Below are positions 1-64,000 of a stretch of DNA of 64,000 nucleotides, piece after piece. Below the pieces are notes generated by a model. It saw only the letters and a program-made list of their open reading frames with translations. It did no database searches and was not told where the DNA came from. The stretch is from the NCBI GenBank assembly GCA_944326605.1, contig CALVEM010000004.1, positions 1 through 64,000 of the forward strand, read 5' to 3'. Every line of letters starts with the position of its first letter. The first letter of the stretch is position 1. This DNA comes from Candidatus Gastranaerophilales bacterium (lineage in GTDB: Bacteria; Cyanobacteriota; Vampirovibrionia; Gastranaerophilales; Gastranaerophilaceae). The position numbers and the translations under genes are program-made.

Positions 1-339
1 TCTAAATTTCTTACAAGTTCTGACCGCCGCTTAAAATACGTAGGCAAAGAAAGCACATCAGGTCTTGATAAAATCCGTCAGTTGAAAGTATTCAACTATA
101 CCTTCAAAAAAGATGAAAAGAAAACCCCGCACGTGGGTGTAATCGCTCAGGATTTGCAAAAAGTTTTTCCTGACGCTGTGAAAAAGGGCGTTGACGGCTT
201 TTTAACAATCCGTTTTGAGGATATGTTTTTTGCGATGATAAATGCAATAAAGGAGCTTGACACAAAATATCAAGCACAGGAAAAACGTATTGACGAGCTG
301 GAAGCACGTATTGAAAAATTAGAAGCTCAAATAAAATAA
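1..339 (+). CDS. Peptidase S74 / endosialidase-chaperone C-terminal domain protein (5' partial)
   Basis: The reading frame is open from the first base of the window, so only the last 112 residues of a longer protein are visible. They contain SSDRRLK near residues 6-12, the hallmark Ser-Asp-x-Arg-Leu-Lys of intramolecular chaperone (S74) domains that trimerise and self-cleave at the serine. GVIAQDLQ follows at about 46-53, the usual second conserved block. Residues from about 82 to the end are a charged heptad-like coiled coil. Such domains end phage tail spikes and bacterial surface proteins; which one this is cannot be told because the N-terminus lies outside the window. Confidence 0.8.
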   Translation, partial: SKFLTSSDRRLKYVGKESTSGLDKIRQLKVFNYTFKKDEKKTPHVGVIAQDLQKVFPDAVKKGVDGFLTIRFEDMFFAMINAIKELDTKYQAQEKRIDELEARIEKLEAQIK

Positions 340-779
340 CTAGAATTCTCCCTCCCTGATTAGGGAGGGAACAGGGGTGGGTAACCGTCGAAGGAAGAGA
401 AGTTCAGAGGGCAGGAGGGCAGGCTGTTTTTATTTATAGCTATTTTAGTAAAATTGCAACAAAATTTATTTTTGATAATAGCTTAGCCTCTATGCATCTT
501 AACATCTTTGCATCTAATTAATACCAATCCAAACCTTCCCTGACCAGAGAAGGCTTTGCTCTATATTTTTCATTATTGCGGGCTTGTCCGCAATTGCATT
601 ATTATAGCAGCCGGAGGACAAGAAGGCAGGTGCTGATGTTTCAACCTCACCCCTTCTCGCTCTTCTTCATAAGGAGAGTGGATATTATTTTTATCTTTTG
701 TCATTCAAAATAAATTAAGTTTTTGCCTTATTGTAAACATTATGCTATACTTCAAATAAGAGAACTTGATGGAGAGATT
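340..779. other. Intergenic region with dispersed repeats
   Basis: No gene was found in these 440 bases. The stretch holds a 9-bp-stem hairpin (TCCCTCCCT/AGGGAGGGA, 349-370) followed by GGGGTGGGTA, matching in inverted orientation the element at 26138-26185. It also holds a GGCAGGA-type repeat at about 397-430, a second copy at about 604-632, and a pyrimidine-rich CACCCCTTCTC block near 650. The rest is AT-rich. Confidence 0.6.
349..383 (+). repeat. CCCTCCC-hairpin dispersed repeat
   Basis: The arms TCCCTCCCT (349-357) and AGGGAGGGA (362-370) enclose GATT and are followed by ACAGGGGTGGGTA. The same stem with loop AATC and the CCCACCCC flank recurs inverted at 26138-26185, and shorter relatives lie at 13259-13280 and 14753-14772. 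The following purine-rich stretch (about 397-430) is a copy of the GGCAGGA repeat found inside several genes of this window. Confidence 0.7.
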
Positions 780-1685
780 ATGAATTTAGTACACATTTTT
801 ACTGATATTCCAATTCTTATTGTAATATTTACTTTTTTGTTTTCACTTATTTATTGTATGAAAAATTATATTTCAGTCAGTAAAAATTTGAAAATTTTTC
901 TTGCATTTATTTCAAGATTTAAAAAAACTGATCTTAATTTCAGATTTAAGGAAATCGACGAATGGATGTGTGCAAATCCCTATGTTTCGGCTTTTTGGCT
1001 TGAATTTAAAAATACTCTAGTGTTCTCCGAATCAGTGGCTTTGAAAGGACGTAACAATGATTTGACGTACAAAGAGGTGTCTTCAACCGTTCAAAACATT
1101 CAGACAACGGTTGACCCTTTGTACTTTTTTAACGAAGAGACACTGGTAACATCAAAATTTAATAACAAACTATTGCAGACTGTTCCGACAATTTTGACAG
1201 GTTTCGGGCCTCTGTTTACATTCTTGAACATTGCAATCGCTTTTGGTAAAATTGACTTTTCATCTCAGGAAAAAACTATTGCCTCAGTTGCGGGATTGAT
1301 GTCCAGCATGCAGACAGCCGCATTAGTATCGGTTATTGCGGTCGGTTCTTCTTTAATATTTTTGATGTTTGAAAGAATTTCTTTTCAATTGCTTTGTAAA
1401 AGACCTCTGTCTGTCTGTGAAGATATTATGGGAAAGCTTTTTGATAATATTTCATCCGAAAAATTCCTGCTGGAGCTTTTGAAAGAAACAAAAATTCAAA
1501 ATAATTCAATATCAAATCTTATTACCGCAATGCCGCAGCAATTTAAAGTAGCATTAAATTCAGGAATTGCGAGCAACCTTGTTCCGTATCTGGAAAATTT
1601 GATTTTCGGAATTAACCAGATGAATAAAAGCATGAAAGAAGTTGCCAGAAAAAGTGGGGGCGATGACGTTGATGATTTATTCTAA
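780..1685 (+). CDS. MotA/TolQ/ZorA-like inner-membrane ion-channel protein
   Basis: The protein is 301 residues; the ATG at 780 is chosen over an upstream TTG because GGAGAG sits at 771-776. Three hydrophobic segments can be seen, at about 10-27, 130-156 (VPTILTGFGPLFTFLNIAIAF region) and 178-200, the three-helix layout of TolQ/ExbB and related motor stators. The hydrophilic loop between the first two and the C-terminal tail would be cytoplasmic. It lies 18 bp upstream of a MotB/OmpA-like gene, so the two probably form a proton- or sodium-driven complex. ZorA of the Zorya phage-defence system has this fold, but the tail here is short and no zorC, zorD or zorE is adjacent. MotA-, ExbB- and ZorA-type roles are all possible. 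Confidence 0.6.
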   Translation: MNLVHIFTDIPILIVIFTFLFSLIYCMKNYISVSKNLKIFLAFISRFKKTDLNFRFKEIDEWMCANPYVSAFWLEFKNTLVFSESVALKGRNNDLTYKEVSSTVQNIQTTVDPLYFFNEETLVTSKFNNKLLQTVPTILTGFGPLFTFLNIAIAFGKIDFSSQEKTIASVAGLMSSMQTAALVSVIAVGSSLIFLMFERISFQLLCKRPLSVCEDIMGKLFDNISSEKFLLELLKETKIQNNSISNLITAMPQQFKVALNSGIASNLVPYLENLIFGINQMNKSMKEVARKSGGDDVDDLF

Positions 1686-1703
1686 CATCGGGGAGGGCAT
1701 TGT

Positions 1704-2402
1704 ATGGCTCTTATGATGCGAAAAACCGCGCAGGCTGAAGGTGATAATAATATATTCTGGACAACTATGGCTGACCTGCTTCTGGGGCTGGCAATTATTT
1801 TTATGACTTTGTTTGTGCTTGCTATGACCGGTTTTACCCAGCAGTCTATTGAACAAAAAAAACATCAGGTTGAAGTAAATAAAGAATTGATTGAAAATTT
1901 AAAAAAAGCAAATATTGATGCTGAAGTTGACCCTATGACTGGTGATGTAAAAATTTCCGATCTGGAACTCTTTGAAGTCGGCAGCTATAATCTTTCATCT
2001 AAAGGAAAGGCTTATCTGGACAAACTTGTGCCGATTTATATTAATACTATTTTTTCAAAAGAAGAGTTGATTAATGAAATTGAAAATATCGTAATTCAAG
2101 GGCATACTGATAGTCAGTCTTTTGCCGGAATTAAAAATTCCGATGTCCAGTATATGAAAAATATGGAACTAAGCTTGCAGAGGGCAAATTCTGTTGCTTC
2201 GTATATGTTTAATACAAAAATAGATGAAAAATACAATAAAAAACTGAAAAAAATACTTGTAGTAGAAGGGAAAAGCTATTCTGAACCGATTTTAACAAAC
2301 GGAAAAGAGGATTTTAACAAAAGCAGACGTGTTGAGATGCGTTTGAAGGTTAAAAAACTTGATATAACAGATATTTTCTTTAATGGGATACAACATTTAT
2401 GA
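1704..2402 (+). CDS. MotB/ZorB-like protein with OmpA-type peptidoglycan-binding domain
   Basis: 232 residues with GGGAGG just upstream of the ATG. A single transmembrane helix at about 20-45 starts with W19 and carries Asp24 ([12 protein letters not shown]), the position of the ion-binding aspartate in MotB and ZorB. The C-terminal half is an OmpA-like domain: [19 protein letters not shown] and [10 protein letters not shown] correspond to the conserved blocks that bind diaminopimelate in peptidoglycan. Its stop overlaps the start of the UPF0210 gene by four bases, so the two are probably translationally coupled. No flagellar genes are present, which argues against a flagellar stator. Confidence 0.7.
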
Positions 2403-3760
2403 TAGATACTTCAGGAATTTTAGAAACGATAAATATGATAAAGCTGTATAACCTTGATATCAGAACGGTTACTATGGCAATAAGTTTAAGAGACTGTATA
2501 GATTCAGATGTTGATGTAGTTTGTGAAAAAATTTATAATAAAATAACAACTTATGCAAAAAATCTTGTAGAATATGCAAATGAATTTGAGGATGCTTATT
2601 CTATACCTATTGTAAATAAACGAATTTCAGTTACGCCTGTATCAATTCTCGGGGAATCTTGTAATAACCCTGATTATGTAAAAATCGCAAAAACTCTTGA
2701 CAGGGCGGCAAAAGCTGTCGGAGTAAATTTTATCGGCGGTTTTTCGGCTCTTGTGGAAAAAGGAATGACAAAAGGCGATAACCTTTTAATTGAGAGTATT
2801 CCAGAAGCTCTTTCGCAAACAGAGCGGTTATGTTCGTCGGTCAATGTGGCTTCTTCCAAGGCCGGCATTAATATGGATGCTGTTTTAAAAATGGCTGATA
2901 TAATTAAAAAATCTGCGGAATTGACAAAGGAAGCTGATGGCATAGGTGCTGCAAAACTGGTTGTTTTTTGTAATTCTCCCGGAGATAATCCTTTTATGGC
3001 AGGTGCTTTTTGCGGTTTTGGCGAACCTGAATGTGCCTTAAATGTCGGTGTGTCAGGTCCCGGAGTTGTTAGAGCAGCCGTTGAAGCATTAAATAAAGAT
3101 GCGGATATGAGTGAACTGGCAAATAAAATTAAGCATATTGCGTACAAGATTACTTCGACAGGCGAACTCGTCGGCAGGAAGCTTGCTGCAAAATTAGGAA
3201 TTCCTTTCGGTGTAATTGATTTGTCGCTTGCGCCGACACCGGCTGTGGGAGATAGTGTGGCTGCTATTTTTCAGGCAATGGGCTTAGAACATGCAGGGGC
3301 GCATGGAACAACAGCAGCACTTGCAATGCTTAATGATGCGGTGAAAAAAGGTGGAATTATGGCAAGTTCGCATGTCGGAGGCTTATCAGGAGCTTTTATT
3401 CCTGTTTCTGAAGATGCCGGTATGATTGAAGCTGCATCAAGAGGTTATTTAACCTTTGACAAATTAGAGGCAATGACATCTGTTTGTTCTGTCGGGCTGG
3501 ACATGATTGCAATTCCGGGGGATATACCGGTTGAAACGATTGCCGGTATTATTGCGGATGAAATGGCTATCGGAATGATCAATAAAAAAACAACTGCTGT
3601 TAGAATTATTCCGGTTTCGGGAAAGAAAATAGGAGATGAAGTTGTTTATGGCGGTTTACTCGGTAAGGCTCCTATAATGGCTGTAAATAATTTATCTTCT
3701 GCAAAATTCGTCCGCAGAGGCGGAAGAATTCCGGCTCCGATACACAGTTTAAACAATTAG
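2399..3760 (+). CDS. UPF0210 / PFL family protein (DUF711)
   Basis: 453 residues, the usual length of this family, whose biochemical function is not established. Recognisable stretches are [38 protein letters not shown] and the C-terminal [18 protein letters not shown]. Starts by ATGA overlap with the MotB-like gene and its stop overlaps the GTG of the next gene, so it is the third gene of a compact operon. In many bacteria this gene sits next to a small ACT-domain gene (UPF0237); here the matching ACT gene is 29 kb away at 32555-32833. Confidence 0.85.
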
Positions 3761-4101
3761 TGAAAGATGATTATATGGGAAAAAATTTAAAAGAATTAAC
3801 CGATGATTTGAAAGAATATGTTATTGACCAGCAGTCTGATGCTCACAATAAGACAAATTTGAAAAAAGAAAGGTATAACAACTTAAAACTTTCTATGGAC
3901 ATTACCAAAAATTCAAGTCCGCATATTATAATTAATATCGGTATGTCTGAAGCAGAATTTAATATAAGAACCGGAGACAAGAATAACGGCGGTCTTGGAC
4001 CTGATGAGAGATATGTTTTCAGATGGCTCGGCAGATCAAATATCTTGCCTGATTTAAATGAATGCTGGAAAGAAATGGCAAGGGAACACGGCCGCGGGTA
4101 G
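3760..4101 (+). CDS. Small conserved-looking hypothetical protein
   Basis: 113 residues from a GTG that overlaps the previous stop codon, or 108 from ATG 3775. Highly charged N-terminal half (KNLKELTDDLKEYVIDQQ) and a C-terminal half with HIIINIGMSEAEF and RYVFRWLGRSNIL. No signal peptide or membrane segment. I do not recognise the family. As the last gene of the MotAB-like/UPF0210 operon it may work with them. It converges on uvrC with an 11-bp gap. Confidence 0.6.
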   Translation: MKDDYMGKNLKELTDDLKEYVIDQQSDAHNKTNLKKERYNNLKLSMDITKNSSPHIIINIGMSEAEFNIRTGDKNNGGLGPDERYVFRWLGRSNILPDLNECWKEMAREHGRG

Positions 4102-4112
4102 TATTCCCCCGG

Positions 4113-5786
4113 TTATTGTTTTTCAAAATGTCCCTTTATCATACTTTTTGAACGCAGCTGTCTGTGGTAAGTTATCGCAAACCTGTGTGCTTCATCTCTT
4201 ATGCGTTGGAAAAGGAACAAAGCGCTTGAATTCCTCGGCAGAATTACTGGTTTTGAAGTTTTTGGCAGAAAAACTTCTTCATGTTTTTTAGCGAGGCTAA
4301 CAACATCAATACCTTTTACACCCAGACCTTCAATGATTTCCATAACGCTTGAGAGCTGTCCCTTGCCGCCGTCTATTATTATCAAATCAGGTTTTTCCCA
4401 TTTTGTTTCTCCAAGGTGAGAAAGCCTTCGGGTCAAAACTTCTTTCATTGAAAGAAAATCGTCAGGTTTCCCTTCTGTCATGCGGACTTTGAATTTTCTG
4501 TACTCGGATTTTTTCGGCAGCCCGTTTATAAAGGTAACCATAGAGGCAACAGTGTTTGTTCCTTGAATGTGTGATATATCATAGCATTCCATTCTGTGAG
4601 GGAAATTTTTTAGCTGTAGTTTTTCTGCCAGATAGGATCCTATTTCATTAAAATCATCTCTGATTTTGGACATTTTAGCAAGTTTTGCGTTATCAAGAAC
4701 AACTTTTGCATTTTTATCCGCAAGCATCTGGAGTTCTTTGCCCTGGGCTGATTTGCCGTAACTTATTTTAACTTTCTTTTGTGCAAGAATTTCAAGCCAT
4801 TCTTCATACAGCGCTTTTTCGCCGATTGCTTCCAGTTCATTTGAAACTATTTTATCCGGATATTCTAATTTTAATGTGCTGTAATACTCTTTAAAGAAAG
4901 TTGCGAAAAATTCTGTCTTGTCGTCTTCTTCAACCTCATAGACAAAATCTTTTTTATCAATAAGCCGTCCTTCACGTATCATTAGAATAACAATAACAAA
5001 TATTCCTTCATCCGACATAAAAGATATGATATCTTCGTTCAATTTTGTGTTTTCGTAGACGACTTTTTGTTTTTCAAGAGTTTTTACAAGGTCGTTGTAG
5101 CTGTCGCGAAGCTTTGCCGCTTTTTCAAATTGAAGGCTGTCTGAATACTTTTGCATCTGCTCTTTTATTTGTTTCAAAAGTTCGGCTTGCTTGCCCGACA
5201 GAAAAAGTTCTGCCTGCTTAACTATCGCCTTGTATTCATCCGGTGTAACTTTGTTCTGGCAAGGCGCCATACAGCGTCCTATTTGATAATACAGACATGG
5301 ACGGTCTTTAAATTTTGGAGTTTTGCACTGTTTTAAAGGAAAAATTTTCTTTAAAAAATCCAGTGTTGCGTGCATTGCGCGAATATCCGTATAAGGCCCG
5401 TAATATCGTCCTTTTTCAGGGTTCATATTCTTTTTGCGTACAATTGTAATCCGCGGGAAATCTTCATCCGTAATTAAAAAATACGGATATTTTTTGTCGT
5501 CTTTTAAAAGAATATTATATTTCGGCTTATATTTTTTGATTAAATGGCTTTCAAGAATTAGCGCTTCAACTTCTGTGTTAGTAATTATATATTCAAGCCG
5601 TTCAATCTGTGAGACAAGCACATTTACCTTTACGCTGTCATGTTTTCTGTTAAAATAACTCATTACACGGCGTTTAAGAATTTTTGCTTTGCCGACATAA
5701 ATTACTTCCCCGTCTTTGTTAAAGTATATATAACATCCGGGGAGTGACGGAAGGAGCTTTAGTGTTTGTTTCAATTCGGTATTCAT
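4113..5786 (-). CDS. uvrC: Excinuclease ABC subunit C, C-terminally truncated
   Basis: UvrC makes the dual incisions of nucleotide excision repair with UvrAB. Seen: the GIY-YIG nuclease at about 14-93 (GCYIYFNKDGEVIYVGKAK), four cysteines at 154, 164, 172 and 176 that fit the reported iron-sulfur site, the UVR domain near 208-240, and the RNase-H-like C-terminal nuclease (YDISHIQGTNTVASMV, DLIIIDGGKGQLSSV, RDEAHRFAITYHR). The protein stops at 557 residues directly after RSKSMIKGHFEKQ. Most family members are about 600 residues and continue into two helix-hairpin-helix motifs, which are missing here. A -10-like TATAAT lies just upstream of the ATG on the minus strand. Confidence 0.95.
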   Translation of the reverse strand: MNTELKQTLKLLPSLPGCYIYFNKDGEVIYVGKAKILKRRVMSYFNRKHDSVKVNVLVSQIERLEYIITNTEVEALILESHLIKKYKPKYNILLKDDKKYPYFLITDEDFPRITIVRKKNMNPEKGRYYGPYTDIRAMHATLDFLKKIFPLKQCKTPKFKDRPCLYYQIGRCMAPCQNKVTPDEYKAIVKQAELFLSGKQAELLKQIKEQMQKYSDSLQFEKAAKLRDSYNDLVKTLEKQKVVYENTKLNEDIISFMSDEGIFVIVILMIREGRLIDKKDFVYEVEEDDKTEFFATFFKEYYSTLKLEYPDKIVSNELEAIGEKALYEEWLEILAQKKVKISYGKSAQGKELQMLADKNAKVVLDNAKLAKMSKIRDDFNEIGSYLAEKLQLKNFPHRMECYDISHIQGTNTVASMVTFINGLPKKSEYRKFKVRMTEGKPDDFLSMKEVLTRRLSHLGETKWEKPDLIIIDGGKGQLSSVMEIIEGLGVKGIDVVSLAKKHEEVFLPKTSKPVILPRNSSALFLFQRIRDEAHRFAITYHRQLRSKSMIKGHFEKQ

Positions 5787-5857
5787 TAATTTTATTATAC
5801 CATAGTATTGATACGCGGGATTGAAAAAAATAAATGTGTCAATTATAATAAAAACAG

Positions 5858-6274
5858 ATGATAGCGGAATTAAGAAAAGGATTTTTAGTATTTTTGGCTA
5901 TAGTTAATTTTTTGTGCATTCCTGTATTTGGAGCTCAGAAACCTCCTGTCTGGGAAGATTTTTGCCCGCGAGGATTAGAAAATGCCGAGTATAAAGAAAT
6001 TCAATGGTTTTGGCCTGAAGGTACAAAATCAACACAATCAATATACAATTACTGGGCAAAACGGCGCGAGGAGTTTAAAGCCGGTCTTGCCGAATGTGAT
6101 AATATAGAGGGCGGTGTGAATAATAGCTGCTATGAAAATTTAAAAGAACGCCAGCTTTTTGTTAATGAGCAGTATAACAAAGATATTAAACAAAAACAGA
6201 TAACAAATCAGATATGGCTTGACGACCACGATAAAGGTTCAAAACCTATTATGATTAATATTTTTATGAAGTAG
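5858..6274 (+). CDS. Small secreted hypothetical protein
   Basis: 138 residues. The N-terminus MIAELRKGFLVFLAIVNFLC, with a hydrophobic core ending at PVFGAQ, looks like a signal peptide cut near residue 25. The mature part is charged, with cysteines in DFCPRG, AECDN and NSCYEN that could form disulfides in the periplasm. No clear ribosome-binding site precedes the ATG and no family is recognised. Confidence 0.5.
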   Translation: MIAELRKGFLVFLAIVNFLCIPVFGAQKPPVWEDFCPRGLENAEYKEIQWFWPEGTKSTQSIYNYWAKRREEFKAGLAECDNIEGGVNNSCYENLKERQLFVNEQYNKDIKQKQITNQIWLDDHDKGSKPIMINIFMK

Positions 6275-6286
6275 GCTGAATAATTT

Positions 6287-6561
6287 TTATATTTCAATCA
6301 GGTCATTTTTAATTAAATTATAAAACTTTTCGTCAATAGAATTTGCGTCTGTAAAATTTACACATAGGGTATATAACTTTTGTCAAATTGTTCTTTAAGC
6401 TCGGGAATAATGTTTTTATCTGATTTTACAAGAATATCTAAATCTGAGAGAGCGCTGTAATTACCTTTTACTCTTGAACCATAGGCAAAAAATTTTGCAT
6501 CATAATTTTTTAAAATATTTTTTATTATTGTTAATTCTTTTGCATTTACGCCTTTAATCAT
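6287..6561 (-). pseudogene. MntA-like minimal nucleotidyltransferase, frameshifted (TA pair 1)
   Basis: The intact frame runs 6561-6358 (67 residues) and carries G28-S29-x10-D40-x-D42, the GSX10DXD motif of MNT nucleotidyltransferases. It stops after SYIPYV. Re-reading one base (-1) restores VNFTDANSIDEKFYNLIKND and an in-frame TAA at 6287, which aligns with the C-terminus of the intact paralogue at 51902-52192 (IPYIVNVSVYSNMDKNFYKL). One base therefore seems to have been lost near 6360. The start overlaps the HEPN gene by four bases. In type VII toxin-antitoxin systems this protein AMPylates the HEPN toxin. The truncated form might still be active, as the catalytic motif is complete. Confidence 0.75.
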
Positions 6562-6965
6562 TTCGGGAGCTTTTCCTCAAGATTATTTATAAAAATATCT
6601 GTATCTTTAATAAATTGTGGTATTAAATCAAGTAATTTGCGTGATTTCTCAAGATTATATTCATGTTCGGTATTATTTCGTTTTTCATAGTATGTACGCC
6701 AATTTTCCCAATTAGAAATAAATTTATATCCCTGCATAAATCTGAAAATATTATTAACGGTTAATTCTTCTTCTGATTTACCGTATATATTTTTTAGGAC
6801 TCTTTTCATTAATTTTCTTGCAATTTCAAGAGAGTATTCAAAACGTTTAATGCAGGAATCTTCGAGCATATCAGCAAAATCGCAGGTCTTATTTTTCTCA
6901 AGAGTTTCTATACTTGATTTTAAAGTTTGCAGAGCTGATTTTAAATTTGATATATCTATGACCAT
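6558..6965 (-). CDS. HEPN-domain toxin / nucleotidyltransferase substrate-binding protein (TA pair 1)
   Basis: 135-residue all-helical protein of the HI0074/HepT group. R96-N-N-T-E-H101-E-Y103 matches the RX4HXY RNase motif of type VII HEPN toxins, in which the tyrosine is the AMPylation target of MntA. It lies upstream of its MNT gene with an ATGA overlap, the usual order. Because the partner gene is frameshifted, either the toxin is held by the shortened antitoxin or the pair is decaying. The catalytic residues of this gene are intact. Confidence 0.8.
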   Translation of the reverse strand: MVIDISNLKSALQTLKSSIETLEKNKTCDFADMLEDSCIKRFEYSLEIARKLMKRVLKNIYGKSEEELTVNNIFRFMQGYKFISNWENWRTYYEKRNNTEHEYNLEKSRKLLDLIPQFIKDTDIFINNLEEKLPK

Positions 6966-7155
6966 AAAGTAATATTAGCATATTAAAATATCTATTGCAA
7001 TTCCTGTAACACTTGTCTTAACATGTAACGAAATGTAAATCAAAATTTAAAATACCTGAAATCCTTGCTATACTCCTCATAGGATAGGATAGGATGTATT
7101 GCGCCCGTAGCAATTCTTTTCTCCAAAAGGTTTTTATAAATATACGAGGAGAGCT

Positions 7156-7323
7156 ATGGTTGAGATATACATTAATAAAAATCAGGGCATAACAAGTGCA
7201 ATTAAGGCAAAATTGGATGAGCAAGGTTATGATAACTATATTTATGACGTGTTGAATAATAATGCGGAAGAAATCGTTGTTATCAGAGACGGCAGAAAAT
7301 TATACACCGGTAAAAAATACTAA
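7156..7323 (+). CDS. Small 55-residue protein
   Basis: A short plus-strand gene: AGGAGAG at 7148-7153 precedes ATG 7156, and the frame stays open for 55 codons to TAA 7321-7323. The peptide (VEIYINKNQGITSAIKAKLD... EEIVVIRDGRKLYTGKKY) has an even, soluble composition. A TATACT at 7069-7074 could serve as -10. It converges on the second MNT gene; its stop overlaps by four bases the restored stop of that frameshifted gene, which supports both boundaries. The family is unknown. Confidence 0.6.
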   Translation: MVEIYINKNQGITSAIKAKLDEQGYDNYIYDVLNNNAEEIVVIRDGRKLYTGKKY

Positions 7324-7641
7324 GTTTTAGTTATACCAGTATTTTTGTAAAACATTTTTCCGTCATTATCAATACTGCTTTTTAAAGCTGTATTATCTAT
7401 GTTGTTATAATTCAGAACATCAAATTTATAAGGTGTTTGGAAGAAGGTCAAGTTCAGATGTTATATGACGCAATAATTTTTCGTTTATTTCTCCGAATAA
7501 GACCAGATCAATATCTGAACCTTTTTTGAAATCTCCTCTTGCGCACGAACCGAATATTTTAACTTCATTGATTTCTTTAAATGATGCAAACAGATTATTA
7601 ATTAATTCAATTGTTCTGTCAGGAAGTCCGAATTTATCCAT
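7320..7641 (-). pseudogene. MntA-like minimal nucleotidyltransferase, frameshifted (TA pair 2)
   Basis: The uninterrupted frame is 7641-7426 (71 residues) with G31-S32-x10-D43-I-D45 (GSX10DXD). It ends after LDLLPNTL. In the +1 frame, beginning at the same place, the DNA reads PYKFDVLNYNNIDNTALKS and on through GKMFYKNTGITKT to a TAG at 7320. PYxxDVxxYxxI is the normal last strand and helix of MNT proteins. An indel near 7430 thus separates the two halves. The start overlaps the HEPN gene by eight bases. Confidence 0.8.
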
Positions 7642-8041
7642 TTATTTTACCTTTAAAGAATTCAAGTAAATCAGTTATTTGTTTTGAATAAACATTTAAA
7701 ATATCGTCGCACAGTCTTTTTGCGTATTCTTCCCTGTACGTATGTGATGCTTTGTTTCTTGTTTCCATCATTTCAATCCAGATTTGCCCGTCAGAAATAA
7801 TATTTTTTGAAAATGCTTCTTTAATTGTTTCGCGCGGGGTGTCGGTTATTATTCCGTTGAATTGCAGGTAATCCTTCATAGTTTTCCACGCCAGTTCAAA
7901 AACAATTTCATAAGCCTGAATTAATGCCATTGTGTAAATTTTATTAATTCCGTTTTGTTTAATACACTCTGTTGTTTCAGTAAGGTTTGTTGAGGCTTTT
8001 TCAAAATTTTCAAAACGTTGAACCCAGCGGATATTCTGCAT
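7634..8041 (-). CDS. HEPN-domain toxin, HI0074-type substrate-binding protein (TA pair 2)
   Basis: 135 residues with the typical HI0074-family sequence (ALIQAYEIVFELAWKTMKDYL, TPRETIKEAF). R95-N-K-A-S-H100-T-Y102 is an exact RX4HXY motif, the RNase and AMPylation site of type VII HepT toxins. GGAGAC lies just before the ATG. It is transcribed ahead of its MNT partner with an eight-base overlap. It is only distantly similar to the HEPN protein of pair 1, so the two pairs are probably separate acquisitions rather than a recent duplication. Confidence 0.85.
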   Translation of the reverse strand: MQNIRWVQRFENFEKASTNLTETTECIKQNGINKIYTMALIQAYEIVFELAWKTMKDYLQFNGIITDTPRETIKEAFSKNIISDGQIWIEMMETRNKASHTYREEYAKRLCDDILNVYSKQITDLLEFFKGKING

Positions 8042-8080
8042 ATAAGTCTCCTTTTTTTTAATTATAACATAAAATTCTAG

Positions 8081-8263
8081 GACTTATATTACAGTTTACA
8101 CAAAAAAATAACATGTCACCCTGAACTTGTTTCAGGATCTCACATTATCACGATTAAGATGCTGAAATAAATTCAGCATGACGAACCGTATTTTATGTCA
8201 TTGTTAAATTGTAAGATGCTATGACGATTTTACCTATAATTGGTGTAAACTGCGATATAAGTC
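8081..8263. repeat. MITE-like element with 21-bp inverted ends enclosing a REP-like palindrome
   Basis: The left end 8081-8101 (GACTTATATTACAGTTTACA...) and right end 8243-8263 are inverted copies with two mismatches. Between them is a GTCA...TGAC palindromic repeat (8115-8182). A third, solitary copy of the end sequence lies at 47287-47307. No coding frame is present. No target-site duplication could be seen at the ends. Confidence 0.55.
8115..8182. repeat. GTCA-CCTGAA palindromic repeat, copy 1
   Basis: Two hairpins, CCTGAAC.TTGTTTCAGG and GCTGAAATAAATTCAGC, are bounded by GTCA and TGAC. Other copies are at 18128-18183, 19592-19648, 25291-25347, 51160-51186 (half) and 62129-62155 (half). 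Elements of this consensus are widespread short intergenic palindromes in many bacteria. Confidence 0.8.
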
Positions 8264-8268
8264 CCTTT

Positions 8269-8364
8269 TTATTTTGTATTATTTTTAATCGGAGGCTTTG
8301 TCATTTTATTAAGTGCATACCCACCAAAAATTCCTATAATTACAAGTCAAATTATTTGAAGCAT
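8269..8364 (-). pseudogene. Tiny membrane-protein-like ORF interrupted by TGA
   Basis: Starting eight bases after the gyrA stop, ATG 8364 opens a 32-codon frame reading MLQII-(TGA)-LVIIGIFGGYALNKM and ending KPPIKNNTK at TAA 8269. Read through, it would be a single-span membrane peptide. The sixth codon is TGA, so as it stands it is broken, or the likeness is chance. Other genes here use TGA as stop in the normal way. Confidence 0.25.
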
Positions 8365-8371
8365 TAAATAA

Positions 8372-10933
8372 CTATTCTTCTTTATTATTGTCCAGCAGGC
8401 TTGTCTGTGAAATATTGCTTTGAGCTTCCTGCGCATCCATTGCAGCAACATCTTTTTTAACCTGTTCATCTTCGTCAGGATTTACAATTTTATTTACTGA
8501 AACTACAGTGTCATTATCTGTTAAATTCTGAGCTCTGACACCTGTTGCAGGACGTCCCTGACGTGAGATTGAACCTGCATTCAGTCTTGTTACAACACCG
8601 TTTGCGGTTACCATCATAATGTCATCGGATTCTTTGACAATTGTCAGCGCAACAAGTTTTGATGAAGTTGATTTGAATTTGGTTGCGATAAGTCCTATTC
8701 CGCCTCTGTTCTGGCTTCTGAATTCTGATAATTTTGTACGTTTGCCAAAACCGTCTGATGTTACAACAAGTAAATCAGCGTCATAATCTCTAGGTACAAT
8801 GTCGCATCCCACAATTTCATCGCCTGAGCGTAATTTCATTGAAGTTACACCTCTTGCGCTTCTGCCTAAAGGTCTTAAATCTTCAATCGGGAAGCGGATT
8901 GCCATACCGCATGATGTTCCGATAATGATTTCATCTCTTGCGGTTGCAAGTTTTACCCAGTCGAGTTCGTCGTTTTCTTCAAGACCGATTGCTATAATTC
9001 CGTTTCTTCTGATATTTGAAAAATTATCAAGTTCAATACGTTTGATGTAGCCTTTTTTAGTAAGCATAATCAAATTCAAATCATGAGAGAATGTACTTAC
9101 AGGTACGACTGCCGTAATTCTTTCGTCCTGCTCTATCGGAAGGACATTGATTATCGGCAACCCTTTTGCCTGACGTCCGCCTTCAGGGAAGTCATAGACA
9201 TTCAGACTGTAAACCGTTCCTTTTGATGAGAAGAACAGAACTTTATCATGCATCATTGCGGTGAAGAAGTGCTGAATATCATCATCTTCTTTTGTTTTAA
9301 TCCCTGATTTGCCGCGTGTTGCACGGTTTTGTCTTTCAAATGTGTCAAGCGAGATACGTTTGAGGTATCCCTGATGTGTGATAAATACTGCCATCGGCGT
9401 ATTCGGAGTCAAATCTTCAATTGTAACTTCGCCCTGTTCAGGCAGAATTTGAGTTTTTCTGTCATCGCCGTATTTTTCTTTGTCTTCAAGAAGTTCGCCT
9501 TTAATAATGTCAAGGATTTTTTGACGGCTTGCTAAGATTTCTTCGTATTCTGCTATTTTCTTAACAAGTTCATCGTATTCTGCTTTAACTTTATCTTGTT
9601 CCAATCCTGTCAATCTTCTCAATTGCATTTCAAGGATTGCGTTTGCCTGATCGGCGTCAAGCCCGAATCTGCTCATCAAGCCGTTTCTTGCATCATCGGT
9701 TGTTTTGGATTGTTTGATAAGTTCAATAACTTCATCAATCGAACCAAGTGCAATAATCAAACCTGCCAAGATATGCGCTCTGATTTTAGCTTTTTTGAGG
9801 AAGAAAATAGTTCTTCTTGTAACAATTTCAACCCTGTGTTCAACAAATTCCGAGAGAACTTCGTATAAATTCATCAATCTGGGCTGTTTTCCGCATAATG
9901 CGAGCATATTTACGCCGAAAGTCGTAGCAAGCTGTGTATATTTAAACAAATTATTTTTAACAACATCCGGTTTGGCATCGCGTTTAAGTTCGATTACGAT
10001 ACGCATGCCTTCTCTGTCGGATTCATCGCGAATATCAGAAATCCCGTTAATTCTTTGATCCTTTACAAGCTCTGCAATTTTTTCGATTAAAACTGATTTA
10101 TTTACCTGATAAGGAATTTCTGTAACAACAATTGCCGTACGCCCCTGACGTCCGCCGCCGCCTGCAATTTCTTCAAAGTTTGCAACCGCCTGCATTTTTA
10201 TGGAGCCTCTGCCGGTTTCGTAAGCCTGTTTAATATCGTTAAGTCCGATAATTGTTGCGGCAGTAGGGAAATCAGGCCCTTTAATATATTCCATAAGTTC
10301 AGTTACCGTAATATTCGGATTGTCAATTAAAGCTATTGTTCCGTCAACGATTTCAGAAAGGTTGTGAGGCGGAATATTTGTTGCCATGCCGACCGCAATC
10401 CCGGAACATCCGTTTAATAAAAGCATCGGAAGTCTTACAGGCAAAACAGAAGGTTCCTGCAGTGAACCGTCAAAGTTCGGCTCAAATTCAACTGTTTCGC
10501 AATCAATATCTGCGAGCATGGATTGTGTAATTTTGTGCATTCTGGCTTCTGTATAACGCATAGCAGCAGCCCCGTCGCCGTCAACTGATCCGAAGTTCCC
10601 GTGTCCGTCAACTGTTAGGTAGCGGGTTGAAAAGTCCTGAGCCATACGAACTAAAGCTTCATAAACCGCGGTATCACCGTGCGGGTGGTATTTACCGAGA
10701 ACTTCGCCGACAATACGTGCACATTTCTTGAACGGTTTGTCAGGTGTCATGCCAAGTTCGTTCATAGCATACAAAATACGTCTGTGAACAGGTTTCAAGC
10801 CATCCCTTACATCAGGAAGCGCACGTCCGACAATTACACTCATCGCATAGTCGATATATGAACGTTTCATCTCTTCTCTAATATTTACAGGAACGATTTT
10901 CCCGTCTGCAAACATGTTTTGTTGGTTGCTCAT
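8372..10933 (-). CDS. gyrA: DNA gyrase subunit A
   Basis: 853 residues from ATG 10933, preferred to GTG 10945 because GAGGGG lies about ten bases ahead of the ATG and directly abuts the GTG. Gyrase A cuts and rejoins DNA during ATP-driven supercoiling. The breakage domain contains [16 protein letters not shown], and the active tyrosine is Y127 in AAAMRYTEA. Residues corresponding to E. coli Ser83 and Asp87 are Thr88 and Glu92 (HGDTAVYEA). The C-terminal beta-pinwheel blades are visible ([26 protein letters not shown]). The usual QRRGGKG box reads [10 protein letters not shown], so GyrA rather than ParC is inferred from overall similarity and length. Confidence 0.93.
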
Positions 10934-11065
10934 GTTTTGTTCCACCCCTCTTTATTTAATATTTATAATTCTTCTCTTTATTTTAAAGGTTTATTTCCCT
11001 TGATAATATTGTATCACAAACACATTTAATTTGATAATTTTAAAATAATCTTTACAAAAACTAAC

Positions 11066-11437
11066 TTATTTAATATTAGGAACAATTGCACAGATATAAC
11101 ACAGAGGAACTAATAAAGAAAGAGTGAAAAGAAAATATTCAAAAATTGTTTTAATTTTAGATGTTTCGATTTTTGGAAGCTGCTTTATAGTTTTTATTCT
11201 AAAACAGTCAATTATAAATAAAATAATTTCTGCGATAAAAAAATTTGCAGCAAGTATTACGGAAGCATTCAAAAGCAGTACTACAGCAAAGAACAGTCCG
11301 TAAGAAGATGCCGGAGTATGTAAAATTAAATGATATATTTTTTCTGCAATTATAGTTATTATACTTGCGCATATTAAGAATAAATAAAATAAACCTGTTG
11401 TTTTACCGAATTTGAAAGTTAAAGTATTGCGAAACAT
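11066..11437 (-). CDS. Small polytopic membrane protein
   Basis: 123 residues with three or four hydrophobic helices (FYLFLICASIITIIA, GLFFAVVLLLNASVILA, FLFTLSLLVPLCYICAI). It is the last of three neighbouring small membrane genes on this strand, four bases after the previous one. They follow a MarR gene, so they may be one regulated unit. No family recognised. Confidence 0.6.
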   Translation of the reverse strand: MFRNTLTFKFGKTTGLFYLFLICASIITIIAEKIYHLILHTPASSYGLFFAVVLLLNASVILAANFFIAEIILFIIDCFRIKTIKQLPKIETSKIKTIFEYFLFTLSLLVPLCYICAIVPNIK

Positions 11438-11441
11438 ATTA

Positions 11442-11822
11442 CTACCTCAAAAATATACACTTAAAAATAATTGATAATGTTATAATATACGAAAAAATAG
11501 AAATAACTTGAAGCCATACCGGTAAAAATTCAGAATTACTCTTTGTAACCGGTTTGAATAAATCTACAAGAAGTATAATAGGAATTATTAAAGTCAAAAT
11601 TATGGTAACAGGCATAACAAATATGAAAAACAGAAAAAGGGCTCCTGTTTCCGCGGCTCCGGTTGATGCGCTTATTGAATTTTGTATAATCCCGTCTGCA
11701 AATCCGACAAAAATTAAAAACAGTCCTATTAAAAACGCGTTTGCATGCCCCAGTCCGATAGTAACAATGTACTTATATGTTCTTGAAGTTGTGATTTCGG
11801 TTAATAATTTTTTCATATCCAT
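11442..11822 (-). CDS. Small polytopic membrane protein
   Basis: 126 residues with about three hydrophobic helices (AFLIGLFLIFVGFADGII, ALFLFFIFVMPVTIIL, VISIFSYIITLSIIF), a short cytosolic-looking N-terminus (MDMKKLLTEITTSRTYK) and a loop with KPVTKSN. The AGGAGT-like sequence before the ATG fits a ribosome-binding site. Middle gene of the three-gene membrane cluster; no family recognised. Confidence 0.6.
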   Translation of the reverse strand: MDMKKLLTEITTSRTYKYIVTIGLGHANAFLIGLFLIFVGFADGIIQNSISASTGAAETGALFLFFIFVMPVTIILTLIIPIILLVDLFKPVTKSNSEFLPVWLQVISIFSYIITLSIIFKCIFLR

Positions 11823-11847
11823 GTTACTCCTTTTTGATCTTACTTTT

Positions 11848-12207
11848 TTAATTTAATAAATAAGATCCTAAAATAAGTAATCCCATAAAACCTATGATTA
11901 TTGTGTACAGCATAAATAAAAACCAACAAATGATATCTGTAATTTTTGTGAATTTATGATATTTCTTTTCAGGTGTCCATTTTATAAAAAGTAATAGAAT
12001 TAAACTTATACATCCACAAATTCCGCTAAGCTTTAACCATGCGGCTCCGATAAGCAACATAAATACGGTACCGCCACCGGGGTGATTGAAATAGTCCTGT
12101 AATATCGGAAATACATAATATATAATAATTAATTGTATTAATCCTGCGAATGCGCCAAATTTGAAAAATAACGAATTTGAAAATTTTCCTAAATAATTTT
12201 TAAGCAT
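11848..12207 (-). CDS. Small polytopic membrane protein
   Basis: 119 residues with three or four hydrophobic stretches (FGAFAGLIQLIIIYYVF, LSGICGCISLILLLFI, ICWFLFMLYTIIIGFMGLL). GGAG lies before the ATG. First of the three small membrane genes downstream of the MarR regulator, whose stop is 73 bp upstream. The similar sizes and layout of the three suggest related or cooperating proteins, but their sequences are not obviously homologous by eye. Confidence 0.6.
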   Translation of the reverse strand: MLKNYLGKFSNSLFFKFGAFAGLIQLIIIYYVFPILQDYFNHPGGGTVFMLLIGAAWLKLSGICGCISLILLLFIKWTPEKKYHKFTKITDIICWFLFMLYTIIIGFMGLLILGSYLLN

Positions 12208-12280
12208 GGAAAACTCCTTTATATAAATAGTTTACCATTCAATTATTAAATATTCAAGTATTTTCTATTAAAGATTTACA

Positions 12281-12742
12281 TTAATTAATATTAGTTAACC
12301 ATTCAAGTAATATATTTTCAACAGCGAAAGCTTTGTCTGGCGGAAATTTAGACATTAATTCTTCAATTGACAGTTTGTACACAGGCCAAACTTTGTCAAG
12401 AAGATTTGAGCCGTAATCTGTTATTCTGATAAGTTTTACACGTCTGTCGTCTTTTTTTGAATTGCGGGTTATAAGTCCGTCTTTTTCAAGCTTGTCAAGG
12501 AGTTTTGTTATATTGGACGCAGTTACTAAAAGTCTCTTGCTGATTTCGTTCTGCTGAATGCCGTCATATCCTCCCGTATGTTTTATAATCATTAAGATGT
12601 TGAACTTTGATATGTTCAGTTTTTCTTTTTGCAAAATTTCATCAAGTCTGCTGCTTATTTTCCCCCACAATAGTCCTATCATATATATAAGCTTTGATTT
12701 TTCATCCTGATTTTCAAAATAAATTTCAATATTACTGTCCAT
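12281..12742 (-). CDS. MarR-family transcriptional regulator
   Basis: 153 residues. A winged helix-turn-helix is visible: NEISKRLLVTASNITKLLDKL (recognition region) followed by the wing GLITRNSKKDDRRVKLIRIT, whose Asp-Asp-Arg-Arg is typical of MarR. Dimerisation helices flank it at both ends. MarR proteins usually repress adjacent genes and release on binding small ligands; the three membrane-protein genes immediately downstream on the same strand are the natural targets. Confidence 0.9.
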   Translation of the reverse strand: MDSNIEIYFENQDEKSKLIYMIGLLWGKISSRLDEILQKEKLNISKFNILMIIKHTGGYDGIQQNEISKRLLVTASNITKLLDKLEKDGLITRNSKKDDRRVKLIRITDYGSNLLDKVWPVYKLSIEELMSKFPPDKAFAVENILLEWLTNIN

Positions 12743-12832
12743 AACGATTGTTTAATTTCCTTCTCTTTTTTGCTTTTTCTTCTGAATTTAAAGATTATAA
12801 TATATTATACCGTTATAATATTGAATATTCAA

Positions 12833-13060
12833 CTATATATTAATATTCATGTTCAACAAATCTTCAAGATTGACATCGAGAATTTCTGCAAGATTTTTCA
12901 TATATAACAATGTAGGATTTGTCAGCCCGCGTTCAACTTTGCTGTAATAGCTTTTGTCAATATCAAGTTTATTAACTATGTCATCCTGTGACATTCCTCT
13001 GAGAGACCTTATTACTTTGAGTTTAAGTCCGATTTTTTTTAGAAACTCTTTATCATCCAT
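12833..13060 (-). CDS. XRE-family helix-turn-helix regulator
   Basis: 75 residues from ATG 13060 (an in-frame TTG lies two codons earlier). GMSQDDIVNKLDIDKSYYSKVERGLTNP is a canonical Cro/cI-type helix-turn-helix, with no extra sensing domain. It is divergent from the prepilin gene at 13170. A 9-bp perfect inverted repeat lies ten bases upstream of its ATG and overlaps the promoter reading the other way, so autoregulation plus control of the prepilin gene is likely. Confidence 0.88.
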   Translation of the reverse strand: MDDKEFLKKIGLKLKVIRSLRGMSQDDIVNKLDIDKSYYSKVERGLTNPTLLYMKNLAEILDVNLEDLLNMNINI

Positions 13061-13069
13061 AACCAAATT

Positions 13070-13106
13070 CTATTGTCTTGACTTAAACTAGACAATAGTT
13101 TATAAT
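13070..13106 (+). promoter_or_regulatory. Operator inverted repeat overlapping a sigma-70 promoter
   Basis: CTATTGTCT (13070-13078) and AGACAATAG (13090-13098) are perfect inverted arms with an 11-bp spacer. TTGACT at 13078-13083, a 17-bp spacer and TATAAT at 13101-13106 form a near-consensus promoter pointing to the prepilin gene. The -35 box lies in the spacer of the operator, so a bound XRE dimer would block polymerase. Further downstream, TTTATAAACTAT-type repeats continue to 13150. Confidence 0.75.
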
Positions 13107-13169
13107 AATATAAAATAGGTTTATAAACTATTAATATAGATAATAAACTAAATTATTTGAGGATAAGCA

Positions 13170-14063
13170 ATGAAAGATAAGATACTGGGGCACAAGGGCT
13201 CTAAAATGTTTCGTCCAACTTTTCCATCTCCGCAAAGGAGCGAGAGGACAAAAAAATATTCCCTCCCCCGAGGGAGGGAAGTAGAAAAACTCGCTTCACA
13301 TTTCAATCTTCACTCTTCATTAAAACGAACTTATCGTCCTAACGTCTTAACGTCCTATCGTCTAAAGAAATGTGCATTTACTCTGGCAGAAGTCCTAATT
13401 ACCCTCGGCATAATCGGTGTAGTTGCTGCGATGACTATGCCCGTTTTAATTCAAAATCACAGAAACAGTGTTGTAGAAGCAAGACTTAAGAAGTTTTATT
13501 CAACAATAAATCAGGCAATCATTATGGCGGAAAATGATTATGGTGATAAAAAAATATGGTATCAAGAGGTTGCGGGTGCGGATATTGACGATGAAGGCAA
13601 TCCTGTTCCCGGAAGTTCTGAGGCTGAAAAATGGTTTAATAAATATTTTGCACCGTATTTAAAAATAATTAAAACTGAAATTCTTTCTGACGGCTCTTTT
13701 ATGGCTTATTTTGCTGACGGAAGTGCGCTTCGGATCTGGAAAACAAGTACACACGACTGGTATTTTTATCCCGTAAATCCGAAAAAATGTATCGAGAGGC
13801 ATGGTTTAAGTATTCAACGCGGCGCCGGTGGTAAATGTGTATTTTTGTTTAATTTTGAGCCTAACAGTGAACTTGAGGTCTGGAAATACCATTATAATAA
13901 AGGGTTGGAACCTTATAAATATGCATGGGACGGCGATATTAAAAAGTTATATACTGGTACAACATATTCTTGTGACGGAGCAAACCCTCATTACTGTACG
14001 GCAATAATCCAGATGAACGGATGGAAAATTCCTAAAGATTACCCGCAGAAAATAAGTTATTAA
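13170..14063 (+). CDS. Type IV prepilin-like protein with a repeat-derived long leader
   Basis: 297 residues. The prepilin signature KKCA|FTLAEVLITLGIIGVV has its predicted cleavage after A69, with Glu74 at mature position +5 and a hydrophobic helix after it. The mature part ends in a variable domain with CIERHG, GGKCVF and YSCDGANPHYC cysteines and a final QMNGWKIPKDYP. A leader of 69 residues is far longer than the usual 6-15. Bases 13259-13366 of the leader are made of the CCCTCCC hairpin, a TCTTCACTCTTCA repeat and CGTCCTAACGTC repeats. GAGG before ATG 13170 supports the start, and no in-frame ATG lies close to the cleavage site. The gene is probably controlled by the divergent XRE protein. 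Confidence 0.8.
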   Translation: MKDKILGHKGSKMFRPTFPSPQRSERTKKYSLPRGREVEKLASHFNLHSSLKRTYRPNVLTSYRLKKCAFTLAEVLITLGIIGVVAAMTMPVLIQNHRNSVVEARLKKFYSTINQAIIMAENDYGDKKIWYQEVAGADIDDEGNPVPGSSEAEKWFNKYFAPYLKIIKTEILSDGSFMAYFADGSALRIWKTSTHDWYFYPVNPKKCIERHGLSIQRGAGGKCVFLFNFEPNSELEVWKYHYNKGLEPYKYAWDGDIKKLYTGTTYSCDGANPHYCTAIIQMNGWKIPKDYPQKISY

Positions 14064-14602
14064 TCAACTTTATATTTAGAGGCTTCTTTATTAACCATTT
14101 CCATATATTTTTTGTTATTTTTTTCGGCAAAATCTATTGCTTTTTTGCGCGCGTCGTCAGCTCCGCCGAGTTCTGAAGCGTAAAAACGTCTGGCGTATGA
14201 AAATCTGTCAAGCCCTTTTGTTTTTGCCGGCTGATAAACTGCTGTATTGTATTCATAATATTCTTTGTTTTCAGGATAGGTTAAAAATCCGACAATTGCT
14301 GCGTCAGGATATAAAAGAACCGATGCGCCTTTTGTTTTTTCTTGAATTTCATGGGCGTATTGAGCGGATGCGTCTGTCGGATTTGTTAAATCCGCAAAAT
14401 TTGTAAGCTGTATTTTTGTATGCCAGTTGTCTATATTTTCATCTTTAAGATAGTAATTATAATTTTTTGTTTTGCTTTCCGGATTGGATAGAAGATATGT
14501 TTCTTTATCAAATTTGATTTTATCAATCTGAGCAAAAGCTGCGCAGGATGTGAAGGTAAGCAGATTGAATAATACAAAGCCCAGTTTTAAAATTTTATTC
14601 AT
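14060..14602 (-). CDS. Secreted hypothetical protein
   Basis: 180 residues with a signal peptide (MNKILKLGFVLFNLLTFTSCAAFAQ), cut near AFA-Q or, if the TSCA is a lipobox-like site, at the cysteine. The mature domain has WHTKIQLTNFADLTNPTDASA and RFSYARRFYASELGGADDARK. It converges on the prepilin gene, with overlapping stop codons. No family is recognised; periplasmic or outer-membrane location is inferred. Confidence 0.65.
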   Translation of the reverse strand: MNKILKLGFVLFNLLTFTSCAAFAQIDKIKFDKETYLLSNPESKTKNYNYYLKDENIDNWHTKIQLTNFADLTNPTDASAQYAHEIQEKTKGASVLLYPDAAIVGFLTYPENKEYYEYNTAVYQPAKTKGLDRFSYARRFYASELGGADDARKKAIDFAEKNNKKYMEMVNKEASKYKVD

Positions 14603-14752
14603 AAAAATCCTTTCTTTGATTACTTTACAAATTATTTACTTTATATTTGTAAAAATCTATTACCCTTTTTGTTAATTGAAATATTTATTGTATAATAATA
14701 CTAGTATTAATTTTCGGGATTATAAAAATCCCTCCACCGCAGGCGCGGTCCC

Positions 14753-14772
14753 CCTCCCTTTAACAAGGGAGG
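14753..14772. repeat. CCTCCC hairpin upstream of rfbC
   Basis: CCTCCCTT/AAGGGAGG with loop TAAC, preceded by a second hairpin ACCGC-AGGC-GCGGT (14735-14750). It lies 20 bp ahead of the rfbC start, so it is in the 5' leader and could affect translation. Related to the elements at 349-370 and 13259-13280. Confidence 0.6.
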
Positions 14773-14792
14773 TTGTTAAAGGAGAGCTGAAT

Positions 14793-15377
14793 ATGCCGTT
14801 TGAATTTATTCCGCAAAAGATAAAAGATGTTATACTTGTAAAACCTAAGGTTTTTGGAGATAACCGCGGTTTTTTTATGGAAAGCTACAAAAAGTCAGAG
14901 TTTTTTGCAAACGGAATTGATGTGGAATTTAATCAGGACAACCATTCTAAATCAACTGCGCATGTACTTCGCGGGCTTCATTATCAGGAAGCTCCTTACG
15001 GGCAGGCAAAACTTGTCAGGTGTTCGCGCGGAAGAATATACGATGTTGCGGTTGACATAAGACCTGAGTCTGAAACTTTCGGTCAGTATGTAAAGGTTGA
15101 ATTGTCGGAAGAAAATAAGCACATGCTCTTTATTCCCGAAGGTTTTGCACATGGATTTGTTGTTTTGTCAGATGTTGCCGAACTTCTCTATAAAGCAAGC
15201 GGTGAGTATGCCCCGCAGGCTGACAGAGGTATCTTGTGGTGCGATAAAGATATAAATATTGACTGGGATATTGATTTTGAACCGATTTTGTCAGAAAAAG
15301 ACAGAGTGCAAAAATCTTTGAAAGAGATTTTTGGTAGAAGTTCAGAGGGCAGGATGTCAGGAAGGCAGGCTTTTTAA
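14793..15377 (+). CDS. rfbC: dTDP-4-dehydrorhamnose 3,5-epimerase
   Basis: 194 residues from ATG 14793, preceded by AAGGAGAG; the longer TTG frame only adds translated repeat. It epimerises dTDP-4-keto-6-deoxyglucose in dTDP-L-rhamnose synthesis. Family stretches seen: FGDNRGFFMESYKKSEF, STAHVLRGLHYQ with the catalytic histidine, and VDIRPESETFGQY. The last 13 residues (RSSEGRMSGRQAF) are encoded by the GGCAGGA dispersed repeat and the stop codon lies in it. Its stop overlaps the start of the four-helix-bundle gene. rfbB and rfbD follow; rfbA is not in the window. Confidence 0.95.
   Translation: MPFEFIPQKIKDVILVKPKVFGDNRGFFMESYKKSEFFANGIDVEFNQDNHSKSTAHVLRGLHYQEAPYGQAKLVRCSRGRIYDVAVDIRPESETFGQYVKVELSEENKHMLFIPEGFAHGFVVLSDVAELLYKASGEYAPQADRGILWCDKDINIDWDIDFEPILSEKDRVQKSLKEIFGRSSEGRMSGRQAF
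15334..15376 (+). repeat. GGCAGGA dispersed repeat forming the rfbC 3' end
   Basis: The stretch AGAAGTTCAGAGGGCAGGA... continues through GGAAGGCAGGCTTTTT and matches the intergenic copy at about 397-437 almost base for base. An inverted relative lies at 15749-15780, so the four-helix-bundle gene between them is bracketed by inverted copies. Confidence 0.75.
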
Positions 15378-15730
15378 TGTATAAAAAACTTGAAATCTGG
15401 CGTGAAAGCATTGATTTATTAAAAGATATATATATGTTGGCTGATAAACTTCCGAAATCTGAAGATTATAATTTAAAGAGCCAGTTAAAAAGAGCAATGG
15501 TTTCTGTTCCTTTGAACATTGCAGAGGGAAAGTGTCGCGCTTCATCAAAAGATTTTTCTCATTTTTTAAATATTGCAGCTGCATCTCTGGATGAAGTTGA
15601 TGTAGTATTAACTATATGTGAAGAATTAGGTTTTTTAGAAGATTTGACAAATATACATGAAAAAAATAAAGTATTAACTAAAAGAATAAATGCATTAAGA
15701 CGGAAGTTGTCGGAGGCAGATCATGAATAA
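15377..15730 (+). CDS. Four helix bundle protein (23S rRNA intervening-sequence protein family)
   Basis: 117 residues. YKKLEIWRESIDLLKDIY, LKSQLKRAMVSVPLNIAEG and FSHFLNIAAASLDEVDVVL are diagnostic of this family, named after proteins encoded in 23S rRNA intervening sequences; the fold is a homopentameric four-helix bundle whose role is unknown. It interrupts the rhamnose operon between rfbC and rfbB and is flanked by inverted copies of the GGCAGGA repeat, which suggests it arrived as a cassette. Confidence 0.9.
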   Translation: MYKKLEIWRESIDLLKDIYMLADKLPKSEDYNLKSQLKRAMVSVPLNIAEGKCRASSKDFSHFLNIAAASLDEVDVVLTICEELGFLEDLTNIHEKNKVLTKRINALRRKLSEADHE

Positions 15731-15748
15731 TTTTTACGTAAATAGCTT

Positions 15749-15780
15749 GACTTCCTGCCCTCCTGTCTTCCGATCTTCTT
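15749..15780 (-). repeat. GGCAGGA dispersed repeat, inverted copy before rfbB
   Basis: The plus strand reads GACTTCCTGCCCTCCTGTCT, then TCCGATCTTCTTA; its complement matches the 15334-15376 copy in opposite orientation. It ends some 20 bp before the rfbB start codon. Confidence 0.65.
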
Positions 15781-15798
15781 ATCATAAGGGGAAAAACA

Positions 15799-16782
15799 AT
15801 GTCTAGAACAATACTCATCACCGGAGGCGCCGGATTTATCGGAAGCTGTTTTGTAAGATATATGTTAAAAAATCATCAGGATTATAAAATTATTAATCTT
15901 GATGCTTTAACTTACGCAGGAAATATTGAAAATCTTGACGATGTAAAAGATAATCCGAATTATAAATTTGTCCACGGAAATATCTGTGATAAAAAACTCG
16001 TACCTGAACTTGTTGAGCCGGTTGATGCAATAGTGAATTTTGCTGCAGAATCCCATGTTGACCGCTCAATTACAGGTCCTGAAATTTTTATAGAAACAAA
16101 TGTTAAAGGTACTTTGAATTTATTGCAGGCGGCAAAAGAATTTAAAACAGAACGCTATTTACAGGTTTCAACAGATGAGGTATATGGAACTTTAGGCAAA
16201 ACAGGATATTTTATGGAGACAACTCCGCTTGCCCCTAACAGTCCGTATTCGGCTTCAAAAGCTTCTGCCGATATGCTGGTGAGAGCTTATCACGAAACTT
16301 ACAATATGCCTGTTTTGACAACAAGATGTTCGAATAACTACGGACCTTATCAGTATCCTGAAAAACTTATTCCTTTCTTTATCTCAAAATTATTGAGAGG
16401 AGAAAAGGTTCCGGTATACGGAGACGGCATGAATGTCCGCGACTGGCTATATGTCTATGACCACTGTGCCGCAATTGATACTGTCTTGCATAAAGGTAGG
16501 GTCGGAGAAGTTTATAACATTGGCGGACACAATGAAAAAACTAACCTTGAGATCACACATCTTATTTTGGATGCTATGGGCAAGGATGAAACCTCTATTG
16601 AATACGTAAAAGACAGATTAGGGCATGACAGACGTTACGCAATCTGCAACGATAAAATTCAATCAGAACTCGGCTGGAAGCCGTCTTTAACTTTCGAAGA
16701 AGGTATTAAAATTACGATTGACTGGTATTTGAATAATCAGTTGTGGATAAAAAGTATAGAAGCTAAAAAGGAATTAGTATAA
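15799..16782 (+). CDS. rfbB: dTDP-glucose 4,6-dehydratase
   Basis: 327 residues; converts dTDP-glucose to dTDP-4-keto-6-deoxyglucose using bound NAD. Extended SDR features: TGGAGFIGS near residue 8 (NAD-binding glycine motif), STDEVYG, and SPYSASKASADMLV with the catalytic Tyr-x-x-x-Lys. NNYGPYQYPEKLIPFFI and DRLGHDRRYAI are characteristic of RfbB. AAGGGG precedes the ATG. Its stop overlaps the rfbD start by one base, so the two are co-translated. Confidence 0.95.
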   Translation: MSRTILITGGAGFIGSCFVRYMLKNHQDYKIINLDALTYAGNIENLDDVKDNPNYKFVHGNICDKKLVPELVEPVDAIVNFAAESHVDRSITGPEIFIETNVKGTLNLLQAAKEFKTERYLQVSTDEVYGTLGKTGYFMETTPLAPNSPYSASKASADMLVRAYHETYNMPVLTTRCSNNYGPYQYPEKLIPFFISKLLRGEKVPVYGDGMNVRDWLYVYDHCAAIDTVLHKGRVGEVYNIGGHNEKTNLEITHLILDAMGKDETSIEYVKDRLGHDRRYAICNDKIQSELGWKPSLTFEEGIKITIDWYLNNQLWIKSIEAKKELV

Positions 16783-17603
16783 TGGAGAAGATTTTGGTAA
16801 CCGGTGCCAATGGTATGCTCGGGCAGGATTTATGCCCGATACTGGAAGATAACGGATATGAAGTTATAGAAACTGATATTAGTAACCTTGATATTACAAA
16901 TGCCGGGCAGGTAAAATCAGTTTTGGAAAACAACAAGCCGGATATTGTTATTCATTGCGCGGCTTACACAAATGTTGATAAGGCGGAAGAAGATTTGCAA
17001 ACAGCAGAGCTGATTAATGTTACGGGAACTGAAAATATCGCGGAAGTATGCGGGAAATCAGGGATTACTATGGTGTATATTTCAACGGATTACGTGTTTG
17101 ACGGAACGAAAAATTCGCCCTACAAACCTGATGACAGAACAAATCCGATAAACAATTACGGTATGACAAAGTATGAGGGTGAAGAGGCAGTCAGAAGTCT
17201 TTGCGAAAAGTATTATATAGCGAGAACATCATGGCTTTACGGGCATCACGGTAAGAATTTTGTTGAAACAATGCTGAATTTAGCTGATAAACCTGAAATT
17301 AAAGTTGTAGATGATCAGATTGGCTGCCCGACATGGACAGTTGAACTTGCAAACGGCATTGTAAAACTTCTGTCAAAACCTTATGGCACATATCACGTCT
17401 GCGGTTCCGGCTCAACAAGCTGGTACGGTTTTGCAAAAGAAATTTTTGTTCAATCCGGTATGAAAGTAAACCTACTGCCATGCACTACATCTGAATTCCC
17501 CCGTCCTGCAAAACGCCCGAAATACAGTGTCATGGGAAATAACGGAATTTGCAGAAACTGGCAGGCTGCACTTAAAGATTATTTGAGTTTAAGAAATAAT
17601 TAA
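16782..17603 (+). CDS. rfbD: dTDP-4-dehydrorhamnose reductase
   Basis: 273 residues; makes the last step of dTDP-L-rhamnose synthesis with NAD(P)H. Seen: TGANGMLGQDL (cofactor-binding), YISTDYVFDG, and NYGMTKYEGE with Tyr-x-x-x-Lys; RTSWLYGHHGKNFVETM is typical of the family. Last gene of the rhamnose operon; it converges on the OmpH-like gene with four bases of overlap. The rhamnose is probably for lipopolysaccharide or surface glycan. Confidence 0.94.
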   Translation: MEKILVTGANGMLGQDLCPILEDNGYEVIETDISNLDITNAGQVKSVLENNKPDIVIHCAAYTNVDKAEEDLQTAELINVTGTENIAEVCGKSGITMVYISTDYVFDGTKNSPYKPDDRTNPINNYGMTKYEGEEAVRSLCEKYYIARTSWLYGHHGKNFVETMLNLADKPEIKVVDDQIGCPTWTVELANGIVKLLSKPYGTYHVCGSGSTSWYGFAKEIFVQSGMKVNLLPCTTSEFPRPAKRPKYSVMGNNGICRNWQAALKDYLSLRNN

Positions 17604-18067
17604 TTTATTATTGTTGCCACTTGATCTGTAATATCATCTCCGCCAAAAAGTACCGTATTTTTCGGCAGAACTATGTTGTAGTTCATAGAACGTGCTTTTT
17701 CAACAACGGCAGTTTTTATTTTGCTGTCTATTGCTTTGATTTTGGTGTTATAAGATGTGTCGAGCGCAAGTTTCTGGTTATTTATTTCGTTTCGATATTT
17801 TTCTTCTAAGGCTGCGATTTTTGAGGGGTCTTTTTCTTTTGAAATTTCTGTTCTTGCTTTGTTGATAGTTGACTGCATATTTTGGATTTGTTTTTCCTGT
17901 TCAATTTTTAAAGTTTTTATTTCGTTTGAATTTGCAACGACCTTTTGTATATCAACAATTGCAACTCTGTATTCAGGGTTTGTGCGGGAAATTGCGATAT
18001 TGTTGATGGAATATCCCGCGGCGAATGCACCTATAACCAGTATGGCTGTCAGTATTTTTTTCTTCAT
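17600..18067 (-). CDS. OmpH/Skp-like periplasmic chaperone
   Basis: 155 residues with a signal peptide or N-terminal anchor (KKKILTAILVIGAFAAGYSI), then YRVAIVDIQKVVANSNEIK, which corresponds to the Skp start (VDIQKV). A long charged coiled coil follows at about 55-115, and the C-terminal AVVEKARSMNYNIVLPKNTVLFGG closes the body domain. Skp-type trimers hold unfolded outer-membrane proteins in the periplasm, so this supports a diderm cell. Confidence 0.85.
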   Translation of the reverse strand: MKKKILTAILVIGAFAAGYSINNIAISRTNPEYRVAIVDIQKVVANSNEIKTLKIEQEKQIQNMQSTINKARTEISKEKDPSKIAALEEKYRNEINNQKLALDTSYNTKIKAIDSKIKTAVVEKARSMNYNIVLPKNTVLFGGDDITDQVATIIN

Positions 18068-18127
18068 AATTATAATCCTTTCTGTTTGTGATATGCCGTA
18101 TATCCGGCAAGCTGATTAACATATATA

Positions 18128-18183
18128 GTCATCCTGAACTTGTTTCAGGATCTATTGAGATGCTGAAATGAATTCAGCATGAC
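18128..18183. repeat. GTCA-CCTGAA palindromic repeat, copy 2
   Basis: Runs from GTCATCCTGAACTTG to TTCAGCATGAC with both hairpins intact. It occupies the gap between the divergent OmpH-like gene and pgk. Confidence 0.8.
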
Positions 18184-18345
18184 AAAATTTTAATAAAAAG
18201 CTCGAATTTATTAATCCGACGATTATACTTAAAAGAATATTATGATTAATAAAATTTTTAATTGGTTACTTGGATTAATTTCATGTTTTTTGTATTATTT
18301 GGGTATAGATATTCCGTTTTCGGAAATAAACAAAGGAGAGAAAAT

Positions 18346-19548
18346 ATGAAAAAATCAATTAACGATTTAGGTGACGTAAAAGGCAAACGCGCTCTTGTCA
18401 GAGTTGACGTTAACGTACCTTTAGACGAAAATCACAACGTAACAGATGACACAAGAATTCAGGCAATTGTTCCGACTATCAGAGCATTGCAGGAAAAAGG
18501 CGCTAAAATTATTCTTATGGCACATTTGGGCAGACCGAAAGGTGAATGGAAAACTGAATTCACACTTGAACCTGTTGCAAAATATATGTCAAAAGTTCTC
18601 GGTGAAGATGTTTTATTCGTTAAATCACCTGTCGGTGAAGGTGCTGATAAGGAATTAGCTGGCTTGAAAGACGGTCAGGTTGCATTATTGGAAAACATTC
18701 GTTTCTATAAGGCTGAAGAAGCAAAAGATGATGACATGACTTTTGCTGAAGAGCTTGCAAAACTTGGCGATTTCTATGTAAACGATGCATTTGGTGCAGC
18801 TCACAGAAAACACACTTCAACTGCTAAAGTTGCTCATATTTTGAAACCGGCTGTTGCAGGTTTGTTGATGGAAAAAGAAATCAGATGCCTGTCTCAAGCT
18901 CTTGATAATCCAACAAGACCATTTACAGCAGTTGTCGGCGGTGCTAAAGTTTCTTCAAAAATCGGCGTTCTGGAAAACTTAATAGATAAAGTTGATAACT
19001 TAATTATCGGCGGCGGCATGGCTTATACATTCGTAAAAGCTAACGGCGGTAAAATCGGTAATTCAATCTGCGAAGATGACCAGATGGAAGTTGCAAAAGC
19101 TATTGAAAAGAAGGCTGCTGATAAAGGTGTTAAAATTGTTATGGCAACAGATGTACTTGCTGCTGATGATTTTTCAGGCAACGGTACAAACAAAGTTGTT
19201 TCTATTAACGAAATTCCTGACGGATTTGAAGGTGTAGACGCAGGTCCTGAAAGCCAGAAAGCATTTGCGGAAGTAATCAAAAATTCTAAAACAATTTTGA
19301 TGAATGGTCCTGTCGGTGCATTTGAAAATCCGAAATTTGCAGAAGGTACAAAAGCTGTATTACAGGCAATTGTTGATGCAACAAAAAACGGTGCTGTATC
19401 AGTAATCGGCGGCGGAGATTCAGTATCAGCTGCTAAAAAATACTTTAAAGCAGAAGATTTCACACATGTATCAACAGGCGGCGGTGCTTCTCTTGAATTT
19501 ATTGAAGGAAAAGTATTACCGGGTGTTGCTGCACTTGATGATAAGTAA
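18346..19548 (+). CDS. pgk: Phosphoglycerate kinase
   Basis: 400 residues from ATG 18346, which has AAGGAGAG ahead; the upstream TTG/ATG frame adds a sequence not found in the family. Transfers phosphate from 1,3-bisphosphoglycerate to ADP in glycolysis, in the cytosol. Seen: RVDVNVPLDENHNVTDDTRI (N-terminal signature), MAHLGRPKG, FYVNDAFGAAHRKHTS, VVGGAKVSSKIGVLENL, and the nucleotide-binding GGGDSVSAAKK followed by STGGGASLEFIEGK. Single gene; a composite terminator follows. Confidence 0.97.
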   Translation: MKKSINDLGDVKGKRALVRVDVNVPLDENHNVTDDTRIQAIVPTIRALQEKGAKIILMAHLGRPKGEWKTEFTLEPVAKYMSKVLGEDVLFVKSPVGEGADKELAGLKDGQVALLENIRFYKAEEAKDDDMTFAEELAKLGDFYVNDAFGAAHRKHTSTAKVAHILKPAVAGLLMEKEIRCLSQALDNPTRPFTAVVGGAKVSSKIGVLENLIDKVDNLIIGGGMAYTFVKANGGKIGNSICEDDQMEVAKAIEKKAADKGVKIVMATDVLAADDFSGNGTNKVVSINEIPDGFEGVDAGPESQKAFAEVIKNSKTILMNGPVGAFENPKFAEGTKAVLQAIVDATKNGAVSVIGGGDSVSAAKKYFKAEDFTHVSTGGGASLEFIEGKVLPGVAALDDK

Positions 19549-19569
19549 ATTCTAAATTAATATTTTTAA

Positions 19570-19667
19570 AACCGTAATTTTGTACAATATAGTCATTCTG
19601 AACCAAGTTCGGAATCTATTTGAGAAGCTGAAATAAATACAGCACGACAAAATTACGGTTTTTTTTT
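19570..19667 (+). terminator. Rho-independent terminator split by a palindromic repeat
   Basis: The arms AACCGTAATTTTGT (19570-19583) and ACAAAATTACGGTT (19647-19660) are perfectly complementary over 14 bp and are followed by seven T. The loop is a complete, slightly degenerate GTCA-CCTGAA repeat (19592-19648). It ends the pgk transcript. Confidence 0.75.
19592..19648. repeat. GTCA-CCTGAA palindromic repeat, copy 3, inside a terminator loop
   Basis: GTCATTCTGAACCAAGTTCGG and GCTGAAATAAATACAGC, diverged from the other copies by several bases but keeping the order and spacing. Its last bases overlap the right arm of the terminator stem. Confidence 0.75.
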
Positions 19668-19709
19668 GTACTTTTTGTGCTAATATTAAAGAAAAATGAG
19701 AGGATTTTT

Positions 19710-20639
19710 ATGAAAAATATTCTGGTAACAGGCGGAGCAGGTTTTATAGGGTCACATTTGTGCGACAAACTTCTTGACGGGGGCAATCATGTTATCTGTC
19801 TTGACAACTTTTTTACAGGATCAAGAAAAAATGTTGAACACTTAATGGATAACAGAGAATTTGAACTAATCAGGCATGATATTATTGAGCCTATTATTCT
19901 GGAAGTTGATCAGATTTATAACCTTGCTTGTCCTGCAAGCCCTATTCATTACCAGTATAATGCGATAAAAACCATAAAAACAAATGTCTTAGGTGTTACT
20001 AATATGCTTGATCTTGCTGATGAAACACATTCAAGGATTTTGCAGGCGTCAACAAGCGAGGTCTACGGAGATCCGGCTGTTCATCCGCAAAAAGAAGATT
20101 ACTGGGGAAATGTAAATCCGATAGGACTGAGAAGCTGTTACGATGAAGGCAAACGTGTTGCAGAAGCCTTAATGATGGATTACCACAGACAGCATAATGT
20201 CGATATTAGAATTATCAGAATTTTTAACACATACGGCCCGCGTATGGCGCAAAATGACGGGCGCGTGGTGTCGAATTTTATCATTCAGGCTTTGAAAAAT
20301 GAAGATATAACAATTTACGGCGACGGTTCACAAACACGTTCATTTTGTTATGTTGACGACCTGGTGCGCGGTATGATTACCTTGATGAATACGGAAAACT
20401 TTATGGGGCCTGTCAATGTTGGAAACGACGGAGAATATACGATTTTAGAGCTTGCAAAAATGATTATTGAACTTTCAAATTCCAATTCTAAAATTGTCTT
20501 TAAGCCTCTGCCTTCTGACGACCCGACCCAGCGCCGCCCTGATTTAACTCTTGCAAAAGAAAAATTGGGCTATGAGCCGGCAGTTCATGTTCGTGACGGG
20601 CTGCTGAAAACTATTGAATATTTCAGAAACGTCTTGTAA
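19710..20639 (+). CDS. UDP-glucuronate decarboxylase-type NAD-dependent epimerase/dehydratase
   Basis: 309 residues from ATG 19710 (AGAGGA upstream). [11 protein letters not shown] is the NAD-binding motif. [42 protein letters not shown] with Tyr-x-x-x-Lys, and [16 protein letters not shown] are very close to UDP-xylose synthases, which decarboxylate UDP-glucuronate to UDP-xylose. It would feed xylose or a derivative into surface glycans. A UDP-4-keto-sugar epimerase remains an alternative. It stands alone between pgk and the SPFH gene. Confidence 0.85.
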
Positions 20640-20666
20640 TTCTTTATCTTTGATTTATACCGTCTT

Positions 20667-21491
20667 TTATTTTTTATTCAAGTTGATAAACGGTATTGAG
20701 TTGCCCATCATATATTCCGGGAGTTTACCATCCCATTTTTGTACAGCTTCGTATTCTACAAGCGCTTTGTTTTGTGAAAGTGCGTGTGCTCTGATAGACA
20801 TTGATTTGGCTTCTGCTTCGGCAGAAATTAATTGTTGCTTGGCTTCTTCCTGAATTTGAACGGTTTTGTTTTTAGCCCTTAAAGCTTCTTGTTCTGCAGT
20901 AACTTTACTTTCGATAGCTTTTTCAAAGACACCGGAGTATGCTATTGCAGTCATCTGAAAATCGGTTACGTTAATATATTTTGGAGTAAGGTGATTTTGG
21001 AGTTTAATCAGGATTTCCTGAGTTGCTTTTTCTCTGTTTGCAACCAAATCTTGAGCGTTCCATTTTCCTATAACATCTTTTATTGTTCCTTCCACAACCG
21101 GAGTAACAATCGTATCAAGATAATTCATTCCCACTTCTCTATACATTTTGTGAGCATTTTCGGGTTGCAGGTTGTAGTTAAGAACGTAAGTTATTTTTGC
21201 CTGTTGAATATCTTTTGTATAAACGGAAGTTTCAATATAATTTTTCTGAGTTTTTACGTCCATATTTTTAATTGAAGAAATAAATGGGGTTACAAAGTGA
21301 ATGCCTTCTATATAGCTTGTCGGTGATACTTTACCAAGTGTAACTTTTACTCCTCGTTCTCCAACTCCTACAATTGCGATCGGATTAAAAAATGCAATAA
21401 AAACTATTAACAGAGTTATAATAATAACCGGAGCAATAAATTTGTTTTCTTCTGAAAATTTGGTAAAATCCACTTCTTTTTTATTTGCCAT
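20667..21491 (-). CDS. SPFH/prohibitin-family membrane protein
   Basis: 274 residues. One transmembrane helix at about 17-37 (FIAPVIIITLLIVFIAFF) is followed by the SPFH domain (VGVGERGVKVTLGKVSPTSYIEGIHFVTPF) and a coiled coil rich in Ala-Glu-Lys (KVTAEQEALRAKNKTVQIQ..., SAEAEAKSMSIRA). Prohibitin-like proteins form ring scaffolds in the membrane and often modulate FtsH-type proteases. It lies eight bases after a 63-residue membrane protein gene, probably one operon. Confidence 0.88.
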   Translation of the reverse strand: MANKKEVDFTKFSEENKFIAPVIIITLLIVFIAFFNPIAIVGVGERGVKVTLGKVSPTSYIEGIHFVTPFISSIKNMDVKTQKNYIETSVYTKDIQQAKITYVLNYNLQPENAHKMYREVGMNYLDTIVTPVVEGTIKDVIGKWNAQDLVANREKATQEILIKLQNHLTPKYINVTDFQMTAIAYSGVFEKAIESKVTAEQEALRAKNKTVQIQEEAKQQLISAEAEAKSMSIRAHALSQNKALVEYEAVQKWDGKLPEYMMGNSIPFINLNKK

Positions 21492-21499
21492 ATTTCCTC

Positions 21500-21691
21500 C
21501 TATTCAATTCCCGCAAGCGAAAGTGCTGCGTAAAGTATTATAATAACAAGTGCAAAAATGCCGTAACAATTTGCAATCAGTTTCCCATGAGTTTTGTAAA
21601 GATTTTTTTTCATAATCAAACTCAAAAGCATTATTATCAAATTTGTAAAAATTACAAATGCAAGAAGCAAAAATAAAATTCTTAAAGGCAT
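21500..21691 (-). CDS. Small two-helix membrane protein
   Basis: 63 residues with two hydrophobic helices (LRILFLLLAFVIFTNLIIML and IFALVIIILYAALSLAG) joined by a basic loop (MKKNLYKTHGK). GGAG precedes the ATG at a good distance. It sits directly upstream of the SPFH gene, so it may be a partner of that complex. No family recognised. Confidence 0.65.
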   Translation of the reverse strand: MPLRILFLLLAFVIFTNLIIMLLSLIMKKNLYKTHGKLIANCYGIFALVIIILYAALSLAGIE

Positions 21692-21814
21692 AAAATTCTC
21701 CTATTTTCGTTAATTTTAGAATATATTTGATTATTAAAAATCATCTTTATGCTTGAGTTTTTAAAATCAAATTTTTATATTAAAATAATATTGGAAAAGA
21801 AAGGAGAGTTTATT

Positions 21815-23023
21815 ATGTGGGAAAAGGATATTAACATTAACGAAGTTAAAGAAATTCGCACAAGAACAACGGTTTATTTCGGTGTCGGTGCTATTAAAAA
21901 AATTGACGATATCGCCAAAGTTTTGAAAGACAAAGGCATTGATAAAGTTATTGTAATGTCAGGCAGAAATGCATATAAAGCAACCGGTGCATGGGATTAT
22001 GTTGAAAAAGCCTTGAAAGATAACGGAATAGGCTATGTAAATTATGCAGAAGTAACGCCAAACCCGAATACGCATCATGTTAATGATGCTGCAAAACTTG
22101 CAAAAGATTTCGGTGCAAAAGCAGTTATTGCAATCGGCGGCGGGTCTCCGACAGATGCCGGAAAATCAGTTGCTATTCTTCTGGAATACCCTGAAAAAAC
22201 TGCTGAAGAATTGTATGATTTTGAATTTACACCTGAAAAGGCAGCCCCGATTGTGTCTATTAATTTAACACATGGAACAGGCACCGAAACAAACAGGTTT
22301 GCTGTAGTAACAAATCTTGAAAAGAATTTCAAACCTGCAATTGCTTATGATTGTATTTATCCTGTGTTTGCAATTGATGATCCGCAGTTGATGACAAAAT
22401 TGTCTCCAAAACAGACAAGATATGTTTCAATTGACGCTGTAAATCACGTAATTGAAGCTGCAACATCAAAAGTCGCTTCACCTTATTCAATTTCGCTTGC
22501 AAAACAGGTAATTGAGCTTGTCGCAAAATATCTGCCGAAAGCTATTGCAAATCCTGACGATTTAGAAGCCCGTTATTATCTTGCTTATGCAGCAATGATG
22601 GGCGGTGTAAGCTTTGATAACGGTTTGCTGCACTACACACATGCGCTTGAACATCCTTTAAGTGCTGTAAAACCTGAGCTTGCACATGGTCTGGGACTTG
22701 CAATTTTGCTGCCTGCTGTTATCAAAACGATTTACAAAGACAGACCGAATGTCCTTGCGGAAATTCTGGCTCCGATTGCTCCGGGCTTGACAGGTAATCC
22801 GTCAGAAGCTGATAAGGCTGCAAAAGAAGTTCAGGATTGGTTATTCTCTGTTGATGTAAAAGAAAAATTAACAGATGAAGGTTTCACTGAGGCGGATGTT
22901 GAAAAACTGACCGATCTTGTGTATTCAACTCCATCGCTCGGCGGTTTGATTGATATTGCACCGTCAGGTAACGGCAGAGATGTTGTTGAAAACATTTACA
23001 GAAATTCTGTTAAACCGTTGTAA
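21815..23023 (+). CDS. Iron-containing alcohol dehydrogenase
   Basis: 402 residues from ATG 21815, which has AAGGAGAG ahead; the longer frame adds only AT-rich leader. The NAD-binding loop AIGGGSPTDAGKSVA and the metal-binding stretches (SIDAVNHVIEAATSKVASP, LLHYTHALEHPLSA, ELAHGLGLAILLP) are those of group III alcohol dehydrogenases. It probably reduces acetaldehyde to ethanol, or acts on another alcohol, in fermentation. A strong terminator follows. Confidence 0.92.
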   Translation: MWEKDININEVKEIRTRTTVYFGVGAIKKIDDIAKVLKDKGIDKVIVMSGRNAYKATGAWDYVEKALKDNGIGYVNYAEVTPNPNTHHVNDAAKLAKDFGAKAVIAIGGGSPTDAGKSVAILLEYPEKTAEELYDFEFTPEKAAPIVSINLTHGTGTETNRFAVVTNLEKNFKPAIAYDCIYPVFAIDDPQLMTKLSPKQTRYVSIDAVNHVIEAATSKVASPYSISLAKQVIELVAKYLPKAIANPDDLEARYYLAYAAMMGGVSFDNGLLHYTHALEHPLSAVKPELAHGLGLAILLPAVIKTIYKDRPNVLAEILAPIAPGLTGNPSEADKAAKEVQDWLFSVDVKEKLTDEGFTEADVEKLTDLVYSTPSLGGLIDIAPSGNGRDVVENIYRNSVKPL

Positions 23024-23043
23024 GATGTTTTGAGAATTAAATT

Positions 23044-23076
23044 AAAGAAGCCTCTGTATTTAGCAGAGGCTTCTTT
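23044..23076. terminator. Bidirectional rho-independent terminator
   Basis: AAAGAAGCCTCTG and CAGAGGCTTCTTT form a 13-bp stem with a 7-base loop. Located between the convergent alcohol dehydrogenase and 97-residue genes; A and T tracts on each side let it serve both. Confidence 0.85.
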
Positions 23077-23080
23077 GTTA

Positions 23081-23374
23081 TTATTTTTTTGATTGAGTTT
23101 TTATATAAGTATAAGTTCCTGCACCGACAGCAATTACTCCGTTTGCTATAATTGATGTTGTCAGCGGTTTTGTTTTGAGAAATTTTCCCGCAAAAGTTAC
23201 AACTCTATCAAGTACCACACCGAAGCCAAACCATGCAGCGGTCGTTTTTAAACCGGCATTTACAGGATTGATTTTTACTGCAGGTTTAGATTTCAGACCT
23301 TCCATAGAACTGGGATCTTTTTTTGTATTGTATGTATTCGGGGTATTTGCTTTGAATGTTATTAGGGAAATCAT
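23081..23374 (-). CDS. Small hypothetical membrane-associated protein
   Basis: 97 residues from ATG 23374 (AGAAAG upstream). The N-terminus MISLITFKANTPNTYNTKKD is polar. Two moderately hydrophobic segments follow (AGLKTTAAWFGFGVVLDRVV and TSIIANGVIAVGAGTYTYI). No known family; a hairpin of the outer or inner membrane is possible. Confidence 0.5.
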   Translation of the reverse strand: MISLITFKANTPNTYNTKKDPSSMEGLKSKPAVKINPVNAGLKTTAAWFGFGVVLDRVVTFAGKFLKTKPLTTSIIANGVIAVGAGTYTYIKTQSKK

Positions 23375-23449
23375 TTTTTTTCTTTCTAAAAAATTTTTCT
23401 GCATTTTTTATTATACTATAAGAAAAAATTTTGTTTTATAATAATTTCA

Positions 23450-25267
23450 ATGAAAAAAGTAGAACTTTTAGCGCCTGCAAAGGATAAAAAGACAGCAATT
23501 GCAGCTATAAATTCAGGATGTGATGCCCTTTATATCGGAGCATCAAACTTTGGCGCACGCAAAAAAGTCCCGAATTCTCTTGAAGATATCAAAGAAATTG
23601 TTGATTATGCACACAGGTTTTATGTAAAAGTTCACGTAACCGTAAACACTATTTTAACGGATAATGAACTTGTTGAGGCGCGGGAATTAATTCAAAAACT
23701 TTACGATATTGGTGTTGATGCCATAATTGTTCAGGATATGGGAATTTTTAAGCTTGCAATAGACGGAAAACTCCCGCCGATTGTTCTTCATGCAAGTACC
23801 CAGTGCGATAATAGAACATTAGAGAAAGTGAAATTTTTTAAAGAACTTGGTGTTTCAAGGGTAATTCTTGCAAGAGAATTGTCTGTTGAACAAATTAAAA
23901 ATATTTGTAGTCCTCTCCTGGGAGAGGATGTCCGAAGGACAGGAGAGGGTGCTATTGAGATTGAAACATTTATACATGGCGCGTTATGTGTTTCATACAG
24001 CGGCCAGTGCTATTTGAGTTATTATATCGGCGGGCGTTCTGCAAACAGAGGAGAATGCGCGCAGGCTTGCCGTAAAAAATATTCACTTGTTGACGATAAA
24101 GGAAACATAATTGCAAAAGACAAATATCTTTTGAGTATGAAAGACTTTAACGCATCGTCACATTTAAAAGAATTAATTGATGCAGGTGTTAAATCTTTCA
24201 AAATTGAAGGAAGGCTTAAAGATGAAAATTATGTGAAAAATGTTGTTGCATATTATAGATGCGAAATTGATAAATTTGCACAAAAAACATCTTCTGGCAA
24301 AATCTTTTTGGACTTTGAACCAGATGTAAAAAAGAGTTTTAACAGAGGTTTTACAGACTACTTTTTAGACGGTCGTAAAAGATGTTTTAATTTTGACACT
24401 CCAAAATCCATAGGTGAAAAGTTAGGCAAAATTACGAAAGCCGGCAGGGACTATTTTGAAATTGGATGGCAGGAAGGCAAGAAGGCAGGAGGGCAAGCTT
24501 GTAGCAGAATAAATCCTCAGGATGGATTGTATTTCAACGGACAGGGTTGTCTTGTAAATAAGGCAGAAGGAAATAGGATTTACCCGAATAAAATGGATGG
24601 TATTGTGCTCGGGGTAGAAGTTTTCAGAAATTATGACACTAAATTTGAAAAACAACTTGAAAATTCCGGAACAAAACGTCGTATTGGGGTTAAATTTATT
24701 TATTTTGACGGGATTTTGAAAGCCGTTGACGAGGATAAAAACTCTGTAAATATTGAGTTACAGGCAGGTGAACCACCTAAAAATCCCGAAAAAATGAAAG
24801 AAACTTTTATAAATCAGCTTAAAAAAACAGGCGAAAGCGATTTTTATGCAGAAGATATTGAAATTGACGATTATGTGCCTTTTATGCCTGTTTCAAAAAT
24901 TAACGAACTTCGACGTAATATTCTTGATATGTTAATGGCTGAACGTTTAAAAAATTACAAACGTGAAATTCAAAAACCTTTAAAATATACAAAATTTCCT
25001 CAGCACAAACTTGATTACAGAGCAAATATCCACAACGGGCAAGCAAAATCTTTTTATGAAAACTGCGGGTGTACTGTTTGCGAGATGTCTGCCGAGAGCG
25101 GTTCTTTTCCAAAAGAGCTGATGCGCACAAAACACTGTCTGAAATTTGCGTTTAACATGTGTAAATCTCCTAAAAAACTTTATCTTATTGATGAGAGAGG
25201 ACAGAAATATCCTTTGAAGTTTGACTGCAAAAACTGTGAAATGGTAATTTTAAATTCTTGCAGTTAA
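23450..25267 (+). CDS. Peptidase U32 family protein (RNA hydroxylation type) with two repeat insertions
   Basis: 605 residues. The N-terminal barrel starts KKVELLAPAKDKKTAIAAIN and the U32 signature is complete at about 170-200: EIETFIHGALCVSYSGQC, then GECAQACRKKY. Characterised relatives (TrhP, RlhA) hydroxylate tRNA or rRNA with prephenate as oxygen source and bind iron-sulfur; protease activity is less certain. Two peptide insertions are encoded by dispersed repeats: residues about 154-168 (CCTCTCC hairpin element) and about 339-352 (GGCAGGA repeat, GWQEGKKAGGQACS). Both keep the frame. A Cys-rich C-terminus (ENCGCTVCEMS, DCKNCEM) could bind metal. Confidence 0.9.
   Translation: MKKVELLAPAKDKKTAIAAINSGCDALYIGASNFGARKKVPNSLEDIKEIVDYAHRFYVKVHVTVNTILTDNELVEARELIQKLYDIGVDAIIVQDMGIFKLAIDGKLPPIVLHASTQCDNRTLEKVKFFKELGVSRVILARELSVEQIKNICSPLLGEDVRRTGEGAIEIETFIHGALCVSYSGQCYLSYYIGGRSANRGECAQACRKKYSLVDDKGNIIAKDKYLLSMKDFNASSHLKELIDAGVKSFKIEGRLKDENYVKNVVAYYRCEIDKFAQKTSSGKIFLDFEPDVKKSFNRGFTDYFLDGRKRCFNFDTPKSIGEKLGKITKAGRDYFEIGWQEGKKAGGQACSRINPQDGLYFNGQGCLVNKAEGNRIYPNKMDGIVLGVEVFRNYDTKFEKQLENSGTKRRIGVKFIYFDGILKAVDEDKNSVNIELQAGEPPKNPEKMKETFINQLKKTGESDFYAEDIEIDDYVPFMPVSKINELRRNILDMLMAERLKNYKREIQKPLKYTKFPQHKLDYRANIHNGQAKSFYENCGCTVCEMSAESGSFPKELMRTKHCLKFAFNMCKSPKKLYLIDERGQKYPLKFDCKNCEMVILNSCS
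23909..23953 (+). repeat. CCTCTCC-hairpin repeat inserted in the U32 gene
   Basis: CCTCTCC-TG-GGAGAGG (23912-23927) is followed by GTCC-GAA-GGAC (23930-23940) and AGGAGAGGGT. A diverged relative is at 51865-51897. The insertion interrupts the usual junction between the helix ELSVEQIKNI and the strand IEIETFIHG. Confidence 0.75.
24465..24506 (+). repeat. GGCAGGA repeat inserted in the U32 gene
   Basis: Reads GATGGCAGGAAGGCAAGAAG then GCAGGAGGGCAAGCTTGTAG; same family as the copies at 397, 604, 15334, 15749 and 35309. It is translated in frame as a Gly/Lys-rich linker. Confidence 0.75.
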
Positions 25268-25290
25268 CCTCCTGATTTTTGTTTATCAAT

Positions 25291-25347
25291 GTCATCCCGA
25301 ACTTGTTTCGGGATCTAATAGAGATGCTGAAATAAATTCAGCATGAC
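25291..25347. repeat. GTCA-CCTGAA palindromic repeat, copy 4
   Basis: Complete element with compensated arms (CCCGAAC...GTTTCGGG instead of CCTGAA...TTCAGG), which shows that the stem rather than the exact sequence is kept. Lies between the convergent U32 and hydrolase genes, where it may help terminate both transcripts. Confidence 0.8.
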
Positions 25348-25359
25348 AAAATCAGAAGG

Positions 25360-26103
25360 CTAATTGTTTGCAGTAGTTTTTGCTTTAGCCAGCCAGTTAA
25401 CGCATATATCAATGAATTTTTCAGGTTCATCAAGATATAAATCTTCGGCATGAATGCTGTCAAACAGCTCAAATCGTTTTTCACAAACCGCTTCTTTATA
25501 CAGCTTTTCAGTATGCCACGGGTGCACCGTCGGATCCTTTTTCCCTGCAATAAAGAGTGTTGGCGCTTTTACATATTTTATAATATCAATGGGTTTAATT
25601 TTTGAATGTATAATTAAAGAAAATATCGACGGGCGTACTGAAAACCAGCGTTTGAGTTCGCACTTTTGTAATGTTGGGAGCCATGCTTCTTTTTTCCACA
25701 TCTGGTTTTCTATTTTGTCGAAGTCAGCAGGTGTTGAAACTGCAATGACTTTATCAATATTGTTATAAAGTGCACTGTGAATTAATACAAGCGCACCGCC
25801 GAGAGAAAATCCGGCAAGGTAAATTTTTTCATATTGTTTCTTCGCATAATCAACAACGGCTTTTACATCAATCGGTTCTTTGCTTGTGAATGTATAAAAT
25901 CCAGAGCTTTTGCCGTGTCCGCGACAATCAAAGGATATTACATCATAGTATTTTGAAAAATCTTCTGCAAGGTTTGAAAAAGCCCTGCTGTCTTTTGTCA
26001 TAAACCAGCCATGTACAATGATTATAACCTCATTATGCCCTGTTTTGTAATGATTTAGTGCAAGTTTTATTCCATCGGATGTCTTTAAAAAAATCTTTTC
26101 CAT
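25360..26103 (-). CDS. Alpha/beta hydrolase
   Basis: 247 residues. Oxyanion-hole motif HGWFM at 31-35, the GHGKSSG turn, and the nucleophile elbow GFSLGG with Ser100. The acid is probably the Asp of AGKKDPTVHPWH and the histidine that of SIHAEDLY. Without a signal peptide it should be cytosolic, acting on an ester or a lipid-like substrate that cannot be told from sequence. Single gene. Confidence 0.88.
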   Translation of the reverse strand: MEKIFLKTSDGIKLALNHYKTGHNEVIIIVHGWFMTKDSRAFSNLAEDFSKYYDVISFDCRGHGKSSGFYTFTSKEPIDVKAVVDYAKKQYEKIYLAGFSLGGALVLIHSALYNNIDKVIAVSTPADFDKIENQMWKKEAWLPTLQKCELKRWFSVRPSIFSLIIHSKIKPIDIIKYVKAPTLFIAGKKDPTVHPWHTEKLYKEAVCEKRFELFDSIHAEDLYLDEPEKFIDICVNWLAKAKTTANN

Positions 26104-26137
26104 ATTTTTATTATACTATAATTTTAATTTGTTAGAT

Positions 26138-26185
26138 AATACCCACCCCTTCCCTCCCTAATCAGGGAGGGAGTAAGGAGGGTAG
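26138..26185 (-). repeat. CCCTCCC-hairpin dispersed repeat
   Basis: TCCCTCCCT-AATC-AGGGAGGGA (26151-26172) preceded by ACCCACCCCT. It is the reverse complement of the 349-383 element. It lies in the 213-bp gap between the divergent hydrolase and TPR genes. Confidence 0.7.
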
Positions 26186-26316
26186 AGATTTTATTATAAG
26201 CATAGGAGTTGACATTCTTGAAAATACCCTTAAATAAAATGTGTAGATTTCATACGAAAGTATGACGCAGGATAGCAGGTTTTAGTATATAGTGAAAATA
26301 CCAGAGGGTAGATTTT

Positions 26317-27837
26317 GTGTTAAACGGTATATTTCAACGACCTTATTTGAATAAAGACGGGAGAAGTCTTGTTAAAAGAAAACAGGACGAAGAACAAAAT
26401 ACGTCTTCTGCTCAAGCTGAACAACAGGCTGATGAAAATTCCAGAAGTAAAGGGCTTCAATATGTTGAACAAAAGAAACCCTCCTACACTCCTGCGTATC
26501 AACAGGTAAATAACGGCGAGCAGGTTGACTGGCGCCAGATGCGCTCTCAAATTCAAAGTCAGGTGCAACAAAGAAATAATGCACAGCCCTCAGCACAAAC
26601 TCAAGCTGTAACGCAAAATACGATTTCTAACCGCAGTACCGTTATCAATATTGCTCAGATTTTAAAAGATTTTAATAACACTGCAATTGCAATCGGAACT
26701 CCTGAGGAATTGAAAGAAGAAGTGAACGGTTATCTGTCGCTTATTGAAGCTCAGGTAAAAAAGGATAATCCGAATACCAAACTTATTAAATCAAATCTGA
26801 AAAATGCTTCGACTATTCTTGATGATTATATTTCAAAAACTCTTAATAAAGATTCAAAAGTTGTTGAAAACTGGGTTGATGCCCTATTCTTACAGCAGAT
26901 TGATTTTAAATATAACGAAAATGACATAAATCCGCAGTTTCTTGTAAAATTCCCCGAAGGCAGCACAAACAAGCAGGAAAAAGCTGAAAATAAAACGACA
27001 GTTCAGGATACCGTAACCGAGCCTGTACAGCAGGAAATTGACACAAATGCAAAAGTAGTTTCTCTTATCCCGCAGGATAAAGAGTTGAAATCACTGTTTA
27101 TTCAATCAAAAAAACTTGCTTATGCAAATGAACCGGAAAAGGCAATTCAAACATTTCAAAAAGCTATGGCGCGTGCTGATGAAGTCGGCGATACAGAAAC
27201 AAAATCAAAAATTTATTATGAGGTCGGAAGGATTTATGACGATCACGATTTTTACGCTCAGGCCCTAAAAAGTTACAACAATTCTATTAAAAACACAAAA
27301 GATAATAATGTAAAAACAAAAGCACACTACTCAATGGCTCAGATTTATGATGATGTAAATCAGATTAAACCCGCACTTGATCATTATTTTAATTCAGTAT
27401 CATACGCTGGGGAGGCGGAAAATCTTGCCGCACAGTCAACATCTTTGACTAAAATGGGTAATATTTTTACTGATATGTATGATGATGAAGCAATGGACTA
27501 TTATTCAATTGCGGATGATTTGATTTCTCAGACGGATAATTCAAAGGTAAAAGGTTTTGTGTCATCAAGTTACGGCAATGCTTATGAAAAATTCGGCGAA
27601 CCGCAAAAGGCTTTAAAATCTTATTCAAAAGCTGTACAGCATTATGCGGATGCCCAATCACCTTTGAAAGTTGCGCAGAATTATACGAAAGCTGCTGATA
27701 TAATGGTAGAATACAGCAACGTAAAAAAAGCAAAAGGACTGCTTTCAAAGGCTCAGAATTACGCACGTCAGACAGATGATATTAATTTGATGAACGAAAT
27801 TAACGAAAAACTCGGAGCATTAGAACTTTTGGGATAA
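26317..27837 (+). CDS. TPR-repeat protein
   Basis: 506 residues from a GTG; AGAGGG sits eight bases ahead and no nearer ATG fits. The first 200 residues are Gln/Asn-rich and low in complexity. From about 260 to 500 there are at least six tetratricopeptide-type repeats, e.g. SKIYYEVGRIYDDHDFYAQALKSYNN, AHYSMAQIYDDVNQIKPALDHYF and GNAYEKFGEPQKALKSYSKA. No signal peptide; probably a cytosolic scaffold. A terminator lies at 27891-27919. Confidence 0.8.
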   Translation: MLNGIFQRPYLNKDGRSLVKRKQDEEQNTSSAQAEQQADENSRSKGLQYVEQKKPSYTPAYQQVNNGEQVDWRQMRSQIQSQVQQRNNAQPSAQTQAVTQNTISNRSTVINIAQILKDFNNTAIAIGTPEELKEEVNGYLSLIEAQVKKDNPNTKLIKSNLKNASTILDDYISKTLNKDSKVVENWVDALFLQQIDFKYNENDINPQFLVKFPEGSTNKQEKAENKTTVQDTVTEPVQQEIDTNAKVVSLIPQDKELKSLFIQSKKLAYANEPEKAIQTFQKAMARADEVGDTETKSKIYYEVGRIYDDHDFYAQALKSYNNSIKNTKDNNVKTKAHYSMAQIYDDVNQIKPALDHYFNSVSYAGEAENLAAQSTSLTKMGNIFTDMYDDEAMDYYSIADDLISQTDNSKVKGFVSSSYGNAYEKFGEPQKALKSYSKAVQHYADAQSPLKVAQNYTKAADIMVEYSNVKKAKGLLSKAQNYARQTDDINLMNEINEKLGALELLG

Positions 27838-27890
27838 TAATTTCCTACGTGAGCAGGGATGGATTAAGGGAAGAAAAAATTGTTCAAATA

Positions 27891-27919
27891 AAAAGACCCG
27901 TATTTTTTACGGGTCTTTT
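27891..27919. terminator. Bidirectional rho-independent terminator
   Basis: AAAAGACCCGTA and TACGGGTCTTTT form a 12-bp stem with loop TTTTT, flanked by A and T tracts. Ends both the TPR gene and tpiA, which converge here. Confidence 0.88.
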
Positions 27920-27939
27920 TTATTTCCTAAAGTTTGTAA

Positions 27940-28752
27940 TTAAACGTTAGCTGTTTGTTTGCTCATCAATTTCATTGTTTTTTCAATAATTTCGTTTAAG
28001 CTTTCAGCTTTTAATGAAGCACCGCCGATTAAAGCACCGTCAATGTCTGATTTAGACATTTGTTCTTCAATCGTGGAAGGTTTAACTGAGCCGCCGTAAA
28101 GAATTCTGATAGAATCGGCAGCAGATGCACCTGCAACTTCTTTAACAACGTTTCTAATCATAGCGATTACTCTGTTAGCTTCATCAGCGTCGCAGGTTTT
28201 ACCTGTTCCGATAGCCCAGATAGGTTCGTATGCGATAACTGATTTTGCAACGTCTTCAGAAGAAATCCCGTCTAATGCTGCTTTAATCTGACCTGCAATC
28301 CAGCTGTCTGTAACACCGGATTCTCTCTGTTCAAGAGTTTCGCCGCAGCAGATAATAGGAATAAGTCCGCCTGCCAGAATAGCTTTAGCTTTTTTATTAA
28401 TCATTTCATCTGTTTCAGAAAAATATTGTCTTCTTTCAGAGTGGCCGATGATAACATAATCACAACCTGCATCTTTTAGCATTTCAACAGAGATTTCGCC
28501 TGTATAAGCACCTGATTTTTCCCAGTGGCAGTTTTGACCTGCGATAGAAATTTTCTTGCCGCCGCATCCGCAGTCGCATTTTACAGCTTCAACAGCTGAA
28601 ATTGATGTGAATACCGGTGCGATTACAACTGTAGGTAATTCAACGGCTGTGTAATCTTTTACGAAGTTTTTAACTCCTTCAAAAACTTCTTTAGCTTCTG
28701 AACGGAGTAAGTTCATTTTCCAGTTTCCTGCAATAATTGGTTTTCTTGACAT
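27940..28752 (-). CDS. tpiA: Triosephosphate isomerase
   Basis: 270 residues; interconverts dihydroxyacetone phosphate and glyceraldehyde 3-phosphate. Catalytic residues are visible: K12 in GNWKMN, His in IIGHSERR, Glu in AYEPIWAIGTG; the phosphate-binding ILYGGSVKP is also present. It is about 15-20 residues longer than usual, partly because of an inserted CDCGCGGKK at 59-67, which places three cysteines in five residues. GGAGAG precedes the ATG. With pgk it supports a complete lower glycolysis. Confidence 0.97.
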   Translation of the reverse strand: MSRKPIIAGNWKMNLLRSEAKEVFEGVKNFVKDYTAVELPTVVIAPVFTSISAVEAVKCDCGCGGKKISIAGQNCHWEKSGAYTGEISVEMLKDAGCDYVIIGHSERRQYFSETDEMINKKAKAILAGGLIPIICCGETLEQRESGVTDSWIAGQIKAALDGISSEDVAKSVIAYEPIWAIGTGKTCDADEANRVIAMIRNVVKEVAGASAADSIRILYGGSVKPSTIEEQMSKSDIDGALIGGASLKAESLNEIIEKTMKLMSKQTANV

Positions 28753-28912
28753 AATATTCTCTCCTTTTTTATTACAATTGACATATACATTATATGAAGA
28801 AAATATTTTATTGCAATGATAAACGGTTTAAATAAATAATATTTAAAATCTGTTTTCTTTTTTATTTTTGAATGCTATAATATTTTTAAAGAATAGCATC
28901 GGGTAAAATTTT

Positions 28913-31141
28913 ATGATGAGCCAAACTAAAAAGTTGTCTATAGCATTCTACTGGCACATGCATCAGCCTGTTTACCAGCTTTCGCCCGAAGGTGATTATA
29001 TTATGCCGTGGGTAAGACTGCATGCGGTAAAAGATTATCTGGATATGCTTCTTATAGCAGAGAAATTTAAAACTTTGAAATTGAATTTTAATCTGGTTCC
29101 GGTGTTGCTGGATGCTCTGATAGATTACGGACAGAATAATTTGCATGATATTCATTCGCGTCTTACTGTTACTGATATTGATGATCTGACTGATGACGAT
29201 AAAGAATTTATTATAAATAACTTTTTTGATGCGAATTTTCATTCCATGATTTTGCCAAATCCTGAATATAACAGGCTTTTCCAAAAATATCAGTTGGGGG
29301 AAGAAAACGATATAAATACTTTTTCTCCTCAGGAATATTCTGATTTGATGGCGCTTTTTAATCTTGTATGGATTGATCCTGTCTTTAAAAATGAGTATCC
29401 CGAACTGAAAAAACTTATTAAAAAAGGGAAAAATTATTCGCTTTCTGACAGAATAAAAATTATTGATATTCATAGAGATATAATAAGAAGAATTATTCCC
29501 GCTTATAAAAAATTTGCTGACGAAGGTAAAATAGAGATTACAACAAGCCCTTATTACCATCCTATTATTCCTATTATGCTTGATGTTAAAGAGGTGAAGA
29601 AAACTTCAAGTATTGATTTGCCGGGAAATTTAAAAATGGAATTGGACGCCAGAATGCAAACTGAAATGGCTCTTGACAGGATTGAAGAGATTTTCGGCAG
29701 ACGTCCCGAAGGGATATGGCCTTCAGAACAGTGTGTGAGTGCAAAAGAACTTAATCTGTTTAAAGATCTCGGTTTGAAATGGACGATTTCCGATGAAGGT
29801 ATTCTTTCAAATTCAATAAATTTTGAATTCGTCAGGGATTTCAGAGGGTATCTTGAGGATCCTTACCACCTTTTAAAATCTTACAGGTATAAAAACGGAC
29901 TTGATATAATTTTCAGGGATTCTGTTATCCCGAATTTAATCGGTTTTGAGTATCCTAATCATGATCCTGAAAATGCCGCAAATGATTTGTATGACAGAAT
30001 AAAATCCGCTCAGAGTAAGCTTTTATCTTCACCGGATGACAATCATCTTCTTACAATTGCCATGGATGGTGAAAATTGCTGGGAAAATTATACCCACGAC
30101 GGTGCAACTTTTTTGGAAACCATTTACGGACTTATAGAAAACGATCCTACGCTTGAGACTGTTTTAATAAGCGATTATCTTTCCAAAGACACTCCAAAAC
30201 CGTTAAATAAAATTTCTTCCGGTTCCTGGGTGAACAGAAACTTCAAACTATGGATTGATGAACCTTTAAAAAATCTTGCCTGGACATATTTAAAGCAGGT
30301 TAGAGAAGATTTTTCAAATTATGTAAAGAAAAATCCGATAAATCCGAATATTGAAGCTGCCAGAAAGGAACTTTTTATATGTGAAGGCAGCGACTGGTTC
30401 TGGTGGTATGGCGAGCCCAACAATTCGGGACGGGATAATATTTTTGACTATATTTTCAGAGAGCATTTAAAAAATATTTATCTCTATTTAGGGCTTGAAC
30501 CGCCTGAATACCTTGATAAACCTTTGTTATCCGCAATTTCAAAACCTTCCCGATATCCCAAAGGTGAATTTACACCGGTAATAGACGGAAAAGAAAAAGA
30601 CGATGAAAGCTGGCTGAATGCCGGTTGTATAAGTATTCCTGACGGTCCGGTGCTTAAAGAAAACAAGTTTTATGACAGAATTTGTTTCGGTTATGACAGG
30701 GACAACTTATATCTTAGATTTTATATAAATGAATACACAAGAAATATTCCGACAGTTTCAAAACGAGTTAATCAGATGTATGTTTATATGCGTAACCAGA
30801 GTAAAAAGCAGTCTCTTTCTCCTATAAGGATAATCCAAAAAACAGAAAGTCTTCTTCCGATTACAAAAGAAAAATTCCACAATGAATTACAAATTTCTAT
30901 TTATGACGGAGAAATAAATCTTGTAAGGCTTGTCGAAGCTATTCCTAATAATCTCTGGGCTATTACAAGTTCTAAAAATATAGTAGCTGTTTATGATAAA
31001 GTTGTAGATATAAGTATTCCGTTTGATGACATAGGAATAGAAAATGGTGACACGCTGGAATTTGTTTTTGTTAACGCAAATTACGGGGTTAAAGATTTTT
31101 ATATTCCGAATGAAATGTTATTAACAATTAAGAGATTGTAA
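28913..31141 (+). CDS. Glycoside hydrolase family 57 (alpha-amylase/glucanotransferase type)
   Basis: 742 residues. GH57 motifs are in order: HMHQPVYQ at 15-22; GIWPSEQC with Glu272, the expected nucleophile; and AMDGENCWENYTHDG with Asp385, the expected acid/base. The C-terminal 200 residues (FYDRICFGYDRDNLYLRFYINEY) look like a beta-sandwich of the DOMON/CBM9 kind. No signal peptide, so it probably acts on intracellular glycogen or imported maltodextrins with retention of configuration. Start codon: ATG 28913 or 28916; no strong ribosome-binding site. It is the leader of a two-gene unit with the 53-residue protein. Confidence 0.92.
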   Translation: MMSQTKKLSIAFYWHMHQPVYQLSPEGDYIMPWVRLHAVKDYLDMLLIAEKFKTLKLNFNLVPVLLDALIDYGQNNLHDIHSRLTVTDIDDLTDDDKEFIINNFFDANFHSMILPNPEYNRLFQKYQLGEENDINTFSPQEYSDLMALFNLVWIDPVFKNEYPELKKLIKKGKNYSLSDRIKIIDIHRDIIRRIIPAYKKFADEGKIEITTSPYYHPIIPIMLDVKEVKKTSSIDLPGNLKMELDARMQTEMALDRIEEIFGRRPEGIWPSEQCVSAKELNLFKDLGLKWTISDEGILSNSINFEFVRDFRGYLEDPYHLLKSYRYKNGLDIIFRDSVIPNLIGFEYPNHDPENAANDLYDRIKSAQSKLLSSPDDNHLLTIAMDGENCWENYTHDGATFLETIYGLIENDPTLETVLISDYLSKDTPKPLNKISSGSWVNRNFKLWIDEPLKNLAWTYLKQVREDFSNYVKKNPINPNIEAARKELFICEGSDWFWWYGEPNNSGRDNIFDYIFREHLKNIYLYLGLEPPEYLDKPLLSAISKPSRYPKGEFTPVIDGKEKDDESWLNAGCISIPDGPVLKENKFYDRICFGYDRDNLYLRFYINEYTRNIPTVSKRVNQMYVYMRNQSKKQSLSPIRIIQKTESLLPITKEKFHNELQISIYDGEINLVRLVEAIPNNLWAITSSKNIVAVYDKVVDISIPFDDIGIENGDTLEFVFVNANYGVKDFYIPNEMLLTIKRL

Positions 31142-31222
31142 CAAGTTTTTAACAATACAGCTTATAAATCTCAAGTTTTTTTATTTAGTGTCGTTAAGAA
31201 AAATAAGCAAAGGGAAATTCAA

Positions 31223-31384
31223 ATGGTTGATTTTAACAGTGATATTCCAAAAGGAAAGCCAAAACTTGATCCGAAATACTGGGAAAACTTTAATAACAAA
31301 GATTCTCAGAGTTCTCCTTTATCAGAATTTAATACAGACCGTGCATTGGAAGATATATCTATTTTTAATGGCGGTAAAAAATAA
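31223..31384 (+). CDS. Small 53-residue hypothetical protein
   Basis: An AGGG sequence ahead of ATG 31223 and 53 open codons to TAA 31382-31384. The peptide is polar and acidic (VDFNSDIPKGKPKLDPKYWE..., SEFNTDRALEDISIFNGGKK), probably largely unfolded. It lies between GH57 and a strong terminator, so it is transcribed with GH57 or on its own. Family unknown. Confidence 0.6.
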   Translation: MVDFNSDIPKGKPKLDPKYWENFNNKDSQSSPLSEFNTDRALEDISIFNGGKK

Positions 31385-31420
31385 AATTTTATTTCCTCAA
31401 ATTTCTTCGTGTAAAGTATA

Positions 31421-31448
31421 AAAAAAGAACCTCATAGAGGTTCTTTTT
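31421..31448. terminator. Bidirectional rho-independent terminator
   Basis: AAAAAGAACCTC and GAGGTTCTTTTT make a 12-bp stem with loop ATA. Lies between the plus-strand 53-residue gene and the minus-strand dut gene. Confidence 0.88.
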
Positions 31449-31451
31449 AGT

Positions 31452-31889
31452 TTATTTCCCTGTAGAGCCAAACCCGCCTTCTCCGCGGGCGGTGTCGGTT
31501 AATTCAACAGCGACTTTGATTTTTGCCTGTTCAACTCGGGCAATAATCATCTGTGCAATTCTTTCATCAGGCTGAATTGTATAAGTTTCATTTGATAGAT
31601 TTACAACAGGTACGCAGACTTCTCCTCTGTAATCCTCGTCAATTGTGCCTACACAGTTTATAAGAGTAATCCCGTGTTTAATTGACAAGCCTGAGCGCGG
31701 ACGCACCTGAGCTTCGTATCCGTGTTCCAGTTCAATTTTTAAGCCTGTCGGGATTAAAGCCCTTTCTAAGGGTTTTAATGTAACAGGCTCTGAAATCGCA
31801 GCGCACAAATCCATTCCGGCAGCACCTTCTGTTTTGTATTCCGGCAAAAATTTATTATGCGGCAGGCGTTCTATTTTTAATACAGTCAT
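31452..31889 (-). CDS. dut: dUTP diphosphatase
   Basis: 145 residues from ATG 31889 (AAAGGG upstream); the upstream frame is AT-rich leader. Cleaves dUTP to dUMP and pyrophosphate and keeps uracil out of DNA. Motifs of the trimeric dUTPases: [10 protein letters not shown] (1), [11 protein letters not shown] (2), [14 protein letters not shown] (3), DERIAQMII (4) and the C-terminal [11 protein letters not shown] (5) that closes over the active site. All five are intact. Confidence 0.96.
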
Positions 31890-31976
31890 TTTATCCCTTT
31901 CAATTATTAATATATTTTTATTATACACAAAAATAATAGAATAATATTTCTTGTCTGTTTTTTATTTGGCTTATCT

Positions 31977-32000
31977 GTCGGCTTAGTAAAGCCGACCTAC
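31977..32000 (-). repeat. REP element 3' of the RAYT gene
   Basis: On the minus strand: GTAG followed by the arms GTCGGCTT and AAGCCGAC with loop TACT. The 5' GTAG plus imperfect palindrome is the classical architecture of REP sequences mobilised by RAYTs. It lies 14 bp beyond the RAYT stop. Confidence 0.85.
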
Positions 32001-32013
32001 ATCTTCAAAATGT

Positions 32014-32517
32014 CTATTCAAAATTCAAATCTTTAATATTCTCAATATCATTTAAATTTCCCCATTCATTTTCATAAAGACCTTTTTTTACAAATTTATG
32101 GAATGAGGAATGATGCCAATCTTTGACACTTTTTACAATACCATGTTTAACTGGATTGTAATGAATGTAATCTAAATGTTTATGTAAATCTTTGTCATCT
32201 CTTATAGTATGTTCCCAATATCTGTTTTGCCAAATTTTATTGTAGGTCGGCTTTACTAAGCCGACATTTCTTGTAAATGAGTACTTGAATGACTTAATAA
32301 TTTTAGGATAATCAGATATATTTTTTGGTTTAATAAGGCAATGAATATGATCAGGTTGAATTACAAATGCAATAGTTTTGAATTTATATATTTTTAATGT
32401 ATTAATAAATGAATTATTTAGTAATGATATGTTATCAATTAAAATAGGTATTCTATTGTAAGTAACAATTGTGATAAAAACTATTCCGTTATTTATAAAC
32501 AATCTTCTATAATTCAT
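32014..32517 (-). CDS. REP-associated tyrosine transposase (RAYT, IS200-like Y1)
   Basis: 167 residues from ATG 32517; the longer frame to 32577 translates an upstream REP. The HUH motif is PDHIHCL with His57 and His59. The C-terminal block HLDYIHYNPVKHGIV carries Tyr117, the likely nucleophile, and WQNRYWEHTIRDD is also typical. RAYTs are single-copy domesticated transposases that cut and move REP hairpins. REPs flank this gene at 31977-32000 and 32529-32552, and one (32242-32265) is inside its own coding sequence, encoding VGLVKPTY at 85-92. The catalytic residues are intact, so it may be active. Confidence 0.92.
   Translation of the reverse strand: MNYRRLFINNGIVFITIVTYNRIPILIDNISLLNNSFINTLKIYKFKTIAFVIQPDHIHCLIKPKNISDYPKIIKSFKYSFTRNVGLVKPTYNKIWQNRYWEHTIRDDKDLHKHLDYIHYNPVKHGIVKSVKDWHHSSFHKFVKKGLYENEWGNLNDIENIKDLNFE
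32242..32265 (+). repeat. REP element inside the RAYT coding sequence
   Basis: Identical to the 31977-32000 copy but in the opposite orientation: GTAG, GTCGGCTT, TACT, AAGCCGAC. It is read in frame from the minus strand. Confidence 0.88.
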
Positions 32518-32528
32518 AAATTTTTTTT

Positions 32529-32552
32529 GCCGGCTTATTAAAGCCGAACTAC
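32529..32552 (-). repeat. REP element 5' of the RAYT gene
   Basis: Minus-strand GTAGTTCGGCTT-TAAT-AAGCCGGC, a slightly diverged copy, 12 bp upstream of the RAYT start codon and directly after the ACT gene stop. Confidence 0.82.
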
Positions 32553-32554
32553 AC

Positions 32555-32833
32555 TTATATATTGTGCATATTGTCAAAAATTTCTTTTCTCTGAACCCAG
32601 ATTTCCATTCCGAGTTCTGTACCTGTTTTTGTTAAAGCTTCTTTTATTTCTTTAAAAGAAAATTTTGATTTTTCAATATTGCAGAGCATAAACATTACAA
32701 AATGTCCCTGCATAAGAGTTTGTTTAATATCTTCAATGTTAACTTCATATTCGGCCAGCACTGATGAAACTTTTGCAACAATACCGACTTTGTCTATACC
32801 GGAAACTGTTATGATAATTTGTTGATCTGACAT
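32555..32833 (-). CDS. ACT-domain protein (UPF0237 family)
   Basis: 92 residues; IIITVSGIDKVGIVAKVSSVLAEYEVNIEDIKQ is the first half of an ACT fold and HFVMFMLCNIE the third strand. The family is usually found beside the UPF0210/PFL gene and is thought to sense an amino acid or similar ligand. Here it overlaps the 3' end of the alanine symporter gene by 25 bases with GAGG ahead of its ATG, so it is translationally coupled to that transporter instead. Confidence 0.88.
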   Translation of the reverse strand: MSDQQIIITVSGIDKVGIVAKVSSVLAEYEVNIEDIKQTLMQGHFVMFMLCNIEKSKFSFKEIKEALTKTGTELGMEIWVQRKEIFDNMHNI

Positions 32834-34389
32834 ATTACCTCATCTTCTTCATCATTTTCAACAGGTACTTCAGCCGGCTTTAACCAGTCACGGTTGATTA
32901 ATTTGCCAAGCTGGTGCGCTCTGCAGTATTCTTTCAAATCTTTTTTAACTTCAGGAGCCAGAATATACATTGCAATAATGTTCGGTACTGACATTGCAAT
33001 CATCATTGCATCCGTAATATTGATAACAGATGTTACGTTTAATACAGAACCAATGAGAATAAATCCGCAGTAAATAAACTGGAATGTCAGCGTTCTTTTC
33101 TTTCCTTCTCCGAACAGGAAGTTCCAGGATTTTTGCCCGTAATACGCCCAGCTTATGATTGTTGATAAAGCATACAAAAGAACAATACCGGCTAATAGTG
33201 TCGGGAAGAAAGGCATAACTGATGAAATTGCCTCAGATGTCATTTCAATGCCTGAAGTCTGACCGGCATGAGTTTTATAAACACCTGTAATTACTATTGC
33301 AAAAGCTGTGAGTGTGCACATAAAACCTGTTAAGAAAGGATCAAGCAAAGCTACAAACCCCTGTGATAAAGGTTCATCGGTTTTAACAGTTGCGTAAACA
33401 ATCGGGGCAGAGCCTGTACCTGCTTCATTTGACTGAACTGAACGTCTCAACCCCATAATCATTGCAACAAACATTCCGCCGTAAACGGATTCAGGTTTAA
33501 ATGCTTCTTTAACAATAACCCAAGCAGCATGCGGAATGAGTTTAAAGTTGCATACAATAACCGCCATTGCCGCAAATAAGTATATAAAAATTTTCAAAGG
33601 AACGATTTTTTCTGTTACTTTAACGATATTTTTAATACCGCCAATTACGATTAAACCCACAACAATTGCCATACCCAGACCTATTACCCAGTGGAAATTG
33701 TGCATAAATCCGTTTTCACCGCCGCAAACATTAACGAACTGGTTGGCAGCCTGATTTATCTGGATCATGTTTCCGCCCGTAATACCTCCGCAGATACATA
33801 GTATTGCAAATATTACAGACAAAGGCTGACCGAGCCATCTGAGTTTTTTTCTTGTTAGTCCGTGTGCCATATAGTGCATAGGTCCGCCGGATATTGAACC
33901 ATCTAGATTAAATCTTCTATATTTGACAGCTAATGCTGCTTCTACAAATTTTAATGACATCCCGAGAAGCGCTCCGACAATAATCCAAAAAGCTGCCCCG
34001 GGGCCGCCCATTGAGATTGCAATTGCAACACCTGCAATACTTCCCAGGCCTATTGTCCCTGACAATGCTGTCATCAGAGCCTGAAACGGTGAAGTCTCAC
34101 CTGTTCCGTCATCTGATTTCTTAGGCTTGAAAACAAGGTCAATTGCATGTTTAAATCCCCAGACGGCAATACCTCTGAGGTAAAACGTGAAAAATATCCC
34201 CGCAAATAAAATCCAGAAAATAATAATCGGTACATCTGCACCAAAAACATGAACAGGATGGAAAATTATTGCCGCAATTGCATCTGATACAGGCGCGACA
34301 TTTTTGTCCATAAATGCATCAATGTTAAACGCATTTGCCTGTTGAATGTTAAATAATAGTGTCAAAAGTACAATTAAAATTTTGTTCAT
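32809..34389 (-). CDS. Sodium:alanine/amino-acid symporter (AlsT/AgcS family)
   Basis: 526 residues with about ten or eleven transmembrane helices and a 20-residue signal-like N-terminus (NKILIVLLTLLFNIQQANA). Family stretches: GTIGLGSIAGVAIAISMGGPGAAFWI, GGPMHYMAHGL, and EAGTGSAPIVYATVKTDEPLSQG, the sodium- and substrate-binding part. Imports alanine or glycine with sodium. The acidic tail (EVPVENDEEDEVICQ) overlaps the ACT-domain gene. Confidence 0.92.
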   Translation of the reverse strand: MNKILIVLLTLLFNIQQANAFNIDAFMDKNVAPVSDAIAAIIFHPVHVFGADVPIIIFWILFAGIFFTFYLRGIAVWGFKHAIDLVFKPKKSDDGTGETSPFQALMTALSGTIGLGSIAGVAIAISMGGPGAAFWIIVGALLGMSLKFVEAALAVKYRRFNLDGSISGGPMHYMAHGLTRKKLRWLGQPLSVIFAILCICGGITGGNMIQINQAANQFVNVCGGENGFMHNFHWVIGLGMAIVVGLIVIGGIKNIVKVTEKIVPLKIFIYLFAAMAVIVCNFKLIPHAAWVIVKEAFKPESVYGGMFVAMIMGLRRSVQSNEAGTGSAPIVYATVKTDEPLSQGFVALLDPFLTGFMCTLTAFAIVITGVYKTHAGQTSGIEMTSEAISSVMPFFPTLLAGIVLLYALSTIISWAYYGQKSWNFLFGEGKKRTLTFQFIYCGFILIGSVLNVTSVINITDAMMIAMSVPNIIAMYILAPEVKKDLKEYCRAHQLGKLINRDWLKPAEVPVENDEEDEVICQINKLS

Positions 34390-34503
34390 TAAATTTATTC
34401 CTTTCGGGGTATTTTACGAAAATTTTCGATTTCGGCTAATAAAAAATATTACCAACCCTCGGATTTTATACTACCAGAAACATGCCTTGATAATGTCAAA
34501 TCT

Positions 34504-35583
34504 TTACAAAATCTTAAAAATTTGTTGCAAATATTCACGTGCGCATTTGTCTGACGTATACTCTCTGATTGTCTGTAAACTATTGTAGCGCAATGTTTTT
34601 AAGCTGTCATCATCCATGTTTTTTATATTAAGGAGTAATTTTCTGATTTCACTTGAAATCGGAAGAGTTAAAAAACCGTTTTCTCCGTTTTTGATAATTC
34701 CTGCAATCCCGTCATCTTTTGTACAGATTGTAATACAGCCCTGCGCCATAGCTTCTAAATATACCATACCAAAGGTTTCATTAATACTCGGCAGGATGAA
34801 AATATCACTTTCCCGCATTTTTGTGAGAACTTTGTTATGTGCAAGATAACCTGTAAATTTTACACTTTTATCTATTTTTTCAAGATTTTTACGCTCACTG
34901 CCGTCTCCGATTACTGTCAGCTCAAAACCTTCAAGCCCCTTACAGGCTTCAATAACTTTATCAATATTTTTTCTTTTTTTGAAATTCGCGCAGGTCAAAA
35001 TCTTTACTGGTGAAGAGTGAAGAGTGAAGGGTGAAGAGTGAATTATATTTTCATCAATTCCAGAAGGTGCAGTAAATGTCTTGCTTTCAAATTCCGGATA
35101 AAGTTTGAGGAGTTTATCTTTTATTACAAAAGATCTGCAGGCAATTACTTTTGCATGTGTGAGAGCTTTTTCAAGCCGTTTCTTGAAATGAAATTTATAT
35201 AAAGGATTTGTAAGAACCTCCAAATCCGAGTTATGTATTCCTGCCACAAACGGAAGACCAAGCTTGTCCGCAAATAGAATTCCTGACGGCATGTGAGCGA
35301 TTGTGAGGACTTCAGGAGGGCAGGAGGGCAGGAGGGCAGGCTGTTTTTGTTTAATATCAAACCAGAACGGTGTCCAGTAATTTATGTTCAAAATATTGCC
35401 GTACTTGCCTGTTTTGTAAAACGGTTTGCCTCGCAAAAATGAATTCAAAATAAAATTCGGTTTTATAACATCAACTTTATGCCCCTGTTTTTCCCACTCT
35501 TTAACAAAATTAAGAAGAGTTTTTGGCGTTGTTTTTTCATCGTTTTTTACGGGATATAAGTCTGTTATAAAAAGAATTCTCAT
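34504..35583 (-). CDS. GT4-type glycosyltransferase with repeat insertions
   Basis: 359 residues. MRILFITDLYPVKNDEKTTP opens the N-terminal Rossmann fold, and the C-terminal one holds VKILTCANFKKRKNIDKVIEA and PSINETFGMVYLEAMAQG with the E-x7-E motif that binds the donor sugar nucleotide. Retaining mechanism; acceptor unknown, probably an envelope glycan. Two stretches are repeat-derived: residues about 80-93 (QPALLPSCPPEV) from the GGCAGGA repeat at 35309-35347 and about 181-192 (HSSPFTLHSSP) from tandem TTCACTCTTCA. Confidence 0.9.
   Translation of the reverse strand: MRILFITDLYPVKNDEKTTPKTLLNFVKEWEKQGHKVDVIKPNFILNSFLRGKPFYKTGKYGNILNINYWTPFWFDIKQKQPALLPSCPPEVLTIAHMPSGILFADKLGLPFVAGIHNSDLEVLTNPLYKFHFKKRLEKALTHAKVIACRSFVIKDKLLKLYPEFESKTFTAPSGIDENIIHSSPFTLHSSPVKILTCANFKKRKNIDKVIEACKGLEGFELTVIGDGSERKNLEKIDKSVKFTGYLAHNKVLTKMRESDIFILPSINETFGMVYLEAMAQGCITICTKDDGIAGIIKNGENGFLTLPISSEIRKLLLNIKNMDDDSLKTLRYNSLQTIREYTSDKCAREYLQQIFKIL
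35008..35042 (-). repeat. TTCACTCTTCA short tandem repeat inside the GT4 gene
   Basis: About four tandem GTGAAGA/GTGAAGG units (plus strand). A related TCTTCACTCTTCA lies in the prepilin leader at about 13302-13320. Read as HSSPFTLHSSPV. Confidence 0.65.
35309..35347 (-). repeat. GGCAGGA repeat inside the GT4 gene
   Basis: ACTTCAGGAGGGCAGGAGGG then three further GGCAGGA-type units and CTGTTTTTGTTT, nearly identical to the intergenic copy at 397-440 including its T-rich end. Confidence 0.78.
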
Positions 35584-35675
35584 AAACGAATTATACCATA
35601 CAATTAAATAAATTTTCTATTCGAGCACTTGTAAATCAAAGTAAAATGAGTTATAATGGTTTAAAGAGGTGCTTT

Positions 35676-36167
35676 ATGGTTCAGGAAAACGGATACAATT
35701 TTTATATTGATAAAGGGATTTCGGAAACCAATGATGGTAAATTTGAGGAAGCTCTTGATACTTTAGATAAAGCTATTGCCCTTGATAGTAAAAGACCTCT
35801 TGCGTATTTTTCAAAAGGCATTGTGTTTCAGTATCTTAATGACCCGCAGTCTGCTTATGATAACTACTCTACGGCAATTGATCTTGACAGCAGAATGACG
35901 GATGCTTATTATAACCGTGCTCAGGTGCTTCTTGCAGATAAAGAGGCTGATAATGAAAAATTAAAATCAGCTTTAGATGATTTGAATAAAGCAATAGAGC
36001 TAGATCCTAAATTTGTTGATGCGCTTTATTATAAGGCAGCTCTTCAGAAAAAATTTGAAGATTATAAAGGTGCATTGGATACTCTGGATAAAGTATTGAA
36101 AATAGAACCGAATGCTGTTTATTCCCGTGCTTTGAAAAAATTGATTTTGCAAAAGTATTTGAAGTAA
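35676..36167 (+). CDS. TPR-repeat protein
   Basis: 163 residues from ATG 35676 (GAGGTG upstream). Four TPR units: FYIDKGISETNDGKFEEALDTL, PLAYFSKGIVFQYLNDPQSAY, TDAYYNRAQVLLADKEAD, and DALYYKAALQKKFEDYKGALDTL, covering almost the whole protein. No signal peptide or other domain, so a cytosolic binding module. Divergent from the GT4 gene. Confidence 0.85.
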   Translation: MVQENGYNFYIDKGISETNDGKFEEALDTLDKAIALDSKRPLAYFSKGIVFQYLNDPQSAYDNYSTAIDLDSRMTDAYYNRAQVLLADKEADNEKLKSALDDLNKAIELDPKFVDALYYKAALQKKFEDYKGALDTLDKVLKIEPNAVYSRALKKLILQKYLK

Positions 36168-36181
36168 TCTGACATTTGCAA

Positions 36182-37141
36182 TTATCTCTTTTTCAAGTCA
36201 TTAATTTTTTCATAAGAATATTCAATATTTTGTCTTAATTCGTCATCTTGCAAAGCTTTTTGTGCAATTGTTTCTATTATTTCAATTGTTTCGGGGGCGG
36301 AATTTCTGTAAATAAACATATTCAAACCCGCGCGGATACCTTTTTCACAAGCCTGTACAGGTTCAATCCCCGTAGCACCCTTCATTATCATGTCGTCTGA
36401 AATTATTACGCCGTTAAAGCCTAATTTATTTCTCAGATAAGAAATTGCGTTTTTGCTTAAAGATGTCGGAATTGCTTCACGCTCAAAGCAGGTGCAGTGA
36501 AGATGCGCAACCATAATCATTTCTATTGTTTTTGCGCAGGCGGCAAAGGGTTTTATATGGGTGCGTTCCATTTCATCAAGCGGTAAATCAATCTCCGGCA
36601 GTGTAAGATGACTGTCAGCATTTGCATCGCCATGGCCGGGGAAATGTTTTACGCATGGAATAATTCCGTTTTCGCGGTATGTTTGAGAAACAATTTTTTC
36701 ACACTTTATAACATCATCGGGGTTGTTTGAAAATGCGCGTTCGCCGATAATCGGGTTATCAGGATTTGTGTTTACATCAATGCAGGGGGCAAAGTTCAGG
36801 TTCAGCCCGTAACTTTTTAATTCTTCTGCAATTTGGCTGGTTTGTGCGCGCAGAAAATCTTCGCCTTTTTCAAATGCAAACTTTGCCGAAAGATATTTTT
36901 TGCCGTTATGAATATTTTCGGTGCGTTCAACTCTTCCGCCCTCCTGATCTATTGAGAGAAAAGGCGGAATTAGGGCTTTTGATTTTATATCTGAAATAAG
37001 TTTACGAAACCCGTCGGAGGATTGAATGTCTTTTGTGAAAAAAATTATTCCGCCAAGACCTTGCGCAAGCGCTTTTTCATATCCGCCGCCATCCGTTCCG
37101 AGAATAAACATCTGATAAAGTTTTGTTTTTAAATCCGTCAT
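36182..37141 (-). CDS. nagZ: Beta-N-acetylhexosaminidase (GH3)
   Basis: 319 residues with a single GH3 barrel, the NagZ length. SIDQEGGRVER and KHFPGHGDANADSHLTLPEID are the family signatures; the latter holds the catalytic His/Asp loop of NagZ. NGVIISDDMIMKGA contains the nucleophile Asp. Removes GlcNAc from muropeptides in the cytosol during peptidoglycan recycling, fitting PgeF elsewhere in the window. Its start overlaps the stop of the next upstream gene. Confidence 0.92.
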   Translation of the reverse strand: MTDLKTKLYQMFILGTDGGGYEKALAQGLGGIIFFTKDIQSSDGFRKLISDIKSKALIPPFLSIDQEGGRVERTENIHNGKKYLSAKFAFEKGEDFLRAQTSQIAEELKSYGLNLNFAPCIDVNTNPDNPIIGERAFSNNPDDVIKCEKIVSQTYRENGIIPCVKHFPGHGDANADSHLTLPEIDLPLDEMERTHIKPFAACAKTIEMIMVAHLHCTCFEREAIPTSLSKNAISYLRNKLGFNGVIISDDMIMKGATGIEPVQACEKGIRAGLNMFIYRNSAPETIEIIETIAQKALQDDELRQNIEYSYEKINDLKKR

Positions 37142-37737
37142 TATATTACCTTTGTAACCAGCGGCAACAAATCTTTTAATCTCCCGGTATCATTAACTTC
37201 GTATATTTTATTGAATATTTCATCAAGTTCTTCTTCACTCGGGGTTTTGAAAGATTTTGGAATAACTATGTCATCTGTTGTTTGCGCGTTAACGAAACCC
37301 TTGTTTTCTTTCAAAAATTCTTTGTATGCTTCAAGGATTGTTAAATATTGAGGGTCGTATGTAAAATCTTGCCCCATATAATATTTAACATCTTTTTTGA
37401 GTTGATCTAGGTAGTTCCTTACAAAATCAACTTCGGATAAAATTTCATCTTCGTTATATTCCCCGCCGTAGCAGATGTTGTTTAAAAGCGGTGTATTTTT
37501 AAGAGTTCTTATATAGACTGCCCATAGGATTGAGCCTGCATAAAAGCTCATATATGTTTCAAGAAGTGTCAAAATTTTAGGATAAAACATTTTAAACTGC
37601 TGTTTTTTCTGGTTAAAACTTTTTATTTTGCTTAATGCACCGTAAGCATATTCAATATTCGGTACAATTGCGCTCATGTGTTTTATAAATCCCGGATCAA
37701 ATTGTACTCCGTCTTCAAGTTCTACTCTATTGTCCAT
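37141..37737 (-). CDS. Hypothetical protein upstream of nagZ
   Basis: 198 residues, mostly helical in appearance, with LLETYMSFYAGSILWAVYIR in the middle and an acidic C-terminus (SFKTPSEEELDEIFNKIYEV). No signal peptide. It overlaps nagZ by one base and so is co-translated; a role near cell-wall recycling is possible but unsupported. No family recognised. Confidence 0.6.
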   Translation of the reverse strand: MDNRVELEDGVQFDPGFIKHMSAIVPNIEYAYGALSKIKSFNQKKQQFKMFYPKILTLLETYMSFYAGSILWAVYIRTLKNTPLLNNICYGGEYNEDEILSEVDFVRNYLDQLKKDVKYYMGQDFTYDPQYLTILEAYKEFLKENKGFVNAQTTDDIVIPKSFKTPSEEELDEIFNKIYEVNDTGRLKDLLPLVTKVI

Positions 37738-37758
37738 TTTAATATCCTTTCATTTTAT

Positions 37759-38952
37759 TTAAAGCATTTCAAATTTTATTTTTTTCTTATTATTTTTCAG
37801 AACTTTTTCTTGGAATTCTTTATCATACTGCAGTCTGTATCCGTTTGTAAAAGCTTTTACAACAGCTTTTGAAAAAGTTCCTCTGGCGCTCCAGTATGAT
37901 GTATGCGCAAATAGTACTGAACGTTTTGACCATACGCTTGAATTATCGTAAATAAAACCTTTAGGGTTATTAATTTCAATGCCGGCAAGCTGTTCCATCT
38001 CATCAATTGTAAGATTTCTGCTGGACGGGAAACCGAGCGGATCTTCCCTGTAGTTTACGGTCAGGAAAAACAAACCTTTTTCCATTATATATTTTAGCAT
38101 AAGTTTATTGTAATAATTAAGTTCGTAATCGGGGTTTGCGAGGTCCGAATAAAATAAGACCAGCGGACTTGCAAAATTTACGACGCCTTTTAAAGTATCA
38201 TCCGGCGCGCAGTCTGTTTTTGTAGCGTCTTTCAAAGCAAGATAATTCTCTTCATTTATACTGTCAGCCGGTCTGAAAAGCAGGTTTCCGTTTTCTGATA
38301 CAACGCCGATTTTTGCTTTTGACAATGCGGAAATACATGTATTTTCAACCGGATTTTCTTTGATAAGCTTTTTGATATTCTCGCTGAAATCAAGTGTTGT
38401 TGAAAAATTTTCAAGATTTATATACGGGAGTTTGTTGAACATGTATTCATAAGTTACAAAACTTCCGGCAGAATAGCCGTAAAGAATTACTTTATTACCT
38501 TTTTCCTTTTCGGCTTTAATTGTTTCATTTAAGTCATCAAGAATAGGCAGCATATTGTGTTGTTTTTGCACCCAGATTGCATCGTGAAGATAAGCTGCAA
38601 GCATTGAGCGGACTTTATATGCAAGGGTCGGGCTGAATGCTTTTGATAAATCCAGCTGCTGCTGCACAAATTCAAGATCATTTTTGCTTTTATCTCCCCA
38701 GAAAAAGATAACAGGTTCTTCGTTGATTTTGTATTGCGGTTTGTTCAGGAAAACTTCTTTAATCTCTTTATTTTTTTCAAACTTTTTTTTTAAAACGGGA
38801 TGAAGTTTTTGAACGCCTTCAACATACCAGTTTGACATTTTTTCATCGTTGTTGTTAGACCCGTTAATGTATACAAAACTTACGCCTGTCTGTGCAAGGC
38901 AAGCATTGTGTAACAATAATAAACCTAAAATAAGCCCTAAAATCTTCTTCAT
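37759..38952 (-). CDS. Secreted alpha/beta-hydrolase-like protein
   Basis: 397 residues. A signal peptide (KKILGLILGLLLLHNACLA, cleaved before QTG) is followed by VSFVYINGSNNNDEK, which has the shape of an oxyanion-hole turn, and GNKVILYGYSAGSFVTYEYM with G-x-S-x-G around Ser161. The last candidate histidine is in SVLFAHTSYWSARGTF. The exact family is not recognised; a periplasmic or surface esterase or lipase is the best guess. Confidence 0.65.
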   Translation of the reverse strand: MKKILGLILGLLLLHNACLAQTGVSFVYINGSNNNDEKMSNWYVEGVQKLHPVLKKKFEKNKEIKEVFLNKPQYKINEEPVIFFWGDKSKNDLEFVQQQLDLSKAFSPTLAYKVRSMLAAYLHDAIWVQKQHNMLPILDDLNETIKAEKEKGNKVILYGYSAGSFVTYEYMFNKLPYINLENFSTTLDFSENIKKLIKENPVENTCISALSKAKIGVVSENGNLLFRPADSINEENYLALKDATKTDCAPDDTLKGVVNFASPLVLFYSDLANPDYELNYYNKLMLKYIMEKGLFFLTVNYREDPLGFPSSRNLTIDEMEQLAGIEINNPKGFIYDNSSVWSKRSVLFAHTSYWSARGTFSKAVVKAFTNGYRLQYDKEFQEKVLKNNKKKIKFEML

Positions 38953-39006
38953 GTTAAATATAATAGCACAAAATATTGTAATAATTAATTGTTTGTCATA
39001 AATATC

Positions 39007-39293
39007 AGGTTTGGCTTTTAGTCCAACATTGATATTGTTGGGGTAGAAACCCCAACCTACATCTTTTTATTCATTTGATGTTATTTTGTAAACGCCGATA
39101 GCGGCTGCACCTGCAGGAAAGTAGGTTGGGCTTTCAGCCCAACATTAATATTATTGGGGAAAACTCCAACCTACATCTTCTTATTCATTTGATTTTATTT
39201 TTGTAAACTCCTGTAGCTGCTACACTTGCAACAAAGTAGGTTTGGCTTTCAGTCAAACATTGATATTGTTGGGGTAGAAACCCCAACTTACTA
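39007..39293. repeat. Tandem array: paired REPs alternating with copies of the aquaporin gene 3' end
   Basis: Three REP pairs lie at 39007-39060, 39120-39174 and 39236-39293. Each has a GTAGGTTGGG-type REP followed by an inverted one. Between them are two diverged 60-bp copies of the last bases of the aquaporin gene (39064-39119 and 39178-39235). The period is about 115 bp. The first tail copy still encodes PAGAAAIGVYKITSNE and a stop. The array fills the gap between the aquaporin gene and the hydrolase-like gene; no other feature is present. Confidence 0.85.
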
Positions 39294-39297
39294 CTAC

Positions 39298-39933
39298 TTA
39301 TTTATTTGATGTTATTTTATAAACTCCGGCAGCTGCTGCACCTGCAACAAAGTTTGTCAACAGAGTTATTGCAATGAGTTTAGCCTGTGTAATTCCCATT
39401 ACGGCAATTCCGAGCGCAACTGCGGGGTTGAATGCTCCGTAACATGTTCCTGCTGTCGCAAGCAGACCGACAAGGACGGTTGAGCCGATTGCAAGTCCGT
39501 AATAAGAATTCCCTTTTGTATCATCAGATGTTGCAGTATGCAAAACTACGTAACATAATGCAAATGTAAATAAAAATTCACATATTATCAAAGGCAAAAC
39601 GCTATAAGTCGTTTCATTTGAATACGGAGGAATAGCAACAAGATATCCGGCAGTTAAAGCTGCGAGCACACCGCCGATAAATTGTGAAATAATATATGGT
39701 ACAAAATCTTTCCAGTTTAGTGCTCCTCTTATTGCCGCTGCAAGTGATACTGCGGGGTTATAGTGCCCGCCGGAAACGTGACCGCCCGCATATACCATAA
39801 CCATTAAAATAAAACCGATTGCCATTGGCGGAAAACTATTGCTGCTGTTTGGAAATAATGAACATCCCACTGTCAATACAAGAAAAAATGTTCCTATTAA
39901 TTCTACAAAGCATTTTTTTAATAATTCTTTCAT
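39298..39933 (-). CDS. Aquaporin (MIP family)
   Basis: 211 residues with six transmembrane helices and both half-helix loops: GGHYNPAVSL and GAFNPAVAL, the two NPA motifs of the pore. FVELIGTFFLVLTVGCSLF is the typical start. The second arm and the narrow region suggest a water channel of the AqpZ type more than a glycerol facilitator, but this is not certain. Divergent from pgeF with an 80-bp gap. The 3' end has been copied into the adjacent REP array. Confidence 0.92.
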   Translation of the reverse strand: MKELLKKCFVELIGTFFLVLTVGCSLFPNSSNSFPPMAIGFILMVMVYAGGHVSGGHYNPAVSLAAAIRGALNWKDFVPYIISQFIGGVLAALTAGYLVAIPPYSNETTYSVLPLIICEFLFTFALCYVVLHTATSDDTKGNSYYGLAIGSTVLVGLLATAGTCYGAFNPAVALGIAVMGITQAKLIAITLLTNFVAGAAAAGVYKITSNK

Positions 39934-40013
39934 ATAACTCTCCTTATTTCGTGAGAAATTTTAACATATTTGTAGAATTTGTGCAATTAATCTTTTATGC
40001 TATAAATGTAATT

Positions 40014-40754
40014 ATGTTTTATTTTGAAGAGATTAACGGCAAAAAAATATTAAAAAGTTCGATTTTATCAGGATTAACACATTTTTTTACGACAAGGGAA
40101 AGTGTTATAAAAACTAAAGAACCCGAATTTGAAAACATAGTTGAAGAAAATAAAAAAGATATTTGTAAATATTTACAAATTGAAGAGGAAAATTTTATAC
40201 ATCCTTCACAAACTCACACATCAAATGTAGATGTTGCAAAAGTTGGTGTTTCTGTTTATCCTGATACGGACGGATTAATTTTGACAAATAAAGTTCAGGC
40301 GGTTTTCTTAAATTTTGCAGACTGTACACCTGTAATTATTTATGATCCTTTAAATAAAATTGCAGCAGTTTCTCATGCAGGCTGGCGCGGAACAGCCGCA
40401 AAAATTGCATATAAAACCGTGCAAAAAATGTCGGAGGAATTCGGTTCAGCTCCTGTTAATTTGAAGGCTGCAATAGGTCCTGCTATATCCTTTTGCTGTT
40501 ATAATGTAGGCGAAGATGTTTACAGGCAGCTTATGGTATCTGTAAGAAACTTTAAAAATTTGTCTGAAATCCGCGAGGGCAGCATATTTGTAGATTTGAA
40601 AGGGATAAATAAAAGACAGCTTATTGAAGCCGGTTTGAAGGTTGAGAATATAGATGTATGCCCTTTCTGCACGGTTTGTAACAATGAACTTTTCTTTTCA
40701 TACAGGAGAGAAAACGGGACAACGAACAGGCACAGTGCTGTTGTAAAATTATGA
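40014..40754 (+). CDS. pgeF: Peptidoglycan editing factor / multicopper-like laccase domain protein
   Basis: 246 residues from ATG 40014; the longer frame runs antisense through the aquaporin start. Family motifs: HPSQTHTSNV, NFADCTPVI, SHAGWRGTAAKI, AIGPAISFCCYNVG, and CPFCTVCNN with FFSYRRENGTTNRH. These supply the His and Cys ligands of the zinc site. Proteins of this family remove wrongly incorporated L-Ser-type muropeptides; oxidase activity has also been reported. It converges on a small XRE gene with six bases of overlap. Confidence 0.92.
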   Translation: MFYFEEINGKKILKSSILSGLTHFFTTRESVIKTKEPEFENIVEENKKDICKYLQIEEENFIHPSQTHTSNVDVAKVGVSVYPDTDGLILTNKVQAVFLNFADCTPVIIYDPLNKIAAVSHAGWRGTAAKIAYKTVQKMSEEFGSAPVNLKAAIGPAISFCCYNVGEDVYRQLMVSVRNFKNLSEIREGSIFVDLKGINKRQLIEAGLKVENIDVCPFCTVCNNELFFSYRRENGTTNRHSAVVKL

Positions 40755-40961
40755 AAAAAAATCGGGTTTTATAATTTTTAAAACTATAAAAATTATTATA
40801 TATTCTTCAAAAGAAACAGTTCTGCTTCCTTGTTCAGCTTTTTCAATAACAGTAACCGGTAAATTTGCTTTTAATGCAGTTTCTTTAATTGAATAGCCTA
40901 ATTTTTTTCTTTTTTCTTTAATTACAGATGCAATAAAATTCATTCTGTCGCTTGACTTCAT
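40749..40961 (-). CDS. Small helix-turn-helix protein
   Basis: 70 residues from ATG 40961 (or 83 from ATG 41000). The shorter form is preferred because AAGGG precedes it and because a TTGACT-N17-TATTAT promoter puts the RNA start around 40998. IKEKRKKLGYSIKETALKANLPVTVIEKAEQG is a XRE-like helix-turn-helix. Probably binds the inverted repeat at 40981-41000 and controls itself and the divergent 69-residue gene. Confidence 0.7.
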   Translation of the reverse strand: MKSSDRMNFIASVIKEKRKKLGYSIKETALKANLPVTVIEKAEQGSRTVSFEEYIIIFIVLKIIKPDFFS

Positions 40962-40980
40962 GGCCAATACCCTTAATTGA

Positions 40981-41032
40981 ATGTCTCGTGTATAAGACAT
41001 ATAATAAATAATTTTTTATATTTAGTCAAGCA
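40981..41032 (-). promoter_or_regulatory. Promoter with overlapping inverted-repeat operator
   Basis: Minus strand: TTGACT (41032-41027), 17-bp spacer, TATTAT (41009-41004). Directly downstream, ATGTCT (40981-40986) and AGACAT (40995-41000) form a perfect 6-bp inverted repeat, 8 bp apart, at the expected transcription start. The TGTCT/AGACA half-sites are the same as in the 13070-13098 operator. Confidence 0.65.
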
Positions 41033-41048
41033 AATTTATAATGTGTTA

Positions 41049-41258
41049 ATGATTTATAAAGATATAATTAAACCTTTATTATCAATAAATCAATTTACTG
41101 TTGAACACTTAGCTGAGGCAATGACAAAAGAGCTGAATAAGAAATATACCCGTAGCAGCTTGAACGGTAAATTTTCACGTGATACCTTGACCATGAAAGA
41201 ATGTCAGGCAATTGCAAAAATTTTAGGCTATCATATTGCCTTCATAAAAAATAAATAG
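41049..41258 (+). CDS. Small DNA-binding-like protein
   Basis: 69 residues from ATG 41049 (or 71 from GTG 41043). MIYKDIIKPLLSINQFTVEHLAEAM, KYTRSSLNGKFSRDTLTMKEC and AIAKILGYHIAFI have the spacing of a phage-type helix-turn-helix domain. Divergent from the small XRE gene, sharing its operator region; the two may form a switch. No clear ribosome-binding site. Confidence 0.55.
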   Translation: MIYKDIIKPLLSINQFTVEHLAEAMTKELNKKYTRSSLNGKFSRDTLTMKECQAIAKILGYHIAFIKNK

Positions 41259-41262
41259 TTTT

Positions 41263-41616
41263 TTAGTACCCCATAAACATATTCTGCATTCCGCCCTGTA
41301 TGCCCTGCATCATCATCATACTGTTAGAACTGTCCATATATTGCGGAAACTGGCTGTATGTCATAGGTGCCTGTTTATTCGTTGAAGGTGTTATATTACC
41401 CATTTGTCTGACGGATTTAGGTCCCATAATATCATCAACGGCTTCTTCTTCAACTATATCAGATGCAGCAAGTGGCTTTCTTAAATGAGGGTATGCCGGA
41501 TGAGTTGTATTGAATGTTCCGGAGAATGTTGCATGCGGTGTCATATTTATTTCTTCGGCAAAAACCGGTGAGATAAAACCGATAAACAATAATGCAAAAA
41601 CTAATTTTTTTAACAT
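41263..41616 (-). CDS. Small secreted Met-rich hypothetical protein
   Basis: 117 residues with a good signal peptide (LKKLVFALLFIGFISPVFA-EE) and GGAGGGA ahead of the ATG. The mature part is unstructured-looking, with HATFSGTFNTTHPAYPHL and a Met/Gln/Gly-rich end (SSNSMMMMQGIQGGMQNMF). Methionine clusters of this kind can bind copper, which is speculation. No family recognised. Confidence 0.6.
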   Translation of the reverse strand: MLKKLVFALLFIGFISPVFAEEINMTPHATFSGTFNTTHPAYPHLRKPLAASDIVEEEAVDDIMGPKSVRQMGNITPSTNKQAPMTYSQFPQYMDSSNSMMMMQGIQGGMQNMFMGY

Positions 41617-41717
41617 ACACTTCCCTCCGTAAATTTTTTAATATTATTATATAACAAAATTTTTAATAAACAACTTTGCCAGTTTTTGTGATTTCTGCTA
41701 TAATACAGGGTAGAATT

Positions 41718-43328
41718 ATGGATTTAACTGTAGAAATTAAAGGATCAAAGATATATTTAAGCTGGCTTGATATAAAAGCGGATTGCTACAAGCTGTTTAT
41801 GAAGAAAGACGACATTTTTTACGAATGCGCATCGGTTTGCGGTCAGACCTCTTTGCGATTGTCGCTTCTTCCGTACGGGGAACATGAATGTTTTATTCAG
41901 GCGGTTAAAGACGGCAGAGTTATAGCTGAATCCGGCAGACATCAGTTCCTTTTTGATGAAGTGGATCTGGAAGTTATTCATGAAAATGAGAATGAATTGA
42001 AATTTGTTTACACCAAATATGATCAGGCAGACGGCTACAGGTTATATAGGGATGAAGCCGGTATAGGGTTTAACGGATGTAAAAATTCCGATACGGATTA
42101 TATAAAAATTGAAGCCGGCAATGAGAAAGAATTTAAAGTTAAACCTTTTGTTAAAAACGGTGACAAGCGGGAATTTATAGCTTCTTCTCCTGCTGTAAAC
42201 GTTAATTCAAACAGGTTTGTATCACTGTCTGTTTATAAGTCATTAAATTATAATCTTTTTCTTTCGTGGGATTTTGAAGGTATCGCGGACGGTTTTCTTA
42301 TTTTTACGGAAAATTCTCAGACCCCGATTTTTGAAACAACTGACGGTTTATGCCACTGTCTTTCTTTGCTTGATTATAAAGGAAGTACTCATTTTATTGT
42401 AAAGGCCTTTGTAAATACAATAAACGGACGTATGATAATCGGACAATCACAGAAAGTTTCACTCGGGATAAGAAGATATAAAAAGCCGGAGGTTTCTTTG
42501 ATTATACCTGCTTATAATGCTGAAGATTACATCGCAAGAAGCATAGACAGCGCACTTGCGTCAGATTTTTCAAACCTTGAAATTATAATTGTAAATGACG
42601 GAAGCACTGACGGAACACAAAAAATTATTGACTGGTATGATAAAAATTATCCTAATGTTGTTTCAATAGTTAAAGAAAACGGCGGAGTTGCAGACGCAAG
42701 AAATACGGGCATAAAAGCTGCAAAAGGAAAATACATTGCTTTTATGGATAACGATGATCTTATTCGTCCGAATATGATAAGCAGACTTTATAACTCTGCT
42801 GAAAAAAATAATTGTGATATTGCAATTGCACCGCTTTACAGAATAACAGATAAGGGGTATACAATTCATTGTGATTTGCCGTTTGCTGATGATGTGCCGG
42901 TTGATATTGATAAATACCTTGATATTCTGTATACTCCCGGCTATTATAACTGTGCTATCTGGAATAAACTTTATAAAGCATCAATTGTAAAAGAACATCC
43001 GCTCGGAAAACTTAAATATGAAGATGTATCCTGGACGCCGTGTATTTTGTCTTATGCTGAAAACATCTGCTTTTTAAAAACTCCGCTTTACGAATGGGAC
43101 AGAAAAACCAGACCTGAAACATTCGGTGATGTGCTTGCGCGTCAGAGCGATGAAGATTTATTTGAACACAGGAAACAGGCAATGCTGTTTTTTATAAAGA
43201 ACGGCAACCCTGATAAAAAAGACTATTTAAGAACAATTGCCAAACGGCGTCTGAAACGTTACACAAAAAATTCTTCAAATACCGCTTACAAAGATTTGAT
43301 TGACAAAATCGATTCGGGTAAATACTAA
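41718..43328 (+). CDS. GT2-type glycosyltransferase with N-terminal beta-sandwich domains
   Basis: 536 residues from ATG 41718 (AGGG upstream). Residues 1-250 look like two or more fibronectin-III-like domains (GSKIYLSWLDIKADCYKLF, NYNLFLSWDFEGIADGFLIF). From about 257 a GT-A fold follows: VSLIIPAYNAEDYIARSIDS, EIIIVNDGSTDGT and AFMDNDDLIRPNMI with the D-x-D site. Inverting transfer from a nucleotide sugar. Fusion of binding domains to a GT2 is uncommon; they may hold the acceptor chain. The YkgJ-like gene starts at the base after its stop codon. Confidence 0.88.
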   Translation: MDLTVEIKGSKIYLSWLDIKADCYKLFMKKDDIFYECASVCGQTSLRLSLLPYGEHECFIQAVKDGRVIAESGRHQFLFDEVDLEVIHENENELKFVYTKYDQADGYRLYRDEAGIGFNGCKNSDTDYIKIEAGNEKEFKVKPFVKNGDKREFIASSPAVNVNSNRFVSLSVYKSLNYNLFLSWDFEGIADGFLIFTENSQTPIFETTDGLCHCLSLLDYKGSTHFIVKAFVNTINGRMIIGQSQKVSLGIRRYKKPEVSLIIPAYNAEDYIARSIDSALASDFSNLEIIIVNDGSTDGTQKIIDWYDKNYPNVVSIVKENGGVADARNTGIKAAKGKYIAFMDNDDLIRPNMISRLYNSAEKNNCDIAIAPLYRITDKGYTIHCDLPFADDVPVDIDKYLDILYTPGYYNCAIWNKLYKASIVKEHPLGKLKYEDVSWTPCILSYAENICFLKTPLYEWDRKTRPETFGDVLARQSDEDLFEHRKQAMLFFIKNGNPDKKDYLRTIAKRRLKRYTKNSSNTAYKDLIDKIDSGKY

Positions 43329-43913
43329 ATGAGTCTTGAAAATTATATCATTTATATCAGTTATCTAAACAAAAAATTAAACGGCTTTTTTGAAAAGCAA
43401 TACCCTTATATATGCTGTAAAAAGGGCTGTGCAAAGTGCTGTAAAAACGGTGAATATCCATTTTCCGCTCTGGAGTTTGATTTTCTTATGATAGGATTTT
43501 CAAGACTGCCGGCGGGATTGCAGGATGAAATTCTCTCTAAAATAAGACATTTGAAAGAAGAAAAACAAAAACAAAATAAAGAAACTTTTATTTATGAATG
43601 TCCTTTTTTACTTGATGATGAATGCTGTGTTTATGATTTCCGCGGGATAATTTGCAGGAGTTTCGGTTTGATAGCAATTAATGAGCATGGCAATTCAAAA
43701 ATACCTTTCTGCGCATTTGAGGGGTTAAACTATGCAAATGTTTTAGATGTTGATACAAAAATTATTTCATCGGAAAAGTACAAAAAGCTCGGAGATGTTC
43801 CTCAGCCTCTGGCATTTAATGTAAGTTACGATTTTTTAACAGGTGAAACTGTTGCAAATAATTTTAAGCTTGATTTCGGAGAGAAAAAACCGCTTATTGA
43901 CTGGTTTAAATAA
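43329..43913 (+). CDS. YkgJ-family cysteine cluster protein
   Basis: 194 residues. The cluster CCKKGCAKCCKNGEYP at about 27-42, with later CPFLLDDECCVYDFRGIICRSFG, is the CxxxCxxCC...CxxY/RxxxCR pattern of the zinc- or iron-chelating family PF03692. Function unknown in general; possibly a redox or metal-binding role. It begins at the base after the GT2 stop and so is in the same operon. Confidence 0.88.
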   Translation: MSLENYIIYISYLNKKLNGFFEKQYPYICCKKGCAKCCKNGEYPFSALEFDFLMIGFSRLPAGLQDEILSKIRHLKEEKQKQNKETFIYECPFLLDDECCVYDFRGIICRSFGLIAINEHGNSKIPFCAFEGLNYANVLDVDTKIISSEKYKKLGDVPQPLAFNVSYDFLTGETVANNFKLDFGEKKPLIDWFK

Positions 43914-43954
43914 AGATAAGACTTAATAAAAATATAGCCGGAAGTATATAAAAT

Positions 43955-43984
43955 TTGATTTATTTTCTATACTTGTAGTATACT
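43955..43984 (+). promoter_or_regulatory. Sigma-70-like promoter
   Basis: TTGATT (43955-43960), an 18-bp spacer and TATACT (43979-43984), 47 bp upstream of the ATG of the HgdB-like operon. The gap to the previous gene supports a separate transcript. Confidence 0.5.
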
Positions 43985-44030
43985 CAAAAGTGCAATTTAC
44001 ATGTATATACAAATAAAGGCTGTATAACAG

Positions 44031-45113
44031 GTGATGAATAAAGTTTACAAACATAAAGTCGGTATTCCCCGTGCAATGTCATATTATAATAACTATCCAT
44101 TTTATTACGGATTTTTTAATTCGTTAGGCATTGAGGTTGTTTTATCTGACAGGACTACAACAAAAATTATTAACGAAGGTTCAAAATATGTTGTTTCGGA
44201 TACATGTCTGCCTGTAAAGGTTTATGTCGGGCATGTGGTTAATCTTCTTGATAAAGGATGTGAATATATTTTTGTACCGTCTATTCAGTCAACTGATTAT
44301 AAAATTAACAATTGCAGCAAAATAAGAGGATTGCCCGAGATTATCAGGAATGTAATTAACCGCGAATTTACAATGGTTGAGCCGACTTTAGACAAGACAG
44401 AAAATATCGGATTGTATGATTTTTGTGCTGAAACAGCTAAAGCTTTCGGCATAACGGATAAAAAAGAAATTAAAAATGCTATGAAGCATGGGTTTGAGGT
44501 GTATAATAATTTCTTTAAGATGACGCAGTCAGGACTTTCCTACACAGAAGCTCTTGAAAATGCGATTAATGACAGGTTTGTAACACAAACGGTTGATGTT
44601 ATAAAACCGCTTTCCGTTGTAATTATGGGACATGGGTACAATCTTTTTGACGACAGAATTTCTCTTAATTTAATTAAAAAGCTTGAAAAAATGGATGTAA
44701 AAGTCTATACGTCTTTGAATGTTTCGCATGAGGATGCAATTAATGCTATTGAAAATCTCGGGGAATTTCAATACTGGGCAAATGAACTGGAATTGACCGG
44801 AACTGCTGCATACTTCCTTAATAACCGTAAAGTTGACGGAATTATCGCTCTTTCTGCTTTCGGCTGCGGTCCTGATTCTTTGATGGTTGATGAAATTTCT
44901 TATCACTGTAAAGAAAAGGGAATGCCTTTAATTCATCTGACAATTGATGAACATACCGGTGAGGCAGGTTTTATAACGCGCCTTGAGGCTTTCGTTGATA
45001 TGCTTATGCGTAAGAAACGTGCTTTGATTTCTAAAAAATCGGAGCATGCATCAAAATCTTTCGAAGCTGTTACACCTGAAAAAGAGAAAGTTTTTGCAAG
45101 CAGCGTGACGTAA
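44031..45113 (+). CDS. 2-hydroxyacyl-CoA dehydratase-like protein (DUF2229/COG3580 type)
   Basis: 360 residues. The start KVGIPRAMSYYNNYPFYYGF with LGIEVVLSDRTTTKII, VVSDTCLPVKVYVGHV and SAFGCGPDSLMVDEI, then HLTIDEHTGEAGFITRLEAF, are shared with 2-hydroxyglutaryl-CoA dehydratase subunits and their DUF2229 relatives. Conserved cysteines in SDTCLP and GCGP would be cluster ligands. The usual ASKHA-fold ATPase activator is not next to it. First gene of an operon with a PHP protein and a second paralogue, linked by a one-base stop-start overlap. Confidence 0.75.
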   Translation: MMNKVYKHKVGIPRAMSYYNNYPFYYGFFNSLGIEVVLSDRTTTKIINEGSKYVVSDTCLPVKVYVGHVVNLLDKGCEYIFVPSIQSTDYKINNCSKIRGLPEIIRNVINREFTMVEPTLDKTENIGLYDFCAETAKAFGITDKKEIKNAMKHGFEVYNNFFKMTQSGLSYTEALENAINDRFVTQTVDVIKPLSVVIMGHGYNLFDDRISLNLIKKLEKMDVKVYTSLNVSHEDAINAIENLGEFQYWANELELTGTAAYFLNNRKVDGIIALSAFGCGPDSLMVDEISYHCKEKGMPLIHLTIDEHTGEAGFITRLEAFVDMLMRKKRALISKKSEHASKSFEAVTPEKEKVFASSVT

Positions 45114-46096
45114 TGAAAGACAATTTTTTTTATTACAAGGGTGCAATACATATTCACACGAAATTTTCAGACGGAACAGGCAATGTTGATGAAATTTCAA
45201 AAGCTGCAAAAAGTGCCGGTCTTGACTGGATTATTATAACAGATCATAATTCTCTGGAAGTTGAAGAAGGTATTATTAATGGAGTTTGTGTTATCAAAGG
45301 CAAGGAGATTTCGCCTCAAACATCCGATCATTATGTTGCATTGGGAATTAAAAATCTCATATTGCCCGATAATGATCCGCAGAAATATATTGATGAAGTT
45401 CGCCGGCAGGGAGGGTTTGGATTTGCCGCACATCCTGATGAAGCAGATTTCAGAAAAAACAGTGCAAAACCTATAAAATGGTCGGATAAATCAATTGTCC
45501 CCGACGGTGTTGAAATTTGGAACTGGTTTTCCGACTGGGCTGACAACTATGATGAAACCAATATTTTTAAAGTAATTTACAGCTATATATTCAGGCATAA
45601 TATTATAAAAGGTCCGCACATTGAAACGCTCAAATGGTGGGATGATATGAATAAAAAATCAAATGAAATTGTGCCGGCAATCGGAGGAGTTGATGCCCAT
45701 GCTCTCAAAATTTCAAAATACATTCTGCCTGTAACTGTTTTCCCTTATAAATCAAGCTTTAGAACTCTTACAAATATAATTACTTTAAAAGAAAAAATGC
45801 CGGAATGTTTTGAGGAACAAAAAAATGTTATTTTAAATTCTTTGCGCATTGGAAACAATCTGATTATTAACAGGCACGTCAGAGATGAAATTCCGTTTAT
45901 TAATGTAAAAGAAAAAACAGTTTTTATAAAACTTTCACACAAAGCGAATATTAGAATTATTCGTTATGGCGAATGTGTGTATGATGATATTTCTAAGGAT
46001 TTGGAATTTAAAATTCCGGAAAGCGGAAAGTACAGAATAGAAATTTATTGGAAAAATATGCCATGGATATATTCAAATCCGATTATGATTATTTAG
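45113..46096 (+). CDS. PHP-domain metal-dependent phosphoesterase-like protein
   Basis: 327 residues. PHP motifs: GAIHIHTKFSDGT (HxH), IITDHNS, KGKEIS, FAAHPDE and GVDAHAL carry the His and Asp ligands of a trinuclear metal centre. About 90 C-terminal residues form an extra beta-rich domain (FINVKEKTVFIKLSHKANIRII). It probably hydrolyses a phosphoester; substrate unknown. Its position between two dehydratase-like genes, overlapping the first by one base, suggests a joint pathway. Confidence 0.85.
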   Translation: MKDNFFYYKGAIHIHTKFSDGTGNVDEISKAAKSAGLDWIIITDHNSLEVEEGIINGVCVIKGKEISPQTSDHYVALGIKNLILPDNDPQKYIDEVRRQGGFGFAAHPDEADFRKNSAKPIKWSDKSIVPDGVEIWNWFSDWADNYDETNIFKVIYSYIFRHNIIKGPHIETLKWWDDMNKKSNEIVPAIGGVDAHALKISKYILPVTVFPYKSSFRTLTNIITLKEKMPECFEEQKNVILNSLRIGNNLIINRHVRDEIPFINVKEKTVFIKLSHKANIRIIRYGECVYDDISKDLEFKIPESGKYRIEIYWKNMPWIYSNPIMII

Positions 46097-46117
46097 ATTT
46101 GTGCTAGTATTATTTAT

Positions 46118-47287
46118 ATGAAAGCTGCTGAAAAGTTTGAAAAAAATAAAATGGAAAATAAAATTCCCGCAAAAGACCGCATAATTGCGTGGCCCAGAAT
46201 GGGAAGAATAGATATACCTTTGAAGGCTCTTCTTGTATCTTTAGGCGCAAATGTGGTTATCCCGCCCGCAAACAGCAATGAGGCGCTGGAATTAGGCGTA
46301 AGAAACAGTATTGAAGGTATTTGTCTGCCTTACAAACTTAATCTTGCAAATTATATTATGGCTTTAGATAAAGGCGCAAATACTTTGATGATGTTTCAAG
46401 CCCCTGGCTCATGCCGGCTCGGGAATTATACCAGAATGGCGCAAAAAACCTTACAATCAATGGGTTATGATTTTGATATGGTTATTTTTGATATGTACAA
46501 AAGCAAGATGAAGCAGACACTTCAAGCTTTCTGGCATGTAACCCGCTGTATAAATCCGTTCAGATATTATAAAGGTTTCAGCCTCGGGTTTAACAAGTTT
46601 TTTGCAATAGACACGGCAGAACGGCTTTTGTTTTATACAAGACCGCGCGAACTTCATAAAGGCGATGCCGAAAAATGTTATGAAAAATGGCTTAAAATTA
46701 CCGATGAAACTAATTCTATTCTCGGTGCAAAGTGCTTGAAAAAACGAATAATAGAAGATTTTAAGAAAATTCCCATAGATAAAAATAAGGAAGTTCCCGT
46801 AATATATTTGATAGGCGAATTTTTCGTATTACTTGATCCGTATACCAATCAAAACATAGAAAAAGAACTCGGAGAAATGGGGGTCGAAGTCCAGCGTCAG
46901 ATAATGTTCGGCGACTGGCTGGAACATGTTTTGAAACCTTCTCTTTTTTACCGTAAAGAATCACACCGTGAGCGCAGTGTAAGATATTCAAAAGACTATA
47001 TGAAACGTCCGATAGGCGGCGAATGTATTGAAACTGTCGGTGATACGGTTTATGCCGCAAAACACGGTATCGACGGGATTATACATATTTCACCGTTTTC
47101 CTGTATGCCGGAAATTGTTGCGCAGAATATCCTGCCGAAAGTCAGCCGTGAAGAAGATATCCCCGTAATGTCGCTTGTTCTGGATGAACAGACGGGAAAA
47201 GCCGGTTACATAACGCGTATTGAAGCTTTTGTTGATCTCGTAAAAAGAAAAAAAAGATTAAAAAAAGACAATTTAGATGTTATTTAG
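46118..47287 (+). CDS. 2-hydroxyacyl-CoA dehydratase-like protein (COG3581 type)
   Basis: 389 residues from ATG 46118; ATG 46151 is an alternative. Resembles the gene at 44031 in plan: WPRMGRIDIPLKALLVSLG, EGICLPYKLNLANYI, APGSCRLGNYTRMAQ, GGECIETVGD, SPFSCMPEIVAQNIL and LDEQTGKAGYITRIEAF. The four cysteines in these blocks are likely cluster ligands. It belongs to the group usually paired with the DUF2229 protein, and the two may form a heterodimer. An activating ATPase is not adjacent. Confidence 0.75.
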   Translation: MKAAEKFEKNKMENKIPAKDRIIAWPRMGRIDIPLKALLVSLGANVVIPPANSNEALELGVRNSIEGICLPYKLNLANYIMALDKGANTLMMFQAPGSCRLGNYTRMAQKTLQSMGYDFDMVIFDMYKSKMKQTLQAFWHVTRCINPFRYYKGFSLGFNKFFAIDTAERLLFYTRPRELHKGDAEKCYEKWLKITDETNSILGAKCLKKRIIEDFKKIPIDKNKEVPVIYLIGEFFVLLDPYTNQNIEKELGEMGVEVQRQIMFGDWLEHVLKPSLFYRKESHRERSVRYSKDYMKRPIGGECIETVGDTVYAAKHGIDGIIHISPFSCMPEIVAQNILPKVSREEDIPVMSLVLDEQTGKAGYITRIEAFVDLVKRKKRLKKDNLDVI

Positions 47288-47307
47288 TGTAAACTGCGAT
47301 ATAAGTC
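47287..47307 (+). repeat. Solitary copy of the MITE-like end sequence
   Basis: Starts GTGTAAACTG and matches 8243-8263 over 21 bases. It begins at the last base of the preceding gene's stop codon. Confidence 0.7.
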
Positions 47308-47321
47308 TCATTAATCCGCTC

Positions 47322-47350
47322 TTGACATATCCTGTCAAAACCTTCATAAT
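47322..47350 (+). promoter_or_regulatory. Sigma-70 promoter with embedded inverted repeat
   Basis: TTGACA (47322-47327), 17-bp spacer, CATAAT (47345-47350). TGACA-TATCC-TGTCA (47323-47337) is a perfect inverted repeat overlapping the -35 box, a likely operator. It drives the 126-residue gene. Confidence 0.65.
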
Positions 47351-47377
47351 ATTCATATTGAAATAAGGAGAGGCATT

Positions 47378-47758
47378 ATGAAAGAAGAATACACTAATCA
47401 TCACAGACGCTGGTATGATAAAGATCCTGTTTTGTCACAGGCTGTTCAAACTCTTGAACAATCTGACGACGAAACTCAGATTAAAATAGCTTTGAATTTG
47501 ATTAAAATAATTATTGAACATAATATTGAAAACGAAAAATTTGAGGCGGTCGAAGATATTATAAACGCTGTCGGCTCCGGTCTTGACGACAACAGAAAAG
47601 GCCGCTGGTATGATATAGATTCAACACTCAAAACAGCAATGACAATGTTAAGAAACTGCCCTGAAACAACCCAGCATATTATTGCCAAAGAAATGGCAAA
47701 AATGGTTGTTGACAGAATAAAAAAAGATGAGGATATGGACGATACGGAGGAAGCTTAA
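47378..47758 (+). CDS. Hypothetical protein with an internal two-fold repeat
   Basis: 126 residues, AGGAGAGG before the ATG. HRRWYDKDPVLSQAVQTLE at about 9-27 and GRWYDIDSTLKTAMTML at about 74-90 are copies of one unit, each followed by a helix ending in IALNLIKIIIE or IAKEMAKMVVD. An acidic tail ends the protein. Soluble, mainly helical. No family recognised; the promoter with an operator-like repeat suggests regulation, perhaps by the convergent XRE gene. Confidence 0.65.
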   Translation: MKEEYTNHHRRWYDKDPVLSQAVQTLEQSDDETQIKIALNLIKIIIEHNIENEKFEAVEDIINAVGSGLDDNRKGRWYDIDSTLKTAMTMLRNCPETTQHIIAKEMAKMVVDRIKKDEDMDDTEEA

Positions 47759-47767
47759 TAAATCCGT

Positions 47768-48085
47768 TTATTGTACAACAGCCATTACAATTTTATAAAT
47801 CAATTCAATATTTTCATCAGACGTACTTTCAAAGATTTCATTCATTTCTTTTATAAGTGCGTCTTTTGGTTTTTTATGGTCACAGCAAAAAAGGTCTGAG
47901 ATTTTTACGTTAAAGATTTTGGCAATTTTTTCCAGAGTGTCAAACGTTGTGAAACATCCGCCGTTTTCAATACGGCAAATTTGTTTGGGGTCTAAATCGA
48001 CGAGTTCTGCAAGTTGTTCCTGCGTAAGCTTTCTCTGCTTTCTAAGCTCTTTTAGTCTTCTGCCAAATAATTTTAACGAGTTCAT
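47768..48085 (-). CDS. XRE-family helix-turn-helix regulator
   Basis: 105 residues. FGRRLKELRKQRKLTQEQLAEL then DLDPKQICRIENGGCFTTFDTLEKI make a clear XRE helix-turn-helix at about 7-62. A 40-residue helical C-terminus (KEMNEIFESTSDENIELIYKIV) may mediate dimerisation. Divergent from the glycosyltransferase pair at 48257; phased ATTAAATG repeats lie between them. Confidence 0.9.
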   Translation of the reverse strand: MNSLKLFGRRLKELRKQRKLTQEQLAELVDLDPKQICRIENGGCFTTFDTLEKIAKIFNVKISDLFCCDHKKPKDALIKEMNEIFESTSDENIELIYKIVMAVVQ

Positions 48086-48137
48086 AAAATATCCATTCAG
48101 TATTAGTGTAAAAAATATTTCAGATAGAATTAACCGT

Positions 48138-48197
48138 ATTAAATGTTCAAAATGCTTGACAAAGTGATATTAAATGTTAAATTATTTATATTAAATG
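48138..48197. promoter_or_regulatory. Phased ATTAAATG direct repeats
   Basis: ATTAAATG occurs at 48138-48145, 48169-48176 and 48190-48197, spaced 31 and 21 bp, close to three and two turns of B-DNA, so all copies face the same side. TTGACA lies at 48156-48161. The site is between the divergent XRE and glycosyltransferase genes. Confidence 0.5.
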
Positions 48198-48256
48198 GTA
48201 ATTATTTTGATTAATATACCTTTAAATGTAGAATTCTTAATTCCCGGAGTAGTTTA

Positions 48257-49519
48257 GTGAAAAAGATTAATTTGCTGTATGATGCTACTACTATTTGTAA
48301 GATTTTGACAAATAATTCATCACGAAGCGGTATATTTTTTGTAGCATATAATGTTCTGTTGGAATTTCTCAAACGTGAAGATTTAAATGTATATTTATAT
48401 TCCTCAAAACCGGTTAAATTACTACAGGTCATTAATCAATATAAAGAGTTTAGCAAATGTAAAATATATAAGCCTATATTATCAACTTACGGGAATTTTT
48501 TAGCCCAAAAACTCGGTGAAAATAAAAATAAACCATTAAGGTTATTTTATAGTCTTCAAGCTTCTATATTAAAAAAATTATATAAATTTTATTTAAATTA
48601 TTTTGTATCTGTTGACGATATTGATGTATATTTTTCGCCAATGTATGCTGTTCCTGACTTTATAAAACGTAAACAAGGTATAATTAAATATACAATTCTG
48701 CATGATGCAATTCCGCTGGTGAATGATTACAGGCAATCTATCATCCATAAATGGTTTTATAAACTTTTGGACTCCCTTAATTCGACTGATAAGTATTTTG
48801 CCAATTCGGAATATACAAAAGAAGACTTTTTGAAATATGTTCCGCAAATCAAGCCCGATAATATAACGGTTATACCGCTTTCTACAGGCAAACCGTATTT
48901 CAAACTTGATGACACTATGTATATAAACCAGATTAAGCGAAAATACGGTATTCCGACAGATAAAAAATATATTTTCAGTCTGTGTAATTTAGATCCCCGC
49001 AAAAATTTGATATTTGCTGTTAAGAATTTTCTGCATTTTGCAGAGAAAAATAATCTGGATGATTTTATTTTTGTACTCGGCGGAAGTCATTTTAAGGATT
49101 TTGAAAGTATATTGAACAAAAATATGGAAAATTTAGGCGAAAATCAAAAAAGGATTTTGCGTATAGGGTATGTAGAAGACGAAGATATGTCGGCATTGTA
49201 CAGCGGAGCGGAGATGTTTGTTTATCCTTCGCTTTATGAAGGTTTCGGTATACCTGTTCTGGAAGCAATGAAGTGCGGATTGCCCGTAATTTGTTCTAAT
49301 TTGACATCTTTGCCAGAGGTTATCGGAAACTGCGGAATACAGATTAATCCTTACTCTGATAATGAACTGGTATGTGCAATGGAAAAGATGTATTATGACC
49401 GTGACTTCAGGGAAGAATGTGTAAGGAAAGGTCTTGAGCGGGCAAAATTGTTCACATGGAAAAAGTGTGTTGATGTTATTGAAAGTCAGATAAAGAAAGA
49501 TTTGGGATATGAAAAATAA
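48257..49519 (+). CDS. GT4-type glycosyltransferase
   Basis: 420 residues from GTG 48257, with GGAG eight bases upstream. The C-terminal Rossmann fold is clear: YIFSLCNLDPRKNLIFAVKNF, RIGYVEDEDMSALYSGAEMF, then PSLYEGFGIPVLEAMKCG with the E-x7-E motif for the donor. Related to mannosyl- and glucosyltransferases of surface polysaccharides. Its last 11 bases overlap the GT8-methyltransferase gene, so both are expressed together. Confidence 0.9.
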   Translation: MKKINLLYDATTICKILTNNSSRSGIFFVAYNVLLEFLKREDLNVYLYSSKPVKLLQVINQYKEFSKCKIYKPILSTYGNFLAQKLGENKNKPLRLFYSLQASILKKLYKFYLNYFVSVDDIDVYFSPMYAVPDFIKRKQGIIKYTILHDAIPLVNDYRQSIIHKWFYKLLDSLNSTDKYFANSEYTKEDFLKYVPQIKPDNITVIPLSTGKPYFKLDDTMYINQIKRKYGIPTDKKYIFSLCNLDPRKNLIFAVKNFLHFAEKNNLDDFIFVLGGSHFKDFESILNKNMENLGENQKRILRIGYVEDEDMSALYSGAEMFVYPSLYEGFGIPVLEAMKCGLPVICSNLTSLPEVIGNCGIQINPYSDNELVCAMEKMYYDRDFREECVRKGLERAKLFTWKKCVDVIESQIKKDLGYEK

Positions 49520-51080
49520 TATTTCGATAGTTTATATATGCGATGAAAAATATGTAATGCCAACCTGTGTTTCGATACAATCAATTTATGAGAATAGAAA
49601 AGTTTCGGTTTATGACATTTATATAATCGGTGTTGATTTATCTCAAAAAAGTAAAAACAGGATAAAAAGCATTAAACTTTCAGGCATAAATATTCATCTT
49701 CTGGAATTTGAAAATAAATATAAAGATTTAAACACAAATCATGTTTATGTATCAAAGGCTGCATTATTCAAATTTGATATTCCAAATATTTTGCCTGATT
49801 TAGATAAGGTTTTATATCTTGACGGGGACACAATAGTGCTGGATGACCTGTCAGAACTTTTTAATACTGATATCACAGAATACTACGCAGGAGTAATAAA
49901 TGATCCATCTGCCTGTTATGTACAAAAAGACAATATAAGATTAGGAATTAAAAAATATTTTAATTCCGGTGTAATGCTTTTAAATATAAATAAACTAAGA
50001 TTAGAAGGTATTCCTTCCAGATTACTGGATTGTAAATTGCATTCTCATTCTATGAAGTATATGGATAATGATTGCTTTAATATAGTTTTTAATGACAGTG
50101 TTTGCTATTTAGAGCCAAAATTCAATTACTTTATAGTAAATGAATACTTATATAAAAAGTTTACTGAAAAAGAAATTACTCCTGTTATAGTGCATTTTAC
50201 TTCTTCAAAACCATGGGAAAAATATGGACTTAATTATGGATGTTTGTGGGACAGATTTTACTTAAATTCTAATTTCGGGGGGGGGGCATTTTTGGTTCGG
50301 AAATATATATATAAAGAAAAACAGGGCAATAAAAGAATATTGCATATTGGTTGTTTTAAATTTTCTTATAAAAAATTAAGTATAAAGTCATTATTCAAGT
50401 TTAAACCTTTTGTAAAAGAAAAAGAGGTAAAAGAAATTTTACCTTTAGCAATTAAACGTTCGGAAATAAGTGAAAAAGAATTTAAAAACTATCCGCGAAA
50501 AGATTTATACTATTATCTGTTTGAGAATGTTTTTTATGATAAAGATGTAATAACTAAAATCCAGCGTAATTATCTTAAATATGTTCCTGTTTCTTCTGTA
50601 AATAACTTTTTGGATATTGGCTGCGGGAGAGGTGAGTTTTTAAACCTTTTACAATCACAGAATATTAAAGCAGAGGGTATTGAAATTAATAAGTTGGAAT
50701 GTGAACTTTTAATAAAGAAAGGTTTTAATGTTAAAAATATTGATGCTTTAGAGTATTTAAAAACTACAGACAAAAGTTTTAGCGGTATCTCTATGATTGA
50801 AGTTGTTGAACATTTAAGTTTTGATTATCTTTTTGAACTTTTGGCTGTAGCATATAAAAAAATAGAATTAGGCGGAGTAATAATTATTGAAACTTTAAAT
50901 CCGATGAATATACAAAATTTAAAATATTTTTATACTGATTTAACACATTTAAGACCTGTACCATTGCAATCAATACAATTTTTGTGCGAGTTTGCAGGTT
51001 TTAAAATAAGTAAAATAATATATTCTGCTCCTAATAAAAAAGGTTATGTAAATTATGCAATAATTGCGGAAAAATATTAA
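49509..51080 (+). CDS. GT8 glycosyltransferase fused to a SAM-dependent methyltransferase, with an in-frame G10 tract
   Basis: 523 residues. Residues 1-250 form a GT8 domain: NISIVYICDEKYVMPTCVSIQS and VLYLDGDTIVLDDL with the metal-binding D105-x-D107, as in LgtC. Residues about 360-520 form a class I methyltransferase: FLDIGCGRGEF (Asp369) and MIEVVEHLSFD, with IIETLNP. Codons 257-260 lie in ten consecutive G (50277-50286), encoding Gly-Gly-Gly-Ala. Nine or eleven G would truncate the protein soon after the GT8 domain, so the length of the tract decides whether the methyltransferase is made. The gene probably decorates and methylates a surface glycan. Confidence 0.88.
   Translation: MKNNISIVYICDEKYVMPTCVSIQSIYENRKVSVYDIYIIGVDLSQKSKNRIKSIKLSGINIHLLEFENKYKDLNTNHVYVSKAALFKFDIPNILPDLDKVLYLDGDTIVLDDLSELFNTDITEYYAGVINDPSACYVQKDNIRLGIKKYFNSGVMLLNINKLRLEGIPSRLLDCKLHSHSMKYMDNDCFNIVFNDSVCYLEPKFNYFIVNEYLYKKFTEKEITPVIVHFTSSKPWEKYGLNYGCLWDRFYLNSNFGGGAFLVRKYIYKEKQGNKRILHIGCFKFSYKKLSIKSLFKFKPFVKEKEVKEILPLAIKRSEISEKEFKNYPRKDLYYYLFENVFYDKDVITKIQRNYLKYVPVSSVNNFLDIGCGRGEFLNLLQSQNIKAEGIEINKLECELLIKKGFNVKNIDALEYLKTTDKSFSGISMIEVVEHLSFDYLFELLAVAYKKIELGGVIIIETLNPMNIQNLKYFYTDLTHLRPVPLQSIQFLCEFAGFKISKIIYSAPNKKGYVNYAIIAEKY
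50277..50286 (+). repeat. Poly-G tract (G10), candidate phase-variation switch
   Basis: Ten consecutive G in an AT-rich gene, exactly at the linker between the two enzymatic domains. With 9 G the frame ends after about 35 more residues; with 11 G it ends within about 12. Confidence 0.8.
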
Positions 51081-51106
51081 AAACTTAGATTATCATATAC
51101 TCAATA

Positions 51107-51132
51107 CCGCGGCATTTGCCGCGGCTTTTTTT
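51107..51132 (+). terminator. Rho-independent terminator
   Basis: CCGCGGC-ATTT-GCCGCGG stem-loop followed by C and seven T, ending the glycosyltransferase operon. Confidence 0.9.
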
Positions 51133-51159
51133 GATTTTTAGTGTACATATTTTCTATAT

Positions 51160-51186
51160 GAGACCCTGAAATAAATTCAGGGTGAC
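51160..51186. repeat. GTCA-CCTGAA repeat, right half only
   Basis: CCCTGAAATAAATTCAGGG followed by TGAC; the left hairpin is absent. Confidence 0.65.
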
Positions 51187-51229
51187 AGAAAGATTAAAAT
51201 ACTTGTCGGATACTTCCCGGATAAAGTAT

Positions 51230-51793
51230 TTAAAGTCTTACTGTGCGTAAGACCATATAGTATCTGTAGTTGCCCCAGTATATTATTACGGATATAAAGT
51301 TGTTATCAAGATCTGTGGTTTCAAGAAACGTTTCAGGTGCAGGTTTCCTCTGAGAACTTCTTACATATTTGCCGACAAAATCCAAAAATTTTATATGGAA
51401 TTTTTGTGACGGGGTTAATTTTGCTTTAGGCAGATTTTCATCATAAAATCCCATTGGAACCATTTCTCTGTTATATGCCGGAATTATATATTTTACCTGA
51501 CCGGCTTCTTTGAATAAAATATACCAGTTGCCCTCGTGTTCTCTTGGGGTTAAAAGGTAGTATCCGGGTTCTATAATTATATTTTTGAAATATAAAGGCG
51601 ATGTAAGTCTGAAAAGCGGATACGGCGACCATGAAGTGTGCTGAATATCATACATTTCACCTGGGTCAATGTTATGAACATAAGAAAAATCCGGGACTTC
51701 AAGCTCTCTGTATATCTCTTCGTAGTCCACACTTTCAGCGTTTACAAATGTGCCTGTAAAAATTAAAAGTAAAACCAGCAATATTTTTTTCAT
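51230..51793 (-). CDS. Secreted hypothetical protein
   Basis: 187 residues with a signal peptide (KKILLVLLLIFTGTFVNA-ES). The mature sequence is aromatic-rich and probably beta-structured (HTSWSPYPLFRLTSPLYFKNII, IEPGYYLLTPREHEGNWYIL, SVIIYWGNYRYYMVLRTVRL). Likely periplasmic or outer-membrane associated. No family recognised. Confidence 0.65.
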   Translation of the reverse strand: MKKILLVLLLIFTGTFVNAESVDYEEIYRELEVPDFSYVHNIDPGEMYDIQHTSWSPYPLFRLTSPLYFKNIIIEPGYYLLTPREHEGNWYILFKEAGQVKYIIPAYNREMVPMGFYDENLPKAKLTPSQKFHIKFLDFVGKYVRSSQRKPAPETFLETTDLDNNFISVIIYWGNYRYYMVLRTVRL

Positions 51794-51864
51794 ACTTTTA
51801 TTTTAATGATTAAGTTAAAAAATGCAAGTGTGATTTTTAAGCAAGAACAATTCCGCTTAAGCAT

Positions 51865-51897
51865 TCTCTCTTCATGGGAGAGAGTTAGAGAGAGGGT
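51865..51897. repeat. CTCTC-hairpin repeat
   Basis: TCTCTCTTCATGGGAGAGAG followed by TTAGAGAGAGGGT, a diverged relative of the element inserted in the U32 gene at 23909-23953. Lies between the secreted-protein and MNT genes. Confidence 0.5.
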
Positions 51898-51901
51898 CAT
51901 T

Positions 51902-52192
51902 TTAAATAATCTTTACCAGCGAAGGTTCTATTAATTTATAAAAATTTTTGTCCATATTTGAATATACCGAAACATTTACGATATAAGGTATAAGACTTTC
52001 ATTAAATTCGGTTTTTAAATCATCTGTCAAAGAGTACGGAACTTCTGTTTCATTTTTAAGAAGAATATCAAGGTCAGAGCCTCTTGTAAAATCTCCTTTA
52101 ACTCTTGAGCCGTAATAGTAAAATTCGTATGGATATTTTTTCAGAATATTTTTTATGATTTCTTCTTCTTTTTCCGTTACGCCTTTAATCAT
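51902..52192 (-). CDS. MntA-like minimal nucleotidyltransferase, orphan and intact
   Basis: 96 residues. G28-S29-x10-D40-x-D42 matches the MNT motif (YGSRVKGDFTRGSDLDI). The N-terminus is closely similar to that of the frameshifted copy at 6287-6561, and its C-terminus (IPYIVNVSVYSNMDKNFYKL) shows what that copy has lost. No HEPN gene lies beside it, so it may be a left-over antitoxin or act on a HEPN protein elsewhere, possibly the pair 1 toxin. Confidence 0.8.
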   Translation of the reverse strand: MIKGVTEKEEEIIKNILKKYPYEFYYYGSRVKGDFTRGSDLDILLKNETEVPYSLTDDLKTEFNESLIPYIVNVSVYSNMDKNFYKLIEPSLVKII

Positions 52193-52287
52193 TTGTTAAT
52201 TCCCTTTTTGATTTATTATACCATAATTTTTTGAAAAATTTGTTGTTTTATTGTAGAATTCTATTTACAGTAATAAGGAGAAAAATT

Positions 52288-55097
<2,810 letters not shown>

Positions 55098-55111
55098 AAA
55101 GTGTAGGATTT

Positions 55112-55528
55112 ATGAAAAGAAGAACAAGAATAATACAGATATCAGGTTTACGCGGAATATTAATGATGCTTTTTATAGCCTCCTGTCTTGGAGCTGGTTT
55201 TATTGCATTTCCTGCATTCGTTGCAATGCATTTATGGAACTGGCTTGCGGCGTCCGTGGCAATTCCTGCAATAAATATTTATCAGGGTTTATTACTCTGG
55301 GCGATTATTGCTATTTCAGGATTTATACTCAATGACAGAAAAAAATTTCTTGTAGCATTCAATACCCCTGACAAATTGACGGATGAAGAAATGAAAAAAG
55401 TTCTGGAACGCATTAAAGTGCACTCTCAAACTCAGGCGATAAATTCAATGATTTTAAAGTCAGCAAAGTCTGTTGAAAAAGAAGAAAAACAGGAAGATAA
55501 ATCAGAAAATAAAAAGGAGAACGTATGA
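55112..55528 (+). CDS. Small membrane protein with charged tail
   Basis: 138 residues: two transmembrane helices (ILMMLFIASCLGAGFIAFPAF and IYQGLLLWAIIAISGFIL) and a highly charged C-terminus (KSVEKEEKQEDKSENKKENV). Its stop overlaps the SIMPL gene start by four bases, indicating translational coupling. No family recognised. Confidence 0.65.
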   Translation: MKRRTRIIQISGLRGILMMLFIASCLGAGFIAFPAFVAMHLWNWLAASVAIPAINIYQGLLLWAIIAISGFILNDRKKFLVAFNTPDKLTDEEMKKVLERIKVHSQTQAINSMILKSAKSVEKEEKQEDKSENKKENV

Positions 55529-56268
55529 AAAAAGTTTTACTATCAATTACTGCTTTAAGTTTAATCCTCGGTTGTGTGGCTTTGTCTACACCTGCGGTTG
55601 CAGAAGCTGTTGAAAGAGGATTTGTATCTGTCAGTTCATCTGCTAATACGGAAGTTACACCTGATGTTGCAGATATCTCAATCGCTGTCCAGACATACGA
55701 TAACAAATCTCTGCAAAAAGCTACAACCGAAAATAAAGAAATTTCGGAAAAAGTTATTGCTGCTTTGAAAGGTATGATAAATTCTGCAAACGGTGATTAT
55801 GTTAAAACTATAAATTACAGCGCATCTCCGCTTTATACATATTCCGGTAACAAAAGAAATCTTGACAAATATCAGGTATCTAATACGGTAGTTATCCATA
55901 CAAAATCAATAGACAAAGTAGGTTCAATGATCGATAAAGCAATATCTCTCGGAGCTACAAATGTTGATAATCTTGCATTGTCTGTTTCAAAATACGATGA
56001 CGAATGTAACCAGCTGCTTGTAAAAGCTACGCAGAAAGCAAGAAGCAGAGCTGATTTGCTTGCAAAATCCGCTTCTACATCTGTAACAGGTGTTCGTTCT
56101 TTGAATGTAAGCTGCAGTGCTAACAATTCAATAACTCCTCAATACCGTATGCTTGCCGCAAATATCGGCGGTGCTGATATGGCAGAAGCAAAAGCCGCTT
56201 CAACATCTATTGAAAAAGGAATTGTAAAAATATACGCAACTGTGAACGCAACTTTCTTCGTTAAATAG
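55525..56268 (+). CDS. SIMPL-domain (DUF541) secreted protein
   Basis: 247 residues. Signal peptide (KKVLLSITALSLILGCVALST) and then the SIMPL domain: RGFVSVSSSANTEVTPDVADISIAVQT, DYVKTINYSASPLYTYSG, YQVSNTVVIHTK and QKARSRADLLAKSAS. Domains of this type form oligomers in the periplasm; function not well established. GGAG precedes the ATG; the gene overlaps the upstream membrane protein gene. A GGAGCG-TAGC-CGCTCC hairpin lies at its stop. Confidence 0.88.
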   Translation: MKKVLLSITALSLILGCVALSTPAVAEAVERGFVSVSSSANTEVTPDVADISIAVQTYDNKSLQKATTENKEISEKVIAALKGMINSANGDYVKTINYSASPLYTYSGNKRNLDKYQVSNTVVIHTKSIDKVGSMIDKAISLGATNVDNLALSVSKYDDECNQLLVKATQKARSRADLLAKSASTSVTGVRSLNVSCSANNSITPQYRMLAANIGGADMAEAKAASTSIEKGIVKIYATVNATFFVK

Positions 56269-56344
56269 GAGCGTAGCCGCTCCACCAAGCAGGCGTGTTT
56301 TGCATAGTTTTTTTATGTCGTCCTGAATTTTTCAAATACATATT

Positions 56345-56377
56345 AAAAAATCATCTCTATTATGGAGATGATTTTTT
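56345..56377 (+). terminator. Rho-independent terminator
   Basis: AAAAAATCATCTC and GAGATGATTTTTT, a 13-bp stem with loop TATTATG, downstream of the SIMPL gene and before the prepilin gene. Confidence 0.8.
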
Positions 56378-56422
56378 ACCAAGTATGATATAATTTGAAT
56401 GTAAATTTGGAGGTATATGTTA

Positions 56423-57151
56423 ATGAAGTTATCAGGTTTTAATCGTTTAAAAGCATTCACTCTTGCGGAAGTTCTGGTTACTTTAGGAATTATAGGTGTT
56501 GTTGCTTCAATGACTATGCCTACTCTGGTTGGAAATTATCAGAAAAAATCTTATGTCACGCAGTTGCAAAAAGTTTATAGCCAACTTCAACAGGCTGCTT
56601 TAAAATATAAAAATGACAAAAATGCTGTAAATTTGCGAGAGGCAGGATTAACTTCACAGGCTGAAATAAAAAACTTTTTGCATGATAATTTTAATGTTGT
56701 AGCGGATTGCGGCTCGGCTGTAAAGGAACCCTGTTTTTCAGCGACTTATACGGATTTAAACGGTACTTCACATAATACCAATGATTCCTGGGGAGCAGCT
56801 TCTTCGGTGACACTTTCAAGCGGTGTCAGTATTATACTTGATTATCCTGCTTATTATACACTTACGGTTGATGGAGTTACTTCTCATTACGGACATATGG
56901 TTATTGATGTGAACGGGCCGAAAGGACCGAATAGAGGCGGAAGAGATATCTTTTTTGCCGAATTTTATGATGATGGTTCAATAGATATCGCAGGAGCTAC
57001 TCCTGAATGTAAATCTCAGGGAAAATGTGATGGAAATAAATCATTGAAAGATATGAGAGAAGCTTATTTTAATTCTAATTGTAAGACCGGAAGGTACGGC
57101 ATGGGTTGTATTGGCAAAATTATCAATGACAACTGGGAAATGAACTATTAA
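56423..57151 (+). CDS. Type IV prepilin-like protein
   Basis: 242 residues. ATG 56423 lies nine bases after GGAGG; ATG 56417 is too close. Prepilin leader of 11 residues: LKA|FTLAEVLVTLGIIGVVASM with Glu16 at mature +5. A variable C-terminal domain contains VDVNGPKGPNRGGRDIFFAEF, a likely calcium-binding loop, and ends IGKIINDNWEMNY. The first 55 coding bases of the mature part are almost identical to those of the prepilin at 59952. The secretion or pilus machinery is not in the window. Confidence 0.88.
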   Translation: MKLSGFNRLKAFTLAEVLVTLGIIGVVASMTMPTLVGNYQKKSYVTQLQKVYSQLQQAALKYKNDKNAVNLREAGLTSQAEIKNFLHDNFNVVADCGSAVKEPCFSATYTDLNGTSHNTNDSWGAASSVTLSSGVSIILDYPAYYTLTVDGVTSHYGHMVIDVNGPKGPNRGGRDIFFAEFYDDGSIDIAGATPECKSQGKCDGNKSLKDMREAYFNSNCKTGRYGMGCIGKIINDNWEMNY

Positions 57152-57171
57152 ATAAATTATCTTTGTTTGTG

Positions 57172-57966
57172 TTATCTTACTATCATAAAAGATTTTAAAC
57201 TTCTGCCCGCTCCGTCGCCTATTGAAGTCACGTTATATTTGTCAAGATAGTTCATAGAAGTGGAGCTGCCGCCGTCAAATGCCATTGCTCTGTCCCAGCC
57301 GAGGTTTTTTACATAATCATGGACTTCGTACATATCCATCGGATGTTTATCGGTTATTATAAGAATATGCACATCATCACCTTTTAGTCCGATTATTGTC
57401 CGTGCGGTTTTATGGAGAACCGAACAGCTTTCTCTTATAATTTCACCGTCTTTTTTCTCAATAAAAAATTCTTCTTCAAGTCTTAACTGCGGATAAACAA
57501 GCGGACCGCCCTGCGCGGATGTTATTAATGCACAGCCGAAGTCCACGGAACTTTTATGAGGAACTATTTCATAGTGGTAGCCTGTTCTGTCGCATTCCAG
57601 AACGCGGAATTCAGTTCTGTTAAGAATTTTATCCATGTTCCTTCTTAAAACAGAGTTGTAAAGGATAGATTCGTTTACCTGCGGATCTTCCATTGTTGCC
57701 CTGTCAGTTACGATATATGACATTGATTTCTGGTTTTGCGGATCAAAGTAGCCTGCATTAATAGTTAATTTTGATTTTGTACGCTGGTGTGCTTCTTTAT
57801 TAGTTATAAGACTTTCTGAACTTATAAATTTTATACGTTTTTTTATTTTATTACCTGTAAGCACTATGTGATAAATTCCGTCGTTATATGTGACTTCTAT
57901 TGGCTCAGCCATAGCTGTGTTAGAAAATATCAATATTGCAATAAATAAAAAAAGCAAATTTTTCAT
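57172..57966 (-). CDS. Phosphodiester glycosidase (NAGPA-domain) family protein, secreted
   Basis: 264 residues with a signal peptide (KNLLFLFIAILIFSNTAMA). The domain carries AGYFDPQNQKSMSYIVTD, ARTIIGLKGDDVHILIITD and AMAFDGGSSTSMNYL, the DGGxS block of the family. Homologues cleave GlcNAc-1-phosphodiester bonds, and many bacterial members act on wall or exopolysaccharide phosphodiesters in the periplasm. It lies three bases after the LptF-type gene, so it shares an operon with LPS export genes, and an LPS-linked substrate is plausible. Confidence 0.85.
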   Translation of the reverse strand: MKNLLFLFIAILIFSNTAMAEPIEVTYNDGIYHIVLTGNKIKKRIKFISSESLITNKEAHQRTKSKLTINAGYFDPQNQKSMSYIVTDRATMEDPQVNESILYNSVLRRNMDKILNRTEFRVLECDRTGYHYEIVPHKSSVDFGCALITSAQGGPLVYPQLRLEEEFFIEKKDGEIIRESCSVLHKTARTIIGLKGDDVHILIITDKHPMDMYEVHDYVKNLGWDRAMAFDGGSSTSMNYLDKYNVTSIGDGAGRSLKSFMIVR

Positions 57967-57969
57967 AAT

Positions 57970-59085
57970 TTATAAATCCTTTGACTTGTAAAATGCTATG
58001 ATTGCACAGAAGAATGCAAACGGCGGGAATATTGCTGTTATAAACGGATGCAGCACTCCTTTTTCTGCCAGAAGATCAAAAAACGGCAGAGTAATATAAT
58101 AAAGAAAAATACAGCCGATAGCAATTGTAAACCCGATTAATCTCTGCTCTCTGGGTTTGCTGAACCCGAGAAGTGTTCCCATTATCGCAAGCAGAACACA
58201 GACAAACGGATGGAAAAATCTTTGCAGATATTTGTTGAGCATATATCTGTATTCTTCATCCAGTCCTTCTTTTTTTAGGAGTTTAATATAATTTTTTAAA
58301 TCGTGGTTATTGATTTCACGTTCTTTTTTTACGGAATATGTCATAAGAGTGAATGCATTTTTAGCGGCTTCTCCCTGCAGTATATCCATTTCAGGAAGTT
58401 TGTCAATATCTATAAATATTCCGTCATTAGAAATTTTATATTGTGTTATATCGTACAGTTTCCATTTATCAGTAAGATTTTTACCTGTTTTTGCGTGGAA
58501 TATATTTTTAAGCTGATGGACATCCGTGTATTCTTTTTTTGAAAAATCAAGTACAATTACATTGTACATTGTGTCTTTTGAAAATTTTGAGATAACAACT
58601 GCTGTTGTCGGAATTCCGTCTTTATCTTTCTGTGTATATATGTACTGCGTTGTTACATATCCGCCTCTGAGAGCAATAGATTTATTTACGGATAGCGGAA
58701 TAAGCTTGTCATAGGTTACAAAGCACAACCAAGTTACAATTAAACTTAAAACAATGACAGGAGCGGCAATTCTCTGAAAAGACAACCCGACGGCACGGAA
58801 GATTGTAAGTTCTGAATCTTTGCTTAATTTATCAAAGGTGAATAGTGTTCCAAGAAGCAATCCGACAGGAAAGGCTTTGCCTAAAATTTTCGGCAGTTCG
58901 TAAAACAGTATAAGTATTGCTGTTTTAACCCCGTATTCCCCTGCAAGAGTTCTTTTTATGGTGTTTAACAGCATCTCAGGGGCAATCCATACAACAGTAA
59001 ATAGCAGAATTGCAACGATTGTTGCCATCATTACCTGCATGAATATGTATCTGTCATAAATTGTTATTTTAGGAAATAATTTCAT
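57970..59085 (-). CDS. LptF/LptG-type LPS export permease
   Basis: 371 residues: N-terminal transmembrane helices (YIFMQVMMATIVAILLFTVVWI, ILILFYELPKILGKAFPVGLLLG), a periplasmic domain from about 130 to 270, and three more helices at the end (FFHPFVCVLLAIMGTLLGFS...). YjgP/YjgQ family. With LptB it would pump lipopolysaccharide from the inner membrane. Only one such gene is seen, as in lineages that use a homodimer. Its start overlaps the lptB stop by one base. Confidence 0.9.
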   Translation of the reverse strand: MKLFPKITIYDRYIFMQVMMATIVAILLFTVVWIAPEMLLNTIKRTLAGEYGVKTAILILFYELPKILGKAFPVGLLLGTLFTFDKLSKDSELTIFRAVGLSFQRIAAPVIVLSLIVTWLCFVTYDKLIPLSVNKSIALRGGYVTTQYIYTQKDKDGIPTTAVVISKFSKDTMYNVIVLDFSKKEYTDVHQLKNIFHAKTGKNLTDKWKLYDITQYKISNDGIFIDIDKLPEMDILQGEAAKNAFTLMTYSVKKEREINNHDLKNYIKLLKKEGLDEEYRYMLNKYLQRFFHPFVCVLLAIMGTLLGFSKPREQRLIGFTIAIGCIFLYYITLPFFDLLAEKGVLHPFITAIFPPFAFFCAIIAFYKSKDL

Positions 59086-59810
59086 TATAGGGCAAAATCC
59101 TTTCCTAAATAAAATTCTTTTGCAACAGGGTCAACCGCAACATCTTCGCTTCTTCCCTGAATTTTAATTTTTCCGTCAAATATTACATAAGCTCTGTCAG
59201 TAATAGAAAGTGTAGCTTTTGGATTGTGGTCGGTTATAAGAACACCCAGACCTTTGTCTTTTGAAATTTTTCTTATATTGTCTTTAATTTCGCCTATAGC
59301 AATCGGGTCAATACCGGCAAAAGGTTCATCCAGAAGCATAAAATCAGGGCTTGCGGCAAGTGCTCTTGCAATTTCAACTCTTCTTCGCTCACCGCCTGAA
59401 AGTGAAACCGCAGCATATGAACGTAATCTTGCTATACCGAATTCTGTTAATAATTCCTCAAGCTTTCTCTTTTTCTCGTTAACCGTAAGTTTATCGTTCA
59501 TTTCAAGAACAAGTTTTATGTTGTCTTCAACGGTTAATTTCCTGAAAATAGAAGCTTCCTGCGGAAGGTAACCGATACCAGCTCTTGCGCGTTCATTCAT
59601 CGGCCATGAGGTTATATCTTCGCCGTCTAAAAATATATGACCTTTATTAGGTTTGACAAGTCCGACAACCATGTAGAAAGTTGTGGTTTTGCCGGCACCG
59701 TTAGGTCCTAAAAGGCAGACAACTTCTCCTTTGCTCATTTCAAAAGAAATATCATTTACAACACTTCTGTCGCCGTATATTTTAACAAGATTTTTAGCCT
59801 CAATTCTCAT
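59085..59810 (-). CDS. lptB: LPS export ABC transporter ATP-binding protein
   Basis: 241 residues. Walker A GPNGAGKTT, Q-loop YLPQEASIFRKLTV, signature LSGGERRRVEIARAL, Walker B FMLLDEPFAGIDP, and the switch His in LITDHNPKATL. NERARAGIGYLPQEASIFRKL is typical of LptB. ATP hydrolysis powers LPS extraction. First gene of the lptB-lptF-NAGPA operon. Confidence 0.95.
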   Translation of the reverse strand: MRIEAKNLVKIYGDRSVVNDISFEMSKGEVVCLLGPNGAGKTTTFYMVVGLVKPNKGHIFLDGEDITSWPMNERARAGIGYLPQEASIFRKLTVEDNIKLVLEMNDKLTVNEKKRKLEELLTEFGIARLRSYAAVSLSGGERRRVEIARALAASPDFMLLDEPFAGIDPIAIGEIKDNIRKISKDKGLGVLITDHNPKATLSITDRAYVIFDGKIKIQGRSEDVAVDPVAKEFYLGKDFAL

Positions 59811-59951
59811 TCCATACCCCTTTTGTTAATAATAATATTTTACTTGAAAAATATTTTTATTGCAATTATTTGCCATATACACACTTGAATTCTTTAGAAA
59901 AACTGTTATAATAGAAATATCGGTTGGATAATTTATTTATGTGAGGTATTG

Positions 59952-60608
59952 ATGAAAAGTAATAAAAAAGCATTCACTCTTGCGGAAGTTCTGGTAACTT
60001 TGGGAATTATAGGTGTTGTTTCCGCTATGACGGTTCCTAACCTTGTAAAAAATTATCAGAATCAAGCACTTGTAACACAGCTGCATAAAGTTTATACGGA
60101 ATTTTCTCAGGCTATTCAGCTTTATATGTCCGATCAAAAGGTCGAGAGCTTAGCTGAAACTGAACTATTTAACAATAACGCTAATCTGGAAGCATTTATA
60201 GATAACTATTTTAAAGTTGTTTCCCGCTGCGGAAACAGTTATATTTCAAATGGCGGTGCGAAGTGTTTTTCATCTGATAATTACTATGCCATAAATGGGG
60301 ATGATGCAGGTCGGTCATTGTCAGGTGTGACATGTAATGGTATTGCGTTTACTCTGGCCAGCGGAGCGGCCGTTTGTGCAGAGACAAGTGCTACTGTGCC
60401 TCTGTATTTTGAAGTGGACGTAAACGGTGCACAGGCGCCTAATACTTTTGGAAGAGATTTCTTTGATATATGGGTTAATAATGATGGAGAACTATATGAT
60501 AAGAACTTTCAAGATTATGGCAACACAACAAATTTCGCAAATGATGTAGGCTCAAGCACCGGTGCATTCGGGCGTATCATGAATGACGGATGGAAGATGA
60601 ATTATTAA
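59952..60608 (+). CDS. Type IV prepilin-like protein
   Basis: 218 residues from ATG 59952 (GTGAGGT upstream). Leader of 7 residues: NKKA|FTLAEVLVTLGIIGVVSAM with Glu12 at mature +5. The C-terminal domain contains FEVDVNGAQAPNTFGRDFFDIW, which matches the loop of the prepilin at 56423, and ends FGRIMNDGWKMNY. Cysteines occur at SRCGNS, AKCFS, VTCNG and VCAET. A terminator follows. Confidence 0.9.
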   Translation: MKSNKKAFTLAEVLVTLGIIGVVSAMTVPNLVKNYQNQALVTQLHKVYTEFSQAIQLYMSDQKVESLAETELFNNNANLEAFIDNYFKVVSRCGNSYISNGGAKCFSSDNYYAINGDDAGRSLSGVTCNGIAFTLASGAAVCAETSATVPLYFEVDVNGAQAPNTFGRDFFDIWVNNDGELYDKNFQDYGNTTNFANDVGSSTGAFGRIMNDGWKMNY

Positions 60609-60632
60609 TTTTGGAATTAGTATAACTAAGAT

Positions 60633-60660
60633 AAAAAGCATCCTCTAAAGGGTGCTTTTT
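60633..60660 (+). terminator. Rho-independent terminator
   Basis: AAAAAGCATCC and GGGTGCTTTTT with loop TCTAAA, 25 bp after the prepilin gene stop. Confidence 0.8.
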
Positions 60661-60907
60661 TAGTTTATTAACAATTGTAAATATATATTTAGTATATGTT
60701 ATAGATATCTTATCAAGTGGAATACATGAAATATAAACCATTTTCTTTTTCTTTATTTTCTCCTACACACTAACCTTTTACCAAATTTTGATATGGCCGT
60801 GAATAACGGCTATTTTTATGAAAGGATACTCCTTTAAACCCGCAGTCATAGTCGCGGATTACAGGCAGACGCAAAACTCCGTTTATCTTGTGTCTGCCTG
60901 GCGTTTT
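60661..60907 (+). ncRNA. Candidate structured RNA ending in a terminator
   Basis: No protein gene is credible here. Four hairpins follow one another on the plus strand: GCCGT-GAATA-ACGGC with TATTTTT (60794-60815), AAAGGA-TAC-TCCTTT (60821-60835), CCGC-AGTCATAGTC-GCGG (about 60840-60857), and CAGGCAGAC...GTCTGCCTG (60862-60900) followed by GCG and six T. The leading part (60661-60790) is AT-rich. This looks like a small RNA or untranslated leader, but no known RNA family is recognised. Confidence 0.35.
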
Positions 60908-60908
60908 T
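60862..60908 (+). terminator. Rho-independent terminator
   Basis: 9-bp stem CAGGCAGAC/GTCTGCCTG with a 21-base loop, followed by GCGTTTTTT. The T tract is on the plus strand, so it ends a plus-strand transcript rather than trpS. Confidence 0.6.
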
Positions 60909-61909
60909 TAATACATTCCGATTATGTGTCTGACTTCTTTGAGAACTTTTTGGGCTTCTTTGCGTGCTTTTGCCGATCCGTCATTAATAATTTCTTCGAC
61001 TTCTGCCGGATGTTGTTCATAATATGCCCGTTTTTCTCTTATCGGTGCAAATTTTTCATTAATAACTCTGCCTAATTGGCGTTTGCAATCAGCACATCCG
61101 CGCAGCCCTTTTTCACATTCACATCTGACATTTTGAACTTCATTTTCTGTACCAAAAATCTCCCAGTATTTGAATGCAACCTCGCATTCATCGGGGTGAC
61201 CGGGGTCATCTTTTCTCATACGGCTTCGGTCAGTTATTGCTGTCATAACTTTTTTTGCGGTAACTTCATCAGTATCAGATATTTTGATGTCATTCTGGAA
61301 TGATTTCCCCATTTTGTTACCGTCAAGTCCGCAGATTAGTGAACAGTTATTCAGAAGCGGTTTTGGCTCAACAAAGAAATCTGTTTTGTATATATTGTTA
61401 AATCTTCTGGCAATATCTCTTGTGATTTCAATATGTGCAACCTGATCTATTCCTACAGGGACATAAGTTGAATTAAACATCATAATATCAGCACTCATCA
61501 AAACAGGATATCCCATAAGTCCGTAGTTAATCTGTGAGCCTGCACCTTCTTTAGTTCTTAAAATTTTTGCCATGTCTTTCAAGCACGGATCGCGTTCAAC
61601 CCAGTTTTGCGGTGTAATCATTCCTAAATATACATTTAATTCTGCAATTTCGGGGATAAGCGACTGTACATATATTGTGGAAACTTCGGGATCAATTCCG
61701 CAGGCAAGCCAGTCTATTACAACATCTTTAACATCATTTCTGAGTGTTTCTGTTTTGTCGTACTTTGTTGTGAGGGCGTGCCAGTCAGCAACAAAGAAAA
61801 AACTTTCGTATTTATGCTGGAGTTCAACCCAATTCTGGATTACACCCAAATAATGTCCGAAATGTAATTTTCCCGTTGGTCGCATACCTGAAACTATTCT
61901 ATCTGCCAT
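60908..61909 (-). CDS. trpS: Tryptophanyl-tRNA synthetase
   Basis: 333 residues from ATG 61909 (AAAGGATG upstream); the longer frame has no family likeness. Class I motifs: GMRPTGKLHFGHYLG with the HIGH-type HFGH, and GNKMGKSF for KMSKS. FFVADWHALTT, PVLMSADIMMFNS and VPVGIDQVAHIEITRDIA are typical of bacterial TrpRS. Charges tRNA-Trp. Confidence 0.96.
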   Translation of the reverse strand: MADRIVSGMRPTGKLHFGHYLGVIQNWVELQHKYESFFFVADWHALTTKYDKTETLRNDVKDVVIDWLACGIDPEVSTIYVQSLIPEIAELNVYLGMITPQNWVERDPCLKDMAKILRTKEGAGSQINYGLMGYPVLMSADIMMFNSTYVPVGIDQVAHIEITRDIARRFNNIYKTDFFVEPKPLLNNCSLICGLDGNKMGKSFQNDIKISDTDEVTAKKVMTAITDRSRMRKDDPGHPDECEVAFKYWEIFGTENEVQNVRCECEKGLRGCADCKRQLGRVINEKFAPIREKRAYYEQHPAEVEEIINDGSAKARKEAQKVLKEVRHIIGMY

Positions 61910-62415
61910 AGCACATCCTTTCTTTCTATAGTTATTATAACAAAAAAATGACATAACAAATATTATCGGCAACTAAAAACAAACTAATCGTACTTTCTTT
62001 GCCTCCGGCGGGTGCTGCGCGCACGGCGGTCGCTTTTGCGGAAAAGCGACGCAAACCGGCGACACACATTCACTCGCTAATAATTTGCAAGGCTCAGCAT
62101 ACAGGCGTGTAAACTCGCTATATAATCCGTCATTCTGAACTTGTTTCAGAATCTCTTTACCGCTCAAACAATACACGCCTTTGAAGTTTGCTTCGCCTGC
62201 AATTATTGCTCGTTCCGTTATCGTCGCTTTATTTATTTTACGTGCGCTTCGCGCACCGTAATGACTTATCGTCTTAACGTCCTATAGTCTTATAGACTTC
62301 AAATAATATTTGTTATGTAAACAAATGTAACAAAAAATATACTTTGTGAAATTGTAGATTTTTAAAATACTTTATATTTGTAAGAGAGATTAAAAAAAAT
62401 ATAAGGAGAGATGAG
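61910..62415. other. Repeat-rich intergenic region
   Basis: No gene was found in these 506 bases. It holds a GC-rich island (about 61995-62055) with a perfect hairpin GTCGCTTTT-GCGG-AAAAGCGAC (62029-62050), a half GTCA-CCTGAA repeat (62129-62155), GTGCGC-TTC-GCGCAC (62242-62256), and CGTCTTAACGTCC repeats (62265-62297) like those in the prepilin leader. The last 100 bases are AT-rich and lead to the 106-residue gene. Confidence 0.6.
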
Positions 62416-62736
62416 ATGACTTTTTTAGCAATTGATGCACAGAAAAATTTATTTACTTTGCAGAAAAGCCAGCTGCAATTTGAACAAACACTTGTAATGA
62501 GCAGAACAAACTACATTACAAAACAAATGGGCTTAAGAGCGGAACAACTTGGAGATGCGGATCCGGATGAAGATCCGGCATACATTGCACTTCAGCAGGA
62601 AGAATCGTATCTTGAAACACGACAGGATTCGTTGGATTCACAGATTACGTTAATTGAGAGCGAGATATCCAGCTTGAAGAACCTTGTTAACAACAATATT
62701 AAATCTGCCTGCACATTGAACCTGATCGGTAACTAG
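62416..62736 (+). CDS. Hypothetical coiled-coil protein
   Basis: 106 residues; AAGGAGAG before the ATG. Two helical segments (LFTLQKSQLQFEQTLVMSRTNYI and YIALQQEESYLETRQDSLDSQI) around a QLGDADPDEDPA turn, then LIESEISSLKNLVNNNI: a helical hairpin or coiled coil. Only one cysteine near the end. No membrane segment or signal. No family recognised. Confidence 0.65.
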   Translation: MTFLAIDAQKNLFTLQKSQLQFEQTLVMSRTNYITKQMGLRAEQLGDADPDEDPAYIALQQEESYLETRQDSLDSQITLIESEISSLKNLVNNNIKSACTLNLIGN

Positions 62737-62836
62737 GGTTAAGTTTAAAGTTTATTCTGAGTAACAGATAATAAACTGGCACTTACGGCTTGTTAGAAAA
62801 ACCTGCCTCACAGGAGAGCGGAAAGAATTCTACTGT

Positions 62837-63673
62837 TTATCTGCAAGCTTCAGTTAGTTTAACAGTGTTAAGCATCAATGACGCAATGGTCATAGGTCCG
62901 ACACCGCCGGGAACAGGCGTGATATAAGAAGCGGTTTTTGAAACAGTTTCAAAATCAACATCTCCGCTTAAGTTCCCGTTCTCATCCCTAAAAATTCCCA
63001 CATCAATTACGACACAATTACTTTTTAACATATTTTCCCCTACAACTTTTTTCCCGACTGCTGAAATTAATATATCAGCAGTTTTTGTTATGTCTGAGAG
63101 ATTTTTTGTTTTGCTGTGGCATTGCGTAACTGTTGCATTTTTGTTTAAAAGCATCTGGGCAACGGGTTTGCCTACAAGATTTGAACGTCCGATAACTACT
63201 GCATGTTTGCCTTCAATTTCAATCCCGTATTCATCCAGCAAAAGCAAAATGCCTTTTGGAGTACAGGGATATACATAAGGCTTTTCACCGGAAAACAGTT
63301 TGCCGCTGTTATAGGTTGTGAGACCGTCAACATCTTTTTCCGGAGTTATGGCATCAATTATTTTGAATTTGTCAATATGCACGGGCAGCGGAAGCTGTAC
63401 AAGAATTGCGTTGATATTTTTATCGTTGTTGAGTTCTTGAATTTTTTCAAGAAGTTCATTTTCTGTTACTGTTGAAGGATAATTTATTATAATAGAATTT
63501 ATCCCCAGTTTTTCCGCGCATTTTTTTTTGTTGTTTACATATATTTTGCTTGACGGGTCATCGCCTGCAAGAATTACGGCAAGTGACGGTTTGACAGACA
63601 TGTTTGCGACCTTTACTTTAAGATCTTCAAATATTTTATCTCTTAACTTTTTGCCGTCTAAAATAACTGTCAT
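62837..63673 (-). CDS. folD: Methylenetetrahydrofolate dehydrogenase / cyclohydrolase
   Basis: 278 residues, the usual length. NKKKCAEKLG region with YVNNKKK (catalytic Lys), VQLPLPVHID, PEKDVDGLT and GRSNLVGKPVA, then the C-terminal TPVPGGVGPMTIASLM. Interconverts 5,10-methylene-, methenyl- and 10-formyl-tetrahydrofolate with NADP. Two bases separate it from the upstream ATPase gene, so they are co-transcribed. Confidence 0.97.
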   Translation of the reverse strand: MTVILDGKKLRDKIFEDLKVKVANMSVKPSLAVILAGDDPSSKIYVNNKKKCAEKLGINSIIINYPSTVTENELLEKIQELNNDKNINAILVQLPLPVHIDKFKIIDAITPEKDVDGLTTYNSGKLFSGEKPYVYPCTPKGILLLLDEYGIEIEGKHAVVIGRSNLVGKPVAQMLLNKNATVTQCHSKTKNLSDITKTADILISAVGKKVVGENMLKSNCVVIDVGIFRDENGNLSGDVDFETVSKTASYITPVPGGVGPMTIASLMLNTVKLTEACR

Positions 63674-63675
63674 TT

Positions 63676-64000
63676 CTACTCCCTAACCTGAGGCAAGTTC
63701 AAACGAAAATAAAACTGTTTTATCGCATCCTGTACAAGCTGTGATTCTCTTTCCATCGGCTTGTATTTTAATTCGCTGTCGTATGGAATAACACCCAGAA
63801 CATCCAGATCATATCGTTTTAAAAGTTCATAAACGGATGTCAAATCGGTATTTTCAACCTTATTTATTACAACACCGAGCTGGTTTCCTGCTGCGTATTT
63901 TGCGCTGAATTCCTCTATACGTTTTGCAAGATGCGCACTTTCATCTGTCGGATTTGCAACAATAAGTGTTGTGTCAATGTCGGTATCCACAAGCTGATTT
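63676..64000 (-). CDS. MinD/CooC-like P-loop ATPase (5' part outside the window)
   Basis: The frame is open to the end of the window; only the C-terminal 107 residues are visible. NQLVDTDIDTTLIVANPTDES, LGVVINKVENTD and DVLGVIPYDSELKY fit the later strands of SIMIBI-class ATPases (CooC, MinD, ArsA). The P-loop would be upstream. CooC-type proteins insert nickel in CO dehydrogenase; with folD next to it, a one-carbon connection is possible but not shown. Confidence 0.6.
   Translation of the reverse strand, partial: NQLVDTDIDTTLIVANPTDESAHLAKRIEEFSAKYAAGNQLGVVINKVENTDLTSVYELLKRYDLDVLGVIPYDSELKYKPMERESQLVQDAIKQFYFRLNLPQVRE

Follow-up and report, generated by a model that had tools for sequence, protein, structure and literature searches.

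Ten consecutive G lie within a gene that fuses a GT8 glycosyltransferase to a methyltransferase, and the question is whether this run is a switch and, if so, whether it concerns this gene alone. An earlier note had proposed a slipped-strand switch of the single gene. Slipped-strand variation is indeed the best-supported mechanism, mainly through the other tracts of the genome; looking at a single gene had been too restricted a view, as pilins are the main targets.

The tract in the GT8-methyltransferase gene

The window, i.e., the whole stretch of 64 kb that was analyzed, is the start of contig C4. The following features of the locus are needed here:

48257..49519, + strand: upstream group-1 glycosyltransferase gene (PF00534), which adjoins the GT8 gene also in genomes G035, G041, and G016
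49509..51080, + strand: GT8-methyltransferase fusion gene, 523 aa, open at 10 G
49527..50222, + strand: GT8 domain (Pfam PF01501), residues 7-238, with DGD motif, intact at any tract length
50277..50286, + strand: G10 homopolymer, codons 257-260 (TTC GGG GGG GGG GCA), on the G-rich (leading) strand
50312..50314, + strand: stop TAA ending the product at 268 aa with 11 G (in silico)
50377..50379, + strand: stop TAA ending the product at 289 aa with 9 G (in silico)
50535..51008, + strand: methyltransferase domain (Pfam PF13489), residues 343-500, with LDIGCGRGEF, absent at 9 or 11 G

Position and length of the run were confirmed, and the reading frame is open through the tract, so that both enzymes are fused in frame at 10 G as the earlier note had stated. 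The ATG of the fusion gene overlaps the end of the upstream glycosyltransferase gene. PF01501 was matched with E 1e-43 and 150 bits (cut-off 24), the DGD motif corresponding to the expected DxD, and PF13489 with E 9e-14 and 52 bits (cut-off 27), where LDIGCGRGEF forms the glycine-rich motif I. The tract does lie between the two domains, as had been claimed, but its description as a junction is loose, since it sits 19 residues past the GT8 match and about 83 ahead of the methyltransferase match.

In silico, a change of one base in the tract (9 vs. 10 vs. 11 G) toggles the reading frame of the fusion. The frame closes within roughly 35 residues at 9 G and 12 residues at 11 G, and both shortened products keep the GT8 only, in agreement with the stand-alone GT8 that had been predicted. 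The tract is the sole G run longer than five in the 64 kb, where the same strand holds 47 runs of G4, 8 of G5, and none of G6 to G9. The earlier note knew of no report of phase variation of this kind in Melainabacteria, and a search of PMC full text (open-licence papers only) for phase variation in Melainabacteria or Vampirovibrionia found none.

The locus in related genomes

A full-length relative of the fusion protein is present in one of the 33 genomes of the genus, G035, with 72% amino acid identity. Its tract is G11, reading TTC CGG GGG GGG GGG CTT versus TTC GGG GGG GGG GCA TTT in the window gene. The number of codons is equal, and changes in the flanks offset the G11, leaving the fusion in frame. 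According to the earlier note, a G10 fixed everywhere or a fusion with non-G linker codons would have argued against a switch; neither is seen in G035, which keeps the tract at a different length. On the two sequences, the comparison shows an altered tract with a conserved fusion and not switching as such, and a fusion that stays in frame across the length change fits both a switch and selection for the ON form. A contig search of the genomes for a second strain of the same species, by way of relatives of the GT8-methyltransferase, found none.

In G041 and G016 the same upstream glycosyltransferase is followed by the same GT8, without tract and with a different second domain, namely a group-1 glycosyltransferase in G041 (L011:1492-3642) and an FkbM methyltransferase in G016 (L012:1495-3102). 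The second domain is therefore an exchangeable module, and the tract lies immediately ahead of the module region. This layout agrees with a putative switch that would add or remove a second activity, as originally proposed. GT8-like genes on contig C13 of G002 (L013, L026) carry longer C tracts of 12, 13, and 14 in their N-terminal part, where only C14 is apparently in frame (starts judged by eye).

A genome-wide set of runs with a preferred length of ten

In the whole genome (2.05 Mb, 26 contigs) a pattern search for exactly ten G with non-G on both sides returned 74 runs, and the window tract is one among about 80 near-identical runs. Run lengths were counted in 1.61 Mb read in tiles (79% of the genome), where G/C runs of 4, 5, 6, 7, 8, 9, 10, 12, and 16 occur 2334, 302, 13, 3, 1, 8, 60, 1, and 1 times, respectively. 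The distribution is sharply bimodal and almost empty at 6-8, and these homopolymers exceed chance expectation by far, in number as well as in uniformity of length. A second length peak was not found for A/T runs in the same 1.61 Mb. The idea that the tract never exceeds ten in its own genome was rejected, as runs of 12 and 16 exist.

A length as uniform as this could also arise if true lengths of at least 11 were called as ten in sequencing or assembly, and the related assemblies are for the most part metagenome bins, with contig names (NODE, k127, k141) that point to short-read assemblers. However, runs of 9, 11, 12, 13, 14, and 16 appear in the same kind of data, and in several species a tract of exactly ten keeps the GT2, radical SAM, and GT8-methyltransferase genes in frame. 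Because these genes must be in frame, we consider such an artefact highly improbable. Several contigs start within about 60 bases of a tract (G000:C7:5-14, G042:C4:14-23, C80, C91, and C119 of G014, C3 and C5 of G061); these starts resemble assembly breaks, for which length mixtures or repeated leaders could each be the cause.

The wider distribution was followed in an even draw across the order, with one genome per species and mostly metagenome assemblies. Exact G10 runs number 8 to about 170 in all sampled genomes of the genus but one. Tens of them occur in some further genera of the family, few or none in most, and in the other families of the order they are almost absent. A restriction of the tracts to the genus was rejected, as many are found also in the family genera g20, g21, g17, g18, and g33. 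In g33 the genomes G138 and G124 have many G10 runs, but these are followed by A or T and lie on both strands of one contig, which sets them apart from the strand-uniform C-G10-C kind.

Most tracts lie in the leaders of prepilin-like genes

About 80% of the tracts of the own genome lie 3-40 codons past the start of type IV prepilin-like genes, and pilin leaders hold 55 of the 70 tracts sampled there. Across eight genomes, 197 tracts were assigned to the N-terminal leader of genes with a prepilin motif (FTLAEVLITLGIIG and variants), which takes the form FTLAEVLITLG in tract genes. PF07963 was matched by one tract-bearing member, and all 197 genes have the prepilin motif; by this cleavage/N-methylation motif they are predicted to be type IV prepilin-like. 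The layout comprises a ribosome-binding site, ATG, 3-40 codons, the G run, 6 to 225 codons, the prepilin motif, and the pilin body (start codons being assigned by ribosome-binding site and distance), and a C run replaces the G run where the pilin gene points in the opposite direction. In 1.25 Mb of the own genome we counted 69 prepilin ORFs, 40 with a tract in the open leader and the remainder without one, including three in the window (13377, 56456, and 59973, all +).

The pilin reading frame is open at 11 (or 8) G, and the tracts are mostly one base short of it. Among the 170 pilin tracts of length ten in the eight genomes, 159 need one more base, 7 are in frame and 4 need one base less; these rates are per tract and not per pilin, as the relatives were sampled around tracts only, and independent leader families are fewer than the genes counted. 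Tracts of length 11 are in frame in 8 of 13 cases, those of length 9 need the loss of one base in 8 of 11, and over all lengths 16 of the 197 are in frame. The 55 pilin tracts of the own genome comprise 46 tens needing +1, six nines needing -1, and three in frame, which include both runs longer than ten (12 and 16). In the frame set by ten G a stop follows at a median of 2 codons past the tract (9 in the third frame), and hence the ten-G product would be cut short at once. Internal starts, which would make the tract irrelevant, were ruled out for about 48 pilins with short leaders by the lack of any Met between tract and prepilin motif; the exclusion covers these short leaders and not the longer ones.

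The path from tract to prepilin motif is free of stops in the pilin frame for 199 of 206 tracts with a motif within 1 kb, a set taken without prior demand for openness. Base shuffling of leaders of at least 25 codons gave about 7 of 142 expected open, where the 142 leaders had been pre-chosen as open and serve as expectation only. Mismatches between paralogs are spread over the three codon positions of the leader (169/194/203) but not over those of the first 30 pilin codons (452/144/1171), i.e., a constraint on the amino acids of the leader was not found by paralog mismatch per codon position. Since leaders without codon-position bias drift and yet stay open, openness itself appears to be selected.

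Two further features of the leaders were seen. Many long leaders of own-genome pilins (e.g., L041:8730, L046:8486) resemble translated dispersed repeats (HPELVSGS, VILNLFQDLLTGSKDAKRHRCKA) and are kept free of stops in the pilin frame. In some leaders (L117, L113, L195:3143, and others; 18 strict matches, e.g., L088:8142) the part that joins tract and prepilin motif holds a promoter-like element with an inverted repeat, consisting of TTGTAA, about 16 nt, TGTTATAAT, and then GTGAT-N7-ATCAC. Its phase is constant relative to the pilin frame, and in the sequence scanned it is confined to tract-bearing pilin genes.

Tract lengths differ between close copies

In the own genome, near-identical paralogs with 98% identity over 138 nt carry G10 and G9 (overlapping same-locus pairs at the head of the paralog table were excluded as self-matches). 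Paralogs of G042 with 92% identity have G11, in frame, and G10, out of frame, and orthologous pilin tracts are G10 in G035 and G9 in G033. Loss of mismatch repair was rejected as a cause: MutS and MutL are present, in the genus and outside, and slippage is therefore not boosted by such a loss, a point that weighs against phase variation.

The frames would also be read differently if the DNA were fixed at G10 and slippage were programmed, either at the ribosome (-1 on G GGG GGG or C CCC CCC) or at the RNA polymerase (one extra base). All pilins would then be made at a low level from a fixed sequence, and the window gene would yield some GT8-only product. The required shift is nearly constant, +1 nt at ten in the 159 cases, the zero-frame stop comes directly past the site, and tract length is very uniform over many unrelated leaders and both tract senses. 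The one-sided offset (159 vs. 4) counts against phase variation, as selection for default OFF alone would allow both directions, and it is expected from programmed slippage as well, for which reason we retain this alternative. However, lengths vary: 9-tracts needing -1 and in-frame tracts of 11, 12, and 16 exist with intact pilin genes, most of them at places where the length shifted with no compensating change; in-frame genes would forfeit product for nothing, and slippage of a G10 in DNA is unavoidable in any case. For transcription, slippage is known mainly at A/T runs, which speaks against the polymerase version. Taken together, we regard programmed slippage as unlikely.

Some genes are in frame at ten

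For a minority of genes, a run of ten is the in-frame length. In the own genome these include the GT8-methyltransferase gene, two genes for GT2 glycosyltransferases, one for a radical SAM protein, and one for an FtsH-like AAA/M41 protein. Five species have the GT2 tract, which encodes Ala-Pro-Pro-Pro, at exactly C10 and in frame, and in two others it is interrupted. The radical SAM peptide RHLGGGALEC is well conserved, and most relatives write it in mixed codons (e.g., TTA GGC GGC GGA GCT), whereas it is CTC GGG GGG GGG GC in the own genome, G035, L222, and L289, and G8 in L214. The G10 of this gene occurs in lineages that look independent. In several relatives, the FtsH-like gene would need one or two synonymous changes to reach G10. 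In the part of the own genome that was scanned, G10 is found at 3 of 53 GGG[ADEGV] sites vs. 0.08 predicted from codon usage, and none of the 53 has a run of six to nine G. The radical SAM and FtsH-like tracts were built by synonymous substitution and not by slippage, which counts against phase variation.

The tracts follow the replication strand

All 70 sampled tracts of the own genome have their G on the G-richer, leading strand. Tract strand is uniform per contig except for C3 and C9, each of which has one switch, at the reversal of GC skew; exactly two switches are what two replication arms give. Pilin genes of both directions obey this polarity, with 33 G-tract pilins on the leading and 14 C-tract pilins on the lagging strand and no exceptions (Fisher 3e-12). 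Local skew, which is noisier than contig skew, agrees at 86 of 96 loci in four other genomes and at 134 of 153 with the own genome included. A dnaA-like gene lies at L044:11350 (C1, near 231 kb), not on the strand-switch contigs.

Perfect polarity is not a known requirement of phase variation and in this respect counts against it; candidate explanations are orientation-dependent slippage or a selected polar motif. C-G10-C could in the second case be a replication-polar DNA motif (KOPS/Chi-like) or a recombination signal, its effect on reading frames being secondary. Such a motif accounts for the polarity with its two switches and for those tracts that are of synonymous origin, but it leaves the pilin frames unexplained: for a motif there is no reason why the pilin frame should lack one base and meet a stop directly afterwards. 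Moreover, most of the tracts crowd at a single position in a single gene family instead of being spread over the genome, with none on contigs C6 and C10 and only the window tract on C4. We therefore consider a motif with merely secondary frame effects improbable.

A combined form, in which the frames matter as much as the polarity, is less unlikely, but we put it forward as a tentative possibility. Here gut Melainabacteria of one family might use a uniform replication-polar C-G10-C element as a genome-wide switch code, in which dozens of pilin genes sit exactly one base out of frame at the set-point length and are OFF by default, whereas the glycan genes sit in frame and are ON. The element would also be made synonymously in core genes, and its selected role would be tied to replication direction, beyond slippage.

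A proposed phase-variation set with a set point near ten

We propose that the tracts probably form a genome-wide slipped-strand phase-variation set with a set point near ten G, of which the window tract is one member, with pilins OFF and glycan genes ON by default. Replication slippage at the G run, which is to be expected on physical grounds, would add or remove one base. With a set point near ten, a frame that needs eleven is OFF by default and a frame that needs ten is ON. In the majority of cells most pilins would consequently be OFF, G11 variants that are ON being rare, and glycan genes would be ON with rare OFF variants. In the window gene a slip of one base would remove the linker and methyltransferase and leave the GT8, such that the surface glycan would lose one methylation and not the sugar.

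If this holds, the poly-G contingency system of an uncultured, non-photosynthetic gut sister group of the cyanobacteria would rank among the larger ones seen, and its targets would be pili rather than mainly the capsule. A cell would then display a small, randomly chosen subset of its dozens of pilins together with a partly methylated glycan, which would matter for escape from phages, immunity of the host, and the choice of niche. With its strict polarity and ten-base set point, the system is also a clean natural test case for the influence of replication direction on homopolymer slippage. For annotation, caution is advised: pilin genes that seem frameshifted are numerous in these genomes and could be called broken, although they are probably switched off.

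Comparison with known systems

Campylobacter jejuni NCTC11168 has 29 poly-G/poly-C loci of 7 or more (PMC4965091), and poly-G/poly-C phase variation of C. jejuni affects capsule and lipooligosaccharide enzymes (PMC8437040). Both systems have G/C homopolymers in the coding sequence of surface-glycan genes, with lengths near 9-10, where a change of one base decides between full and truncated product. In C. jejuni, according to work cited in PMC4085013, insertions dominate at G8-G9 and deletions at G10-G11, with a set point near 9-10; a balance as described in that citation would place the set point near ten, in line with the lengths observed here. In contrast to C. jejuni, most tracts here are in prepilin leaders, with about 80 per genome and lengths tightly at ten, in the presence of MutS and MutL; the pilin frame lacks one base in nearly every case, and the leading strand always carries the G.

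Strict leading-strand polarity with switches at two points is shared with KOPS, Chi, and SRS motifs, from which the tracts differ by their concentration in pilin leaders. Programmed -1 frameshifting of the dnaX type likewise has a slippery homopolymer, an early stop in the zero frame, and a long product in the shifted frame; unlike there, tract length varies here, in-frame (ON) alleles exist, and G and C runs are both used. The genus Neisseria shows phase variation of pilus and glycosylation genes, i.e., pilC and the pgl genes. Poly-G tracts in genes for pili and pilin glycans are common to Neisseria, for which a phasome survey is available (PMC5953494), and the present genomes. However, the pilin gene of Neisseria varies by gene conversion, whereas here dozens of pilin genes each have their own leader tract.
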